The notes beneath the pieces were generated by a model. The model worked only from the letters and a program-made list of their open reading frames with translations. It did not search any database and was not told the DNA's origin. The position numbers were made by a program, and so were the translations under genes. 64,000 nucleotides of DNA from Syntrophomonadaceae bacterium (GTDB taxonomy: Bacteria > Bacillota > Syntrophomonadia > Syntrophomonadales > DTU052), in the NCBI GenBank assembly GCA_012729505.1, contig JAAYDA010000005.1, positions 1 to 64,000 on the forward strand, written 5' to 3'. Of the stretch, positions 1-64,000 are shown one piece after another. Numbering within the stretch: position 1 is the stretch's first letter; each line of letters starts with the position of its first letter.

Positions 1-23
1 ACTCCGCGGTAGGACGATGCCGA

Positions 24-1370
24 TCAGACTTCGCTTCCACTCGTCTTCTCGGGCGTCCCTCGCATGGTCAGTTGTTCTGCTCTCGTCGTCTCTTCGTTCC
101 TAGACAGCAAGGCAACTGACTCAACGTGTGCGGTATGGGGGAAAAGGTCGATTGGTTGCACTCGGGTGACCTGGTATCCGTTCCGGGTCAGAATAGCCAG
201 GTCGCGGGCAAGAGTGCCGGTGTGGCAGGAAACATACACTAAGCGGGATGGCTTAGTGTGGACAATGGCAGTAAGGACTTCCGGGGCCACGCCTTTTCTC
301 GGCGGATCCACTATTAGCAAGTCTGCCTTTCCCTGCTGACGATATAATTTCTCCACGTTACCGACTATGAATTCCACGTTATTTATTCTGTTCCGGGCCG
401 CATTGTTTCTGGCATCGGCAATCGAAGCCGGATTTAATTCGATTCCCACCACCTTGGATGCATACCGGGCCACAGGAAGAGACATGGTTCCTATGCCGCA
501 ATAAGCATCAACGACCCGGTCGTATGATTGTACATCACCGAATTCCAGGACTTTCCGGATCAGCACTTCGGCCATGGCAGTATTGACCTGAAAAAAAGCG
601 GCGGGTGAGATGGTAAAATCCAAGCCGGCAAGCCTTTCGGTAATAAAGCCCGGGCCATGCCAAATATCGACTTTCGACTTCGGGCCAATAGTGGCTACCG
701 TGGCGATCTCTGAAAAATCAGAGCAAACTCTTTCCATCAGCCATTTCCCCTGGCTTTTGGGGATGGGTCGATGATCCGTTGTTAGTATCAGCATAATCTT
801 CCGGTTAGCCTGGGACTGACGAATAGTCACTCCGGTTACCATCTGGAAGTATTCCTCTTTCTCCGCCAATGCTTTTGCCAGGGTCAGCAAGATATGGCCC
901 CATAATGGGGGTATAAGGCAGCATTCTCCCACCGATACAACTGAATGAGAAGCCTGCTGATAAAAGCCAATCTCAGGCGGATAAAAACTCACATGAAAGG
1001 ATGCCTTATTCCGATAGTTCCAGGGTTTATCCATTCCGATGGTTGGCGAAACCTGAATTCCGGCCAAGCCCCCTATTCTGGTCAAGGCATCATATACCAG
1101 CTGGCGCTTCCAGCGAAGCTGAGCCTGATAATCCATAGCCTGAAAATCACAGCCGCCACAGCCGGACGCAGTACAGCAATATTCATTAATCCGGTCAGGA
1201 GAGGGCTTAATAACATTGATCAGGCGCGCCTGATTAAAGCGGCGCGCCTGTTTTACTATCTCTATTTCCGCCAAATCTCCCGGTACGGCAGCAGGCACAA
1301 AATACACCAGGCCATCATGCCTCCCTACCCCTTCCCCCTTGTGATTCAAACCCGTGATTTCCAAAAGCAA
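24..1370 (-). CDS. rlmD: 23S rRNA (uracil-5-)-methyltransferase, RlmD/TrmA family
   Basis: TRAM-like N-terminus, Fe-S cysteines (CCTASGCGGCDFQ), DAYCGIGTMSLP and VDPPRKG motifs. Confidence 0.9.
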   Translation of the reverse strand: MLLEITGLNHKGEGVGRHDGLVYFVPAAVPGDLAEIEIVKQARRFNQARLINVIKPSPDRINEYCCTASGCGGCDFQAMDYQAQLRWKRQLVYDALTRIGGLAGIQVSPTIGMDKPWNYRNKASFHVSFYPPEIGFYQQASHSVVSVGECCLIPPLWGHILLTLAKALAEKEEYFQMVTGVTIRQSQANRKIMLILTTDHRPIPKSQGKWLMERVCSDFSEIATVATIGPKSKVDIWHGPGFITERLAGLDFTISPAAFFQVNTAMAEVLIRKVLEFGDVQSYDRVVDAYCGIGTMSLPVARYASKVVGIELNPASIADARNNAARNRINNVEFIVGNVEKLYRQQGKADLLIVDPPRKGVAPEVLTAIVHTKPSRLVYVSCHTGTLARDLAILTRNGYQVTRVQPIDLFPHTAHVESVALLSRNEETTRAEQLTMRGTPEKTSGSEV

Positions 1371-1403
1371 ATCTATTCCCCCATCCGGCGTTACTCCTGC
1401 GGA

Positions 1404-2159
1404 TTAATTCTTTATCTTGGTCTTAATATAATAGCTGGTTTTAGAGTTCCCTATTTTCCGGCGTTGAAAATCGAATTGCTTTAAGGATTCAACTAAAGAA
1501 GATAATTTGGAGTGTCCATAGTTTCTGGTATCGAAATCAGGGAAACGCCGACTCAGTTTGTTCCCTACTACTGCCAGATTGGCCCATCCGTCTTCATCTG
1601 AGCTTTCCGTAATTATGCCCTTAATGGATTTTATCAGTTCCTCCTTGCTTTCCAGACCTTCTTTTATACTCTTTTGTTTCTCGTTTTTCTCTCCTGCCGG
1701 AGATTCTGCTTGACTTTCCGGGTCTTGGGCCAGAACCTCCAGATATTTAAACTTTTCACAGGCAGCGATAAATGGCTTAGGAGTTTTCTTCTCACCCATG
1801 CCAACAACATACATACCCGCTTCCCTCAAGCGGGCTGCCAGCCGAGTAAAATCGCTGTCACTGGATACTATACAAAAGCCATCCACATTGCTGGAGTAAA
1901 GAATATCCATAGCATCAATGATCAAAGCCGAGTCGGTGGCATTCTTTCCGGCGGTATAGCTGTACTGCTGGATAGGAGTTATGGAGAAGTCAAGTAAAAC
2001 CGACTTCCAGGAGGCCAGTTGGGGTTTGGTCCAATCCCCATAGATTCTTTTGTAGGTTGGAGTTCCATGATTTGAAATCTCGTCGAAAATATGTTTTATA
2101 TATTTATCTGAAACGTTATCCGCATCTATCAGAACAGCAATCATTTTATCATTTTCCAT
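1404..2159 (-). CDS. NYN domain (LabA/DUF88-like) protein with C-terminal OST-HTH/LOTUS-like domain
   Basis: MIAVLIDADNVSDKYI and CIVSSDSDFTRLAARLRE motifs. Confidence 0.85.
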   Translation of the reverse strand: MENDKMIAVLIDADNVSDKYIKHIFDEISNHGTPTYKRIYGDWTKPQLASWKSVLLDFSITPIQQYSYTAGKNATDSALIIDAMDILYSSNVDGFCIVSSDSDFTRLAARLREAGMYVVGMGEKKTPKPFIAACEKFKYLEVLAQDPESQAESPAGEKNEKQKSIKEGLESKEELIKSIKGIITESSDEDGWANLAVVGNKLSRRFPDFDTRNYGHSKLSSLVESLKQFDFQRRKIGNSKTSYYIKTKIKN

Positions 2160-2267
2160 GTAATCTCTCCCTTAATCTATTAATCTGTGTTATTGATTCA
2201 GAAAGCCAACGCTAAGAACACGGAGTTGGAAAAACCCAAGCTATATGCCGGTTATGCAGGTGTGCGA

Positions 2268-4862
2268 TTAATAATATGCTCTCATATTCGATGCTTCACT
2301 ATAACGGGACATATTCATGATCCGCTCAACATCTATCGTACCATCACGTACCATTCTTATAAACAGGTTGGCCAGCAAAGGATCGAATTGCTTTCCCCGC
2401 CCCTTTTCAATCTCGTTAAGAGCTATGCCCACATTCAGGCTAAGCCTGTACGGACGATTGGAGGTCATAGCATCGAAGGCATCCGCTATAGCCAAGCATC
2501 TCCCTGACAAAGGAATGTTCTCTCCGGCCAAGCCTCGGGGATAACCCTTTCCATCCCATCTTTCATGGTGAGCAAGAACAGCCGGTATTACATAATTCAG
2601 GGATGGTAAATGCTTAATAATCGTAATAGACATTTCAACATGCCGGTTCACTATATCACGTTCTTCATCACATAAAATGCCGGTTTTCGTAAGAATATTT
2701 TCCGGAATGCCTATTTTCCCAACATCATGTAATAAAGCCGCATCCCGGATCATGGATATGTGAGACTTGTCCAGGCCTACTCCACTGGCCATAATAGTCA
2801 CATAGTCCGCAACTCTTTGCGAATGGCCAAAAGTATAATGATCCTTGGCATCAATAGCAGCGGTTAAGGCATATATTGTAGCGGCATTAGCTGATTTTTC
2901 GACTATTTTGCTGCTGCCCAGATGTTGTGAATCATTATCACTCTCCACACTGGGAGTATAAACCACAGTTTGATTCTTGCCGTTGTTTTTTGCAACATAT
3001 ATGGCCAGATCGGCCCGCTTCAGCAGCTCCAAAGCGTTAGAAGCCACATGAGGGTATGTACAGACACCTACGCTGGCCGTGAGAAATCTTTGGGTAACAT
3101 CGTTCATATTAAAGAATCTTTTTTGAATTTCGATCCTGATCTTTTCGGCCACCTGATAAGCTCGATGAGTATCATGATTAGGCAGAAGAACAGCGAATTC
3201 CTCCCCGCTGTACCGACAGACGATCCCATTCGCCCCGACAATACCCTTTATTATTGCAGCAACCTCAATCAAAGCCTTGTCCCCTTCATACTGGCCATAT
3301 AAGTCATTGAACAGCTTAAACAAGTCTAAATCGATCATAAGCAGGGAAAGCTCTGCAGAACCAAGACTCTCCACCTGCTCAGCCAGAGCCTTATGAAAGT
3401 ACCGGTGGTTATAAACCTGGGTCAGGCTATCAGTTATCGCTTCTGATTGGGCTTGGGCAAAAAGTCTGGCATTATCAATCGCCACCGCACTGGATGTTCC
3501 CAGATAGGTCAGCAAATCCAGATCATCAAGCATATAGGCGGTATTATCTTTTTTTCGAGTTAGCATCAGCATTCCGATTAAGCTGTATCTGCTCTTAATG
3601 GGAATGATAACATCAACATTCAAGTCACTGATCTCTTTCCGTTCTTTCTCCCACATGGCTTTGAACAGATTCTGAGAATGCATCTCACTCCTGGAAAGAC
3701 CGGCATCATTATTCATGAACCATTTAACTATGGGATTCTCTGCCTGAATTTGAAAATCAGGCTTAAATAATTGGGAGGAAGTAGCGAAAACCGAATAGTT
3801 TTCTTTATTCTTATCTTTCAGCATTATCAGAACATCCTTGGGATGAAGTGCATACTGAACTGCTTCAACAAGATTCTTGGCTATAATATCCAGATCCAAA
3901 TTGTTGGAAATGCTGACACTGAAGTCTCTCAATGCCTGACGTCGCGCATAATCAGTTTTGTAAAAGAACCTATCCACCATACTGCCGCTGAGTCGATATA
4001 AAGGCTGAAAAACTATGGCTATCAGCAGAGCCAGGAAAATAGTTAAAAATGGAGTGGCGGAAGCTTGAGCGCCCCAATATTTTTCTGCATTAATAACAAC
4101 CATGACGTAACCGGTTGTGATCATTAAAGCTAGAATTGAGTAAATTATAGCCCTGGTTGCCATAAAACGTAATTCCAGCATTCGGTTTTTAAAAATGGCT
4201 ATGGTAATAAGAATAGCATTAATGAAACACCCCAGAATATCTACCGGATATTTGCCAACGGCCGGAATAAAATTTAAAAACACCCCTATGGCCATTATTA
4301 ATGCTCCTATGGCAACGAGGCGGATCTGACCCTCTTTTGAATTGCCTTGTTCATCAGAATGTTTTTTGGCAATAACCAAAATGGCAGTAACCATAGTGAA
4401 CATCAGCAAATACATGGGCAAAGCCAAAGGTCCAAGAGTATAATGAAAATCAACCGCCAGATATTGATAACCATTTATCATTATTTCATTTTTCACAACT
4501 TCGACTTTAGTTATTGCCAGACCCATGAAATTTATGGTCAGGGCTACAGCGGCCAGAAATGACCATTGTATTGCTTTGGATAATTGAAATGCACCCGCGA
4601 AATTAACAACAAAAATGTAAAGAGAAAAAGTAACAAAGACCATTCCCGCAACCATCATTCTGTTCCAAAAGAGCCCTCCCGGATACACTTCCATTTTCAT
4701 TAACAATGATGATGCGGTCCAAATAATTAACGCACCCAATACAGACATAAAAAGTTTTATATGCTTGTCTTTTTGGGACATGGAAAAAAAGAGCATCAAC
4801 ATGCAATAACTGAATAATGCTACTATGGGTACCATCCAGAAGAATGCTTGCGATAAAAGCAT
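2268..4862 (-). CDS. membrane sensor: 7TM-like N-terminus, GAF, GGDEF (SGEEF) and HD-GYP domains
   Basis: multiple TM segments; CRYSGEEFAVLLPN; HDVGKIGIPENIL; HHERWDGKGYPRGL. Confidence 0.9.
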   Translation of the reverse strand: MLLSQAFFWMVPIVALFSYCMLMLFFSMSQKDKHIKLFMSVLGALIIWTASSLLMKMEVYPGGLFWNRMMVAGMVFVTFSLYIFVVNFAGAFQLSKAIQWSFLAAVALTINFMGLAITKVEVVKNEIMINGYQYLAVDFHYTLGPLALPMYLLMFTMVTAILVIAKKHSDEQGNSKEGQIRLVAIGALIMAIGVFLNFIPAVGKYPVDILGCFINAILITIAIFKNRMLELRFMATRAIIYSILALMITTGYVMVVINAEKYWGAQASATPFLTIFLALLIAIVFQPLYRLSGSMVDRFFYKTDYARRQALRDFSVSISNNLDLDIIAKNLVEAVQYALHPKDVLIMLKDKNKENYSVFATSSQLFKPDFQIQAENPIVKWFMNNDAGLSRSEMHSQNLFKAMWEKERKEISDLNVDVIIPIKSRYSLIGMLMLTRKKDNTAYMLDDLDLLTYLGTSSAVAIDNARLFAQAQSEAITDSLTQVYNHRYFHKALAEQVESLGSAELSLLMIDLDLFKLFNDLYGQYEGDKALIEVAAIIKGIVGANGIVCRYSGEEFAVLLPNHDTHRAYQVAEKIRIEIQKRFFNMNDVTQRFLTASVGVCTYPHVASNALELLKRADLAIYVAKNNGKNQTVVYTPSVESDNDSQHLGSSKIVEKSANAATIYALTAAIDAKDHYTFGHSQRVADYVTIMASGVGLDKSHISMIRDAALLHDVGKIGIPENILTKTGILCDEERDIVNRHVEMSITIIKHLPSLNYVIPAVLAHHERWDGKGYPRGLAGENIPLSGRCLAIADAFDAMTSNRPYRLSLNVGIALNEIEKGRGKQFDPLLANLFIRMVRDGTIDVERIMNMSRYSEASNMRAYY

Positions 4863-6475
4863 TAAGACACCTCTTCTTTATTTCCACTCCGCATGAATTT
4901 CAATATTTCTATAACATCAAAATGTGATGGATTCATTCTTCTTATCCTGGAACCGAATGTCTTATAGTACCGTTCTAATGTACCTGTCGGCATAATTGAT
5001 ATTTCCAGTGGATCGATTCCCAGCAATGATTTCAGGTTTTGGAAATCGGGGTCAATATAACGAAAATATATGGAAAGGTGCTCTTTAATGATTTCCTTAG
5101 TAACAACACTTTTTACATCTTTGGCCCCTGCCTCCACATAAAGATGGATAAACGAGCGATTATGCTCATCATATTCCTTCACCGCAAACCAATCGGTCAC
5201 ATTCAATTTTGAAAGCTCCAAGGCCTCACTTATGGTAGTTTCCGAAATGCGAGTAAACCCAGCAATATCGATAAACCTTGGTTCACGGTCGATAAAAGAA
5301 AACAGCGGCAGCTGAACACCCTCTTCTTCATCACACATAGCCAGGCATTCAAGCATATCACCAGTTCTGTAACGTACAAATGCACCGCCTTTAAAATTTG
5401 AAATAACCAGCTCATATTCGTTTCCCGCCAGCAGTTCATCCAAAAGATATGTCTTCGGGGTATAGTTGGGATTATCCAGATTTTTTTCTAATTCAATTTT
5501 GGGGATAAACTCATAAAGACATGCATCGGGAAAAAGGACCAGGCCGTTTTTCTTCCAGGTCTCCGTAGCAATGCAGGTTGGCTCAGTACCGGCGAAAATC
5601 TCCAGCGGCCTGACACCCCATTGATGTTCAATTTTCTTTTTCAGACTGGCAGAGTCAGTGCCGGAACACACCAGACCCTTCAGCTTCCAGATATCTTTTG
5701 GCATTATTGGAGTTTTCCGCTGCTTACTTTTGATCCATGCCTTACCCAAACGATAAGTCATTACTGGAGTGGTTTTCAGAATGTTGAGAGATCCCCCTGA
5801 ACTACTCGCTGTCCCGAATTCACCGGCGACTTTGTTAATAACACTGCTGAGCCCAAAAAATAAATCGACTCCCTTTTGCATCCCCAGTTTAAAGCCCACT
5901 TTATTGCGCTCTCTAAACCCCATCTTTTCTGCCTCGTCCAAAGACGGCAAAAACTTTATGGGCAATTCGTCGGCAATCAGATGCGCCGTTATGCCGGTAA
6001 GGTATGGAAGTGGCGCCATACCGTAGAGCATCTTTTCCTTTCCGGTCAAGGAAAAATGTCCTCGCTTATTGCTGGTGGCCAGGATAACAACCGCCATACA
6101 GTTATTCCGCAGACATTCGATCATGCTTTCAGTGTAAGGCGCTACCTTGATTGGATTTATACCACCCTCCCAGGTAGTTTCTATCCATAAAAGGGGTTTG
6201 GCCGGAAGGGCAGATTCCACTTTGGAAAGTAAAATATCGGCATAATCCCTATAATTGGTCAGAGGAACTATTCGTCTGAATTCCTCAACTGACTCAGGTT
6301 TTCTCCCCTTAAAAAACCGCTGACCTAGTTCGCATTTTGAATACAAGTCGATTTGTTCCAGCATGAGACGATCCTGGATTTGCATGAACTCCTCAACTGA
6401 AAGATCAAAGAATCCACAATACTCTTGCCAGATTTCATGGTTTTTCATTTTTTGCAGCTTATCATATAGAAGCAT
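4862..6475 (-). CDS. GH3 auxin-responsive-promoter family (acyl-adenylate/amido synthetase fold) protein
   Basis: overall GH3-like sequence, e.g. FAGTEPTCIAT, GAFVRYRTGDMLEC; overlaps the next gene. Confidence 0.8.
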   Translation of the reverse strand: MLLYDKLQKMKNHEIWQEYCGFFDLSVEEFMQIQDRLMLEQIDLYSKCELGQRFFKGRKPESVEEFRRIVPLTNYRDYADILLSKVESALPAKPLLWIETTWEGGINPIKVAPYTESMIECLRNNCMAVVILATSNKRGHFSLTGKEKMLYGMAPLPYLTGITAHLIADELPIKFLPSLDEAEKMGFRERNKVGFKLGMQKGVDLFFGLSSVINKVAGEFGTASSSGGSLNILKTTPVMTYRLGKAWIKSKQRKTPIMPKDIWKLKGLVCSGTDSASLKKKIEHQWGVRPLEIFAGTEPTCIATETWKKNGLVLFPDACLYEFIPKIELEKNLDNPNYTPKTYLLDELLAGNEYELVISNFKGGAFVRYRTGDMLECLAMCDEEEGVQLPLFSFIDREPRFIDIAGFTRISETTISEALELSKLNVTDWFAVKEYDEHNRSFIHLYVEAGAKDVKSVVTKEIIKEHLSIYFRYIDPDFQNLKSLLGIDPLEISIMPTGTLERYYKTFGSRIRRMNPSHFDVIEILKFMRSGNKEEVS

Positions 6476-6484
6476 TCCGGCCCC

Positions 6485-7048
6485 CTACTTAAAGGTAGTG
6501 ATTGCTTGTCTGATACTGTTTCTATCGGGAATCAGAAACGGAACTTTATCCTTATATTGGTCATAACCAATGATGATTTTGGGGAAAACCCAGCGATCCT
6601 GAACATAAACGTGAATAATATCCATTAAAGTCCAGAGTAAACCTCCCCACAGAACCAACGCTTTACCGGAAGTCAACCATAGAAACAGATAGAATAATAA
6701 AAACCACAAAACTCCCGGATGTCGGCAAAGAGCATACATACCTGTATCAATAACGGTATTCTGATTAGCTGTTTCCAAATAAGTCTGAGTAAAAGGCAAT
6801 GCAAAAAATAAAGTATAAGGAACAAGTAAAAGAGTGATTATCGAAAGACTGCCCCATAACAGCCGGATCGCGAAAGAAAACTCAAATAATCTCGGACCAG
6901 AAAATAAGGCACCAACAGTTGATACTGCTAATACTGCAATACCAATAGCAAAAAAAATGTTTAACCTCTTATGCCAGGAAAAAAGCTTATTGAGATCAAA
7001 AATATAAAAGAAGACAAAGGCCAAACATCCTAAGACTAAGAAGGTCAT
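6485..7048 (-). CDS. integral membrane methyltransferase, isoprenylcysteine/phosphatidylethanolamine methyltransferase-like
   Basis: YALCRHPGVLWFLLFY motif plus several TM segments. Confidence 0.6.
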   Translation of the reverse strand: MTFLVLGCLAFVFFYIFDLNKLFSWHKRLNIFFAIGIAVLAVSTVGALFSGPRLFEFSFAIRLLWGSLSIITLLLVPYTLFFALPFTQTYLETANQNTVIDTGMYALCRHPGVLWFLLFYLFLWLTSGKALVLWGGLLWTLMDIIHVYVQDRWVFPKIIIGYDQYKDKVPFLIPDRNSIRQAITTFK

Positions 7049-7344
7049 ATATTGTCACCATATTAAATCAATTTTCGTTAATTAACAATTAAATCCTGTA
7101 TTTCTAAGAATTATACTACAATTACGTCCCGTATAAAATATGATAATAAATTTTTCTGCAAATTTATGCAGAATCCTGTAATTAATATTTATTTAATGAA
7201 AAAAACGAGGAATACCTTGTCACTTGCCGGACCGTTTATGCTAAACATAACATTATCATAATAATACTCATCTTGATACATAATACCCATAATTATCAGT
7301 TTTTCTGATTATTAACCACATTAATAAATTATTATTCAGGAAGT

Positions 7345-7381
7345 AAAAAAAAGGTCCAACCCTTATAATAAACTGGATCAA
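7345..7381 (-). terminator. probable intrinsic terminator after the 98-aa ORF
   Basis: AAGGTTTGATCC...GGGTTGGACCTT (with G-U pairs) followed by a T run on the minus strand. Confidence 0.55.
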
Positions 7382-7427
7382 ACCTTTAATAATTCAAAAA
7401 ACCGGCTATTCTATTTTATTGCTGATC

Positions 7428-7724
7428 CTAAAACAACCAGGCACGCAGCACTTGGGCAATCATATAAACAACGGTAAAGCTTATAATCCATGGCAGTGCT
7501 CGCTGCATAAATATATCGATACGTTCAAAAAGAAGTATGGACTTTGGACAATTGTTACATATTAATTCATCAGCAATGTTCTCCTGGTGATTCGCCAAAG
7601 ACCAGTCATTGATCACCTGCGCATCATATGGGTACTCTCTGTACTGAACGCTTGTTCTGATTCTTTCCGTCGGACTTGACAGGCCAAAAGCAGATGTCAT
7701 CTCAGCCAGCTGCGGCATTGCCAA
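7428..7724 (-). CDS. small protein with C-terminal TM helix, unknown function
   Basis: 98-aa ORF; C-terminal hydrophobic segment; RBS-like GGAGGGGG upstream. Confidence 0.55.
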   Translation of the reverse strand: MAMPQLAEMTSAFGLSSPTERIRTSVQYREYPYDAQVINDWSLANHQENIADELICNNCPKSILLFERIDIFMQRALPWIISFTVVYMIAQVLRAWLF

Positions 7725-8118
7725 CCCCCTCCTTCTCGTCTTTATTGCTCAAATATCCTCTACTATTATTATTTAGTTTGCCAGATCAATAATCAAGCGT
7801 CCAGAACGTCCGTTCGGTATGATTTCACCCATTCCAGCCCTTTTTTAAAAAGATAACCCCATTTATCTTGGAATTAGTACTATTTTCATGCTATATCGCT
7901 CAAACATACGTACCATGATTCCTGACAAAAACAAATTGATATTATACTGTCAAACCACCTCAAAGAAAAAATGGCTGAATGCACATTATCATTTGTTTGA
8001 TTAATATTAATAATTGACAACTATTGAATATTTTGATTCAATAGTACCAAGAAGATATGAGTCCAATGTCCTAAATTGCGTAACATTTTGTCTTCACTGT
8101 TGAATTGGGGGCGAAGCA

Positions 8119-9363
8119 ATGATATTTGATGTTCCTTCGATAGCTCCTCAGCACCGGGAAAAATTTCAAGAAGAGTTGATCAAAGCCAACTTGAAACACT
8201 GGAAGCCGTTTGTGATTATCACCGTTTTTATGGAGATATTTTTAATACTGCTTATGATGGTTTTCGCGCGGCTGGACCCTGCAAAAAATTATAATATTTT
8301 CATTATTTTACACGGGTCATTTCTAGTCGGAACATTACTGGTCTGGGGGGTGGCCTTATACTATCTGAGCAAGTTAAAACAAGGCTTCCATTGGCCCAGT
8401 AACCGAATGCAGAATCTCATTTTGTTCTGGAATTTAATCGTACTCATATGGGGAGCAGTTTTCGCTCTGTATCAGCACGGTTTTTACGGGCAGCTTACCA
8501 CCTTTATGGTGATTATGCTTGTCACCTCATTTATTTTTTTAATACCTTGGCCTAAAATGCTGATACCCCCAATTATTTCAACACTAATACTTTTTGCCGG
8601 TCTGTATTTTATCGAGCCTTCCCTGAAAATACGGATTGAGAATTACCTTCTTTTTTCAATTTTTGTCTTTTGCTCATGCTGTATCAACTTAACCAATTAC
8701 ACTAGATTTGTTGATCGTATGAACTCCCTGTTTGATATTTCAGAAAAGACCACGTTATTGGTTGAATCCAATGATCGTCTTACCAAGGAAATCAGCGCCC
8801 GAAAGCACTATCAACAACAGCTGGAGCTGGCTAATGAACAATTGGCAGCTATTTCAAGCCTGGATGCGTTAACCGGAATACCTAACCGGCGTAAGCTGGA
8901 GGAATCTCTTACCGACATGTGGAACTGCGCTCAATTAAAACAAACTTCTATAACCATCATGATTATTGATATCGATTCTTTCAAACTCTACAATGATACA
9001 TACGGGCATATTGCCGGTGATTATTGTCTCCAGCTGGTTGCAGGTGCTTTGCAGAAATGTGTCAGAAAAAATACTGATCTGATTGCCAGATTTGGCGGAG
9101 AGGAATTCGTCTTCGCCGCCCTCGGCCTCGAAGAAAAGGATGCCTTCAATGTGGGAGAAAAGATCCGGCAGACCATTGAAGCTCTGAGAATTGATCATGA
9201 TGATCCTGCTGTCTGTTCCCGGGTAACTGCCAGTATCGGCATCACCTGGCTGATTCCTGCCGAAAAGGACAATGTTCAGGAAGCATTAATACGTGCCGAC
9301 CTGGCCATGTACGAGGCCAAGCACACCGGCCGCAACCAAGTCAAGGCCACTTATCAGTTGTGA
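8119..9363 (+). CDS. membrane diguanylate cyclase (GGDEF domain)
   Basis: TM N-terminus; ARFGGEEFVFAALG active-site motif. Confidence 0.9.
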   Translation: MIFDVPSIAPQHREKFQEELIKANLKHWKPFVIITVFMEIFLILLMMVFARLDPAKNYNIFIILHGSFLVGTLLVWGVALYYLSKLKQGFHWPSNRMQNLILFWNLIVLIWGAVFALYQHGFYGQLTTFMVIMLVTSFIFLIPWPKMLIPPIISTLILFAGLYFIEPSLKIRIENYLLFSIFVFCSCCINLTNYTRFVDRMNSLFDISEKTTLLVESNDRLTKEISARKHYQQQLELANEQLAAISSLDALTGIPNRRKLEESLTDMWNCAQLKQTSITIMIIDIDSFKLYNDTYGHIAGDYCLQLVAGALQKCVRKNTDLIARFGGEEFVFAALGLEEKDAFNVGEKIRQTIEALRIDHDDPAVCSRVTASIGITWLIPAEKDNVQEALIRADLAMYEAKHTGRNQVKATYQL

Positions 9364-9379
9364 GTGGCTGCCTTCATGA

Positions 9380-10129
9380 TTAGCCCAGTAAGGTGCGAAG
9401 GTTTTTTATGGCGGATCGTTCAATGCGGGAGACCTGAACTTGGGATATACCCAAATCATTGCCAATAGCCGTCTGGGTCTCATCTTTGAAAAAGCGGCGA
9501 ATTATTACTTCGCGTTCTCGATATTCCAGTTTTTCAAGGGCTTCACTGAGAGCAACCCGCTCCACGAAATCATCCTTGTGAAAATCCCCCCGCAATGTGT
9601 CAATAAGCCGCAATTTGTCTTTATCCTGATTAGCCAGCAAGTCAAAAAGCGACGTTGGTGACTGGCAAGCCTCCATTGCCAGCACAATCTCCTCTTTTTC
9701 CAGCCCCAGCAGCTCGGCAATTTCGTTTATTGTCGGCTCCCGCTCCGTTTCAGCCCGGATTTTCTCCTGTGCCCACTTGATCCGATAATAAACTTCTTTC
9801 AGGCTTCGCTGCACCTTCACCATCCCGTCGTCACGCAAAAACCGTTTGATTTCCCCGATAATCATAGGAACCGCATAAGTTGAAAAGCGCACTTCATAGC
9901 TTACATCAAACCGTTCGATGGCTTTCACTAATCCGATGCTGCCAACTTGAAACAAATCTTCGTATTCCGTCCGGCTCCCTTTGAATCGCTCCATAACCAA
10001 ATATATAAGACCCACATTGGCTTGAAATAAAGTCTCTTTAGCGTCTTGACTTCCTGATTGGGCTTCTTTAATAAGTATGAGGGTCTCTTCATGGCTGAGC
10101 GCAGGCTGTTTGGGAGGTGTAGCGCTCAT
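9380..10129 (-). CDS. sigF: RNA polymerase sporulation sigma factor SigF
   Basis: sigma-70 regions 2-4 and position after spoIIAA-spoIIAB. Confidence 0.93.
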   Translation of the reverse strand: MSATPPKQPALSHEETLILIKEAQSGSQDAKETLFQANVGLIYLVMERFKGSRTEYEDLFQVGSIGLVKAIERFDVSYEVRFSTYAVPMIIGEIKRFLRDDGMVKVQRSLKEVYYRIKWAQEKIRAETEREPTINEIAELLGLEKEEIVLAMEACQSPTSLFDLLANQDKDKLRLIDTLRGDFHKDDFVERVALSEALEKLEYREREVIIRRFFKDETQTAIGNDLGISQVQVSRIERSAIKNLRTLLG

Positions 10130-10141
10130 TGATGCCCCTCC

Positions 10142-10594
10142 CTACAAGTCGTTTTCTTTTGATATGGGAAGAAATGTCTTGATCATTCTCACCTTGGTTC
10201 CACGATCCACTTCTGAAGTTACCTGGAGATCTTCGGTAAATGACTTCATAAATACGAATCCCAATCCCATTCTGTTCACAATCGATGAATAACGTGGTTC
10301 CATAGCCTGATTGACGTCGGCAATACCACACCCGTAATCTTCAATCATTAACTCTATTTTTTTCTCCGGCAGCAGCTTCATCTCCAAAATTATTACTCCA
10401 TCCGGCTGGTTGTCATAACCATGAATAATGCTGTTGGAAATTGCTTCGGAAATAACCAGTTTGACCTCTTCAATTTCTTCAAGGGTGCAATCGAGCTGGG
10501 CAGCAAAAGCGGCCGCACAGGTTCGTGCAAAAGATATATTTTCCGGCCGACTGGGAAACTCAATTTTGATCAGGTTTTTTATTTCAGAACTCAC
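10142..10594 (-). CDS. spoIIAB: anti-sigma F factor SpoIIAB
   Basis: HATPase fold (SNSIIHGYDN, DYGCGIAD, MGLGFVFMKSF) and synteny. Confidence 0.93.
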   Translation of the reverse strand: MSSEIKNLIKIEFPSRPENISFARTCAAAFAAQLDCTLEEIEEVKLVISEAISNSIIHGYDNQPDGVIILEMKLLPEKKIELMIEDYGCGIADVNQAMEPRYSSIVNRMGLGFVFMKSFTEDLQVTSEVDRGTKVRMIKTFLPISKENDL

Positions 10595-10605
10595 AGCAGC
10601 CCCCC

Positions 10606-10938
10606 CTATTCTTTTGGCAGTTCATTTTCGCTGGCATATATGGGTATGAGTCTTTTTATGCCCGACATTTCTAAAATTCGAGAAATTGAAGGTCGAGGAC
10701 GCACAATATACATTTTCCCTCCCTGACTGGTAATCTTGTTGTATCTTCCCAAGATAAATCCCAACCCCGAGCTGTCAATAAAGGACACTCCACCGAGATC
10801 AAGAACTAATCCACGGAATTTTCCCTTTTTCAGCCTTTCGTCAACCAAGTCTTTCATTCCATCAGCAACCGCCAGATCAATCTCGCCTATTATCCTGGCC
10901 ATAAGAATATCATTTTCAACTTCCAACTGAATCTGCAA
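10606..10938 (-). CDS. spoIIAA: anti-anti-sigma factor SpoIIAA
   Basis: STAS domain with VSFIDSSGLGFILGRY and synteny. Confidence 0.93.
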   Translation of the reverse strand: MQIQLEVENDILMARIIGEIDLAVADGMKDLVDERLKKGKFRGLVLDLGGVSFIDSSGLGFILGRYNKITSQGGKMYIVRPRPSISRILEMSGIKRLIPIYASENELPKE

Positions 10939-10967
10939 TTCATTATCCTCCTGGCTGTTTTTTACAA

Positions 10968-10997
10968 TTATTCTCCAGAAGAACCAGTTTTTCCTGC
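10968..10997 (-). promoter_or_regulatory. SigH-type promoter for spoIIAA-spoIIAB-sigF
   Basis: minus strand GCAGGAAAA-N12-GGAGAATAA matches RNAGGAWWW-N11-12-RNNGAATWW at every position. Confidence 0.75.
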
Positions 10998-10999
10998 CA

Positions 11000-12154
11000 T
11001 TATCTGGAATCGATTAAAAATATTTTATTCCAGGCCTTCATAACCGTCTGCCAAACTGACCCTCTTGGGACATGCTGCATTGCCAATAGAGGAACCTTAC
11101 GAACCACCTTGTCATCCACCATTACCCGGGCCTCACCCAGGCGGTCGCCCTTCTTTACAGGCGCATCAATATATGAAGCAACAGAATAAACCCACGTAAC
11201 GCCCTCTTCCTTCCCTTTGGGAATAATGCTGCCGATTTCCCGCATGGGTCCCGCTTCAACCACATCAGTGAGCCCTTTTCCTACTTTGGTCAGCCCACAC
11301 ACCGTATTTTGATTGGCCAGGCTCTTGTAAGCATAGCGGGCAAACCCGAAATTATACATGGCCATAGAGTCACTAAAATTGCCTCGAGGCTCAGGTGAGG
11401 CCATAACAACTCCTATCAACCGCAAGCCATTTCTTTTTGCGGTGGAAACCAAACAGTATTTCGCTTGATTGGTCCATCCGGTCTTGAACCCATCTGCACC
11501 CTCGTACCACCACAAAAGCTTATTTGTGTTATACAAAATAAATTCTCCGCTGCGAAGGCTGTATTCCTTTATCGTTGTGAACTTAAGAATATCCGGAAAA
11601 GTAAGAGCATATCGGCCCAGGGTGGCCATATCCCTGGCACTTGTGTAGTGGTTGTCATCATGAAGACCATAAGCGTTGATATAATGAGTATTTTTCATCC
11701 CCAAATCCTTGGCCTTTTGGTTCATCCTTTTCACAAAAGCCTCATGACTGCCTTCCAGGTGTTCGGCCACAGCCACACAGCAATCATTGGCGGAGCCAAC
11801 TGCAATGGCCACCAGCATATCGTTGAAGGTCATTGTTTCACCAGGCTCCAGCCAGATCTGGGATCCCCCCAGCCTCCAGGCATTTTCGCTGGCGGTCACC
11901 TTTTCGTTCAAGGTAACCCGACCATCTTTCAATGCCTCCACTGCCAGGATAATAGTCATCAGTTTGGTCATACTGGCAGGCGGCAGTGGTTTATCAACGT
12001 TTTTCTCATACAGAATCTGTCCGGATTCGGCATCCATCAAGATGGCCGAATCCCCTTTGATATCCAGCACATCGTCAGCTCGAGCCAGCGGTACCATCAT
12101 CCCCAGGGAAAGAGCCACAACAAGCAAAAAGGAAAGCCACTTCTTAAAAAACAC
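11000..12154 (-). CDS. dacF: D-alanyl-D-alanine carboxypeptidase (DacF-like)
   Basis: signal peptide, PPASMTKLMT (SxxK), SANDC (SxN), DGFKTGWT (KTG); upstream of spoIIAA. Confidence 0.9.
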   Translation of the reverse strand: MFFKKWLSFLLVVALSLGMMVPLARADDVLDIKGDSAILMDAESGQILYEKNVDKPLPPASMTKLMTIILAVEALKDGRVTLNEKVTASENAWRLGGSQIWLEPGETMTFNDMLVAIAVGSANDCCVAVAEHLEGSHEAFVKRMNQKAKDLGMKNTHYINAYGLHDDNHYTSARDMATLGRYALTFPDILKFTTIKEYSLRSGEFILYNTNKLLWWYEGADGFKTGWTNQAKYCLVSTAKRNGLRLIGVVMASPEPRGNFSDSMAMYNFGFARYAYKSLANQNTVCGLTKVGKGLTDVVEAGPMREIGSIIPKGKEEGVTWVYSVASYIDAPVKKGDRLGEARVMVDDKVVRKVPLLAMQHVPRGSVWQTVMKAWNKIFLIDSR

Positions 12155-12226
12155 CAGAGATCCCCTCCACTGTCTTTTACAGTATGTTTATTGGCTTTCC
12201 TCGTTGATTATGCCGTGTATTGTATC

Positions 12227-13534
12227 CTAGCCATCCACAACTTCCAAAATAATTGGTGCCATTAGGGGCATACTCTCCCCCCATTCCATGGCCAGCAAGA
12301 CCTGTTCCTTAGCCATCTCCAATTTCTGCGGGTCATTGGCATGAATGGTGACCAGCACATCACCTGTTTCTACCAGATCACCAGTTTTTTTGTGCAGAAT
12401 CAGACCTACAGAATGGTCAATCTTTTGCCCCGATTGCTCCCGCCCCGCTCCTAAAGCCATGACGGCCCGGCCGATTTCATCTGTTTTCAGCCCGGTGATA
12501 TATCCTGCCCGGGGGGATTTAACTTCGACCTGAAGTGAAGCCGGATCTATATCGGCAATTCTCTCCAGATTCTTTACGCGGCCACCCTGGGCCTCCACCA
12601 TCTCTGCCAGCTTCGTGTATCCATGACCTTCATCCAGCAAATGACGGGCCAGGCTATCAGCATCCTTCAATGAAGAAACAGCCCCACCCAACAGGATCAT
12701 TCGTCCAGACAAAGCCAGACACAGTTGTTCCAAGTCCTGAGGCCCTTGACCCCGCAGAAGATCTACCGCCTCTTGAATTTCTAAGCGATTGCCTACCGCA
12801 TATCCCAAAGGCTTTTCCATATCGCTCAAAATCGCCGCCACCCTGCGTCCCGCTTGAGTACCAATGGCTACCATGGTATGAGCCAGTTTGACGGCCTCCT
12901 CAACCGTTTTCATAAACGCACCCCGGCCTACTTTAATATCCAGTACTATCCCATCTGCGCCCGAGGCAATTTTTTTACTCATGACACTGCTGGCAATCAA
13001 AGGGATGCTATCTACTGTAGCCGTCACATCCCGTAAGCCATACAATATCTTGTCTGCAGGCACCAGGTTGCCGCTCTGAGCAATAACCGCGGCTTTGATT
13101 CGGTTGACCTGGGCAAAGAAATCCTTCTGATTCATTTCCGTACGAAACCCGGGAATCGATTCGAATTTGTCAATAGTCCCACCGGTAAAGCCCAACCCCC
13201 GTCCGGAAAGCTTGGCCACCGGCACCCCGGCGGCAGCACATAAAGCCACAACCACCGGAGTAGTCTTATCTCCAACTCCTCCGGTGCTATGTTTATCGAC
13301 CTTGATTCCTGCAATTGCCGACAAATCCATGACCTCACCCGAATGAGCCATAGCCAGAGCCAGATCAGCTGTTTCCTGCGGAGTCATCCCCTGAAAATAT
13401 ACGGCCATGGCCCAGGCAGACCCCTGATAATCTGCCACCTCACCTGATACCAGGCCATTAATAAAATATTCAATCTGCCGGCGGCTCAACTGGTGACCAT
13501 CACGTTTATGACGAATTATCTCTTCTGGATGCAC
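12227..13534 (-). CDS. pdp: pyrimidine-nucleoside (thymidine) phosphorylase
   Basis: KHSTGGVGDKTTPVVVALCAAAGVPVAKLSGRGLGFTGGTIDK; start taken as VHPEEII inside the longer ORF. Confidence 0.92.
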   Translation of the reverse strand: MHPEEIIRHKRDGHQLSRRQIEYFINGLVSGEVADYQGSAWAMAVYFQGMTPQETADLALAMAHSGEVMDLSAIAGIKVDKHSTGGVGDKTTPVVVALCAAAGVPVAKLSGRGLGFTGGTIDKFESIPGFRTEMNQKDFFAQVNRIKAAVIAQSGNLVPADKILYGLRDVTATVDSIPLIASSVMSKKIASGADGIVLDIKVGRGAFMKTVEEAVKLAHTMVAIGTQAGRRVAAILSDMEKPLGYAVGNRLEIQEAVDLLRGQGPQDLEQLCLALSGRMILLGGAVSSLKDADSLARHLLDEGHGYTKLAEMVEAQGGRVKNLERIADIDPASLQVEVKSPRAGYITGLKTDEIGRAVMALGAGREQSGQKIDHSVGLILHKKTGDLVETGDVLVTIHANDPQKLEMAKEQVLLAMEWGESMPLMAPIILEVVDG

Positions 13535-13535
13535 A

Positions 13536-14732
13536 TCACTGCCCCCCTTTTCTAAACAGCTCCTCCGCAAAGCTCAGGCCAGGAAAGCCTTGGGTGGATA
13601 CCCCCAGAAGCTGAGCCACTGTTTTACCCAGATCAGCAAAGGTCTCTCTGACCCCCAAATCTGCCCCTCCACAGACCTGGGGACCCACTACCAGTAAAGG
13701 CACATATTCCCGGGAATGATCAGTACTGGGTGTAGTCGGATCAACTCCGTGGTCAGCGGTAAAAACCAGGATATCACCGGAACGCAGTTCGGATATGAGA
13801 AGGGTTATTTTCTTATCTACCTCCTGTAAAGCCGCCGCATATCCGCTGGGATCATTCCGATGCCCATATTTCATGTCAAAATCTACCAAATTGGCAAAAA
13901 CCAAGCCTCGTCTCTCTGAATCAATTACCTCTTTTATCCGGGCCAGCCCTTCCTGGTTGTTTTTGCTGGGAATATGATGGATGATTCCCCGATCCGCGAA
14001 AACATCTTTTATCTTGCCTATCCCGGTAGTATCAATTCCGTTTTTCACCAGCCGGTCCAGGACCGTCTCTCCCGGCGGCTCCAATGAATAATCATGCCGG
14101 TTCTCAGTCCGCACAAATTCTCCGGCTCGTCCTTTAAAAGGCCGGGCAATAACCCGCCCCACTCCATGCTCTCCCTTTAACAGCTCCCGGGCAATCTCAC
14201 AAATCCGGTACAACTCGTCCAGAGGGATAACATCCTCATGAGCAGCAATCTGGAAAACACTGTCTGCCGAGGTATAGACGATGGGAAAACCGGTCCTGAC
14301 ATGTTCAGCTCCCAACTCCTCAATAATTGCTGTACCCGAGGCCGCCAGATTCCCCAAGGTGCGGCGGCCTATGGAAGCCTCAAACTTCTCCATCAAATCC
14401 GGAGGAAAGCCATCAGGGTAGACTGGGAAAGGCCTTTTAGTCACCAGACCCATCATCTCCCAGTGGCCTGTAGTCGTATCTTTTCCTTGGGAAATCTCAG
14501 CCATTTTACCCCATGCACCCTCACAAGCCCGTATCGGTTCGACCCCTTCGATGGGGATAATATTCCCCAGTCCCAAACGTTCAAAATTAGGCAGATCAAT
14601 TCCTCCCAGAACACGGCTCATATTACCCAGAGTATTGCTACCCTTATCACCATAAAGAGCAGCATCCGGCAATTCGCCAACCCCCAAACCATCTAATACC
14701 ACCAAAATTACTCGATCAATAATTGCAATCAT
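13536..14732 (-). CDS. deoB: phosphopentomutase
   Basis: [51 protein letters not shown]; start taken as MIAIIDRVI. Confidence 0.93.
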
Positions 14733-14739
14733 CTCCTTT

Positions 14740-15627
14740 TCAAGCCCGTGGATGACTTCGCACGTAAACATCCTTCAGGTGAGATCTGGTCATATGAGTA
14801 TAAATCTGAGTAGTGCTTATATCGGCATGGCCCAGCATCTCCTGCACCGACCTTAAGTCCGCTCCATTTTCCAAAAGATGAGTAGCAAAAGAATGCCTCA
14901 GAGTATGAGGAGTTACCTCCTTGGTAATCCCGGTCTCCGCCACATGCTTGTTCAATATCTTCCAAAAACCCTGCCGGGTCATCTTGTTTCCTCTGGCATT
15001 TACAAACAAAATACGGCTCATATGACCCTTCAGCAGCTTTTGCCGGGAACGTGATATATAACGATCCACCCAAAAACCAGCTGTTTTCCCCACCGGGACT
15101 ATCCTCTCCTTGCGCCCCTTGCCGACACAGCGCACATATCCTGCCGAAAGATTGACATCATCCACATCCAATGATAACAGCTCCGAAACCCTTAGTCCGG
15201 TAGCATACATCAACTCCAGCATAGCCCGATCCCGGAGACCAATCAATGATACCACATTGGGATTGGCAAAAAGCCGGTCTATTTCCTCCACCGACAGCAC
15301 ATCCGGAAGCTTCCGGTTAATCCGGGGAGTCTCCAGAAGATCGGCCGGGTTAAGAGTAAGATACCCTTCCATAGTTAAATAACGAAAAAAAGATTTGATA
15401 CTGGACAAATGACGGGCCGTAGTGGAAAAAGCTACTCCCTCATCCAGCAAAGAACTCAAAAACCCTAAGATATCAGGTCTCTTGATATCTTCTGGCTGCC
15501 CCACCTTTTTAACCCGCAGAAATGCTAAAAATTTTTCCAGATCACGATTATAGGCCTCCAGAGTGTTTTCTGACAACCCCTTCTCAAACCTAAGATATTT
15601 CATATATTCAGGCAGTAATTTGTCCAT
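14740..15627 (-). CDS. xerD: site-specific tyrosine recombinase XerD
   Basis: [48 protein letters not shown]. Confidence 0.92.
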
Positions 15628-15692
15628 CCGTACCCCTCCGCCAATAAAAACCCTTGATGATTAGTTTGACAAAGCTCCGAAGGTTCCTGCTG

Positions 15693-15956
15693 TTATTCAT
15701 GTTCCTGATAATATAAATCTTGCAGCTTGATAACATACTGATCCATTTTTTGGTCAAACCAGCTTTTTTCCATCGGCTCAACATCCATGGGACCTACCTT
15801 AGCCGATTCTTCTTCGATCCACGTGGATAAAGCCGGTGCATAGGCCTGATAAAGAGTGGCCAAACCTACGCCAGTGGCACTGAGAAGTGCCAGCAGGATA
15901 ACCCCTTTAATCACCGATCCCACTTTTTTTCGCACATCGCTGATTATGATCAACAC
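15693..15956 (-). CDS. small membrane protein, possibly YqzK/DUF4227-like
   Basis: single TM; sits between spoIIM and xerD. Confidence 0.5.
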   Translation of the reverse strand: MLIIISDVRKKVGSVIKGVILLALLSATGVGLATLYQAYAPALSTWIEEESAKVGPMDVEPMEKSWFDQKMDQYVIKLQDLYYQEHE

Positions 15957-15969
15957 CAGAATATCCTCC

Positions 15970-16581
15970 TTAACTTAAGATTAATGATAATAGCCAAGGC
16001 GCCAGATAAGATTCAATAAGGGCTCCCAAAAGAAGTACGATAAGAATGCCGATCATAGCCAAAGTATAAAGCACGAAATTCTGCCACAGCTCAGCCCGGG
16101 CCTGAAAACGGCCTTTTACCAGAAACAGGGAAAAACCGATGCTCAATACCGCCCCCATAATAATAAAGGGAATATAAAAGATGTTTTGCGGGAGTACTGT
16201 TGCCAAGGCCATGACAACACCTAGTTTGCCTTTTTCCTGAATCAGGAAGCCCAAAGTAAATCCTAAAGAGAAAGCCCGGGCAAAAATCATTCCCAGTATT
16301 AGAGGCACACCTACCACAGTAAGACCCAGGAACCACATTAGCCCCACTGTTTTCACCTGATTCAAGGCCACCGCAAGGAATAGCCCATGGCCGTCTTCAT
16401 GGCCTCCGCCATAATTGATCAGTTGATTGACCAGATTCAAAAGATAACTCCGGGTCTCTCCCTCCAAGCTGCCCGATTTCATATCACCCAATGTAATTCC
16501 CAGCGCAAAAATCACGATCAAGAGCAGATATTTTAATAGATTCTTTCTAAGATGCTCAATAAGAATACCTGGCAGAGTCAA
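15970..16581 (-). CDS. spoIIM: stage II sporulation protein M
   Basis: multi-TM protein of the SpoIIM family; synteny with xerD. Confidence 0.88.
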   Translation of the reverse strand: MTLPGILIEHLRKNLLKYLLLIVIFALGITLGDMKSGSLEGETRSYLLNLVNQLINYGGGHEDGHGLFLAVALNQVKTVGLMWFLGLTVVGVPLILGMIFARAFSLGFTLGFLIQEKGKLGVVMALATVLPQNIFYIPFIIMGAVLSIGFSLFLVKGRFQARAELWQNFVLYTLAMIGILIVLLLGALIESYLAPWLLSLILS

Positions 16582-16814
16582 TCAATTCACCCCACGTCCT
16601 GCCTTTTGGCGAAGAATTCTCATTCTTTGCCGGTATCAGACTAACCGCCGCCATATGCCGGACTAGCCTCTACTGGAATTCTTATTCTGAATTGGCCAGG
16701 ATTATGCTTGGGAAGTAACCTTTGGAAATGCCTCGTGGTAAAAGTCATAAAGGTTGGATTGAAATGAGAAACCAAAAGAATTTTTGAAGGAAATTGCTCT
16801 CCTGACAGAAAGAC

Positions 16815-17516
16815 CTATTCGTTTTCCTCTATCACCCGGCAGGGAATTCCCTGCTGTGCCGCCAGCACACTAATAGTCTCCATAATATAGCGGGCGGCCA
16901 GTATATCCTCCTGAGAATTGCCACTGGCGGCAACTACCGCCACCCCGGCCGATTGACTCATCAGCTCAATCCCGCGCCGGGCCCCGGTATTGGCAGGCTC
17001 AGTTCCTTTTTGACGTAAAGTGCGAGCCACTGTCCCCGTTGCAACCAGGTTCGTCTCCTGATAAGCCGCATCAAAGGCCACTCCGCCCGTATCAGTTACC
17101 GCCACCACCACTCGGTTTTCAAAATCTGTAAGCCGGGGAGTTTCCGCACCTAAATTGGGAACCACCGCCTCAATAATGGCCCCTTGACTGTTTAAGCCCC
17201 CAATAAGCTTTTGACACCGCTGCAAACGCTCTTCATTGCCACCGGCACGAGGTTCGGCAACTACGATTACACCAGTGTCCGCCTCCAGTGCCACCCGGGC
17301 CGCAATACGACCAATTCTTTCCGGATCAACTTTGACCGGAGCACGGGTAAAATCAGGACTGGCGCCGAATACCTTAAGTGCCCCCTCATCCAAAGCACTC
17401 TCCAGCGTCGTTGACATATCGATTACATCCACCACCAATATGGCTAAACCCTGACGGGCCGCCTTCACTGCCCCACTGGCATCAGATGTCACCATTATCT
17501 TTTTGTACTCGGCCAT
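16815..17516 (-). CDS. conserved protein of unknown function with ComB-like N-terminal motif
   Basis: ILVVDVIDMSTTLESALDEGALKVF resembles the start of the ComB family; the rest is not clearly similar. Confidence 0.5.
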   Translation of the reverse strand: MAEYKKIMVTSDASGAVKAARQGLAILVVDVIDMSTTLESALDEGALKVFGASPDFTRAPVKVDPERIGRIAARVALEADTGVIVVAEPRAGGNEERLQRCQKLIGGLNSQGAIIEAVVPNLGAETPRLTDFENRVVVAVTDTGGVAFDAAYQETNLVATGTVARTLRQKGTEPANTGARRGIELMSQSAGVAVVAASGNSQEDILAARYIMETISVLAAQQGIPCRVIEENE

Positions 17517-18672
17517 AATATCCGCCTCCTCCCGGAATAATTCTCAACTCATTATGGCGCATAGCCTGAATAATATCTATCACCGGCTGCTTTACTACCT
17601 TTTTCATCATTTCCAGGTCAGCCCGTTCAACAATTTCTATCTCACTGCCGAAAGAACGCCGTAATCGGTTATAGGCTGCCGGCCCGATCCCCGGAATCAT
17701 ATGCAGCGGAACCCGGTAATAATAAGGCGGGCGTCCTATGGGATGATGAGGCTCATCATAATCTCTTATGGCATGAATCCGATCCCAGACCCCGGGGATC
17801 ATTTTTTGCTCACACTTCGGGCAGTTAAAAATCGCTTCATCCCCCCGGGCCAAAAACCTGCAATGAGGACAAAAACTCCGGTGATACTTGCCTAGAAGCG
17901 GATGCATCCCATAATTGGCCATAATACGGCGTCCATTTTCTCCTGCAATAGCCCAGCGGAGCTCCTCAAATCCTAGTTGCCCCATCCTGATCTGATTATA
18001 TTCCCGGCCCAGGTTCTTCAGAGAATGAGCATCTGAATTGGATAGAAACCCATACTGCCGTGTTTCCTCAATAGTACCGGCCATTTCCGTATCGGCAGAA
18101 AGGCCCAGCTCCAAAGCATCAATTAGGGCCGCCGTCTTTCCAAATCCATCCTTTAACCGAGAAACCCAGCAGCCATAAGCCCCTTTATGCGGAGTAAAAG
18201 CATGGGCAACTACAAAAATACCCTCCAGACCCTTGGTCAAATTCTGCAATTCCCCGGCGGTTAAAGCCATCCTCTGAGTAGATAGCTCCGTATTAGTCAC
18301 CTTGTTTTTCACCAGCTTCTGCCAGGTTTCCACCGCCTTCAGGTCAGGAAGGTAAGACAGAAAATGAATCCCCTCCCGGCTCTCGGATTCCACTCCCAGA
18401 ACCAGCATTATCCCCTGGGGAGTCAAAAGATCCCCATGCCGGTTAACTTCCAATCTGCCCTGATCCAGCATCACCATTATCTCATGTAAAACCAAGGGGC
18501 TTCCACAATCCACAACCCCCACCATGTGCAATCCCTTTTCCAAAGCACCCGTCTCTAAAATATCAGCAATAGTTAACTGGTCCGAAGCCGTTATCTTAAC
18601 CGGACGCCCCCGGGCCCTTCCAATATGAACATGAAGATCCCCATTATAAACTCGCAACCGAAACCCTCCCAA
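17482..18672 (-). CDS. endonuclease Q-like / TIGR00375 family PHP-domain protein
   Basis: DLHVHIGRARGRPVKITAS, VVAHAFTPHKGAYG, SNSDAHSLKNLGREYNQI, zinc cysteines CPHC...CPKC. Confidence 0.85.
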   Translation of the reverse strand: MGGFRLRVYNGDLHVHIGRARGRPVKITASDQLTIADILETGALEKGLHMVGVVDCGSPLVLHEIMVMLDQGRLEVNRHGDLLTPQGIMLVLGVESESREGIHFLSYLPDLKAVETWQKLVKNKVTNTELSTQRMALTAGELQNLTKGLEGIFVVAHAFTPHKGAYGCWVSRLKDGFGKTAALIDALELGLSADTEMAGTIEETRQYGFLSNSDAHSLKNLGREYNQIRMGQLGFEELRWAIAGENGRRIMANYGMHPLLGKYHRSFCPHCRFLARGDEAIFNCPKCEQKMIPGVWDRIHAIRDYDEPHHPIGRPPYYYRVPLHMIPGIGPAAYNRLRRSFGSEIEIVERADLEMMKKVVKQPVIDIIQAMRHNELRIIPGGGGYYGRVQKDNGDI

Positions 18673-18675
18673 AAA

Positions 18676-19206
18676 TCATCGGTCAAGGCCCAGCAATCCC
18701 ATCAGAGTCTTGCTATCCTTAATTTCCCCTGTCCGGATCTTGGACCTGGCCTCCTCCAGGCTCATCATGCAAACCTCCAGAAATTCATCCTCATCCGGCT
18801 GATTATCCCCAATTGAAAGATCCCGGGCCAGATAAAGATGGAGCATCTCATCGCAAAAGCCCGGAGTTGAGTAATAGCTGAACATCTTCTCCCAATGACC
18901 GGCAGTAATCCCCGCCTCCTCTAAAAGCTCCCGGCGAGCACAATCCAACGGATCTTCCCCGGGAGACAGCTTGCCCGCCGGGATTTCCAGCAGCTCCTGT
19001 CCCACCGGATAACGATATTGCCGAACCATACAGACCCGCTCCTGGTCATCCAAAGCCACTATCGCCACCGCTCCCGGATGCTCAACCCACTCCCGGGTGG
19101 CCTCCCGCTCATTGGGCAAAACTACCGTGTCCAGCCACATATTAATCATCCGGCCTGAATAAATCATCTCACTCTTTATTCTTCTCTCAGTAAAATCCAT
19201 GGGCAT
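18676..19206 (-). CDS. nudF: ADP-ribose pyrophosphatase, Nudix family (NudF-like)
   Basis: Nudix box GKLSPGEDPLDCARRELLEEAGI. Confidence 0.88.
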   Translation of the reverse strand: MPMDFTERRIKSEMIYSGRMINMWLDTVVLPNEREATREWVEHPGAVAIVALDDQERVCMVRQYRYPVGQELLEIPAGKLSPGEDPLDCARRELLEEAGITAGHWEKMFSYYSTPGFCDEMLHLYLARDLSIGDNQPDEDEFLEVCMMSLEEARSKIRTGEIKDSKTLMGLLGLDR

Positions 19207-19250
19207 CTCCCTTCGACTCCTTGATTATGTAAACTAATCTGCTGCCTTAA

Positions 19251-19290
19251 GATTTTTGACTCATATAATGGCATACAAGCCACATACTAA
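19251..19290 (+). promoter_or_regulatory. putative SigE-type promoter(s) for the small MciZ-like ORF
   Basis: GATTTTT-N14-CATACAAG and overlapping TCATATA-N15-CATACTAA, compared with recalled SigE consensus KMATATT-N14/15-CATACAHT; a TATAAT at 19264-19269 is an alternative SigA -10. Confidence 0.4.
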
Positions 19291-19322
19291 ATAATAATGA
19301 AAAACAGTGAAGTGGTGATAAA

Positions 19323-19463
19323 TTGAGACTGCACTTATTGGTATTCAGGAATGGTTTAATCTACACCGGCAAAGTTAAAGACCTGACATTGGCCCTGAAA
19401 AAACTGCCGCCCCAGCTGCGGGTTAAGGATCTCATCAAACCGATACCACAAAATACTCATTGA
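19323..19463 (+). CDS. mciZ: 46-aa small protein, candidate MciZ-like inhibitor of FtsZ
   Basis: TTG start with GTGGTGA RBS; MRLHLLVFRNGLIYTGKVKDLTLALKKLPPQLRVKDLIKPIPQNTH resembles B. subtilis MciZ (recalled MKVHRMPKGVVLVGKAWEIRAKLKEYGRTFQYVKDWISKP); adjacent to nudF. Confidence 0.6.
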   Translation: MRLHLLVFRNGLIYTGKVKDLTLALKKLPPQLRVKDLIKPIPQNTH

Positions 19464-19481
19464 TGGAAAAAACCGCCCTGA

Positions 19482-20558
19482 TCAGGCAGGTCCCAGCTCT
19501 TCCCGGCATGAAAGCTCGGCTGCAGCCCCCAGAGCCAAGAAAAATTCATAGTCCTCATCCTTGCCTCGGCCCATAGTAGTTGTTTTCAACTGATAAAATT
19601 CCAGAGCCTTATCCACCAGCTGACCGTCAAGATACTCCAGATGGTGCTTCGATTGCAGGTCATGTTCTGCCACCTGACGCTCCAGGAAAATTCCGGCAGC
19701 TCCCGGGAGCGCCGGAAGAGGAAGGTGGACTCTTACTTTGCAGACCTCATTCAAAACAGTTAAGGTATGGTGACTGATACCGCAATGTCTTGCCCGGGAA
19801 TCGGCGAAGCTGATCCGGGGAACCGCAACAGGTATCCCCCCCAGAGTATCCACCGCATTCAGAATCGTCCCTTGCTCGATTCCGGTAAATCCCCATTTAG
19901 TCCCAGTGCCAACTATGCCCGGCCCCATTGCCACCAAAATTATATCAGGCTTCCAAACCCCGTAAGCAGCCAGCAAACCGCTGAAGATATTCACCGCTTC
20001 GATATCACCGCCCCAGGCATTCCCTGCTGTAACTACCCCTGTCAGCAACCCCAATTCCTTTAACTGATAGATAGTGGCGCTCCATGAGGCGGGAAGGCTG
20101 GCTGCATCAGTCATAACATAAGCCACCTTTCGGTTCTTAAGAGCCAGGCAGGCACACAAAGGCGCGACCATAGAATGCAAAGTCCCTACCAATACCGGAG
20201 TTCCCGCCAAATCATCAATGGATTTCATCAGCTGATGGTAGGGACTATCTTCTTCTTCAACACTTAATACCCGGATCTGCCCCGGAGTATATCGCATTTT
20301 CATTATGTGTCCGCTTCCGGTCAGCTCCATCTTCGGACGGGACAGATTCACAATGACAAAATCCCGGCCGCCACTGCCCAGGTTCAGAGAAGCAGCCGTA
20401 GTGTTCAACAACACCTGGTCGCCGGCCTGAACCAAACCGGAATAGCCTTCATAGGCCACCGCCCGGCCAACCTGTCCCTCCACGGTGACCTCGATATCCT
20501 GCAGACCCGGCCTTCGCCCGATTTCACGCAATACTATTCCCGTCTTGGTTTCCATCAT
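19482..20558 (-). CDS. DUF3866 family protein
   Basis: whole-length similarity recognised; located between pepT-like and nudix genes. Confidence 0.75.
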   Translation of the reverse strand: MMETKTGIVLREIGRRPGLQDIEVTVEGQVGRAVAYEGYSGLVQAGDQVLLNTTAASLNLGSGGRDFVIVNLSRPKMELTGSGHIMKMRYTPGQIRVLSVEEEDSPYHQLMKSIDDLAGTPVLVGTLHSMVAPLCACLALKNRKVAYVMTDAASLPASWSATIYQLKELGLLTGVVTAGNAWGGDIEAVNIFSGLLAAYGVWKPDIILVAMGPGIVGTGTKWGFTGIEQGTILNAVDTLGGIPVAVPRISFADSRARHCGISHHTLTVLNEVCKVRVHLPLPALPGAAGIFLERQVAEHDLQSKHHLEYLDGQLVDKALEFYQLKTTTMGRGKDEDYEFFLALGAAAELSCREELGPA

Positions 20559-21679
20559 GCTCTCGTCTGACCTGCCACTTCAATAATCTTCAAAATATAG
20601 CGGGCATTATCAACCAAATCTTTGATGGCAATATACTCTTCTACAGTATGCACCTTTTTCATGCCAATCCCCAAATTAGCACAGCGAACTCCCCGCTGGT
20701 TGAAAATATTCGCATCACTGCCGCCTCCGGTCCGGGTAAGCACCGCTTCCTTGCCCAGCCCCTCAGCAGCCTGAACCGCCATCTGCACCACCGGTTCATC
20801 TTTATCCAATTTGATTTCTCCATAAAGAAGGGTAACCTGAACATGGCAGCGCCCCCCCTTAGCGGTGACCTTTTCTTCAAAAGTATTGATGATATGATCA
20901 GTAACCCTTTCCAGCTTGGCAGGGGAATGGCTACGGGCTTCACCATGAACCAGGCATTCGTCGGCCACAATATTGCGGGCGCGCCCCCCCTGAACAGTAC
21001 CGATATTACATGTTGTTTCCTCATCTATGCGCCCCACTGTCAAGCTATCAATAGCATGGGCAGCACAGACGATGGCGTTCACACCTTCCTCGGGATTAAT
21101 CCCGGCATGGGCAGCTTTCCCCTGGACTCGAATCTCAAATTCATTCTGAGCAGGGCCCTCAATCACAATGTTCCCGATCTGCCCATCCGCATCAAGCACA
21201 TAGCCCCACTTCGATCTGATCCGATCAAATTCCAGGTGCTTGGAGCCCATTAATCCCACTTCCTCGGAAACGGTAAAGACCACCTCCACCGGCGGGTGAT
21301 CCAGCCCCTGCTCCTTAACCACCTGAAGAGCTTCCAAAATACCCGCAATCCCTGCTTTATCGTCACCACCCAGAATGGTATCACCCGATGATCTCACCAG
21401 CCCATCTTCCACAACAGGCCTCACACCCACTCCCGGAACCACCGTATCCATATGGGCACAAAACAATACCGGCGGGGCTGATATATTACCTTCCAGCCAG
21501 GCAATAATGTTGCCTGCTTCGCCCTGCAAAGCCACTCCTGCCCCATCCTCATAAACAGTCAAGCCCAGATTCTCCAGCCGGGAAGACAGGTAATTGCGCA
21601 AATTCCCCTCCTGTCCCGAAACCGAATCTATCTGAACCATGTTCAAAAAGCTCTCCAGAATCCTATTTTCATTAACCAC
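20555..21679 (-). CDS. M20 family peptidase (PepT/YqjE-like)
   Basis: LFCAHMDTVVPG, GGDDKAGIAGILEAL, VFTVSEEVGLMGSK. Confidence 0.88.
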   Translation of the reverse strand: MVNENRILESFLNMVQIDSVSGQEGNLRNYLSSRLENLGLTVYEDGAGVALQGEAGNIIAWLEGNISAPPVLFCAHMDTVVPGVGVRPVVEDGLVRSSGDTILGGDDKAGIAGILEALQVVKEQGLDHPPVEVVFTVSEEVGLMGSKHLEFDRIRSKWGYVLDADGQIGNIVIEGPAQNEFEIRVQGKAAHAGINPEEGVNAIVCAAHAIDSLTVGRIDEETTCNIGTVQGGRARNIVADECLVHGEARSHSPAKLERVTDHIINTFEEKVTAKGGRCHVQVTLLYGEIKLDKDEPVVQMAVQAAEGLGKEAVLTRTGGGSDANIFNQRGVRCANLGIGMKKVHTVEEYIAIKDLVDNARYILKIIEVAGQTRA

Positions 21680-22515
21680 TACCGGTTATCACTCCTTCCC
21701 AAAGAATCAAACCAGCGCAATCCCCGGTTCGATTCGATTATCTTTGTCAGCGAATAGCGTTCTGTCAATAGGTGCAAAAGAACCAACAGGATAACCAAGC
21801 AAATCCGGACAGGAAAGCTCAGGCCCCAAACCGCCATAATTCCCAGAGAGATTCCCAACACATTCGAGCCCGTATCACCCATCATCACTTGAGCTTTCAG
21901 ATCACCGGGAAAAAAGACTAAAGCCGCTGCCAATATCGGCAGAAAAATCAGGAAAAGCTCCCCCTGAAACAGGAGCAGTGGAAAAAAGACAATCAGAAAA
22001 GCTTTAATTCCACGGCCCGGTCTGAGATCAAAAAGATTCATGCTGTTGGTGAAAAGGGCCACCAGCAGAACATTGATCACCAGTTCTCCTATTCCGGCTG
22101 AATAAACAGCAGCAACATAAAGGGCGATCATGCCTCCCCCCAAAGCTTTGAGAGCTCCGGTAGTAAGCCGGCCTTTAGTGAGAAGCAGAGAGAAATGACC
22201 GCGAAAACCCAGTGAATCCCGTTGACCCAGCATGTCGTCAATGAAGCCCAGAAACGCCATCCCCAATACTGCAATCAAATATATTTCAACCTCGCGAATT
22301 CTTAACAAATTAAAGAAGTGCAGTACAATAAAGCTGGTCAGAACTGTTACCAGGAACGTCAGACCTCCCGCCACCGGAATCTCATAATTACGAAAATTAT
22401 TCCGGATAGCACCGCCCCGGACCAGCATGGGCAGCATCATATGAATTGCCGCCAGCTCCAGCAGAGCCGCCATCCCCAAAATAAAAAAAGTCAGGAAAAT
22501 CTCGCTCCCTAACAC
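21679..22515 (-). CDS. MraY/WecA-like phospho-glycosyltransferase
   Basis: LGFIDDMLGQRDSLGFRGH, NSMNLFDLRPGRGIKAF, VMMGDTGSNVLG. Confidence 0.82.
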   Translation of the reverse strand: MLGSEIFLTFFILGMAALLELAAIHMMLPMLVRGGAIRNNFRNYEIPVAGGLTFLVTVLTSFIVLHFFNLLRIREVEIYLIAVLGMAFLGFIDDMLGQRDSLGFRGHFSLLLTKGRLTTGALKALGGGMIALYVAAVYSAGIGELVINVLLVALFTNSMNLFDLRPGRGIKAFLIVFFPLLLFQGELFLIFLPILAAALVFFPGDLKAQVMMGDTGSNVLGISLGIMAVWGLSFPVRICLVILLVLLHLLTERYSLTKIIESNRGLRWFDSLGRSDNR

Positions 22516-22519
22516 CCGG

Positions 22520-23182
22520 CTACCTCCTGTTTTCTGCTATCAGCACTTTCCCTACATCCAGAAATTGCCGGCCGCGATGGATAAAACCTTTTAGATCCCG
22601 GCCTGTTTCAGCATGAGACATATTCACCGGAACCTCCACCACCCGAAAACCATTCCGCACCGCTCGGATCGTCATACCTATTTCGATTCCATATCCCGAG
22701 TGGAAGGGAAGAATTGCCTCTAATACTTTAATAGTCATGGCCCGTTGCCCGCTCAGCGGCTCCCGAACCAGCAAGCCTTCCCGGGCAATTCCCCAGGAAG
22801 CCAGGCGTTTCACCATCCCAAACCCGCCTTTTTTTACCGGCGGCGGAAATTGGGCCACACACATATCCGCCTCACCGGCCAACACCGGCTGCAAAATCTT
22901 ATCCCCTTCAACGGCGGTACTGCCTAAATCCCCATCCAGGAAAACAACCACATCGGCCTCAATGCCACGGGCACCAATGTTCAAGGCCTCACCTTTGCCC
23001 ACATTATTCACTAAATCAACAACCTCTACCCCAGCTTCCCTGGCTATCTGTAAAGTCCTGTCAGCAGAACCGTCATTCACCACCCTGATGTGAGTAATCC
23101 GGGGAATACTCCGGATCGCCGCCAGGGTCGAAGCTAATCGTTCTTCTTCATTATAAGCCGGCACTATGGCTGCTATTCTCAT
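22520..23182 (-). CDS. glycosyltransferase family 2
   Basis: AIVPAYNEEERLASTLAAI, VVFLDGDLGS. Confidence 0.88.
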   Translation of the reverse strand: MRIAAIVPAYNEEERLASTLAAIRSIPRITHIRVVNDGSADRTLQIAREAGVEVVDLVNNVGKGEALNIGARGIEADVVVFLDGDLGSTAVEGDKILQPVLAGEADMCVAQFPPPVKKGGFGMVKRLASWGIAREGLLVREPLSGQRAMTIKVLEAILPFHSGYGIEIGMTIRAVRNGFRVVEVPVNMSHAETGRDLKGFIHRGRQFLDVGKVLIAENRR

Positions 23183-24081
23183 CAGAAGGTGCCTCGCAAG
23201 TATTCGGCCGGAAGGGAAGGCATAAATTTCCGGGCCGTTGCTTTGATTCCATAATCACCCGTTTCCCCTTCAATAGCTCTTATGAGTGCAATCTGGCCCG
23301 GGGTCAGGTCTATATCATCAACAGTACTTAAGTCCAGCTCCTGGTAAGCCGACATATAACTGAACTTGACTCCGGAAGTCTCGCAGCCGATTATGTTCTT
23401 CCTGGCATTCTGGATGCTCTTGATAATCCATTGATCAACACTGTCCGCATATAAAAAGGCCTCATCCTCAGCGCCACCCACCAGAATTACCCCATCCAGA
23501 ATTCCGCCATACTGCCCGTTAAATTTAATTAATTTCTCATCCTGCAGAAAGTCCTGACCTTTCACATCTCCCCCACTGAGCACTATGCCCGCAGTGCTCA
23601 ATGCCACCATTCGTCTCAGCTCATCCGGAGGTGTGGCATGGTCCAGCTCAAAGAAATCACATATTTTAAGGCTCAATTCGGAATCATTAAGTTTAATAGC
23701 CGGAAGAATTACCGTTGTAGACTCTATTTTGGCACCGGCCAGAGACAGGCTATTCACCAGCCCCGAAGGAACCTCTTCCCCACCGGTAACAACTATGGCC
23801 ACCCGGTAACCATTCAGTCGTTTGTTAAACAGGGGCGGGCTCACCGCCTGACTGAAATCTTCATAATGATCATTAATTTTCTTCAAAAAATTATTTTCTT
23901 CAATTAGCTGAGTTTCTCGCTCACGGAGCACAGTAAACTGGGTTTCCAGCTGAGTAATCATCTTCTTCTGCTGATCAACCAGCACATCCCCGCTCACCAG
24001 CGTACTTCCGATCAGAATACCTACCCCCAATGCCACAAAAACTGCAATGAGAGTTGCGATATGGTAACGAATATCAATCAA
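23182..24081 (-). CDS. SteB/MctB-like (copper transporter DUF3186 family) protein
   Basis: N-terminal TM plus coiled coil (IDIRYHIATLIAVFVALGVGILIGS); next to SteA-like gene. Confidence 0.78.
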   Translation of the reverse strand: MIDIRYHIATLIAVFVALGVGILIGSTLVSGDVLVDQQKKMITQLETQFTVLRERETQLIEENNFLKKINDHYEDFSQAVSPPLFNKRLNGYRVAIVVTGGEEVPSGLVNSLSLAGAKIESTTVILPAIKLNDSELSLKICDFFELDHATPPDELRRMVALSTAGIVLSGGDVKGQDFLQDEKLIKFNGQYGGILDGVILVGGAEDEAFLYADSVDQWIIKSIQNARKNIIGCETSGVKFSYMSAYQELDLSTVDDIDLTPGQIALIRAIEGETGDYGIKATARKFMPSLPAEYLRGTF

Positions 24082-24189
24082 AATGTTGCACCCCGTTTAA
24101 AACTAAAGTAATCAATACATACATCATTATGCCTAAAGATAAGCTCCGAAAACCAGACTATCTTGGTCTACGCTAATTATAAAACTAAC

Positions 24190-25311
24190 TTACATGTTAA
24201 ACAGCAATTTGAATTGTAAAATAATCAGTCTGAAGAATGGGCGAGCAGAGGGTGCCGCCCATAGAATAACTATTACCGGAACCAATGATGCCAGCAACAG
24301 CTGCAGAACATATTTTGCCTTCAGGCCCTGACGATACAGCTGACTGACCCCTTTGGCATCTACCAGTATCGAGCCTACCTTTAGCCGCACCAGAAATGTG
24401 CTGGCCATCCCTTTGCGCCCTTTTTCCAAAAAATCCACCAGGTTAGAATGACTTCCAACTGCCACGATTAAAGAAGCTTCCTTTTCATAGGCCATAATCA
24501 TAGCCACATCTTCGCTGGTTCCCGGCATAGGCATAACCAATGCGGGTATTCCCATTTCGTTCAGACGAGCCAGACCCGGCGCAGTACCATCCGCATAGGC
24601 ATGTACCACAATTTCAGCCCCACATCGCAAAGCCTCATCGGAAACGCTGTCCATATCTCCCACGATGATGTCAGGTATGTATCCAAACTCCAACAATGCA
24701 TCGGCACCGCCATCTACACCAATCAGCACCGGTCTTTCTTCCTCCATATAGCCGCGAATCGTTTTCAAATCTTCTTTATAATTTTTGCCGCGGACTACCA
24801 TCAAAACCTGGCGATTTTCTATAGGGGTCCGAAGCTCCGGCAACTCAATATACCCCAGCAGAATATCTTTTTCCCGCCGGGCATATTCAAGAGTATTTTC
24901 TACAAAGCTGTCCAGCTCAAGCTTCAGATTCTCACGAGCTTCCTGCAGCTTTTCTTCCACATCTTGAACCGTCAATACCTGACCTCTGGTTATTATTTGT
25001 CCATTCATTATCACCTGGTCATCTTGGATTTCGATAACAGTTCCTTCCTTGACCAGATCAAATATTTCCTCCTCCACCTGATCAATAACTGTTATCCCGT
25101 CCTTCAAGATCTTGTAGACCCCTTTGGTGGTATACCTTCCAGTTATAGATGGTTTAGCATTAATAATGGCCTGGGGATGTATTTCAATTAAACTCTTAGC
25201 AGCCACCTCATCTATATCATCATGACAAATGATGGCTATATCCCCACTGCGCAACCTTTTAACCAGATCCTTGGTACGCCGGTCTAACCGGGCTTTTCCC
25301 TTGAAATACAT
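24190..25311 (-). CDS. SteA-like cytokinetic-ring-associated protein (thiamin pyrophosphokinase-like domain, C-terminal TM)
   Basis: GVDGGADALLEFGYIPDIIVGDMDSVSDEAL; likely start is Met10 of the ORF (GGAG RBS), downstream of the spo0A terminator. Confidence 0.82.
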   Translation of the reverse strand: MYFKGKARLDRRTKDLVKRLRSGDIAIICHDDIDEVAAKSLIEIHPQAIINAKPSITGRYTTKGVYKILKDGITVIDQVEEEIFDLVKEGTVIEIQDDQVIMNGQIITRGQVLTVQDVEEKLQEARENLKLELDSFVENTLEYARREKDILLGYIELPELRTPIENRQVLMVVRGKNYKEDLKTIRGYMEEERPVLIGVDGGADALLEFGYIPDIIVGDMDSVSDEALRCGAEIVVHAYADGTAPGLARLNEMGIPALVMPMPGTSEDVAMIMAYEKEASLIVAVGSHSNLVDFLEKGRKGMASTFLVRLKVGSILVDAKGVSQLYRQGLKAKYVLQLLLASLVPVIVILWAAPSARPFFRLIILQFKLLFNM

Positions 25312-25336
25312 CTTATCACTCTCCATAATGACGGTC

Positions 25337-25360
25337 AAAAAAAAAGCCTGAATTCAGGCT
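25337..25360 (-). terminator. intrinsic terminator downstream of spo0A
   Basis: AGCCTGAATTCAGGCT followed by nine T on the minus strand. Confidence 0.85.
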
Positions 25361-25511
25361 CTAACGCTGTATTGTCTCATATCCCAGATAAAATTGGCAA
25401 AAAACTTAATTCTTTATTGCAATGTGAGACAATACACCGCTATTTTTGATTATCAATCAAGGCCTGAAGCTACATGCCAGCCCTCCGGCCAAGATTTCAC
25501 AAAGATGGCCT

Positions 25512-26276
25512 TCAACTGACTTTGGTTTCAAGTCTCAGCCGGTCAGCAATAATAGCAATAAACTCTGAATTAGTTGGTTTTCCGCGTTCACCATTAATAG
25601 TGTAGCCGAAAAACTTATTGATACGGTCAACATCGCCACGATCCCATGCTAATTCTATCGCATGGCGAATTGCTCTTTCAACTCGACTGGGCGTAGTTTC
25701 ATATTTATCGGCGATAGCCGGATACAGTTCCTTAGTTACGGCACCCAGGAAATTTATTTCCTCCACTACCAGCATAATCGCATCACGCAGGTATTGATAT
25801 CCCTTGACATGAGCCGGAATCCCAATTTCATGAATTATACGAGTAACATCGAACTCCAGATCCCGTTTGGTTATCGGGATGGCCCGGGGAGATGATTCAA
25901 TTCTGTCTCTCACCACTTGTCTTACTCTATCACCTAATACCTGAAGGTTAAAGGGTTTAAGAATATAGTAATCAGCTCCTAACTGCACCGCCTTTTGAGT
26001 AATGTTTTCCTGTCCGAAGGCAGTCAGAATTATCACCTTGGGTCGGTTTTTCATGTCGACCATTTTCTCCATCACACCAATGCCATCCATATGCGGCATT
26101 ATCAAATCCAAGACCAGTACGTCGGTCTCCTTCTTACCCAAGGCGTCCAGAACCTCCAGACCGTTAGAACATGTTTCAACTAACTCAAAATCCGGGTTGT
26201 TGGAGAAGAACTCTGTCAGAATGCTGGCAAAGTCACGATTATCATCGGCAATGAGTACCCTGATTGGTCCCGTCAT
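25512..26276 (-). CDS. spo0A: sporulation transcription factor Spo0A
   Basis: receiver domain ([13 protein letters not shown]) plus Spo0A C-terminal domain ([21 protein letters not shown]). Confidence 0.96.
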
Positions 26277-26323
26277 TATACAACCTCCCCTGAACATAAA
26301 ACTTCTTCCTAACCTATATAGAG

Positions 26324-26352
26324 TTTTTCGACGCTGAATATAGTTTCCCTTT
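26324..26352 (-). promoter_or_regulatory. putative SigH promoter for spo0A with overlapping 0A-like box
   Basis: minus strand AAAGGGAAA-N11-GTCGAAAAA, near RNAGGAWWW-N11-12-RNNGAATWW; GCGTCGAA overlaps the -10. Confidence 0.45.
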
Positions 26353-26509
26353 ATTTATAATCGTCAAAAATATCTCATTATCTTACACATACCTGCAAAT
26401 AACCGCTTCACAAAAGAATTCGAACCCTAATTGTGCCATTCCTTTATGTTGAGCAGCTGGGTTATTATTTACATTTTTTGGAATATATCTATTTTTAATT
26501 TGAAAGCTC

Positions 26510-27835
26510 CTATTGAGCAATTTGTCGAGAAAAACTCTGGTCTGTCAATAAATTCATCTGTTCCAGCATATTGTCCATAAATATTCCATAGCCTCGCTGA
26601 GGATCATTAAGAAACACGTGGGTTACCGCCCCTGCCAGCCTGTTATCTTGAATTATTGGGCTTCCGCTCATTCCCTGGACTATCCCACCCGAAATGCTCA
26701 GCAGTCTTGGATCAGTAACTCGGATAACCATTCCTTTTCCATTGTGCCTGAATGAATAGACCTTCTCAATAACCACCTCAAATTTTTCCAGCCGATTACC
26801 TTCAACTACCGTAACAATTTGAGCAGGTCCCTTTTTGATTTGATGGGCATAGCTCACCGGTAGAAGCTGAGGATACAATTCATTTGCACAGGCTTCTTCC
26901 GTCCGCCCAAAAACACCAAAAAGGGTATTTGATTCTATCTCCCCTTTTATTGAAGCATGCTGATCAAAAACTCCGATCTTCTCTCCCGGCTGTCCCGGAT
27001 ATCCCGGCTCAACAGCCTGAATCGATGCCCCCACAATGCGTCCTTCCCGAATGTTGACGGTCTTTTTTGTGTCGGAATCAACAATAGCATGACCCAGGGC
27101 CGCAAAGCTATGAGTATCCGGATCCCAACAGGTTAATGTTCCAACCCCGGCAACCCCGTCACGAACATAGAGGCCAATTCTGAACCGGCCGGTTTCAGCA
27201 CAAAAAACCGGGGTTACCGAAATTGTTTCTTCACTTCCGTCCCTTTTAATCAGCAGACCCGGGTGCGTCCCGGATTGACCGCAGTTATCAATGATCTCTG
27301 CCAAGGCGGCTTCGGTATAAACCGGGCGATCATTAACCTTCATTATCAGATCACCGGTCTTGATTCCCTGGGTTCTGGCCGGATAGACCTCTCTGCCCAT
27401 CAAACCTTTGATGGGAGCATATCCTACCACCATTATTCCCTCCGACTGGAGCATAATTCCAATAGAATGCCCCCCTGCAACTAGCTTGCGGGTAGGAAGG
27501 GATTCTACCTGGATAGACTTTAAGGGAATATGACCCAATAGTTTGACGGTGATATCAACCTGCCCCGGCTTCAGAGCCCTTAGTTGATACCCATCCTCTC
27601 CCCGGTCCACAACTACTGCACTTTCCGCGGGAGAAAAGGAATCTCCCACTGAAAAAACAAGATTATCTAAAATCCTGGCGGGCCAGGTGAGCTTCACCGC
27701 CATCTGCTCCCCCACCACTAGCCGCGCCGTCTGGGGAAGCAATAGCAAATCACTTATGGGAGGAGACATGGCCAGAGCAACTAACAATAATCCAAGAATA
27801 ATACCGATGAATTTACGTGGAAAATATCGGGACAA
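26510..27835 (-). CDS. spoIVB: SpoIVB peptidase
   Basis: PDZ domain and S55 peptidase region (FAALGHAIVD, GIVQGMSGSPIIQ). Confidence 0.95.
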   Translation of the reverse strand: MSRYFPRKFIGIILGLLLVALAMSPPISDLLLLPQTARLVVGEQMAVKLTWPARILDNLVFSVGDSFSPAESAVVVDRGEDGYQLRALKPGQVDITVKLLGHIPLKSIQVESLPTRKLVAGGHSIGIMLQSEGIMVVGYAPIKGLMGREVYPARTQGIKTGDLIMKVNDRPVYTEAALAEIIDNCGQSGTHPGLLIKRDGSEETISVTPVFCAETGRFRIGLYVRDGVAGVGTLTCWDPDTHSFAALGHAIVDSDTKKTVNIREGRIVGASIQAVEPGYPGQPGEKIGVFDQHASIKGEIESNTLFGVFGRTEEACANELYPQLLPVSYAHQIKKGPAQIVTVVEGNRLEKFEVVIEKVYSFRHNGKGMVIRVTDPRLLSISGGIVQGMSGSPIIQDNRLAGAVTHVFLNDPQRGYGIFMDNMLEQMNLLTDQSFSRQIAQ

Positions 27836-28195
27836 TACTTCAACTCCTGCAAGACAGGCGAAGCTGACTGTAAAACCTTAGGAAATCAGCTCACCACATC
27901 TCGAAATGTTATGGGGTTAATTTAACCCTATATCAAAAGAGATATGTAACCGGAAGGCGGGGTCTAGAAGTTGGAAGCGGGAGTAAATTATATCTTTTTT
28001 TTCAGCATAAAGCACGAGGATGTCCGAAGAAAATCCTGCGAGGGTGAGTCCGGAGAGTTACCCATGTCTTGAACCATTTCTGTTACCTATGTCCTGACCG
28101 AACCCTATCACACTTCCCCCGTTTCACTTTTCCTCGTTCTCCGTCCCCTTTCGCCTCACACTTTACGCCTTTCTTCCTTATGTTTGGGTTAAAAA

Positions 28196-29905
28196 TTAAT
28201 TTTGGTTTGTTTGATGGGCTGCTTGCAGCATTTGCCGAACGTGATTACGGGCGGTTTCGGTAATCTGATCACCGGCCAGCATCCGTGCCAATTCACCAAT
28301 CCGCTCATCCTCATCAAGAAGGCGGGCGGCTATCTGAGTATGGCCAGATGCAGATTCCTTGTGGAGCTGCCAGTGAATATCTGCCAGGCAGGCAATCTGG
28401 GGAGAGTGGGTAATCAAAATAACCTGATGGGTTCTGGAAAGCTGCCGGAGTTTGGCACCCATTCCCAGCAGAGCCTGACCACCTACACCCACATCGATTT
28501 CGTCAAAAATCAGAACAGGCACATGATAAGCTTCGGCCAGGGCAGCTTTTAACGCCAGAATAAAACGGGATATTTCGCCTCCCGAGGCAATTCGGTTCAG
28601 GGGACGTAATTCTTCACCGGAATTGGCTGAAAAAAGAAAAGCAACCTCATCATGACCGTTGGCTGATGGTGTCCCTTCATTGACTTCAATAACAAATCTG
28701 ACTCCGGGCATAGACAGCTCTGCCAGCTCCTCCTTGATTCTGATTTCCAGGCTGCGGGCCACCATCTGGCGCAATTCAGTTATCCTTTCAGCCATTCCAT
28801 CGTACTCCTGCCAGAGCTGATCCCGTTCCTTCTCAAGATCAAGTACTTGAAACTCAAGTCTTTCCAGTTTGACCCGTTCCTCACGCAGACGATTTAACTG
28901 TTCCAGGACTTCACTTGTCTGTTCGCCATACTTGCGTTTTATTTTATTGATTACCTGAAGCCGATTGTCTACGATTTCTAAACGATTTGGTTCATATTCC
29001 AGCTGGCCCCAGAAATGCTGCATTCTTTTTCCGGCATCCTCCAAAAGGAAATATGCTTCCTGTAAAATCTCAGTTAGCTCTTCAAAGAAAGGATCATCTA
29101 CTCCCCGCAGGGCTTTCCTGCCCTCTGCCAGAAGTTCGACCGCCGAATTATTGTCGCCAAACACCAATTGCTGCACTTGTGAAAGGGCCAGGGAAATTTT
29201 TTCCGCACTTAAGATCCGGTTTTTTTCCTGTTCCAGCTCTTCAAACTCCCCTGGAATCAAAGCTGCTCCCTCAATTTCCGCAATCTGAAATTCTATGTAC
29301 TCCTGGTCAGCGCTCCGCCGGCCCTCCTGACTTTTTAGATCATCAATCTCTTGAATAACTGTCTTCCATCTCTTGTAGACCTGAGCCGTTTGAGAAGTCA
29401 AGCTCTGAATTTCCGGGGAAAGGCTGTCCAGGAAGCTGGTATACAAACGAGGATTCAAAATCTGGTGATGGTCATCCTGCAAATGAATATCCACCAGATA
29501 CTCAGCCAGGTTTTTCAAAAAAGATGCGGTAACGGTGCGATCATTGACTCTGTTAATGGTGCGCCCTTGGGTATTGATCTGACGGCTAATGATTAAATGG
29601 TCCTCATCACCATCAATCAGTTCCCTCTCCTGCAGAAATTCAGCCAACGGAGAGGAACCAGCCACTGTGAATACTCCCTCTACCACCGATTTTTTGGTCT
29701 TATCTCTGACCATATCCGAATTAAAACGTTCCCCAATTAACAGCTCCAGACAGTCTGCTATTATCGACTTGCCAGCGCCGGTCTCACCCGTCATAACATT
29801 CAGACCGGGTCCAAATTGGAGCTGCAATTCGTCAATTAGAATCATGTTTTCGATTCGAATTTCGCTCAGCATCTTTTTCTCCCCTTGGGCATCCTGTCGC
29901 AACAC
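28196..29905 (-). CDS. recN: DNA repair protein RecN
   Basis: MTGETGAGKSIIADCLELLIG, LIFDEIDVGVGGQ. Confidence 0.95.
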   Translation of the reverse strand: MLRQDAQGEKKMLSEIRIENMILIDELQLQFGPGLNVMTGETGAGKSIIADCLELLIGERFNSDMVRDKTKKSVVEGVFTVAGSSPLAEFLQERELIDGDEDHLIISRQINTQGRTINRVNDRTVTASFLKNLAEYLVDIHLQDDHHQILNPRLYTSFLDSLSPEIQSLTSQTAQVYKRWKTVIQEIDDLKSQEGRRSADQEYIEFQIAEIEGAALIPGEFEELEQEKNRILSAEKISLALSQVQQLVFGDNNSAVELLAEGRKALRGVDDPFFEELTEILQEAYFLLEDAGKRMQHFWGQLEYEPNRLEIVDNRLQVINKIKRKYGEQTSEVLEQLNRLREERVKLERLEFQVLDLEKERDQLWQEYDGMAERITELRQMVARSLEIRIKEELAELSMPGVRFVIEVNEGTPSANGHDEVAFLFSANSGEELRPLNRIASGGEISRFILALKAALAEAYHVPVLIFDEIDVGVGGQALLGMGAKLRQLSRTHQVILITHSPQIACLADIHWQLHKESASGHTQIAARLLDEDERIGELARMLAGDQITETARNHVRQMLQAAHQTNQN

Positions 29906-30360
29906 TATTTTGGCTCAATCATACTTTGGAATCTTTGCAAAATCTCATCTACTGCCTGTATCGGCTTTATTACTGCCACAACCGTATCATCACCGGCCAC
30001 AGTGCCAATTATCTCTTGAATACCGCTGCCATCAATTGTGGAGGCAATGGGATGGGCAGATCCGGGAATCGTTTTTATTACCACCAGGTTTTCGCTATGA
30101 TCCATACTCACTACGTTTTCGGCAAAGAGTCGCCGCATTCTTTCAAAAGAAGACCGGGGCGGCGTAACATCGGGAGGAGCATAACGATAACCGTTTTCAC
30201 CGGCAATCTTAATGAGATTTAATTCCTTGATGTCCCGGGAAACAGTAGCCTGGGTAACATCAAAGCCCCTGTATGCCAGAACTTCACATAGTTCCTTCTG
30301 ATTTGCTATTTGCTGGTGGGTAACTATATCCATTACTGCACGATGCCTGATGGTTTTCAT
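29905..30360 (-). CDS. argR: arginine repressor ArgR/AhrC
   Basis: TQATVSRDIKELNLIK, GSAHPIASTIDG, GTVAGDDTVV. Confidence 0.94.
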   Translation of the reverse strand: MKTIRHRAVMDIVTHQQIANQKELCEVLAYRGFDVTQATVSRDIKELNLIKIAGENGYRYAPPDVTPPRSSFERMRRLFAENVVSMDHSENLVVIKTIPGSAHPIASTIDGSGIQEIIGTVAGDDTVVAVIKPIQAVDEILQRFQSMIEPK

Positions 30361-30362
30361 CC

Positions 30363-31007
30363 TTAACCTCCCTTCAATTTGTGCACGACCATAAGAACAG
30401 GCGGATTGTTAATCTGATTTACGAATTTCATCTCCACCACTTCAAATTCCTTCTGGTCAAGACTATTCATTACCCCAGCCACCTGACGCGCCTCCTCTGA
30501 CCCTCCGGGATGGCCCGGATAACAGACTGCCGTCAAGACTCCCCCAACCCTCAACAATGGCAAAACACTTTTGATAGCCAAGGAGGAATCTTCGGCTCGG
30601 GTGGCAGTTTCCAGTCCCGCTCCGGGTAAATAGCCCAAATTGAACATAACGGCCCCGGCAGGTTTCTTAATATATTCCGGTATCAGCTTGAAATTCTCTT
30701 GATATAGTGTCACCCGTTCGGAAAGAGAGTTTTCTTCCAACAACCGCGCCGTATTTTCAATGGCCCGGTCCGCAATATCAAAGGCCAGAATCTCTTCGAT
30801 GCCGTCTAATTGAGCCAGAAAAAGAGTATCATGTCCATTGCCACAGGTAGCATCAACAACTGTATCACCAGCTATGACTGCTCTTTTTACTGCCAGCTTA
30901 GCCAGATTTACAGCATTTCTGAAGGCAGAGTTTTCATGGCTGCCGGGGAAATTATCCTGCCCCAAAAGCTTCTTCACATGCGAACCTCGCTTATCCGGTA
31001 TCAGCAT
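30363..31007 (-). CDS. class I SAM-dependent methyltransferase (YtqB-like)
   Basis: VDATCGNGHDTLFLA, MFNLGYLPGA. Confidence 0.8.
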   Translation of the reverse strand: MLIPDKRGSHVKKLLGQDNFPGSHENSAFRNAVNLAKLAVKRAVIAGDTVVDATCGNGHDTLFLAQLDGIEEILAFDIADRAIENTARLLEENSLSERVTLYQENFKLIPEYIKKPAGAVMFNLGYLPGAGLETATRAEDSSLAIKSVLPLLRVGGVLTAVCYPGHPGGSEEARQVAGVMNSLDQKEFEVVEMKFVNQINNPPVLMVVHKLKGG

Positions 31008-31038
31008 CCGATCAGATGATTTGACTATTTACTCTAAT

Positions 31039-31857
31039 CTATCGCTTGGGCGGAGCTTCGGTCAAATACAGCTTTTTGTTCAAAACCTCAAAAATTGAAT
31101 GCTCCTTCAGCTTGATCAGATCGATTGAGTGAGGCGAACGCCTGATTTCCACCTGATCACCGGTAGACAACATAATTGTATCCTGTCCATCGGCGGTAAG
31201 TATTATCTGGTCAGAATCTGCAATTACCCGGACTGTTTTGCCGGCATCCAGTACTAAGGGTTTTAACGCCGGAGTATACGGACATACAGGAGTCAGAATC
31301 ATTGCCTGAGTATCAGCCATTACCACCGGGCCTCCTGCCGACAAGGAATAGGCCGTTGAGCCTGTAGGAGTTGAACAAATAAGGCCATCAGCTATATATT
31401 CAGCCAAAGACTCTGAATCCACCAGTACTTTGAGGCGAATCATCCGGCCAATTCCCTCCCGCATTATGCTGACTTCATTCAGGGCATCACTCCGGAACAG
31501 CCGTTCACCATTTCGGGTCACCATTATCTGCAGCATCATGCGCCTTTCCCGCCGATACTCTCCCTTGATCAATCTTTCTAAATATTCATCAAGCTCATTA
31601 ACCTCCAGCTCAGCCAGAAAACCAACCCGACCCAGATTGATGGTCAGCAAGGGAATGTTAAGATGTCCGCAACGGCGAGCCGTCCCCAAAATAGTGCCAT
31701 CACCGCCCAAAACCACTAATAGATCAGGCAGGCGATCTCCTTCTTTCCAGTCTTCTAATACTTCAAGTCCTTGGCTCCTTATAACACTGGCAATTTCTTT
31801 TGCAATAATACGGGTTTCTTCTCTCCGTGAATTGGACACCAGCCCTACAATCATCAT
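31039..31857 (-). CDS. nadK: NAD kinase
   Basis: VVLGGDGTILGTAR, CSTPTGSTAYSLSAGGP. Confidence 0.94.
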   Translation of the reverse strand: MMIVGLVSNSRREETRIIAKEIASVIRSQGLEVLEDWKEGDRLPDLLVVLGGDGTILGTARRCGHLNIPLLTINLGRVGFLAELEVNELDEYLERLIKGEYRRERRMMLQIMVTRNGERLFRSDALNEVSIMREGIGRMIRLKVLVDSESLAEYIADGLICSTPTGSTAYSLSAGGPVVMADTQAMILTPVCPYTPALKPLVLDAGKTVRVIADSDQIILTADGQDTIMLSTGDQVEIRRSPHSIDLIKLKEHSIFEVLNKKLYLTEAPPKR

Positions 31858-32089
31858 CTAAATCCTTACTTTCCGCCTAACAAGCGTTTTTTCGTCCGTA
31901 ATAATCAAAACCCGGAAAAGATTCTCTTGCCGGATAATATAGCATCTGCATATGACGATTCCAGGATCATTTTACGCTGATCCATGCTAATTTTATATGA
32001 TCTTTATGGTTATTCAGACACTGGTACTTTAAGATATTTTTCGGTTCCCATCTGCCTCTCGTCCCCCTGTTTCCCCCGTCCCCCCGCTT

Positions 32090-32166
32090 CACCTCTCTCC
32101 TAACTCCTCTCACCTTACACCTTACACCTCTCGCCTCACGCCTCACGCCTCTCGCCTCTCGCCTCA
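32090..32166. repeat. imperfect heptamer/CT-rich array (TCACGCC/TCTCGCC units)
   Basis: ctcgcctcacgcctcacgcctctcgcctctcgcctcacc, read directly. Confidence 0.85.
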
Positions 32167-32973
32167 CCTATCATACAATTCAGCATGGGCTTTTGATACA
32201 ATATCTGCTATATCCAGGGCAGATACCTCAGTCAAGGCTGATTTCGTAAGATGAAGAAAATATTCAATGTTCCCCTGCGGTCCCTTTATCGGCGAAAAGC
32301 ATATCGACAATGGAAAAAGGCCAAGTGATTCGGCCTGAACCGCTAACCGCTCCAATACTTCCCGGTGAATCTCAGCATTGCGAACTACTCCTCTTTTTCC
32401 AACCTGCTCCCTGCCCGCCTCAAATTGAGGCTTGACCAGAGCCACCACTTCCCCGCATTCATTCAACAGCTGAGAAATCACAGGCAGAACCAGCTTTAAT
32501 GAAATAAAGGCCACATCAATCAATACTAAATCCATTTTCTCGGGCAAATCTTCGGGATTCACATGACGGATATTAGTTCGTTCCAAAGTCGTTACCCGCT
32601 GATCCTGACGCAGCTTCCAATCCAACTGGCCATAGCCTACATCTACAGCATAAACCCGTTTAGCGCCTTGCTGCAATGCACAGTCAGTAAATCCGCCTGT
32701 AGATGCTCCAACATCAAGAACTACCTTATCATTAAAATCCACCTGGAAAGCCTCTATTGCCCCCATAAGCTTAATTCCCCCGCGACTGACAAAATGGGGG
32801 CCATCCTGTCCTTCCACATAAAGCTCCGCCGTATCCGGGATTTTCTGTCCGGGCTTCTCTATCCGCCGGCCATCGGCAAATACCTGTCCTGCCAGAATAA
32901 AGGCCCGCGCCTTTTCCCGGCTGGGTGCCAGACCCTTTTCATAAATCATAACATCAGCCCGGGTACCAGCCAT
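32164..32973 (-). CDS. tlyA: TlyA family rRNA methyltransferase/hemolysin
   Basis: S4 domain plus FtsJ-like domain (LDVGASTGGFTDCALQQGA). Confidence 0.92.
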   Translation of the reverse strand: MAGTRADVMIYEKGLAPSREKARAFILAGQVFADGRRIEKPGQKIPDTAELYVEGQDGPHFVSRGGIKLMGAIEAFQVDFNDKVVLDVGASTGGFTDCALQQGAKRVYAVDVGYGQLDWKLRQDQRVTTLERTNIRHVNPEDLPEKMDLVLIDVAFISLKLVLPVISQLLNECGEVVALVKPQFEAGREQVGKRGVVRNAEIHREVLERLAVQAESLGLFPLSICFSPIKGPQGNIEYFLHLTKSALTEVSALDIADIVSKAHAELYDR

Positions 32974-32974
32974 T

Positions 32975-34864
32975 CTATATCCTCCCGATCATCCGATTTT
33001 TCTTAAGCTCCGGCCATCTTTCTATAATTTGCCGGCGCACACCCCCGGGGGTAAGCTGCAAATCATGCCAAAGAATATCAAGATCACCGTGTTCAACAAA
33101 TTGATCCGGGATACCCATGTTCAGAACTTCGGGCTGATGACTTATATTGCTTAAACTCTCTAAAACAGCATCTCCAAAACCACCGATCAGGACATTATCC
33201 TCTAAAGATACCACTCTGCCGCAACGAATTGCCCAGGATGTAATAAGGTCTACATCCAGCGGCTTTACGAACCGGGCATTTATCACCGCAGCTCGAATCC
33301 CTGTTTCCTGCAGGCTAAGAGCCGTGTCTAATGCAGTCTTAACCATTCTGCCCACCGCCAGCAACAGCACTTGATCACCTTCTCGCAGCAGCACTGCCTG
33401 CCCGGGCGGGATAAAATCAGGTGTCTTCTTAACCTCTACCCCTTCCCCGCTTCCCCGCGGATAACGGACTGCAGTCGGTGCTTCATACTGAAGTGCCGAG
33501 TTCAGCATATCGTTTAATTCATCTTCGTTGGCCGGGGCCATTATGGTCATGTTGGGGATTTGGCGCAGATAGGACAGATCAAAAACTCCATGGTGGGTGG
33601 GACCGTCCTCGCCTACCAGACCGGCCCGATCTATAGCGAAAACCACCGGCAGATTCTGTAAGCAGACATCGTGGACGATCTGATCAAAAGCTCTTTGCAA
33701 AAAGGTGGAGTAGATGGCCACCACCGGCTTTAACCCTCCGGAAGCCATGGCTGCCGCCATAGTCACCGCATGCTGCTCACATATGCCCACATCAAAAAAT
33801 CTGGTTGGGTATTCATCGGCAAATTGATCAAGCCCAGTTCCACCGGTCATGGCCGCCGTAATCCCTACCAGGTCTTTCTCTTCTTCCGCCTTGCGGACCA
33901 TAAATTCTCCGAAAACTTGGGTATATGTTTTGGCGCCGGACTTGAAAGGTCTGCCTGTACTTATATCAAATGGGCCAATACCATGAAACTGGTCAGGATT
34001 ATTCACGGCCGGCAAATAACCTTTACCCTTTTCGGTCATCACATGAATCATAACCGGTCCTTTAATGAAACGAGCCTTCTGGAAAACCATCAGCAAGTCT
34101 TCCAGGTTATGTCCATCAATGGGTCCCAAATATGTAAAACCCAATTCTTCAAAGAGAATCCCGGGGACCACCAAATACTTTACTACGTCCTTTAATTTCC
34201 CCGCTACCCGGAGCAGATTCTGCCCTATGCCGGGAATGCGCAAGAAAGCCTGTTCAACTTCTTCCTTGTGCCTGAAATAAGCCGGGTCCATCCTCAGTCT
34301 GCTCAAATAGCCCGACATGGCACCTACATTAGGGGATATAGACATGGCATTATCGTTTAAGACCACCGTAACATCCAAAGCCAGGTGACCCGCATGATTA
34401 AGGGCTTCAAAGGCCATTCCGCCTGTTAGGGCCCCGTCACCTACGACAGCAATCACCGAATTCTTTTCACCCTTGGCATCACGGGCCAAAGCAAACCCTA
34501 CTGCAGCTGAAATCGATGTGCTGCTGTGGCCGGTGTTGAATGAGTCATAAACACTCTCTTCTGATTTAGGGAAGCCGCTTAAACCCTGATATTGTCTAAG
34601 GGTAGAGATTTGCTCCTGTCTGCCGGTAAGTATTTTATGGACATAGCTTTGATGGCCTACATCCCATATTATTTTATCCACAGGTAGCTGGAAGACATAG
34701 TGCAAGGCCAAAGTCAGTTCAACCACCCCTAAATTAGCCGCAAGATGGCCCCCGTTAGAGGCTACGGTATTAATAAGGATATCCCTGACCTCCCGGGCCA
34801 AGTCCTTTAAACGTGACGGCGGTATTCTTTTTAAGTCCGCCGGCGACTGAATTGTTTCTATCAC
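32975..34864 (-). CDS. dxs: 1-deoxy-D-xylulose-5-phosphate synthase
   Basis: VGDGALTGGMAFEALNHAGH, DRAGLVGEDGPTHHGVFD. Confidence 0.96.
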   Translation of the reverse strand: MIETIQSPADLKRIPPSRLKDLAREVRDILINTVASNGGHLAANLGVVELTLALHYVFQLPVDKIIWDVGHQSYVHKILTGRQEQISTLRQYQGLSGFPKSEESVYDSFNTGHSSTSISAAVGFALARDAKGEKNSVIAVVGDGALTGGMAFEALNHAGHLALDVTVVLNDNAMSISPNVGAMSGYLSRLRMDPAYFRHKEEVEQAFLRIPGIGQNLLRVAGKLKDVVKYLVVPGILFEELGFTYLGPIDGHNLEDLLMVFQKARFIKGPVMIHVMTEKGKGYLPAVNNPDQFHGIGPFDISTGRPFKSGAKTYTQVFGEFMVRKAEEEKDLVGITAAMTGGTGLDQFADEYPTRFFDVGICEQHAVTMAAAMASGGLKPVVAIYSTFLQRAFDQIVHDVCLQNLPVVFAIDRAGLVGEDGPTHHGVFDLSYLRQIPNMTIMAPANEDELNDMLNSALQYEAPTAVRYPRGSGEGVEVKKTPDFIPPGQAVLLREGDQVLLLAVGRMVKTALDTALSLQETGIRAAVINARFVKPLDVDLITSWAIRCGRVVSLEDNVLIGGFGDAVLESLSNISHQPEVLNMGIPDQFVEHGDLDILWHDLQLTPGGVRRQIIERWPELKKNRMIGRI

Positions 34865-34880
34865 CGGTTATCACCTTCTT

Positions 34881-35014
34881 ATAAAGTAAGACTTGATTCA
34901 GGTGGAGTTTTAACTCCATCTGAATCTTAGTCGCACGAATTCAGGGACTTAGCCGCCCTTGGGCACCCGCCTCCCATAGAGGCGGGGGTCTTAGGGCGGG
35001 TTAGTCATCGGATT
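34881..35014. repeat. 134-bp structured repeat, copy A
   Basis: two hairpins; near-identical to 36212-36345 and 48440-48573. Confidence 0.9.
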
Positions 35015-35039
35015 AAAATGCCTTCAGGCACAGGAATTA

Positions 35040-35603
35040 TCACTTCAGAATCCGGATCCCCGTATGGTCGTCCAGCCACCGTAAAAACCGGCCTAAGCGA
35101 AAAATAATTGAATTGGCATGATTTATGGCTATTCTTTTGCCAACCGTCTTGCCCCCAACTGTAATCGCCGCAATAATGCTGGTCATTGCCGCTCCAAGAA
35201 GAACAGTATCAGTTAAGGAAAACTGGGTTGCCAGGGTAAATACGATAGAGGCACCCATTGCTCCGCTCAAGGTGCCAGAAATATCTCCCACCACATCTGC
35301 TGTCAGATTAGCAACAAGGTCAGCATTGCGAGCTAAGTTCGCTGCCTCTATTGCCCCCGGAACCTTTTTGGCTGCCATAGCATTATAGGGAACTACATTT
35401 GCTGCCGCAGCCGCTGTTCCAATGGCATCAGCTGCTATCCCTAAAAATACAACCAGGATCAGGGCCAACAAAGATAACCATACACTTTGGATCACCTCAA
35501 TAAGGGACTCCATTCCCAGGCTGATAGTCAACCCGATTACAAAAGTGAACGAAGCAATCCATAAGGCGGGTTTTACTATATTATTGTCAGTAATTCTGGC
35601 CAA
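35040..35603 (-). CDS. oapA: OLE-associated membrane protein A-like (CorB/DUF21-like)
   Basis: 187-aa multi-TM protein, TTG start with GGGGTGA RBS; between the OLE candidate and dxs. Confidence 0.8.
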   Translation of the reverse strand: MARITDNNIVKPALWIASFTFVIGLTISLGMESLIEVIQSVWLSLLALILVVFLGIAADAIGTAAAAANVVPYNAMAAKKVPGAIEAANLARNADLVANLTADVVGDISGTLSGAMGASIVFTLATQFSLTDTVLLGAAMTSIIAAITVGGKTVGKRIAINHANSIIFRLGRFLRWLDDHTGIRILK

Positions 35604-35629
35604 AAATTCACCCCATGAAAGAATATAAT

Positions 35630-36186
35630 GGAGGTTGCCCTCTGAGTAAACCCTGTGACTTAGGTCCAGCAGGCTTTCCCAATAAACATCCTGTTTGTTG
35701 CCAAACAGGCGGTTTCCCTTTACGTTTAATCCACAACGTCACCGTATGTGGGGCTGAATTACCACTTAGTGCACACTTTAATCCCCAGAGGACCGTATCA
35801 AGACACGCAGTCTAGGAGTTTTCCTCGACAACCTACACCGACTTCTAGCCTCTTTTGCAGCATAGGTTTCAGAAAAGAAAGCGGTACCGTGGCCACCGGT
35901 TTCCACTTCTTCACCAATCATCCGCCTACACCACTCAAGGCAGGCTACACTGCACCCAGCTTCCTACCAGATACAGGTTTTCACGAAGGCCAAAGCCCCC
36001 GAGCCTCCACAGGTGGGGGGTCAGTACCCGCATGCCATTGCAGACCGCCCCGACACCCTTAACTTCCAGCACCAACCCCCAACTGGGCGTCGGAAGCTGA
36101 CACCAGAATCTTCATCGATGTGCCCGTGACGGATTTTTAGGCCCGCCTTCAAAGCCGGTGAGATTGACTAGAATACTGCAACCTCC
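35630..36186 (-). ncRNA. ole: OLE (Ornate Large Extremophilic) RNA candidate
   Basis: ~557-nt G/C-rich structured non-coding segment; ends pair (GGAGGTTGC / GCAACCTCC); located directly upstream of oapA-like gene and dxs as in known OLE loci. Confidence 0.82.
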
Positions 36187-36203
36187 TCTAATTCTAATTC
36201 ATA

Positions 36204-36212
36204 ATTATAGCA
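36204..36212 (-). promoter_or_regulatory. extended -10 (TGCTATAAT) upstream of the OLE RNA candidate
   Basis: minus strand TTTATGCTATAATTATGAATTAGAATTAGAGGAGGTTGC. Confidence 0.65.
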
Positions 36213-36345
36213 TAAAGTAAGACTTGATTCAGGTGGAGTTTTGACTCCATCTGAATCTTAGTCGCACGGATCCAGGGACTTAACTGCCCTTGGGCACCCG
36301 CCGCCTATAGAGGCGGGGGTCTAATGGCAGATTAGTCATCGGATA
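36212..36345. repeat. 134-bp structured repeat, copy B
   Basis: same two-hairpin element as copy A. Confidence 0.9.
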
Positions 36346-36455
36346 AATTATTAATGACCAACACGGAAAGTCATTGTACCCGCCCAGGGCCAAAAAGTCA
36401 ATGGGATTTTGGAAGTGATGTTACCTATTTCCTGACTGAACCCCGTTCTCCATAA

Positions 36456-36522
36456 GAAGTTCGACGCTCCACGTCGAACCAAGCGAGGAGCACAAATCTC
36501 TTAACAAGATTTGGCTTCCGCC
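36456..36522. repeat. 67-bp palindromic repeat, copy 1
   Basis: gaagttcgacgctccacgtcgaaccaagcgaggagcacaaatctcttaacaagatttggcttccgcc; two hairpins. Confidence 0.85.
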
Positions 36523-36662
36523 AGCCTCCCGCCTAACGTTCTTTATCTGCGTTAATCATATTAGATCTACGTCTTGCGCTCCCCTTTTCCCCTCTCGCCT
36601 CACCCCTCACCCCTCACGTTCTCCGTTCCCCCGTTCTCCCGTTTAGGGAATAAGGGATTAAG

Positions 36663-36729
36663 GAAGTTTGACGCTCCACGTCGAACCAAGCGAGGAGCAC
36701 AAATCTCTTAACAAGATTTGGCTCCCGCC
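36663..36729. repeat. 67-bp palindromic repeat, copy 2
   Basis: gaagtttgacgctccacgtcgaaccaagcgaggagcacaaatctcttaacaagatttggctcccgcc. Confidence 0.85.
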
Positions 36730-36801
36730 TGCCGTTCCCCATTCGCCTTTCGCTTTTCGCCTCACCCCTCACCCCTTTCTCCTTTCTAGTTTAAACCCCA
36801 T

Positions 36802-36829
36802 AAAAAAAGGGCTCTGGTGAGCCCTTTTT
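36802..36829. terminator. intrinsic terminator after the EF-G paralogue
   Basis: AAAAAAAGGGCTCTGGTGAGCCCTTTTT, functional in either direction. Confidence 0.85.
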
Positions 36830-36843
36830 GGTCTGTTTATTTC

Positions 36844-38856
36844 TTAATCCCTTTTTGCCTTGGCGATAACCTCTTCGGCCACCTTCGGGGGTGCTTCCTC
36901 ATAATGGTCGAATTCCAGCTTATATTTGCCTCTTCCCTGGGTAATGGCTTTTAAATCAATACTGTAACGGAGTACTTCCTTGTATGGCACCTGGGCTTTA
37001 ATTACCTGGTTTTTGCCTTTCGGCTCCATACCCAAAACCCGGCCCCGCTTACTGTTCAAATCACCGATTATGTCACCCATGAACTGTTCGGGGATTTCTA
37101 CTTCAATATTGCATATGGGTTCCAGTATAGCCGGATTAGCCTGTTCAACACCTTTTTTGAAGGCCAAAATTGCCGCCAGCTTAAAGGCCATTTCCGAAGA
37201 GTCAACAGAGTGATATGAGCCGTCATAGAGAGTTGCCTTCAGGTTGGTAACCGGATATCCTGCCAGGACACCTTCCGGCAATGCCTCACGAAGTCCTTTT
37301 TCAACGGCAGGAACATACTGTTTGGGAACCGAACCGCCAAATAGCGCCTCACCGAATACGAATTCCTCTTCAGAAGGCTCCAGCCTAAGCCATACATGCC
37401 CGTACTGCCCATGTCCGCCGGATTGCTTTTTATGCTTTCCTTCCACCTGGACCTGTCCGCGAATAGTTTCGCGGTAAGGAATCTTCAACTCTGCCGTTTT
37501 GACTTCAACCCCGAATTTGCGGTTCAGACGCTCAATTATAATGTCACTGTGGCTTTCACCCATAGTTGTCAAGATAGTCTGCTTGGTTTCCACATTCTTT
37601 TCCAGGCTGATGGTAGGATCCTCTTCCATCAGTTTCTGCAAAGCGCTGCCCAGTTTGTCCTCATCACCCTTGGCTTTGGGCTCTATAGCAGTTCCAAGAT
37701 TAGGTACAGGAAACTCAATTGGCTCAATTTCCTGTGGATTAGACTTAATGGTCAATATATCACCGGTAGTAGTGTCTGCCAGCTTGGCCACAGCCACAAT
37801 ATCTCCGGTATTAGCTTCCGGTACCGCCTGCTGCTCCTTACCCCTCATAACCAGAAGTCCATTAATTTTTTCTTCTTTTTCTTTAGTGGCATTATAGACA
37901 ACAGAATCAGCCTTAAGCTTGCTCTGCACCACTTTCAAGAAATTCAGGCGTCCAATATAAGGGTCGGCATTAGTTTTGAAAACCAGAGCCGCCAGCGGTT
38001 CCTTGTCCTTGCCCTCGGCGACCTGGTCCGGTGAAGCCATACAGTCCACAATGAAATCCATAACCGGCAATACGCCAATGTTACTGGTAGCCGAGCCACA
38101 GAAAACAAATACCACTGCCCCTTTAGAAGCAGCCTCAGCAATCCCGGCCTTGATTTCATCATCAGAGAGCTCTTCTCCCTCCAGGTATTTGGATAAAAGG
38201 TCATCATTGCCCTCAGCTGCCGCCTCAACCAACTGTTCTTTATATGTTTCAATATCCCCCATCATTTCTGCGGGGATCTCTTCTTCCCGATACTTGCCGT
38301 CCGATCCGAAAATTAATGCTTTCATTTTGAGCAGGTCAACTACCCCTTTGAAGTCAGCTTCTGCTCCAATTGGAATCTGAAGCGGCACAATCGTTCCAGA
38401 CAGCTTGTTGTGCATATCGTCCAAAGCTTTTTCAAAATTAGCATTCTCTCGGTCCATTCGGTTAATAAACGCAATCTTGGGGAGGTTTTGTGTTTCTTCC
38501 CAAAAAATTTCGGTCTGCACCTCTACCCCGGCCACGGCTGAAACAACCACCAAAGCATTCTCGGCCACTTTTACTGCGCCTCTAACTTCTCCCAGGAAAT
38601 CAGCAAAACCAGGAGTGTCCAGAATGTTGATCTTGGTATCCCGGTATTCGCAGGGAATCAGACTGGTGCTTATACTGATTTTCCTTTTGATTTCTTCGGG
38701 CAGAAAATCAGAAACGGTGTTGCCATCATCAACCCTGCCCAATCTGCCGGTGACTCCTGTGTTATAGAGCATAGCCTCCGCCAGTGAGGTCTTTCCGGCG
38801 CCTCCATGTGAAATAAATACTATGTTTCTAATTTGGGAAGTTGGGTATACCTTCAT
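36844..38856 (-). CDS. elongation factor G-like GTPase (EF-G paralogue)
   Basis: SHGGAGKTSLAEAMLYNTG, DTPGFADFLGEV, NRMDRENANF. Confidence 0.92.
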   Translation of the reverse strand: MKVYPTSQIRNIVFISHGGAGKTSLAEAMLYNTGVTGRLGRVDDGNTVSDFLPEEIKRKISISTSLIPCEYRDTKINILDTPGFADFLGEVRGAVKVAENALVVVSAVAGVEVQTEIFWEETQNLPKIAFINRMDRENANFEKALDDMHNKLSGTIVPLQIPIGAEADFKGVVDLLKMKALIFGSDGKYREEEIPAEMMGDIETYKEQLVEAAAEGNDDLLSKYLEGEELSDDEIKAGIAEAASKGAVVFVFCGSATSNIGVLPVMDFIVDCMASPDQVAEGKDKEPLAALVFKTNADPYIGRLNFLKVVQSKLKADSVVYNATKEKEEKINGLLVMRGKEQQAVPEANTGDIVAVAKLADTTTGDILTIKSNPQEIEPIEFPVPNLGTAIEPKAKGDEDKLGSALQKLMEEDPTISLEKNVETKQTILTTMGESHSDIIIERLNRKFGVEVKTAELKIPYRETIRGQVQVEGKHKKQSGGHGQYGHVWLRLEPSEEEFVFGEALFGGSVPKQYVPAVEKGLREALPEGVLAGYPVTNLKATLYDGSYHSVDSSEMAFKLAAILAFKKGVEQANPAILEPICNIEVEIPEQFMGDIIGDLNSKRGRVLGMEPKGKNQVIKAQVPYKEVLRYSIDLKAITQGRGKYKLEFDHYEEAPPKVAEEVIAKAKRD

Positions 38857-38934
38857 CAGAGTACCTCCTCATTAAAAATCAAACCTGCTCAAGTTGTAGA
38901 TTGCATTAGCAAATCTTCTTAATTATACATGATT

Positions 38935-39183
38935 TCACTTCTTCATAAAAACATAAAATAACCAGTAAATAAGAATAGCAATAATTATAAATAATACCAG
39001 CTGCCAGATAAACGCGATACGAAGACTGTCAGCCAAGGTCAATGCCATCCCCAGTACCAGCGGGGGCAGAAAAGAATAGCTGACAGGCTGTGCATCAGGT
39101 CGCTTACGATTGCTGAACCATTTGCCGACATTCAGGATGACAAAGAAAATTAAACTGTTCATTGCTAAGTTGATCAAGAACAT
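38935..39183 (-). CDS. small membrane protein, unknown
   Basis: 82 aa with predicted TM segments. Confidence 0.55.
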   Translation of the reverse strand: MFLINLAMNSLIFFVILNVGKWFSNRKRPDAQPVSYSFLPPLVLGMALTLADSLRIAFIWQLVLFIIIAILIYWLFYVFMKK

Positions 39184-39226
39184 TGTTGCCTGTAAGCTCC
39201 TTATTTTTCAGCACAAGACCCTTAGC

Positions 39227-40021
39227 TCAATCGTCAGTCTGCTGGAAATGGTCGATGTAGTCCCGGTAAGTGTGGCGGTATTTATCGATCAGTCCATAGT
39301 CAGTGAGATCAAAATGAATAGGAGTTACAGAAATAAAGCCGGCACCCACCGCAACAACATCACTGTCCGTTTCCTGATTCTCTTCCACCACTTCCCCCCC
39401 CAACCAATAATAAGTCTGGCCGCGAGGGTCCCTGCGCTCCTGAAAGATATTCTGATATCTTCTTTTCCCTAAACGAGTAATCCTCATCCCTTTAATATCC
39501 GGGCGAGGAACATCAGGCACATTTATATTAATAATTGTCTCACGATCCGGGCCATCCTTTTCTATCTGTCGGCAAACCGCCCGGGTGAACCTGGCGGCAA
39601 AAGAATAATCTAAGTCTCTCCGGTGTGAAGTCAAAGACACCGCAACAGAAGCCACCCCCATAATGACTCCCTCCATAGCTGCCGATACCGTTCCCGAATA
39701 TAGAACATCCCACCCCAGATTAGCACCCCGATTAATTCCGGACACTACCAGATCGGGGGGTTCCGGCAGCAAAGCGGCTACGGCCAGCTTGACACAGTCT
39801 GCCGGGGTTCCGTAAACCGCCCAGGCTGCTTTGGCTGACTGAATAAGAGAATCCATTCTTTCAATCAATATTGGTTTATACACAGTGATTCCGTGGCCGG
39901 TGGCACTCCTCTCCCGGTCAGGTGCCACCACATAAACATCTCCCATTTCCGCCAGGGTCTCAGCCAATTGGTGTATCCCCGGAGAGTAAATTCCATCATC
40001 ATTGGTTAATAATATCCGCAT
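39227..40021 (-). CDS. surE: 5'-nucleotidase SurE
   Basis: MRILLTNDDGIYSPGI, SGINRGANLGWDVLYSGTVSAAMEG. Confidence 0.95.
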   Translation of the reverse strand: MRILLTNDDGIYSPGIHQLAETLAEMGDVYVVAPDRERSATGHGITVYKPILIERMDSLIQSAKAAWAVYGTPADCVKLAVAALLPEPPDLVVSGINRGANLGWDVLYSGTVSAAMEGVIMGVASVAVSLTSHRRDLDYSFAARFTRAVCRQIEKDGPDRETIININVPDVPRPDIKGMRITRLGKRRYQNIFQERRDPRGQTYYWLGGEVVEENQETDSDVVAVGAGFISVTPIHFDLTDYGLIDKYRHTYRDYIDHFQQTDD

Positions 40022-40036
40022 TATTTCCTCCTGTGA

Positions 40037-40576
40037 TTAGAACATCCGAATATGTTTGACAGGCCAATAGATCATAAATGCCTCACCCTTCAAATGGTCC
40101 ATGGTCAGCCACCCATTCCAGGCATGGCTGTCAAAGCTTTGATTACGGTTATCCCCCATAACGAACAATGAGTCCTCGGGAACCGTCACCGGTCCAAATT
40201 CGTAATTAGGGGCTTCCGCAATATAAGGTTCTTCCAGCGGCTCACCGTTAATGTAGACTTTACCATCCTTAACCTGAATAATATCCCCCGGAACTCCAAT
40301 AACTCGCTTTATATAATCGTCTTCCTGTCCGATTATATCCGGAGGCTGAAATACTACTATATCTCCGCGTTCAGGTTCAGTAAACCAATAAACAAATTTA
40401 TTTACCATCACCCGGTCCTGAAGCTGTATGGTAGGCAGCATTGATCCGGTGGGAATAATCCGCCCCTCCACCACAAAGGTGCGAAGAATCATGGCCAGGA
40501 TAAAAGCCACTAATACTATACTTAATAATTCCTTAAAAAATCCTTTAATCTCTTTCATCGGCTCCTGCATTCTCAC
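40037..40576 (-). CDS. lepB: signal peptidase I
   Basis: IPTGSMLPTIQLQDRVMVNK, DDYIKRVIGVPGD, MGDNRNQSFDSH. Confidence 0.95.
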   Translation of the reverse strand: MRMQEPMKEIKGFFKELLSIVLVAFILAMILRTFVVEGRIIPTGSMLPTIQLQDRVMVNKFVYWFTEPERGDIVVFQPPDIIGQEDDYIKRVIGVPGDIIQVKDGKVYINGEPLEEPYIAEAPNYEFGPVTVPEDSLFVMGDNRNQSFDSHAWNGWLTMDHLKGEAFMIYWPVKHIRMF

Positions 40577-40752
40577 ACCTCATATATACTGAGGGTCATT
40601 TCCCCAGTTTCACGGTCTTTTGTAAGCCCAAACATCAAATTATTTGCTTTCAAAGTCTTGTTGAGAAAATCAACCGCCTTAATCAGCTCCGGACTGCCGC
40701 CGAAAGTTTTTTTAGCCAGCAATTCCAGCTTTCCGGCTCCTCCAACCCCCAT
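40573..40752 (-). CDS. DUF4264/YpmA family protein
   Basis: KKTFGGSPELIKAVDFLNKTLKANNLMFGLTKD; start taken as MGVGGAGK. Confidence 0.7.
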   Translation of the reverse strand: MGVGGAGKLELLAKKTFGGSPELIKAVDFLNKTLKANNLMFGLTKDRETGEMTLSIYEV

Positions 40753-40815
40753 TTCTCCACCCCTCAATAATTTTTCACACAATTAACCCTCTGGCCGAAT
40801 AATTAACATCATAAC

Positions 40816-41376
40816 CTAATTCTTCCTGATCAAAGCCAGTGCTTCCGCCCGGGATGCGGGATTGGTTTCAAATATTCCCCTTACGGCAGAAGTAATAGTC
40901 ATAGAACCAGGCTTGAGCACTCCCCGCATGGTCATACACATATGCTCGGCCTCGATTACCACCAGAACACCCCATGGCTGCAGCCTCTCATTGATGGTAT
41001 CCGCAATCTGCGTAGTCAGACGCTCCTGAAGCTGCAAACGGTGGGCAAAACCATCTACCACCCGGGCCAGCTTGCTGAGACCGGTAATTCTTCCCCTGCG
41101 GGGTATATATGCCACATGGGCCCTGCCGTAGAACGGTAAAAGATGATGTTCACACAATGAATAGACCGGAATGTCCTTTATCATAACCATCTCATCATGA
41201 GATTCAGTGAACATTACTTCCAGATATTGACCAGGATCCTCCTCCATGCCGTGGAGAATCTCCTGGTACATTCGGGCCATCCGCTCGGGAGTATCCCGCA
41301 GCCCTTCCCGATCCGGGTCTTCGCCAATGGCTTCCAGTATCATTTCTACCGCCCGCGTAATCTTCTCAGTATCCAT
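40816..41376 (-). CDS. folE: GTP cyclohydrolase I
   Basis: [50 protein letters not shown]. Confidence 0.96.
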
Positions 41377-41507
41377 CTGCTTCTCATCCCTTTTATCACC
41401 ATTATCATCCCATTTTGGCTAATCTAAATTCTATCACTTTATCTAACCAAGGCAAATTATGCCGGTAAAGAATTTTTCCAATCTAAATATATTCAACCCA
41501 GGAAGGA

Positions 41508-42185
41508 CTAACTCTCCGGATCATCGACCCAAAAGTCTTTCTCCACCCGTAACGCCACACTCTCTCCATTTCGAATTTCAACATGATATGATCTGGACCC
41601 TGCTTCGGCCAGGTGCTGATTATGGGTCACCATAATCACTTGGCGGCCAAATGAACTGCAGACTGCATTCAAGAACTCCGCTACCTGAAGAACGTGTTGT
41701 TCGGAGACGTGTTTACCCGGTTCGTCCAGAATCAGGGGACCAGCCATAGAAGGACGGCTGTTTTCCAGCAACGCCACTCGCAGAGCCAGGGAGATCACAT
41801 CCACAACCCCGCCTCCCCTGGACTCCCGGGGATCGTTTTTCACTTCCAGATCGCCTCCATAGGTGGAAGACACCTGGAATTCTGCCTCCGATCTTTCACC
41901 ACGTTCCTCATACTCGATATGAAAAGCGTGATCGGCCTGAAACACCAAAGTTAACGCACTGGTTACCAATCTTTCCAGGGAATCCTTCGATTCCTGCCGG
42001 GCGTATTCCCCCGCCATACCGAAAAGGCGAACAACCTGGCGCAGATTATCGGCCTGCCCCCGAAGCCGGTTGACTCGGGACTCTTTCAGACGCTTCTGTT
42101 CTTCCAGACTTTCCAATTGCCCCCGGCGTCGGTTGATACTGTCCCGAAACAATGCAATACCATCATTTAATGCTGTGTAACCCAA
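41508..42185 (-). CDS. C-terminal half of a split SbcC/Rad50-like ATPase
   Basis: Signature-like SRGGGVVDVISLALRVALLE and Walker B PLILDEPGKHVSEQH; TTG start immediately after the upstream ORF stop. Confidence 0.7.
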   Translation of the reverse strand: MGYTALNDGIALFRDSINRRRGQLESLEEQKRLKESRVNRLRGQADNLRQVVRLFGMAGEYARQESKDSLERLVTSALTLVFQADHAFHIEYEERGERSEAEFQVSSTYGGDLEVKNDPRESRGGGVVDVISLALRVALLENSRPSMAGPLILDEPGKHVSEQHVLQVAEFLNAVCSSFGRQVIMVTHNQHLAEAGSRSYHVEIRNGESVALRVEKDFWVDDPES

Positions 42186-42186
42186 T

Positions 42187-42450
42187 TTACCAGCCCGCCT
42201 TTTTAAGGTATTCCTCCGGAATGAGCTCCTCAATTTTTTTAATTAAAGCATCAATTTCATCCCTGACCTGTCGAATGCGAGTCTCCAGCTCTTCCGGTTG
42301 ACAGCCCATTTCCTCTATTCTTTCATTGATAGCAGCCAAATCCTTCTGTAAAACATCATAGCGCGCCAGTGCTTGGGCCCGGTCATCGCGAGCCTCCTGC
42401 AAGGCCTTCTCCAGCTTCTTAATTCTCTGATCATATGACTCCTTTTCCAA
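42187..42450 (-). CDS. small coiled-coil protein between the two SbcC-like halves
   Basis: 87 aa, heptad-rich; abuts the ORFs on both sides. Confidence 0.65.
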   Translation of the reverse strand: MEKESYDQRIKKLEKALQEARDDRAQALARYDVLQKDLAAINERIEEMGCQPEELETRIRQVRDEIDALIKKIEELIPEEYLKKAGW

Positions 42451-42465
42451 ACCGGCACCTCCCTG

Positions 42466-43809
42466 TTAAAATGCCTCCCGGCGAATCCGCTCCACAATAT
42501 CCCGGTCTATTTCTGTAAAACAGGTAGGACACCGGCCCGCCTGCTGTAATGCATCGCCAAATTGCCTGGCCGCCTCATCAACCCGGGCCCGTTTCTCTCC
42601 CAACCGCACCTGAGCGGCCTCCAGATCCCGGGTTAAGCTTTGCCGGCTTTGAAAAGCCGATGTGTATATGGTTTGGCGTTCCTTAAGGTTATTGGTTTTC
42701 TCCAGCATTTCTTCAGCCTTTCCTAAAGCTTCCAGAGCTTGCAAAACCGCAATGGATTCTGACCAATCCTTTTGCTTCGATTTTCTCTCCTGCTCCATCC
42801 CCTTTATAAGCCTAAGGTTCGTCTGCAATTCAAATCCTTCTTGCCGAAGATCACGAACTTCACTCAAATAATCAGCTACAGCTCCAATTCCGGTCGTATT
42901 GTCGATTATCTTATTACAAACCGCAATCTTTTGCATATTATCTTTTCGTTCCAGGCCTAATTCCTGTAAATATTGAAGCTCTTTCAACTGCTGACGGATA
43001 ACCTGCTGATAACCGGCAACAACTTCATCTACCTTCTCCAGCCTGTCCATGGTAGTCTCTACTTCCGCCAGTTCCTGATCCGTCTGTTTCAACCGGGCCA
43101 GCAGAGCCTCCAGAGTATGCAGTTCCTCCTCCCGAGCCTTCAAGGTAACCAGTAAGCTTTCCAGCTGCTGCAGACGGATAATTTGGTCCTCCAAATCGTC
43201 ATACTCGGCCAGTTGTTCATCTAAAGCTGCAATATCTTCGTTTAAGCGATTTATCTCCTGGGATGCCTGACTAACATCCCGCAGTGCTTCCCGTTGGGCC
43301 GCATCAATAATATGCAGATTGGCCATCCGCCCCAAGATTTTGGAACGTGTTCCACCAGATTCCTCCAACAAGAATGGGGCCTCCAATTGGCCGGCCAGAT
43401 TAATCTCCACAGACCGGTCCCGGTCAATAACCAGCTTCTCCATACCCAAAGCCTGCCGAACCTCCAGGGGAACCTCTTTGTTGAACCGTTCAAAGACCAA
43501 CGGCTCTTGTCCCTCTATTTCCAGATGATATCGGTTAATACGAGCACTATCATCCCGAATTCTTTCGACCACCACCCCGTTACTCATTTCCATCCGCACC
43601 TGACAGCGAGTTTCTCCTGATCTTATAAATCCGCTTCCCCGGGGCTCATTATAAATCAACCAGCGCATAGCCCGGATAATAGCAGATTTGCCTTGATCGG
43701 AAGGACCCACAATAATATTCAGACCTGGATCAAATTCGAAATCTGTTTCGCGATGAGATTGAAAATTTCGCAGGCGCAGTTTTTTTATGTAAACCTTCGT
43801 ATTATCCAC
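42466..43809 (-). CDS. N-terminal half of a split SbcC/Rad50-like ATPase, ending just after a CxxC half-hook
   Basis: Walker A VGPSDQGKSAIIRAM, long coiled coil, C-terminal AGRCPTCFTEIDRDIVERIRREAF; start taken as GTG (VDNTKVYIKK). Confidence 0.75.
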   Translation of the reverse strand: MDNTKVYIKKLRLRNFQSHRETDFEFDPGLNIIVGPSDQGKSAIIRAMRWLIYNEPRGSGFIRSGETRCQVRMEMSNGVVVERIRDDSARINRYHLEIEGQEPLVFERFNKEVPLEVRQALGMEKLVIDRDRSVEINLAGQLEAPFLLEESGGTRSKILGRMANLHIIDAAQREALRDVSQASQEINRLNEDIAALDEQLAEYDDLEDQIIRLQQLESLLVTLKAREEELHTLEALLARLKQTDQELAEVETTMDRLEKVDEVVAGYQQVIRQQLKELQYLQELGLERKDNMQKIAVCNKIIDNTTGIGAVADYLSEVRDLRQEGFELQTNLRLIKGMEQERKSKQKDWSESIAVLQALEALGKAEEMLEKTNNLKERQTIYTSAFQSRQSLTRDLEAAQVRLGEKRARVDEAARQFGDALQQAGRCPTCFTEIDRDIVERIRREAF

Positions 43810-44785
43810 TCGATACCCCCAAAGCCTCTTCAGCCCAGGCAATTCTTCGCAAGGCCTCGCGGCGCACATCCTCTTCGATGTTCTGAAGCTGTGCCACATC
43901 ATTTATTATCTGAGCCGCATCCCAGCGTCTCAGCTGGGTGGCTTCCCGCACTTCCCGGGTAAACCTGTCCAGAGCCATGAGCCGCATTTCCATGTCCTCC
44001 GCCTTAGTTCGGTCCAGAACCTCATCCCCCGGACCGGCAGAGCACAGAGGAATAAGCCGGCACGACACCCCTCCCCCTGACAAATCAATCAAAGCCACCT
44101 TAACCTGCCTTTCCATTTCACGAACATGGTTGCTCAGCCTCACCAGAGCCCCCGGATTAATGAAATGGCTGACCCCCCGTTCAATTGCTCCAAATCCCAG
44201 GTGGTAGTGGCCTGCCAGGACCAGCTCCGCCCCAGTTTCCAAAACATCATCGATTAAAGTATGATCTCCGGGTATCTCCTGCTTATCGAACAGCATACCG
44301 TGAATCATATGTATAGTAATATCACTTTCCCGGTCTTTCTCCAATACGTAATCCAGATGACGGGGTCGTCGATCCATATCCAGATGATAAGAGCTCCCCT
44401 TAAGGAAGGCTCTTATCCCCCCGGCTTCAAGACGGACTGAGCCAGGCTCTGTCAAGAGATTCAGAATACCCATCCGGCCAATAAAGCCCAGAACCGAACG
44501 GGACAAGGAAGCAATATTGCCTCCATACATATCATGATTACCCGCAATCACATATAGAGGAGCCTGGAGTTTTTGCAAAACCTGCAAATAATCTGCCACC
44601 ACTGACAAAGCCGGATTGGGAGTATCAAAAAAATCTCCCCCATGCAAAACGAAATCAACCCTATGATCATTGGCCAGATTGACCACTTCGGTCAATTTGG
44701 CCATCAACGTTTTGCTCAGAATATCCTTGCGGTTAACCGGGGAGCTTCCCCGCAAATGACTATCCGTAAAAAATAGCAGCTTCAC
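43802..44785 (-). CDS. SbcD/Mre11-like metallophosphoesterase
   Basis: MKLLFFTDSHL, HGGDFFDTPN, AGNHDMYGG, AGHYHLGFG. Confidence 0.85.
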   Translation of the reverse strand: MKLLFFTDSHLRGSSPVNRKDILSKTLMAKLTEVVNLANDHRVDFVLHGGDFFDTPNPALSVVADYLQVLQKLQAPLYVIAGNHDMYGGNIASLSRSVLGFIGRMGILNLLTEPGSVRLEAGGIRAFLKGSSYHLDMDRRPRHLDYVLEKDRESDITIHMIHGMLFDKQEIPGDHTLIDDVLETGAELVLAGHYHLGFGAIERGVSHFINPGALVRLSNHVREMERQVKVALIDLSGGGVSCRLIPLCSAGPGDEVLDRTKAEDMEMRLMALDRFTREVREATQLRRWDAAQIINDVAQLQNIEEDVRREALRRIAWAEEALGVSSG

Positions 44786-44893
44786 CTTGACGCACCTTCA
44801 TTCTTCGTTGTTCGTCAATAAACAGATATTCTCCATACCCGCATATAAAAACCTTCAGACCTCAATAATTTCATCCAGACTGTACTAAAGGAG

Positions 44894-44924
44894 TAAGGCG
44901 TGAGGCGTGAGGCGTGAGGCGAGA
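44894..44924. repeat. heptamer array (GGCGTGA units)
   Basis: gtaaggcgtgaggcgtgaggcgtgaggcgaga, read directly. Confidence 0.8.
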
Positions 44925-45160
44925 CGAAGTCCGGGCACGAAGTGAATTTCAACGTGTGACCATTGGAATGAAGGCCGAGCAAGCTCCTGTGAAGGTGAGG
45001 ACGTAGAGCAGCCGAGGGACAGGAGGTCCCGAGTCCGCCTCCTGAGCCATGGAGGGCGAATTGGCGGTGTGCTGCTCGGAGGCCGAACCTGAGCAGTTGA
45101 GATTGCCGTCCTGAATTCCGGGAGCAAGTGGAATTCACCCTGACACCGCAATTAGCACCA
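44925..45160. other. hairpin-rich intergenic segment, candidate structured RNA or mobile-element remnant
   Basis: several perfect stems, e.g. TGAATTCC-N10-GGAATTCA and GGGAC-AGGAG-GTCCC; only overlapping implausible ORFs. Confidence 0.45.
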
Positions 45161-45163
45161 GGC

Positions 45164-45622
45164 TTATTTTAGCAAGACCCGGGTCCCCACCGCCAATAAC
45201 ACGACCCCCAGCAGATCCACCCAGCGAAAAGGCACTTTCTCAACCCCCATCAGACCAAACCTGTCAATTAAGACCGCCGTTAAAATCTGAGCAAATATTA
45301 TTCCCGTTGTGGCATTGCCAACACCGATCTTGGGCATACTCTTTACCACGCCAAAAATAATGAGGACATTTAGAATTCCTCCCGCGTAAACATACCAGGG
45401 TGCCTGGTTGACCTTGGCCAATCCCTGAAAGCCGACTCCGGCGCAAATAATTACTGCTGCAACAGTAATCAGCCCCACAACATGTACTACCAGAGTAGAC
45501 TCCCAAAGGCCAATGACTTTTCCCAGCACCGAATTCATCGTCCCCTGAATTGCCATGGCTGCTCCTGCCACCATAGCAATTAGCAGATAACTCCACTGCA
45601 AACAATCAACCCCTATGCGCAA
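45164..45622 (-). CDS. DMT-type transporter (YdcZ/DUF606 family)
   Basis: QGTMNSVLGKVIGLWESTLVVHVVG, four or more TM segments. Confidence 0.8.
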   Translation of the reverse strand: MRIGVDCLQWSYLLIAMVAGAAMAIQGTMNSVLGKVIGLWESTLVVHVVGLITVAAVIICAGVGFQGLAKVNQAPWYVYAGGILNVLIIFGVVKSMPKIGVGNATTGIIFAQILTAVLIDRFGLMGVEKVPFRWVDLLGVVLLAVGTRVLLK

Positions 45623-45737
45623 TATACCTTAGTGTTGCTTCGTGATGACTCCTTTATTCACCCCGGAAGCCCCCCGCCAATTGCTCACCAAGGGTACGGC
45701 GCATCTGAAATACTGTCTTTCGGCAGTCAGCGTCCTT

Positions 45738-46457
45738 CTAACGAAAACCCAACGTAGCAACCAGAATAACCAGGACTCCTAATAGTCCCCCCCAATAACG
45801 CCAAGTTGAGCCGGTCATCCTGGCTTCAGGCCACAACTGAAAAATGACCAAATACAACATAACTCCACTGGCCAACCCCATAAAAACCCCGAAGTAGTGA
45901 GGCAGAACTGATACCGCTAATTTGCCCAGCAAAAAACCCAGGGGAGTCACGGCACCCACTGCCAAAACCTGAAGAGCAATGCGCATTTTGCTAATGCCGC
46001 CCATTATCAAAGGTGCGGCAATAGCCATGCCCTCAGGGATATTATGTATACCAATGCCCAGAGCTATGGCCGCTGCCGTCCGGGTGCTCACTTCATGCCC
46101 CAGAGATATTGCCATTCCTTCGGGAAGGTCGTGTAAGGCTATCCCCAGCATGATCATGTATCCGATCTTGGCCATTCGGGCCCCTCCCGATGGCCCGGAC
46201 TTATTAATAATGTTGTTAAACAGCGCAATTATCACCGCTCCACCCATAGCTCCAAGGAGAAAGCCCCCTCTGCCTCCCATGACAAATACCGAAGGTATCA
46301 AATCAAAAACCACCACCGCCAGCATTACTCCCGCCGCCAGACCCAAAAAGAAGGACAATTCTTTATTTCTCATCCGAACCCGCCAGAACACCAGGAGGGC
46401 CCCTAAAAAAGTGGCAACACCAGCCGCAACACTAAAACCGAATTCATTAACCGGCAT
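45738..46457 (-). CDS. ZIP family metal transporter
   Basis: GIALHDLPEGMAISLG and GIGIHNIPEGMAIAAP motifs. Confidence 0.92.
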   Translation of the reverse strand: MPVNEFGFSVAAGVATFLGALLVFWRVRMRNKELSFFLGLAAGVMLAVVVFDLIPSVFVMGGRGGFLLGAMGGAVIIALFNNIINKSGPSGGARMAKIGYMIMLGIALHDLPEGMAISLGHEVSTRTAAAIALGIGIHNIPEGMAIAAPLIMGGISKMRIALQVLAVGAVTPLGFLLGKLAVSVLPHYFGVFMGLASGVMLYLVIFQLWPEARMTGSTWRYWGGLLGVLVILVATLGFR

Positions 46458-46651
46458 AACAAAACCCGCCTCAGCTTTTTTTAAAACCTATGGCAGGCTA
46501 TGCAATCTAATGAATTTGATTCACTGTTTAAGAAAGTTTACTAATTTGGTGGGGATGTTTTGCAGAAGATAATATATACTGATAATGTATTGAAACATCT
46601 TTTGCCTTGGTTAAGCTAAATCTGCTTTGCCCGTTGAAAGGAGAGGATTTT

Positions 46652-47080
46652 TTGGGGAAACAAGCTAAGATTGCCGTCTACCTCATAATCGGAATAGTAT
46701 TAATCGCTTCGGCATTTTCTGATAAAACATCCAAATCGCCGGAGGACCAGTCACCCAATATCGCCACCAGCATCCAGGCCTTTGAAGAAGCCAGAGATAA
46801 CAATGAAAGCATCTGGCTCCTGTTTCGTTCCGAGACTTGTCAGCCCTGTGCTGAAATGATGAAAACATTTAACAAAATTGCTCCCGACTATCAGGGAAAG
46901 GTTAGTTTTATCGCTATAGATGTGGATGACGACGACAATATAGAATTAGTGAGAGAGTGGAAAATCCAGTATGTGCCTTCCAGCTTTATTTTGGATGCCG
47001 AAGGAAATGTAAGTTATGAATACATAGGAATCATTCCCGCCGACGATCTGAAAAATGAACTGGATAAGGTGGTGGAATAG
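46652..47080 (+). CDS. thioredoxin-family protein with N-terminal membrane anchor
   Basis: FRSETCQPCAEMMKTFNKIA (CxxC); AAAGGAGAGG RBS before TTG start. Confidence 0.85.
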   Translation: MGKQAKIAVYLIIGIVLIASAFSDKTSKSPEDQSPNIATSIQAFEEARDNNESIWLLFRSETCQPCAEMMKTFNKIAPDYQGKVSFIAIDVDDDDNIELVREWKIQYVPSSFILDAEGNVSYEYIGIIPADDLKNELDKVVE

Positions 47081-47768
47081 GTTGGAAGCCTGGATAAGCC
47101 AAGTTGCTCCCCAATTTTTGAGCAGCTTCTCCCTTCTGGGATATGGATTAGTATTCCTGGCCGGAATCGTCACCAGCATCGGACCCTGCAACCTGAGTAT
47201 GGTTCCCATCATCATTGGGTATGTGGGCGGCACAGAGGCTGGTCGCAGCAAAAGCCTGGCACTTTCGGTCACCTTCACCCTGGGTACTGCTACCACCTTC
47301 ATGCTGCTGGGGCTTATTATTGCGGCAGCAGGGGGAATATTCGGCACCAGTAAGAGTATCCTTTATTACATCGTGGCCGCAGTCTGCGTGGCTTTAGGCT
47401 TGAATCTGCTTGGATTCCTCAAGCTGAATATAAGTTTTGGCGGAAACTTGCTGAGCCGGATCCGGGAAGCTAAAGGCCCGGCAGGCAGTTATCTCCTGGG
47501 ATTGGTTATGGGCCTGGTAGGATCACAGTGTGGAACCCCTGTATTACTGGTTATTCTTTCCCTGGCTATGGCCAGCGGACAATGGCTCTATGGCGCCACC
47601 CTCCTGTTCATATATGCCTTGGGGCGAGGCATTCCCATCATCATAGTCGGCACCTTTACCGGGCTGGTAACCCGCATGGATACCTTTGCCAGGTGGAACA
47701 TGATTCTGGAAAAAGTGGCAGGAGTAATCATAATAGCCGTTGGCGCCTATTATGCGTATATCGCCTGA
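47055..47768 (+). CDS. ccdA: cytochrome c biogenesis protein CcdA
   Basis: GIVTSIGPCNLSM and GLVGSQCGTPVLLVILSLA cysteines; six TM segments. Confidence 0.9.
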   Translation: MNWIRWWNRLEAWISQVAPQFLSSFSLLGYGLVFLAGIVTSIGPCNLSMVPIIIGYVGGTEAGRSKSLALSVTFTLGTATTFMLLGLIIAAAGGIFGTSKSILYYIVAAVCVALGLNLLGFLKLNISFGGNLLSRIREAKGPAGSYLLGLVMGLVGSQCGTPVLLVILSLAMASGQWLYGATLLFIYALGRGIPIIIVGTFTGLVTRMDTFARWNMILEKVAGVIIIAVGAYYAYIA

Positions 47769-47889
47769 TGTCCATACAGGAATTATCTATCATAAATATA
47801 CCTTCCCACATCCCGACAATATACCCAATTGCCTGTCTGCTATCATGAAGCAATAATCTTCGGCATATGGTTAGCAAGGAGGTGTTGTA

Positions 47890-48258
47890 ATGGTTCTTAA
47901 GATGATAAAAGGAGTCAGCGGCCCATTTCTGGCACTTTTATTTGCACTGACTCTGGGTACGGTATTTGCTTTCATTGTCTACTATAGCCGTCTGCCGGAA
48001 ACCATCTTGTCACCTTTAGCCGATTTTACCCTGCTGGTCAGTGTGTTCGGAGGCGGTTGGTATAGTGCCGCTAAATACGGTAATCGGGGCCTTCTCCGCG
48101 GCGCCATGGTAGGTCTTTCAGTATTCATTGTTGTGCTGGGCCTGACTCTGATAATAAACAAATCACTGATAACCTGGTCAGGGTTAGGAAAAGATCTGTT
48201 ATTTGCGCTGGTGGCCGGTGGTCTGGGGGGTGTGCTGGGAGTCGGAATGTCCCGTTAA
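47890..48258 (+). CDS. TIGR04086-like four-TM membrane protein
   Basis: GGWYSAAKYGNRGLLRGAMVG; RBS aaggaggtg. Confidence 0.65.
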   Translation: MVLKMIKGVSGPFLALLFALTLGTVFAFIVYYSRLPETILSPLADFTLLVSVFGGGWYSAAKYGNRGLLRGAMVGLSVFIVVLGLTLIINKSLITWSGLGKDLLFALVAGGLGGVLGVGMSR

Positions 48259-48293
48259 ATCATCTGCCACCAGAGAATCGGATTTCACTGCCT

Positions 48294-48389
48294 TCAGACC
48301 GGGAAAGACCAATGACCGAGCAGCCACATGCACAGTCCGGCAATAATAAAGACAAGCCCTGCAATCATATTAAAGGAAGGTCTGATCAT
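48294..48389 (-). CDS. 31-aa single-TM small protein (not in supplied ORF track)
   Basis: MIRPSFNMIAGLVFIIAGLCMWLLGHWSFPV with RBS gaggagaggg-N-ATG. Confidence 0.5.
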   Translation of the reverse strand: MIRPSFNMIAGLVFIIAGLCMWLLGHWSFPV

Positions 48390-48405
48390 TACTTCCCTCT
48401 CCTCA

Positions 48406-48434
48406 TAAAAAAGGAGTAGACCTCACTACTCCTT
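48406..48434 (-). terminator. intrinsic terminator
   Basis: minus strand AAGGAGTAGTGAGGTCTACTCCTTTTTT. Confidence 0.8.
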
Positions 48435-48439
48435 ACCCG

Positions 48440-48573
48440 ATAAAGTAAGACTTGATTCAGGTGGAGTTTTGACTCCATCTGAATCTTAGTCGCACGGATC
48501 CAGGGACTTAACTGCCCTTAGACACCCGCCGCCTATAGAGGAGGGGATCTTAGGGCAGATTAGTCATCGGATA
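48440..48573. repeat. 134-bp structured repeat, copy C
   Basis: same element as 34881-35014 and 36212-36345, more degenerate inner hairpin. Confidence 0.9.
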
Positions 48574-48695
48574 AATTTAAGCAAAAGCCTGCGAATAAAC
48601 GAGGGAACCCGAAAATAATAGACTTTAATTTCGTTCACACTCCCCTTTGACTTTTGCTATATTATATTGCACCCGGTTGTAAAAGGTTCATAAGT

Positions 48696-51251
48696 TTAGC
48701 TGATCTTGCCAGCCTTGCCCTCCTTATTAAACCATTTGTCCAGTTCCTTCTCCAGTTCCTGATAACCTATTTCACTGACCGCATGTTTGGGGAGACTGTG
48801 ACGAAATAGGCTGCTGTAAGAACGACCGACCGGAGGCAAGCAAAACCGGTGGTCCAGAATTATCAAAGCTCCTGAATCAGTTTCACTTCTTATCAATCGC
48901 CCGACACCCTGGCGAAACCGAATAACCGCCTCCGCCAAAGAATATTCCCTGAAACCATTCCGCCCCTGCCTGGTCAAATGCTCCACCCAGGCCTCGGCCA
49001 GCGGTTCCGTAGGGGGACGAAAGGGCAGTCTGGTCAATACCAGGCAATTAAGCATATCACCCGGCAGATCAACCCCCTCCCAAAAAGTATCTGATCCCAG
49101 CAGAATACCGTTGGGACGATTCTCCAGCTTAGCGATCAAGGTAGCGTAATCCCCGTCCTGATACTGGCTGATCAAGCGGTCCGCCACCTCTGATTCACCT
49201 TCCAGACAGCGGGCTGTCTGCTGTAAAAGACTTCGGGAAGTAAACAGAATCATAGTACGGAGGGGTACATTTCGGGCAATAGTCTTGATAGTGTCTGCCA
49301 CTGCCCGGGCATATTGGGATGACCCTGGTTCCGCCAGATTTTTGACCGCCAAAGTGCGGCAGTTTTGTTCAAAGTCATAAGGCGAAGGGGTGAGCCATTC
49401 CCGGATTCGATCCTTGTCTATATGATCAAGTCCCAGACGATTCTTGATATAGTCGAATTTCTCACCTACTGTCAGAGTGGCCGATACTAATATCAGAGTG
49501 CGAAGATGCGGATACAAGAGCCGGTTAAGCTCCTCACCAATATTCAAAGGAGCCACCGCTAAAGTTGAAAGACCTCTTTGATCCCCTTCCACCCAGATGA
49601 CTTCTTCCTCACTGGCCCGGTCCAGGCTCTCGCCGATAAGCCACAGATTATTGCTGGTATCCCTCACTTCGCCGATCAGACTATTGAGGTCAACCACATC
49701 TTCCGAATCTGCCAATTCGTCAACCATATCCAGCAGAGACCTTTCAACATCCCGGAGCATGGTGGCAATTTCCCGGCACTTCCAGCTGTAATCATCCGCC
49801 TCCTCCATGCCGGGCCGGATGCGGCGGGTTCCGGCTATTCCTCTGCTGTCGGAGATGCTGACCTGTGCTAATCCCCGAATACTCTGGCGCACCAGATCAA
49901 TCTTCCCGACTGCCTGAGCTATTCCTTCCCGAATATTTGGATGGCGAGCCTTTAATCCCGCCAGATAGCCCCGATCAATACGATCTCTCTTTTCCGCCAG
50001 TCTGGCCAGCAACTGCAGCCCTTCAGAAGCCGTAAAAGATATCCCCAGCTTTTCAAAGGCAGTCCGGTCAAAGTTATGGGCTTCATCAATGATTAAATGC
50101 TTATATGCCGGCAGGATTCGGCCTTCGATAGCCATATCACTTAAGAGGAGAGCATGATTAACTACGATCAAATGGCAGTTGTGGAGCTCCCGGCGAGCAG
50201 AAAAAAAATAGCACCGATATTGCCAGGGACACATGTTGCCCGAACACCCGTGGCGCTGAACACCAATTCTTTTCCAAATGGCTGCCTCCTGGTTATCCCA
50301 GCGCAGCTCCTGGCGCTGTCCATTGCCGCCTGCGGCCAACCATATATTCAGCCCGGCTAACAGCCGTCTTTCCTGAACACTCAACTCTTCATAAGTGTAT
50401 CTGATCCCGTACCAGCGGGCCAGGCATAAATAATTTTCCCGGCCATAAGCCACCTGCCAGTTAAACCCGAAAGGCAAAACCTGGCTCAGCATAGGCAGAT
50501 CCTTTTCAGCCAGCTGTTTTTGCAGGGCCCGGGTCCGAGTGGACACTACCACCTTCTGCCCCGTAGATGAAGCCCAATAGATGGAAGGAACCAGGTAAGC
50601 CAGAGTCTTGCCCACTCCGGTTCCGGCCTCAGCCAGCAAAAACTCTTCCTGTTCCAGAGCGTCACACACTTCCCGGGCCATGGACTCCTGTTCCGCTCGA
50701 AAGCGGTAAGATTCCATGGTCTGACTGAGCAGTCCTCTTTCCCCTAAAAACTCCAAAACCTTGTCACGGGAAAACTCCAGCTCCCCCGGGATACTTTTTC
50801 CGGTATGGGCCTTCATCTTTTGCGGAGGCGGCCGGTCAAATATTACACCCTCCATAGCCGCCTCAAACAAGGTTCGAAGTGGATCCTGAGGATTTAATAT
50901 CCGGAGGGTCTCCTCAACAACACTAAAGCCCAGGTCACGAATTTCCTGCCATAGCCGCAATAGAAGAGGCCGGAGATTCTCCGCATCTGCTTCGTACTCC
51001 TCCCTGTTCCAGGTCTGATCAGGGTGCAGAACCTTCCATAAATCCTCAAGGGTAACAAACCGCTCCCGGTCCAGAACTATCAACGGAACTCCCGGATAAT
51101 TAATCAGAGCCGGAGGCAATTGGGAGCTGTCCCATACAGTCGTTACAGTCAGCAGCTGACCGCCACCGGCTTCCAGCCTTAAAGAATAAATATCCCGTTC
51201 ATTTTGTGCAGCAACAAAAATAAATTCCAATGTTACCCTCCCGCATGCCAT
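48696..51251 (-). CDS. DinG-family ATP-dependent DNA helicase
   Basis: LAEAGTGVGKTLAYLVP, LIIDEAHNFDR, RFRQGVGRLIRSETDSGALIILDHR. Confidence 0.9.
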   Translation of the reverse strand: MACGRVTLEFIFVAAQNERDIYSLRLEAGGGQLLTVTTVWDSSQLPPALINYPGVPLIVLDRERFVTLEDLWKVLHPDQTWNREEYEADAENLRPLLLRLWQEIRDLGFSVVEETLRILNPQDPLRTLFEAAMEGVIFDRPPPQKMKAHTGKSIPGELEFSRDKVLEFLGERGLLSQTMESYRFRAEQESMAREVCDALEQEEFLLAEAGTGVGKTLAYLVPSIYWASSTGQKVVVSTRTRALQKQLAEKDLPMLSQVLPFGFNWQVAYGRENYLCLARWYGIRYTYEELSVQERRLLAGLNIWLAAGGNGQRQELRWDNQEAAIWKRIGVQRHGCSGNMCPWQYRCYFFSARRELHNCHLIVVNHALLLSDMAIEGRILPAYKHLIIDEAHNFDRTAFEKLGISFTASEGLQLLARLAEKRDRIDRGYLAGLKARHPNIREGIAQAVGKIDLVRQSIRGLAQVSISDSRGIAGTRRIRPGMEEADDYSWKCREIATMLRDVERSLLDMVDELADSEDVVDLNSLIGEVRDTSNNLWLIGESLDRASEEEVIWVEGDQRGLSTLAVAPLNIGEELNRLLYPHLRTLILVSATLTVGEKFDYIKNRLGLDHIDKDRIREWLTPSPYDFEQNCRTLAVKNLAEPGSSQYARAVADTIKTIARNVPLRTMILFTSRSLLQQTARCLEGESEVADRLISQYQDGDYATLIAKLENRPNGILLGSDTFWEGVDLPGDMLNCLVLTRLPFRPPTEPLAEAWVEHLTRQGRNGFREYSLAEAVIRFRQGVGRLIRSETDSGALIILDHRFCLPPVGRSYSSLFRHSLPKHAVSEIGYQELEKELDKWFNKEGKAGKIS

Positions 51252-51310
51252 TTAAAAACCCGCCTGTTTATCTGAGGTACGGCGGGCTAATCATCCAAAT
51301 ATATATAGAT

Positions 51311-51616
51311 TCAAACATTCAATCGGTTAACCTCAGTTTTCCGGCCATCCTTACTTAAGTGATAAACCCCGTCAATATCGACTCCACCCTCCCGAAGAAT
51401 CTGGCAGAATTCATTAATATCCTCCGGAACCACCTTGAGAGACAAGCCGCAGCTGGTGGATATTTCACGAGGTGTCGGTATGACCAAAAAAGTCCGCTCA
51501 GCCGCCTTCATAACTCTTTCAGCCTTCAAAGCACTGGATGTAGACATAAAAGTCACCACCCCATACTCCCGCAATTTAATCAAACTGCCTATATCTCCAT
51601 CAGCCTGATTATTCAA
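51311..51616 (-). CDS. DUF3343 family protein
   Basis: MSTSSALKAERVMKAAERTFLVIPTPREISTSCGLSLKV. Confidence 0.8.
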   Translation of the reverse strand: MNNQADGDIGSLIKLREYGVVTFMSTSSALKAERVMKAAERTFLVIPTPREISTSCGLSLKVVPEDINEFCQILREGGVDIDGVYHLSKDGRKTEVNRLNV

Positions 51617-52043
51617 AATCGATCTCCCCTACTACATAGAAAGTTGCCTGACTTATGGCTATAAGCTGATCGGCACAATATACTTCTGAAGTGGTAAAAA
51701 TCAGTTTTCTTCCCGCCTTAACCACCTTGCCCCTGCCTATCATCTCATGACCAGCCGGTGCAGAGGAAAGAAAGCTTATATCATAACTGGCGGTAACCCC
51801 TTTTTTGCCGGTAGTTCGAAGTGCATTGCCCATGGCCGCATCAGCTAAAGTCGAAACCAACCCGCCATGAGTAATACCCAAAGGATTGCAATGCCTTGGT
51901 TCAGTGACCACCGCCATCTCCGCCCAGGCCTCCCCCAGAGTTTTGGTGTAAATCCCCACCAGGCCATAAAAAGGCGCCTGGGAGTTGGTCTCCACGATGA
52001 CATTGAATAGCCTTTCATCAATACCCTTGTTTACTGCCTTCAC
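51609..52043 (-). CDS. PaaI-like hotdog thioesterase
   Basis: NPLGITHGGLVSTLADAAMGNAL. Confidence 0.85.
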   Translation of the reverse strand: MKAVNKGIDERLFNVIVETNSQAPFYGLVGIYTKTLGEAWAEMAVVTEPRHCNPLGITHGGLVSTLADAAMGNALRTTGKKGVTASYDISFLSSAPAGHEMIGRGKVVKAGRKLIFTTSEVYCADQLIAISQATFYVVGEIDFE

Positions 52044-52114
52044 TAATCTATATTCCTTTCACTCAACTAAATCGAAAAGGTTCTTCCCATCCTTTATTTC
52101 TGGGCCATCGTCCT

Positions 52115-52678
52115 TTAGCGTCCAGCCCGAGAAGCTTGGCGGGCTTGTTCCTCCAGGATTATCTTCGCAGTCATTCGCGCCACCTCACCCACCAGGGTTG
52201 AGCAGTGTTCCGGCATACCGGCTTGCGCGGCCGCTTTCATTTCAGCAGGATCATACAGGTTGAAAAACCTGCCCAGATACTTAGTCTGAATGTCCGCACA
52301 CCTGCAGGTACCGTACATCTCCATAAACTGATCGTGCAGTTTTTTAGAAAGCAGGCTGGCTTTGACCAGCTTTCTGGTATTGGCAAAATCTTCTCTGTCC
52401 CGGCCAAAAAGATAGCTGATAGCTATTGTCCCTCCCGAAAGAGCACCGCAATGTCCGTTTCCGGTTAGACCGACCCCGTCGGCCAATGCGGTGGCGCCTT
52501 TAAAAACATCGTTGTTTTCAATGTCCAAAGCCTCAAAAATCCCGGCAATAACACATTGCGGACACCCGCCGTATTCCATCTCGTATTGTTTAGCGATAGT
52601 GAACGCCCGGCTCAAAATCTCTTCCATAAAATCCTCCTCCTTCAGCAAAATCCCCTCATTCCAGCAAAGAATATCCAC
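52115..52678 (-). CDS. C-GCAxxG-C-C family protein
   Basis: GGCPQCVIAGIFEAL, GNGHCGALSGGTIAISYL, CRC, HCSTLVGEVARM cysteine pattern. Confidence 0.82.
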   Translation of the reverse strand: MDILCWNEGILLKEEDFMEEILSRAFTIAKQYEMEYGGCPQCVIAGIFEALDIENNDVFKGATALADGVGLTGNGHCGALSGGTIAISYLFGRDREDFANTRKLVKASLLSKKLHDQFMEMYGTCRCADIQTKYLGRFFNLYDPAEMKAAAQAGMPEHCSTLVGEVARMTAKIILEEQARQASRAGR

Positions 52679-52824
52679 CCGAAAGCCTTAATGCCGGGGG
52701 CGATTCTTCAGCATCGCCGATCAGATATACCTGCCAACCGCAAGCCCGCTCCCCAGACACCTCCAATTATACTAAAACGAACTATATAAAGGCAGTCCCA
52801 TCCTGATAATGCCCCTTTTATTTT

Positions 52825-52856
52825 AAAAAGGGCAGAGAGCTGACTGCTCCCTGCCC
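52825..52856 (-). terminator. intrinsic terminator after acyl-CoA dehydrogenase gene
   Basis: minus strand GGGCAGGGAGCAGTCAGCTCTCTGCCCTTTTT. Confidence 0.85.
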
Positions 52857-52865
52857 GGCCTGTTT

Positions 52866-54668
52866 CTATTCTTCCTCGAATAAGCTGACATCCATATTGG
52901 CGGTTAGTCCTTGGCTGGTTTTTATGACATGAGCCAGACTGTTTACTCTGGGGATTTCATAGGTGAAGAAGTATTTAAGAGTCTGCAGTTTGCCCAGATA
53001 GAATCTTTCATCACCCTGGGTAGGCTGGCCCTGGAGCGCGTTGTAAGCTACGATGCCCTGCATGAGCCACTGCCAGCCAACCGCCAGCAAGCTAACCATT
53101 TCCAGGTAAAGAGTAGCATCGGCCAGGAATTCCTCAGCGCCCTTTTCCTTTTGCACTCCGAAGAGGTAGGTAGCCACATCATTCATAATCTGAAGACCCT
53201 GAGCCAGAGTGTCCGCCTGGAGTTTGAATTCCGGGATGACAGCGGCGGCGGCGATGGTCTTGCCGGCCTCTTCCATGAACAACCGGTAAGCTGCACCCTT
53301 TTTCATGGTGGACTTGCGCCCCAGAAGGTCTTGAGCTTGAATCCCAGTGGTTCCTTCATGGATGGGGTCGATGCGGATATCACGGAAATGCTGTTCTACC
53401 GGGAAGTCTGAACAGTAACCGTATCCGCCCAGGCATTGAATAGCCGCCGAGGTGGAAAGTATTCCATACTCGGCCGGGAAAGTTTTAACCATGGGAACCA
53501 TAAAATCGATCAACAGTTCATATTTTTCCTTGTCCTGTCCGACCTCAGCCAGGTCAGTATACTTGGCCAATTGAAGTCCAAGCCCGAGGCCGCCTTCACA
53601 AACCGCCCGCTGGAAAAGCAGCATGCGTTTGATATCCGCATGTTCGATCAGGGGTACCTGAGGAGAGGACGGATCTTTCTGGTTGGCTTTTCTGCCCTGC
53701 AAACGCTGCTTGGTGTATTCGAGGGCATCGTAATAAGCCGCGGTTGCTTTGCCCACCGCCGCAATCCCAACGCCGATGCGGGCTTCATTCATCATCTGGA
53801 ACATATAGGCGAGTCCCATATTGGCTTCTCCCACCAGATATCCCCAGCAGTCCCCTTCTTCACCCATGTTAAGGGTACAGATGGGAGAGCCTTTGAAGCC
53901 CATTTTATGTTCTAGCCCGGCACACAGAATATCGTTGCGTTCCAGGCTTCCGTCTTCGATAAACCGGAATTTTGGCACTACAAACAGGGATATCCCCTTA
54001 ACCCCTGCCGGTGCTCCCTTGATCCTGGCCAGCATCAGGTGGATAGTATTATCAGTTGCGTCCGTATCTCCGCAGGAAATAAAAATCTTCTGCCCTTTGA
54101 TCTTGTAGTAGCCTTTCCCCGTGTCTTCAGCCGTGGAAGCAATGTCAGCCAGGGAGCTTCCCGCTCCCGGTTCGGTCAGGGCCATGGTTCCCTGCCATTC
54201 TCCGGCCATCATTTTTTCCAGGTAGCAATCTTTCAATTCCTGAGATCCGAAAACCCGAATCAGATTGGCCGCACCGGTGGTCAGCATAGGGAAACCGGTC
54301 ATCCCACAGTTGGCGGCGGCCAAAACAAACGAACAGGCCATGGTGATCGTAGTGGGCACTTGCTGCCCTCCTTCGTCATAGGACCAGTTGGCGTTAAGCC
54401 AGCCAACCTCACCGCACATCTTCATGTATTCGCGGTAGGCCGGATTGACCTTGGCTTGGCCATCTACGTATTGGGGAGGGTTCTTGTCTAACTCTTGATA
54501 GAGGGGGTAGAGGAAATCAGACCCAATCTTATAAAAGGTGTCAAGAATCATGTCGAAGGTTTCTCGACTATGGTCTTGAAAGTATTCATATTGATTGAGT
54601 TCTTCCGCGTTGAAAACCTCGTACAGCATGAATTTCAGGTTTCTCTTGCTAGCGAATTGTTCTGCCAC
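52866..54668 (-). CDS. acyl-CoA dehydrogenase (~600-aa type)
   Basis: ALTEPGAGSSLADI, KIKGQKIFISCGD, QCLGGYGYCSDFPVEQHFRDIRIDPIHEGTTGIQ. Confidence 0.94.
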   Translation of the reverse strand: MAEQFASKRNLKFMLYEVFNAEELNQYEYFQDHSRETFDMILDTFYKIGSDFLYPLYQELDKNPPQYVDGQAKVNPAYREYMKMCGEVGWLNANWSYDEGGQQVPTTITMACSFVLAAANCGMTGFPMLTTGAANLIRVFGSQELKDCYLEKMMAGEWQGTMALTEPGAGSSLADIASTAEDTGKGYYKIKGQKIFISCGDTDATDNTIHLMLARIKGAPAGVKGISLFVVPKFRFIEDGSLERNDILCAGLEHKMGFKGSPICTLNMGEEGDCWGYLVGEANMGLAYMFQMMNEARIGVGIAAVGKATAAYYDALEYTKQRLQGRKANQKDPSSPQVPLIEHADIKRMLLFQRAVCEGGLGLGLQLAKYTDLAEVGQDKEKYELLIDFMVPMVKTFPAEYGILSTSAAIQCLGGYGYCSDFPVEQHFRDIRIDPIHEGTTGIQAQDLLGRKSTMKKGAAYRLFMEEAGKTIAAAAVIPEFKLQADTLAQGLQIMNDVATYLFGVQKEKGAEEFLADATLYLEMVSLLAVGWQWLMQGIVAYNALQGQPTQGDERFYLGKLQTLKYFFTYEIPRVNSLAHVIKTSQGLTANMDVSLFEEE

Positions 54669-54818
54669 TTAATAACACTCCTATCGTTGCGTTAATTCTC
54701 GGCGCGGTCAACCTCGAGGCCGCACTTATACATTTTGCATAAGCACATTATACCAAATCATTATTCGCCATTCATCTGCATTTTTATAGAATATGGGAGA
54801 TTTCTGACGAATTTTCGG

Positions 54819-56021
54819 TTACACCCGGCGATAAACCGCGAAAAGCTGAAGAAAAACCTTTTCATCGTTGGAATCCGGCCAATCCCCTCTATGAGGATGA
54901 CCGGCCTTGACCCGGGTAACATCAGCCGATGGCAGAAGGTCAAAAGGCCGGACTGTTACAGGCTCAAAACCATTTTTTCCAAAGAGGTGGTTCAATTCTT
55001 CGATTTCCCAATGATGCAAATGCAGCATGGCCGGGAAGGTGGCCCCCCGGGAATTTTCCTCTAGACTCTGATAATACTCCCCATTGGCATTGGGTACCGT
55101 TATCCAAACCAGAGCCCCCGGCTTGGCCAGCCGCGAGAACTCCCGGACTACTGCATCAGGATCAAAAGTATGCTCCAGCACATCCAGGCATACTATCCCA
55201 TTAAACAAAGGTCCCTCCAAAGGAAGCTTATCCAGGCTGGCATTCAGGAACCGGATTTCCCCCTGGGGACGCTGCAGAACCTCCTCGATATGTACTCCGG
55301 CTTTTTCCCGATTCATTTCCCCCATTTCAGTCTTAATCAGATTCAATAACCGCCTGACTTCAGAATCGGAATCAGCCATTTTGACAGCCAAGCCACGAGC
55401 CCGATGTAATCTGGATAAACAGGCATCAACCGCCACCACATCTGTATATCGGCTCATTATCAAAGAAGAAAAGCCCATTCCGCATCCGGCATCAAGGACT
55501 AAACCGGTCATCTCTTTTATCCCGGGATAAACCAGATTCAGAAAAGAATACTCCCCTCCGGAGGAAAAGTTTATCAGTGCAATAACCTCACTCAAGGCAA
55601 AAAGATGCTCCTGCTCCAGAGAGCAGGAGATATTCTCCCGGAACCAATTGCGAGCGTCCGCAGATTTTGTCAATTGTTCAACGATTGCTTCCATACGGCT
55701 GGTGCCAAAATGCTCATATGCCTGCTTCTGAATTGATTCAGGCAAGTGTTCAAGGACATAGCCAATAAAAAAGGGGAAACATATATTTTGAGGATCATCA
55801 AACATAATGCAGTATTCCGGTTCCTGACAACGAATATCGGCCATGCGGAGATGGAAATTGAGCAAAAACTCCAGGGCCTCCGGGTCATCACGCCGAAACA
55901 TTCCGGCCAGCTCTCCTGAAGATTGAGCCTTTTCCGGCGGAAGCAGCGCCAGCAGCTGTTGTCTGAGTTCAGGACTGATCCGTTCCAGATAAAAATCGAA
56001 GAATCTTTCCAGTATCATCAA
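54819..56021 (-). CDS. class I SAM-dependent methyltransferase with unassigned N-terminal region
   Basis: VLDAGCGMGFSSLIMSRYTDVVAVDAC, GIVCLDVLEHTFDPDAVVREFSRL. Confidence 0.82.
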   Translation of the reverse strand: MMILERFFDFYLERISPELRQQLLALLPPEKAQSSGELAGMFRRDDPEALEFLLNFHLRMADIRCQEPEYCIMFDDPQNICFPFFIGYVLEHLPESIQKQAYEHFGTSRMEAIVEQLTKSADARNWFRENISCSLEQEHLFALSEVIALINFSSGGEYSFLNLVYPGIKEMTGLVLDAGCGMGFSSLIMSRYTDVVAVDACLSRLHRARGLAVKMADSDSEVRRLLNLIKTEMGEMNREKAGVHIEEVLQRPQGEIRFLNASLDKLPLEGPLFNGIVCLDVLEHTFDPDAVVREFSRLAKPGALVWITVPNANGEYYQSLEENSRGATFPAMLHLHHWEIEELNHLFGKNGFEPVTVRPFDLLPSADVTRVKAGHPHRGDWPDSNDEKVFLQLFAVYRRV

Positions 56022-56036
56022 ACCACCCCCACGTAT

Positions 56037-58553
56037 TTACAGTTCCTGTCCTTCATCATCACCCAGCAGACTTACTTTATTCGGATAATCTTCCGGATTT
56101 ACACCCTCATTTACCCGCCAGGACCAGCGAACCTTAAAAGATAGTCCTCCTTCGGCCAAGGGAATTTGGGGTCTGATCATCAATCCCGAGGAATCAAATC
56201 CTAACCGGCTGTGGGATGGAAACACATAACCCTGATAATAATTTTGTACTGCCGGAGAAATCATGACTTTAACCATTTCGGAGCTGGATGAAATCTCCCA
56301 GAACATTGAACTGGCCCCTTGGGCCCCCGGCTCATTCCGGGTTATATAGTTATATGCAATAGTCTGAGGCTCAGGCAGACGGGGTTGTCCCCCCACCTCA
56401 GATTCCGGTTCATCCATGGCAGAAGCAGCCTGCTCCCATCCCGCTCCCGCTTCACCCCTTCCAGCTGCCGGTCCTGCTATCTCATAAGGAATAATATTTT
56501 CTCCCCCGCTAATTCCCAGCCAGGAACAAGGTTTAAAATCCACGGGATCAGAAGGTACCGCAGAGGTGACCAATTCCGGAACCAGGTATATATCTTCATG
56601 ACCGGGGTACTCAACAATCCATTCCACCTCAACAGCAGCTTCTTCTATGATAAACACCTTACGGATATTTACCGGCTTATTCCCGACAGCTTCAATGGAC
56701 TGCCGCAGACTTATGGCTACCTTGTGATCAGCAGTATCGAGCTTCTCCAATACCCAGTGGGCAGAACCGCGATTCCCTGTCAAAATCCGCCCCTCTTTAT
56801 CCTGGATAACCTCCGCAAAGCTGTTGCGGCAATACTCCATCCGGGCTCCTTCAGGATAAAATTCCTCTTTAAGCTCGGAATCAGTCTCCGTAAAGATCAG
56901 AGCCTGCGAATATTTGAAAACATCAGGATATGACTCAGGCAGCAACATGCTCTGCTCCAGATAGCCTAAAAGATCTTCATATTCCCAATTAATATCTGCT
57001 ATAGCCTGGTGAAATACCACCTGTCCCCGGCGAACATGAATTATAACCGTTTGCCGGGCTGTCTTAACCAAGATCTCATCCTCACCATCCCGGTCCCAAT
57101 CATGCCGGGATACTTCCGGATACGCTACCTCACTGTTATTCAACTGACTCAGAAATCGTTGGGCCAACCTTTCGGCCAGTTCTATGTAAGCCAAAGCCTG
57201 CAAATCAAAATAGCTTCCGGAGCCATAAGAAGGATGGCGGCTGGCCCAGCGCGGGTCTTCCTGGTAGGCTGCATTCCTGATCCGCTGAATCACCCGGTAG
57301 CTGCGAACCAACCGATCGGGATACTGTCCGGATAAGACCTCCTGCATAAATTTAAATCGATGTGGCGAATCAAGGACCATATCCCGGAGTAAGCCCGGAG
57401 AAATCCCGGGATAATCAAGCTTTTGCAGCAGAGTGTGATCAATGGACTGTACCAGAAGCTCCAAATCCCGCTGACGGCACATTAGCTTGCGCAGCTTTTC
57501 ATCCCCATATGTAACCCCGCGAATTCCACGTCCGGCCGTCCAATTCTCCCACTCGGGGTAGGAACGGCTTGAGGCCACTGGGTAAGTATCGAGAAAGCCG
57601 TTTTCATTCAAATATGACTTCAACCCGCAAAACTGCAGATTCGGGTCACTCATCACCAGATTAAAAAACTCCTTGAGCCAAGCCCTGTCCCCCTCAGGAT
57701 CTTTACTCCACTGACCATATTTTTCAGCATCTTCAAAAATAACGATAACCGGCGCCAGATGCTTCCCCAGTCTCCTGGCTGCCTCCCGGGCCTGTTCTGC
57801 TACATCCTGGAGATAAAACAAGTAATGGCGTGGTTCAATGATGGAACGATCCTCCGCTCCGAAAGGCTGTCGCTTTAAGAGTCGATAACGAAAACCGGTA
57901 TGAACCGGTAAAACAAAAAACTCCTGACCTCCGATTTCGTCCCGTAAGGCATAATGCAAAACCTCCGGGGGCAAATGGGAGAGCGTCGTCCGGGAATGAG
58001 CGTCATTAAACCCAAAATGCTGGCGGCAGTAATCAAATGGTCCGCCGGGATAGTTAAAATGACCTGCCCAAAAGCTTTCGGCATCAAGATAGAAAACAGG
58101 CTTTACTCCCATAGAACCAGCCGCTAAGGCCAGATGATACAGAGCCCATTCCCCTGCTTCCCTTTCTACTATGTGGACCCCTTCCCAATCCCGGGCATCA
58201 ACCCCCAAAAATCTGGCGGTCAGGTTGGCATATCCCCTTACCTGATACATTGTGTCATCAGGACGAGCCGACAGCTGAGTAAAAGCCTCATCTGCCAATC
58301 CTCCCACCAGATGAATCCCCGTTTTTTCCAGAAGACTCCGCAGTCTCCCTACATATGCTTCTTTTTCCTGGGCCATCCATGCTAACAGGGGCCCGGAGAA
58401 ATGCAGATTAATTTCAAATCCCGGTTTACCGGCCATTTCCTCCAAAAGCTCCAAAAAAGGGAGATAGCAATTTTGAAATACTTCTTCCCGAATACTGTGG
58501 AGCTGAAAATGGGGCTGGTGAAAATGAGGACAGAAGGCTACGTAAGTTTTCAA
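56037..58553 (-). CDS. glycoside hydrolase family 57 protein with long C-terminal extension
   Basis: FCPHFHQPHFQ, YLDAESFWAGHFNYPGG, VIVIFEDAEKYGQW. Confidence 0.8.
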   Translation of the reverse strand: MKTYVAFCPHFHQPHFQLHSIREEVFQNCYLPFLELLEEMAGKPGFEINLHFSGPLLAWMAQEKEAYVGRLRSLLEKTGIHLVGGLADEAFTQLSARPDDTMYQVRGYANLTARFLGVDARDWEGVHIVEREAGEWALYHLALAAGSMGVKPVFYLDAESFWAGHFNYPGGPFDYCRQHFGFNDAHSRTTLSHLPPEVLHYALRDEIGGQEFFVLPVHTGFRYRLLKRQPFGAEDRSIIEPRHYLFYLQDVAEQAREAARRLGKHLAPVIVIFEDAEKYGQWSKDPEGDRAWLKEFFNLVMSDPNLQFCGLKSYLNENGFLDTYPVASSRSYPEWENWTAGRGIRGVTYGDEKLRKLMCRQRDLELLVQSIDHTLLQKLDYPGISPGLLRDMVLDSPHRFKFMQEVLSGQYPDRLVRSYRVIQRIRNAAYQEDPRWASRHPSYGSGSYFDLQALAYIELAERLAQRFLSQLNNSEVAYPEVSRHDWDRDGEDEILVKTARQTVIIHVRRGQVVFHQAIADINWEYEDLLGYLEQSMLLPESYPDVFKYSQALIFTETDSELKEEFYPEGARMEYCRNSFAEVIQDKEGRILTGNRGSAHWVLEKLDTADHKVAISLRQSIEAVGNKPVNIRKVFIIEEAAVEVEWIVEYPGHEDIYLVPELVTSAVPSDPVDFKPCSWLGISGGENIIPYEIAGPAAGRGEAGAGWEQAASAMDEPESEVGGQPRLPEPQTIAYNYITRNEPGAQGASSMFWEISSSSEMVKVMISPAVQNYYQGYVFPSHSRLGFDSSGLMIRPQIPLAEGGLSFKVRWSWRVNEGVNPEDYPNKVSLLGDDEGQEL

Positions 58554-58582
58554 AACATTACCCCCTAATACGAAATACCTTA

Positions 58583-60148
58583 TTAAAACACCTTATCCTC
58601 CTGTTCGATTTTCATGACCCAGGACTGGTCCCTCGCATCAAACCGATTCAATTTAACGAGAGACGTTAATCTGATCAGCTTGGCATAATGCTCCAGAAAG
58701 CGCTTAATCGCGTAATCACGAGTGTAGTTGTTGGTTACCATGAAAAACCAATCACTGCTTTCCATCAGCATCAGTTCCTTGATTGCCTGCTGCTGAGCCC
58801 GCTCCCCCCATTTTGAAAGCGGACCCTCACCCCGGGACAATTCCTCCCGAGCCTTGGCAAGAGTCTCCCACATCCAAGAGGTTTCGTTGTTGGACCATCC
58901 CAGGTGCTTCCCCCCTGCTCCCCAGGAGGATTCGAAAAGATTTGCGGACGAAAGTAGGCTTCTTTGGGACAAAACCCGGCCAGGCAATACCATGTGCCAG
59001 TTATCCTTCTCCACCACCTGGCGCGCGACCTCTTCCAGCCAGTCAACACCTTCCCACCACCAGTGTCCGAACAGCTCAGTGTCGTAACAGGCCACCACCA
59101 GGGGATCAGGATAACCCATTTTTTCCGCTTCTTTCAGCATATCATCCACCAATTTCACAAAATGACCCGCATGTTGTCCGGCAATCTGCAGGGCCCTCCC
59201 GCGATCATAAGGAAGCTTGGAGCTTTGATCCAGTCCTCTGTCAGTTACCCGCCAATATTTCAAACCTGATTGAGGCGCCTTTTTATGATACTCCCGATAA
59301 TGGGGATCACCAGGATATCCATTATCTTTAGACCACACCTGCCGGCTAATCATTGCATTACGGCCAAATACTTTCAGCTCATGTCCTTTGACAATATAAG
59401 GGCTGTACGTAGATAATCCTGTTTCGGAAAATACCTCAACCTCACTAAGGCCATAAGGTCCGGAAAAGGCTTGGGCAGGCAGGCCGCCCTCAATAGCATG
59501 TCCGTCCACAAAAACATATTTAAAGCCGTGTTGGGTCAGGATTTCTTCAATCCCCGGATAATAACCGCATTCCGGCAGCCAGAAGCCCCGTGGCTCAAAC
59601 CCCAGATGCCTGGCAAAGGAAGCTTTGCCCATTGCTATTTGCCTTTCCAGGCCGGATTGATCTTTGAGCAGAGGAAGGTAGGAATGAGTAGCGGCAGTAG
59701 TAATGATCTCCAAAGGAACACGATCCCGCAAGTGTTTAAAGGCCCCTAACAAATCACCACCCAAATCAACTTGATAGCTGCGGCGCACTTCTTGGTAAAA
59801 ACGCTGGTAATCCTGAGCCACCCGGGCCAGCTCCTGCTCTCCCACCGCCAAATAATGGCGCTCATCCCAGCGGGCCTTTTTCTCGCATTCCTTAAGATAT
59901 TGGACAAATCCCGTTCTGATGTACTCGGATGCCAGCTGCTGGATCAAAGTCGGGCTAAGGCTTATGGTCACACAAGCGTGAATATCTTCAGCCAGCAGCC
60001 GCGACCATGTCATCACCAGCGGCACATATGTCTCAGCCATAGCTTCAAAAAGCCAGACCTCGCCATGGTGCTTTAAATAGGGCAGATGGCTATGTAAAAC
60101 CAACATTAATCCATAATCCATATTTGGATACAAACCCCCGAACCGCAA
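58583..60148 (-). CDS. GH57 1,4-alpha-glucan branching enzyme-like (DUF1957) protein
   Basis: LHSHLPYLKHHGE, GFWLPECGYYPGIEEIL, ACYDTELFGHWWWEG. Confidence 0.88.
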   Translation of the reverse strand: MRFGGLYPNMDYGLMLVLHSHLPYLKHHGEVWLFEAMAETYVPLVMTWSRLLAEDIHACVTISLSPTLIQQLASEYIRTGFVQYLKECEKKARWDERHYLAVGEQELARVAQDYQRFYQEVRRSYQVDLGGDLLGAFKHLRDRVPLEIITTAATHSYLPLLKDQSGLERQIAMGKASFARHLGFEPRGFWLPECGYYPGIEEILTQHGFKYVFVDGHAIEGGLPAQAFSGPYGLSEVEVFSETGLSTYSPYIVKGHELKVFGRNAMISRQVWSKDNGYPGDPHYREYHKKAPQSGLKYWRVTDRGLDQSSKLPYDRGRALQIAGQHAGHFVKLVDDMLKEAEKMGYPDPLVVACYDTELFGHWWWEGVDWLEEVARQVVEKDNWHMVLPGRVLSQRSLLSSANLFESSWGAGGKHLGWSNNETSWMWETLAKAREELSRGEGPLSKWGERAQQQAIKELMLMESSDWFFMVTNNYTRDYAIKRFLEHYAKLIRLTSLVKLNRFDARDQSWVMKIEQEDKVF

Positions 60149-60195
60149 TTACATTATTATTTGGAAATATAAGTCACTTCCGCTGCAGCTGCAAC

Positions 60196-62706
60196 TTAAC
60201 CTAGGCCTCCCAGCTGAACCTTGCCATCCAGGCACCTAAGAGCATTTATTCTCGCCACAAATTTTTGGGTAATCTCATTGGCCTTTTCCAAAGACGATGC
60301 TTCCGTATAAATAGTAAAGATGGGCTCCTCATCATCGGGCAGCACCAGACTCCAGCCCTCATCATGCAGCACCTTTATTCCTTCCGTCAGCTCCAGCTGA
60401 TCATCCTGACATTCCTTGATCAGCATCCTCATGACCCGGGCCTTTTCATCAGCAGGGCAATGAACCTCTTTGCGGTCAATATAGAAATTGGGCATAGTGG
60501 CCACCAGCTCTGAGAGGCTCAGATTGTCACGGGCCATAAGCTCAATTATCTTCACCACCGAAACAATAGCATCGCACATTATCTGAAACTCCGGCATCTG
60601 ATCATCTTCGAAAAAGACTTGATTTTCGGTAACCTCAGTCACAATCAAACCCGAGCTTAGCTCCTGGGCTTTAAGCACCAGACCATCATATTCGTGGGCC
60701 AGTTCCTCAATCACCCTTGGCGCCGCCACTGATACTGGGACCGCCCGTTTGCTGGTAAACTTCAACAGAAGAAAACTGATCAGAGTCATCATCTGATCCT
60801 CAGAAATAACCTTCCCCTGTTCGTCAACCAGAATAAGCCGGTCCGCATTCTGATCCATCAGGATTCCCATATGAATTTTTCCGTCCCCGGCCATTTCCTG
60901 CAGGACTGCCACGCCGGCAGTCACATCATCCAAAGTCTTAACCCGACAGCCTTCAGATAAGCCCTCCGGAAGGACGATCTCACATCCCATCCGTTTAAGC
61001 AATATGGGCAAAAAGGAAGTGTAATTGGTTACATCGTAATAAAGAGCCACCTTCAGTTCCGCATCATGGATAAGCTGAAAATCAGTAGTCCGGATAACCC
61101 CCTCCATGTATTGAGCAATAACGTTGGAAAGGAAAATGGTTTCTCCTACCCCCTCTGCATCCGAACGGGCAAAAGCCTCCCGGGCAAAGATATTTTCGAT
61201 TCTTTGCCGCGTGTTGCTATGGATGCTCAGGCCCCTTTTATCAAAAAACTCTACCAACAGAGCAGTATCATCCTCAGGAGATTGACGAATCTGAACTCCC
61301 CCAGCCGCCCGCATCAATCGGGTAGAATAGCGAGTAATTCCCGAGGTTGCAGTGCCCAGGTCGTAAACATTTGCCCCGGTAGACAGAATTCCGGAAATAA
61401 AAGCCCGTTTAAACATTTTCGAGGCCTTGGTTGTATCACAGCTAACGGCCACATGCTTGTCACTCCCGATTAAAGTACCGTAAGCTGCTCCTACTTTAGC
61501 TAAATACTCGGGAGTTATTTCCAGGTTTACCACTCCATAAATCCCGCGCATACCAAAAACCAGCTTGGATAACCGGGTACCCCAGACCATGTTGCTGCTC
61601 ACCGTCGATTTGGCTTCGATACTTTTTTCCGGCCAAATCCTTACATCGGCACGCACATGGCTATAGGGCTCTAGAATACAATCATCACCGATAACAGCGC
61701 CCTCCAGAACCAGATTATTGCTCCGCATTATCACATGGTTGCATACTATAGCACCGCGCAGCTCAGTCTTTTTGCCTATATAGACATTGTTCCACAAGAC
61801 ACTGCGTTTGATGGAAGCGCCTTCATGCAAAATGGCCCCCCGGCCTACTACTGTTCCGGCCCCCACATGGGCCCCTTTTTTCAGCTGAGTGTTGGCGCCA
61901 ATAAAGCAGGGGGCCTCCAGGTTGACACCGGAAGCTATAGTTACATTTTCACCCAGGAACACCCCATTGTTAATTTCGGCAGCCCCGATTCTTACATCAG
62001 GGATTCCATTTAACACATCGATATTAGCCTGCCGGTACTGCTGGACACTGCCGATATCGCACCAGTATTCGGGACACAGACGAGCGTACATCGGTTTATC
62101 CTTGGCTAATAGCAGCGGAAAAAGATCCTTGCTGAAATCAAAGACCTGCTTGTCCTCGAAAAGATCGAAAATCTCCGGTTCGAAAATGTATGTTCCCGTG
62201 TTGGCCAGATCACTGAAAGTTTCAGCCCAGCCCGGTTTTTCCAGAAATCTGGTCACCCGCCCTTCATCATCTGTCATAACAATGCCATATTGGGCCGGAT
62301 TGTCCACCCGGGTGAGGGCCAAGGTAGCCAATGCCTTCTTTTGCCGGTGAAAATCAACCATCTTGGTTAAATCTATGTCGGTCAGGGTATCTCCGCTGAT
62401 GACCAGGAAAGGCTGATCCAAATGGCGTCGGGCATTGCGTACACTTCCCGCAGTTCCCAGGGGAAAATCCTCAACAAAGTATCGCATCTTAACTCCGAAC
62501 CGGGAGCCGTCACCAAAATGTTCGCGAATTGCATCCGGCAGGTAAAATAAAGTTACAATTATTTCATTAAAGCCATGTCGGGCAAGAAGTTCGACTATGT
62601 ATTCCATAACCGGGCGGTCCGCTATAGGGACCATAGGCTTCGGCTGGTTACAAGTCAAAGGCTTTAGGCGAGTACTCTCCCCCCCAGCCATAATAACGGC
62701 TTTCAT
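60196..62706 (-). CDS. nucleotidyltransferase / phosphomannomutase-like fusion (NTP_transferase, left-handed beta-helix, PGM-like)
   Basis: MKAVIMAGGESTRLKPLTCNQPKPMVPI; hexapeptide repeats; PGM-like region with DQNADRLILVDEQG. Confidence 0.88.
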   Translation of the reverse strand: MKAVIMAGGESTRLKPLTCNQPKPMVPIADRPVMEYIVELLARHGFNEIIVTLFYLPDAIREHFGDGSRFGVKMRYFVEDFPLGTAGSVRNARRHLDQPFLVISGDTLTDIDLTKMVDFHRQKKALATLALTRVDNPAQYGIVMTDDEGRVTRFLEKPGWAETFSDLANTGTYIFEPEIFDLFEDKQVFDFSKDLFPLLLAKDKPMYARLCPEYWCDIGSVQQYRQANIDVLNGIPDVRIGAAEINNGVFLGENVTIASGVNLEAPCFIGANTQLKKGAHVGAGTVVGRGAILHEGASIKRSVLWNNVYIGKKTELRGAIVCNHVIMRSNNLVLEGAVIGDDCILEPYSHVRADVRIWPEKSIEAKSTVSSNMVWGTRLSKLVFGMRGIYGVVNLEITPEYLAKVGAAYGTLIGSDKHVAVSCDTTKASKMFKRAFISGILSTGANVYDLGTATSGITRYSTRLMRAAGGVQIRQSPEDDTALLVEFFDKRGLSIHSNTRQRIENIFAREAFARSDAEGVGETIFLSNVIAQYMEGVIRTTDFQLIHDAELKVALYYDVTNYTSFLPILLKRMGCEIVLPEGLSEGCRVKTLDDVTAGVAVLQEMAGDGKIHMGILMDQNADRLILVDEQGKVISEDQMMTLISFLLLKFTSKRAVPVSVAAPRVIEELAHEYDGLVLKAQELSSGLIVTEVTENQVFFEDDQMPEFQIMCDAIVSVVKIIELMARDNLSLSELVATMPNFYIDRKEVHCPADEKARVMRMLIKECQDDQLELTEGIKVLHDEGWSLVLPDDEEPIFTIYTEASSLEKANEITQKFVARINALRCLDGKVQLGGLG

Positions 62707-63899
62707 TTCAACACCCCGTCTTTCTTAGCTCTACCGGAAACCCTGAAATAAACCTGGGAAGTCATGTCCGCTATCCGGTTCCAATTGTATTGCTCTTTTA
62801 TCATCTGAACAGCTTTAAGCCGCATACGATTAGCTTTTTGAAAATCTGAGGTAATCAGCAGCATGGCCCGGGCCAAGTCTTGCTCATTACCCCGCGCCAC
62901 TTTAAGGCCGGTTTCACCATGGGACACGATTTCCGATAATCCTCCCGCATCACTAACCACTACCGGGACACCGGATGCCATCGCTTCCAGAACCACAATG
63001 CCAAAAGGCTCGTATATGCTGGGAAAGACGGCCACATCAGCCCGGCAATAAATCATATCCCTGATTTCATCAGGAATATACCCCGTAAATACTATCCGAT
63101 CAGTCAGCCCAAGGTCAGCCGCCATAGCTTTCAGCTGGCCGGTCTGTGAGCCTCGTCCCCCAATGATCAGCTTGGCCCGGGGACGCTCGTCTGCCACTCG
63201 GGCAAAAGCTCCAATGAGGACCTCTACACCCTTTTCCGGCACCAGACGGCCAATGTGAAAAATCACCTGGTCATCGGGCTCAATACCATATTGGCTCAAA
63301 TCCTGTTCCTCATTGCCACGGCCATCAGCATAAGGATTCAAATTCACCCCATTAGGAATAACCGTAACCTGTTTAGAGTCAACATCGAATAAACTAATTA
63401 TCTCATTGCACATGAAATTACTGCAACATAAGATATGGTCAGACTCCCGGATAAGATTGGATTCAATATCGTGTATTTCCTGTTGAATCGGCGTATGAAG
63501 GCCCCGGTTGCGGCCTGATTCAGTAGCATGAATAGTAGTGACCAACGGAATATTAAGAACCCGGCTGATCGATCTTCCCGCATAACCGACTAACCAGTCA
63601 TGAGCATGTACCAAATCAAATCCGTCCAAAAAATGATAGAGGTGAACAGCTTTCTTGATCAGCTCACTATTAAAGCCAAATATCCAGGGGCGAAAATCTT
63701 TATTCGGCATAGGAGTGCCAATTCGGTAAATATGTGTTCCGGCATGGCATTCATTATCTAAACAGCCATTCACCCGGGGAGTCAAAACATGAGATTCCAC
63801 CCCAAAATTAGGCAGACACCTTGAAAGCTCATCTACATGCCTGCCCAACCCTCCAATTACCATGGGAGGGAATTCCCAGCTAAGCATTAAGACCTTCAT
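62703..63899 (-). CDS. glycosyltransferase family 4 (glycogen synthase-like)
   Basis: MLSWEFPPMVIGGLGRHVDELSR, YEPFGIVVLEAMASGVPVVVSDAGGLSE. Confidence 0.92.
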   Translation of the reverse strand: MKVLMLSWEFPPMVIGGLGRHVDELSRCLPNFGVESHVLTPRVNGCLDNECHAGTHIYRIGTPMPNKDFRPWIFGFNSELIKKAVHLYHFLDGFDLVHAHDWLVGYAGRSISRVLNIPLVTTIHATESGRNRGLHTPIQQEIHDIESNLIRESDHILCCSNFMCNEIISLFDVDSKQVTVIPNGVNLNPYADGRGNEEQDLSQYGIEPDDQVIFHIGRLVPEKGVEVLIGAFARVADERPRAKLIIGGRGSQTGQLKAMAADLGLTDRIVFTGYIPDEIRDMIYCRADVAVFPSIYEPFGIVVLEAMASGVPVVVSDAGGLSEIVSHGETGLKVARGNEQDLARAMLLITSDFQKANRMRLKAVQMIKEQYNWNRIADMTSQVYFRVSGRAKKDGVLK

Positions 63900-64000
63900 A
63901 TTTTTTTCTCACTTTTTTCTTGACTAGTTCAACAATTCCATTAATTTATCCTTCTATACATTTTCACTTCTTTTCTGTAGAATATAGGCAATTAACTTGG

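Follow-up and report, generated by a model that had tools for sequence, protein, structure and literature searches.

The minus strand of the window, the 64,000-nt stretch of contig JAAYDA010000005.1 of a Syntrophomonadaceae bacterium that was analyzed as a whole, carries a confirmed, intact, and typical example of a well-described RNA class. With a probability of about 0.96, it is a complete and intact ole gene that is accompanied by oapA in the usual ole-oapA-dxs setting of Bacillota and that would act as an OLE ribonucleoprotein (RNP) in the manner proposed below. This reading is carried by the RNA family, the covarying structure, the homology and predicted fold of OapA, the presence of OapB and OapC, the gene order, and the promoter box. 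An Rfam scan of the whole window places the OLE RNA at positions 35615 to 36200 of the minus strand (586 nt). It matches RF01071 from end to end (model positions 1 to 616) with a score of 479.2 bits and an E value of 1.5e-137, the gathering score being 50 bits, and it is the sole Rfam match above the gathering score in the window and the only OLE copy in the 2.45-Mb, 80-contig genome. The initial annotation had named a search with this covariance model as the test that could refute an OLE assignment, and the outcome is decisively positive. The RNA segment of about 557 nt that it described is real, far beyond chance, but this length corresponds to the stretch enclosed by the two arms of the terminal helix. 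Because the whole RF01071 model is matched, the RNA is assigned by its sequence as a full-length OLE, and it belongs to none of the described variant types (PMC11332333). Its score lies within the range of those of intact relatives, the invariant nucleotides and loops are retained in the alignment with these relatives, and P7 does not reach the length of the Rfam consensus. Natural OLE RNAs are known to vary in P7 and P8. OLE, for which to our knowledge no biochemical activity is known in any species, is among the largest and best-conserved bacterial RNAs of this kind, and its correct annotation in anaerobic Bacillota is hence useful, while the instance found here leaves the general picture of OLE unchanged. 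A 2024 count lists OLE from 2,822 Bacillota genomes (PMC11332333).

As initially annotated, an open reading frame of 187 amino acids (35040 to 35603, minus strand) follows directly after the RNA on the same strand and precedes dxs (32975 to 34864, minus strand; PF13292, 5.3e-122). It begins with a TTG codon 12 nt past the end of the Rfam match, and a putative ribosome-binding site, GGGGTG, can be read 5 nt upstream of this start (35609 to 35614, minus strand). The proposed OapA homology holds: judged by homology and a predicted fold, the protein is OapA, a four-helix relative of CNNM/CorB proteins. It is only 37 to 64% identical to the proteins encoded beside OLE in related genomes, and its homologs adjoin OLE across the phylum. 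The gene is intact and keeps all invariant residues, including the DxxxD motif (D103-V-V-G-D107; codons at 35283 to 35297, minus strand), which is invariant in the protein alignment and distinctive of OapA (PMC11332333). An AlphaFold model (pLDDT of 82) shows four long predicted membrane helices (residues 7 to 37, 41 to 67, 94 to 128, and 133 to 161), two short helices, and a C-terminal helix. The six best PDB fold matches of this model in Foldseek are all CNNM/CorB/CorC magnesium transporters, with probabilities of 0.90 to 1.00 and weak E values of 0.055 (the best) to 0.97; no other PDB fold match exceeded a probability of 0.1, and the best-matching structures are MtCorB (7m1t/7m1u) and a bacterial CorC (7cfg/7cff). 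A PDB sequence search with the protein found no match, and searches of Pfam and NCBIfam with the protein alone gave weak or no matches. The earlier description of the protein as DUF21/CorB-like is borne out by the family, of which 19 of 31 members match Pfam CNNM (best E value, 1.1e-6), and by the fold, but not by its own Pfam CNNM/DUF21 match, which is below the cutoff (E = 0.0089). The predicted fold best matches the membrane domain of MpfA, CorB, and CorC, and OapA differs from these proteins by being without CBS and CorC_HlyC domains.

The genes on the minus strand, as identified with Pfam, run in the order EF-G-type GTPase (36844 to 38856, minus strand), OLE, oapA, dxs, FtsJ/TlyA, NAD kinase (nadK), ArgR, RecN, SpoIVB, and Spo0A, and the order from EF-G to Spo0A is identical in the sister genomes G001, G002, and G004. 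The neighborhood of dxs, recN, and spo0A named in the initial annotation is thus present, and ole lies beside oapA within a cluster of fundamental genes (dxs, argR, recN, and spo0A), which is the classic ole-oapA-dxs arrangement of Bacillota. The interval that separates ole from the EF-G gene (36420 to 36843) contains a second, patchy family of interspersed repeats (GAAGTTCGACGCTCCACGTCGAACC...) with dozens of partial matches in the genome. A low-complexity repetitive open reading frame located between nadK and the FtsJ gene (31967 to 32167; VRREARGVRREARGVR...) is probably no gene but an array of simple sequence.

A putative ole promoter is formed by the extended -10 box TGCTATAAT (36204 to 36212, minus strand), which is conserved upstream of OLE. 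The motif TGNTATAAT (TGnTATAAT) precedes OLE in 27 of 31 genomes, compared with 1 of 240 control stretches, and in these 27 genomes it mostly lies 24 to 31 nt before a conserved GCAGTAT, a nearly constant spacing; it is also present upstream of the OLE of Oceanobacillus. The occurrence of a near-invariant extended -10 box at a fixed distance from P1 in distant lineages supports the independent transcription of ole. Since the ole gene of Halalkalibacterium halodurans has already been reported to have its own promoter (PMC9723947), this conservation extends known work. A distal promoter-like site, TTGACT-17-TACAAT (36373 to 36401, minus strand), aligns with TTGACG...TAGAAT/TAAAAT in three sister genomes.

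In the window, the TGCTATAAT box is retained exactly despite a neighboring insertion, a 131-nt interspersed element (the INTERSPERSED element) that is bounded by TTTAT and has 41 near-complete copies in the genome. The copy at 36212 to 36342 (minus strand) lies between the distal site and the extended -10 box, with TTTAT on both sides, the last T being the T of the TG in the box; when it is removed, the sequence around the promoter matches that of three sister genomes in almost every alignment column, which identifies it as an insertion. A second copy (34881 to 35011, minus strand) separates oapA from dxs, two genes that lie very close together in the sister genomes, and a third lies at 48440 to 48570 (minus strand), with 38 further places in the genome. 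The two copies flanking OLE-oapA are 91% identical, have the same orientation, and belong to different subtypes. The sister genus lacks the element; three genomes from a different genus of the same order have 6 to 10 copies of it, with about 79 to 85% identity. As RNA, it has a very stable predicted fold with two arms (z = -7.9), and Rfam at a loose threshold returned only chance matches for it. Its ends, with no inverted repeats and two hairpins, recall non-autonomous IS200/IS605-type elements. The one IS200-type Y1 transposase gene of the genome lies at the end of a contig that has no copy of the element and so cannot be linked to it, and no autonomous partner was found in the genome. It is conceivable, though on balance doubtful, that this sequence is a mobile element not described before, structured and non-autonomous, and that two of its insertions rewired ole-oapA by severing ole from the distal promoter and dxs from oapA; if so, the genome would offer a natural experiment on whether the extended -10 promoter alone suffices for ole. 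The near-invariant promoter box, and a genome with a natural insertion that parts this promoter from upstream elements, may help specialists.

With the element so close to the promoter, expression could have dropped or been altered. That this insertion left behind a decaying or silent OLE copy is very unlikely, even though the extended -10 box is now split from the distal promoter and decayed OLE-oapA pairs exist, as in genome G076 (an OLE of 170 bits and a disrupted oapA beside dxs): the RNA considered here is full length, scores 479 bits like its intact relatives, and keeps its invariant nucleotides and loops, oapA retains all invariant residues, and the box is exactly preserved. It is scarcely credible that OLE-oapA is the cargo of a composite element mobilized by its flanking direct repeats. 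The unit does stand between two same-orientation copies that are 91% identical, but the repeat is dispersed over 41 genomic copies, the flanking copies are of different subtypes, and G001, G002, and G004 have OLE-oapA between EF-G and dxs without repeats, which means that the pair is older than the elements at this site; a mobile cassette was rejected on the basis of these repeat-free loci. The chance that the segment is instead a structured RNA of another kind, or that it is protein coding, is negligible, since the plus-strand open reading frames that overlap it (66 to 104 amino acids) face a match to OLE only, at E = 1.5e-137, and conservation that tracks RNA base pairs. These reading frames, at 35615 to 35815, 35748 to 36062, and 35855 to 36100, are spurious, as the initial annotation had supposed.

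The intact OLE reading is further borne out by covariation. In an alignment of the window OLE with 30 full-length OLE RNAs of related genomes (64 to 83% identity), to which the Rfam structure plus P1 was applied, 86.3% of the cells are paired, compared with 76.4 ± 0.3% in shuffles, and both-sided compensatory changes occupy 601 cells, compared with 203 ± 14. Both-sided changes affect 93 of 156 pairs, a number equaled in 0 of 500 shuffles, and sliding the 3' partners by 1 to 3 columns lowers the pairing to 40 to 47%. The RNA has the approximate length of 600 nt and the covariation-supported conserved structure by which OLE is recognized. The 9-bp terminal helix proposed initially exists: GGAGGTTGC (36186 to 36178), the 5' arm of P1, pairs with GCAACCTCC (35638 to 35630), the 3' arm, on the minus strand, and the outer 6 bp covary in relatives (AAAGGT/ACCTTT, GGAGGT/ACCTCC, and GGTGGT/ACCACC), but the inner three pairs involve the first 3 bases of the 3' arm, which the Rfam model uses in another helix, so that the true P1 here is about 6 bp. 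For the more distant relatives, the alignment places the P1 arm one base out of register, and some of its pairs were consequently counted as broken in the covariation tally; read directly, GGTGGT pairs with ACCACC in these relatives. The A-rich P4 loop, GCCC of P5.1, UGGC of P6.1, and the palindromic P9 loop GGCC are present and strongly conserved. In reported cryo-EM models, OLE dimerizes through its P4, P5.1/P6.1, and P9 loops (PMC12265935), and by this published role, these loops are putative dimerization contacts here. The P5 region, with the k-turn expected as the OapC site, is conserved in the OLE alignment at the level of sequence.

The search of the genome for oapB and oapC suggested initially was successful, and both homologs are encoded away from ole. 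The OapB homolog (104 amino acids) was missed by a search with the KOW family and located by its position between map and infA; it matches PDB entry 7k9b, "OLE-associated protein B" (E = 2.3e-13). The OapC (YbxF) homolog (84 amino acids) is encoded between rpoC and rpsL and matches YbxF (3v7e; E = 9e-16). The genome encodes one MpfA-type protein (C55; 432 amino acids) with CNNM, CBS, and CorC_HlyC domains, in agreement with published reports that OLE hosts as a rule carry at most one such protein, or none.

Published work describes an OLE dimer, its binding by OapC and OapB, its anchoring to the membrane by OapA, and roles in helping cells adapt to Mg2+, cold, ethanol, and poor carbon sources in H. 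halodurans and in other studies (PMC12265935, PMC9723947, and PMC11332333). By analogy with these reports, from which the RNP assembly, membrane location, and physiology are inferred, the extended -10 promoter that immediately precedes ole would most likely drive its transcription, perhaps together with the distal promoter, and transcription would continue into oapA. The transcript would fold into the OLE structure and dimerize through the conserved loops, OapC and OapB would bind the RNA, and an OapA dimer would hold it at the membrane, where the complex may aid adaptation to stresses, including high Mg2+, as in H. halodurans. The locus shares with the H. halodurans ole and RF01071 the full-length sequence and structure, the adjacent oapA, the encoded OapB and OapC, a promoter of its own upstream (putative here), and the proximity of dxs, argR, recN, and spo0A. 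It differs in the below-consensus length of P7, the EF-G-type gene upstream, and the 131-nt elements beside the promoter and between oapA and dxs.

Of 81 genomes, 65 combine OLE with OapA, 4 encode OapA but no OLE, and 12 lack the two; OLE never occurs by itself, so that OapA is found in all 65 OLE-bearing genomes; in three of the four OapA-only genomes, the oapA match lies less than about 200 nt from the contig start. The relative Oceanobacillus bengalensis has OLE directly before oapA. In G065 (L129/L130) and G074 (L132/L133), OLE and oapA are on separate contigs, away from the contig ends, with oapA still beside dxs and ole elsewhere. In G076, the decaying OLE (L131:9343-10308) is followed by oapA broken into two frames, still before dxs.
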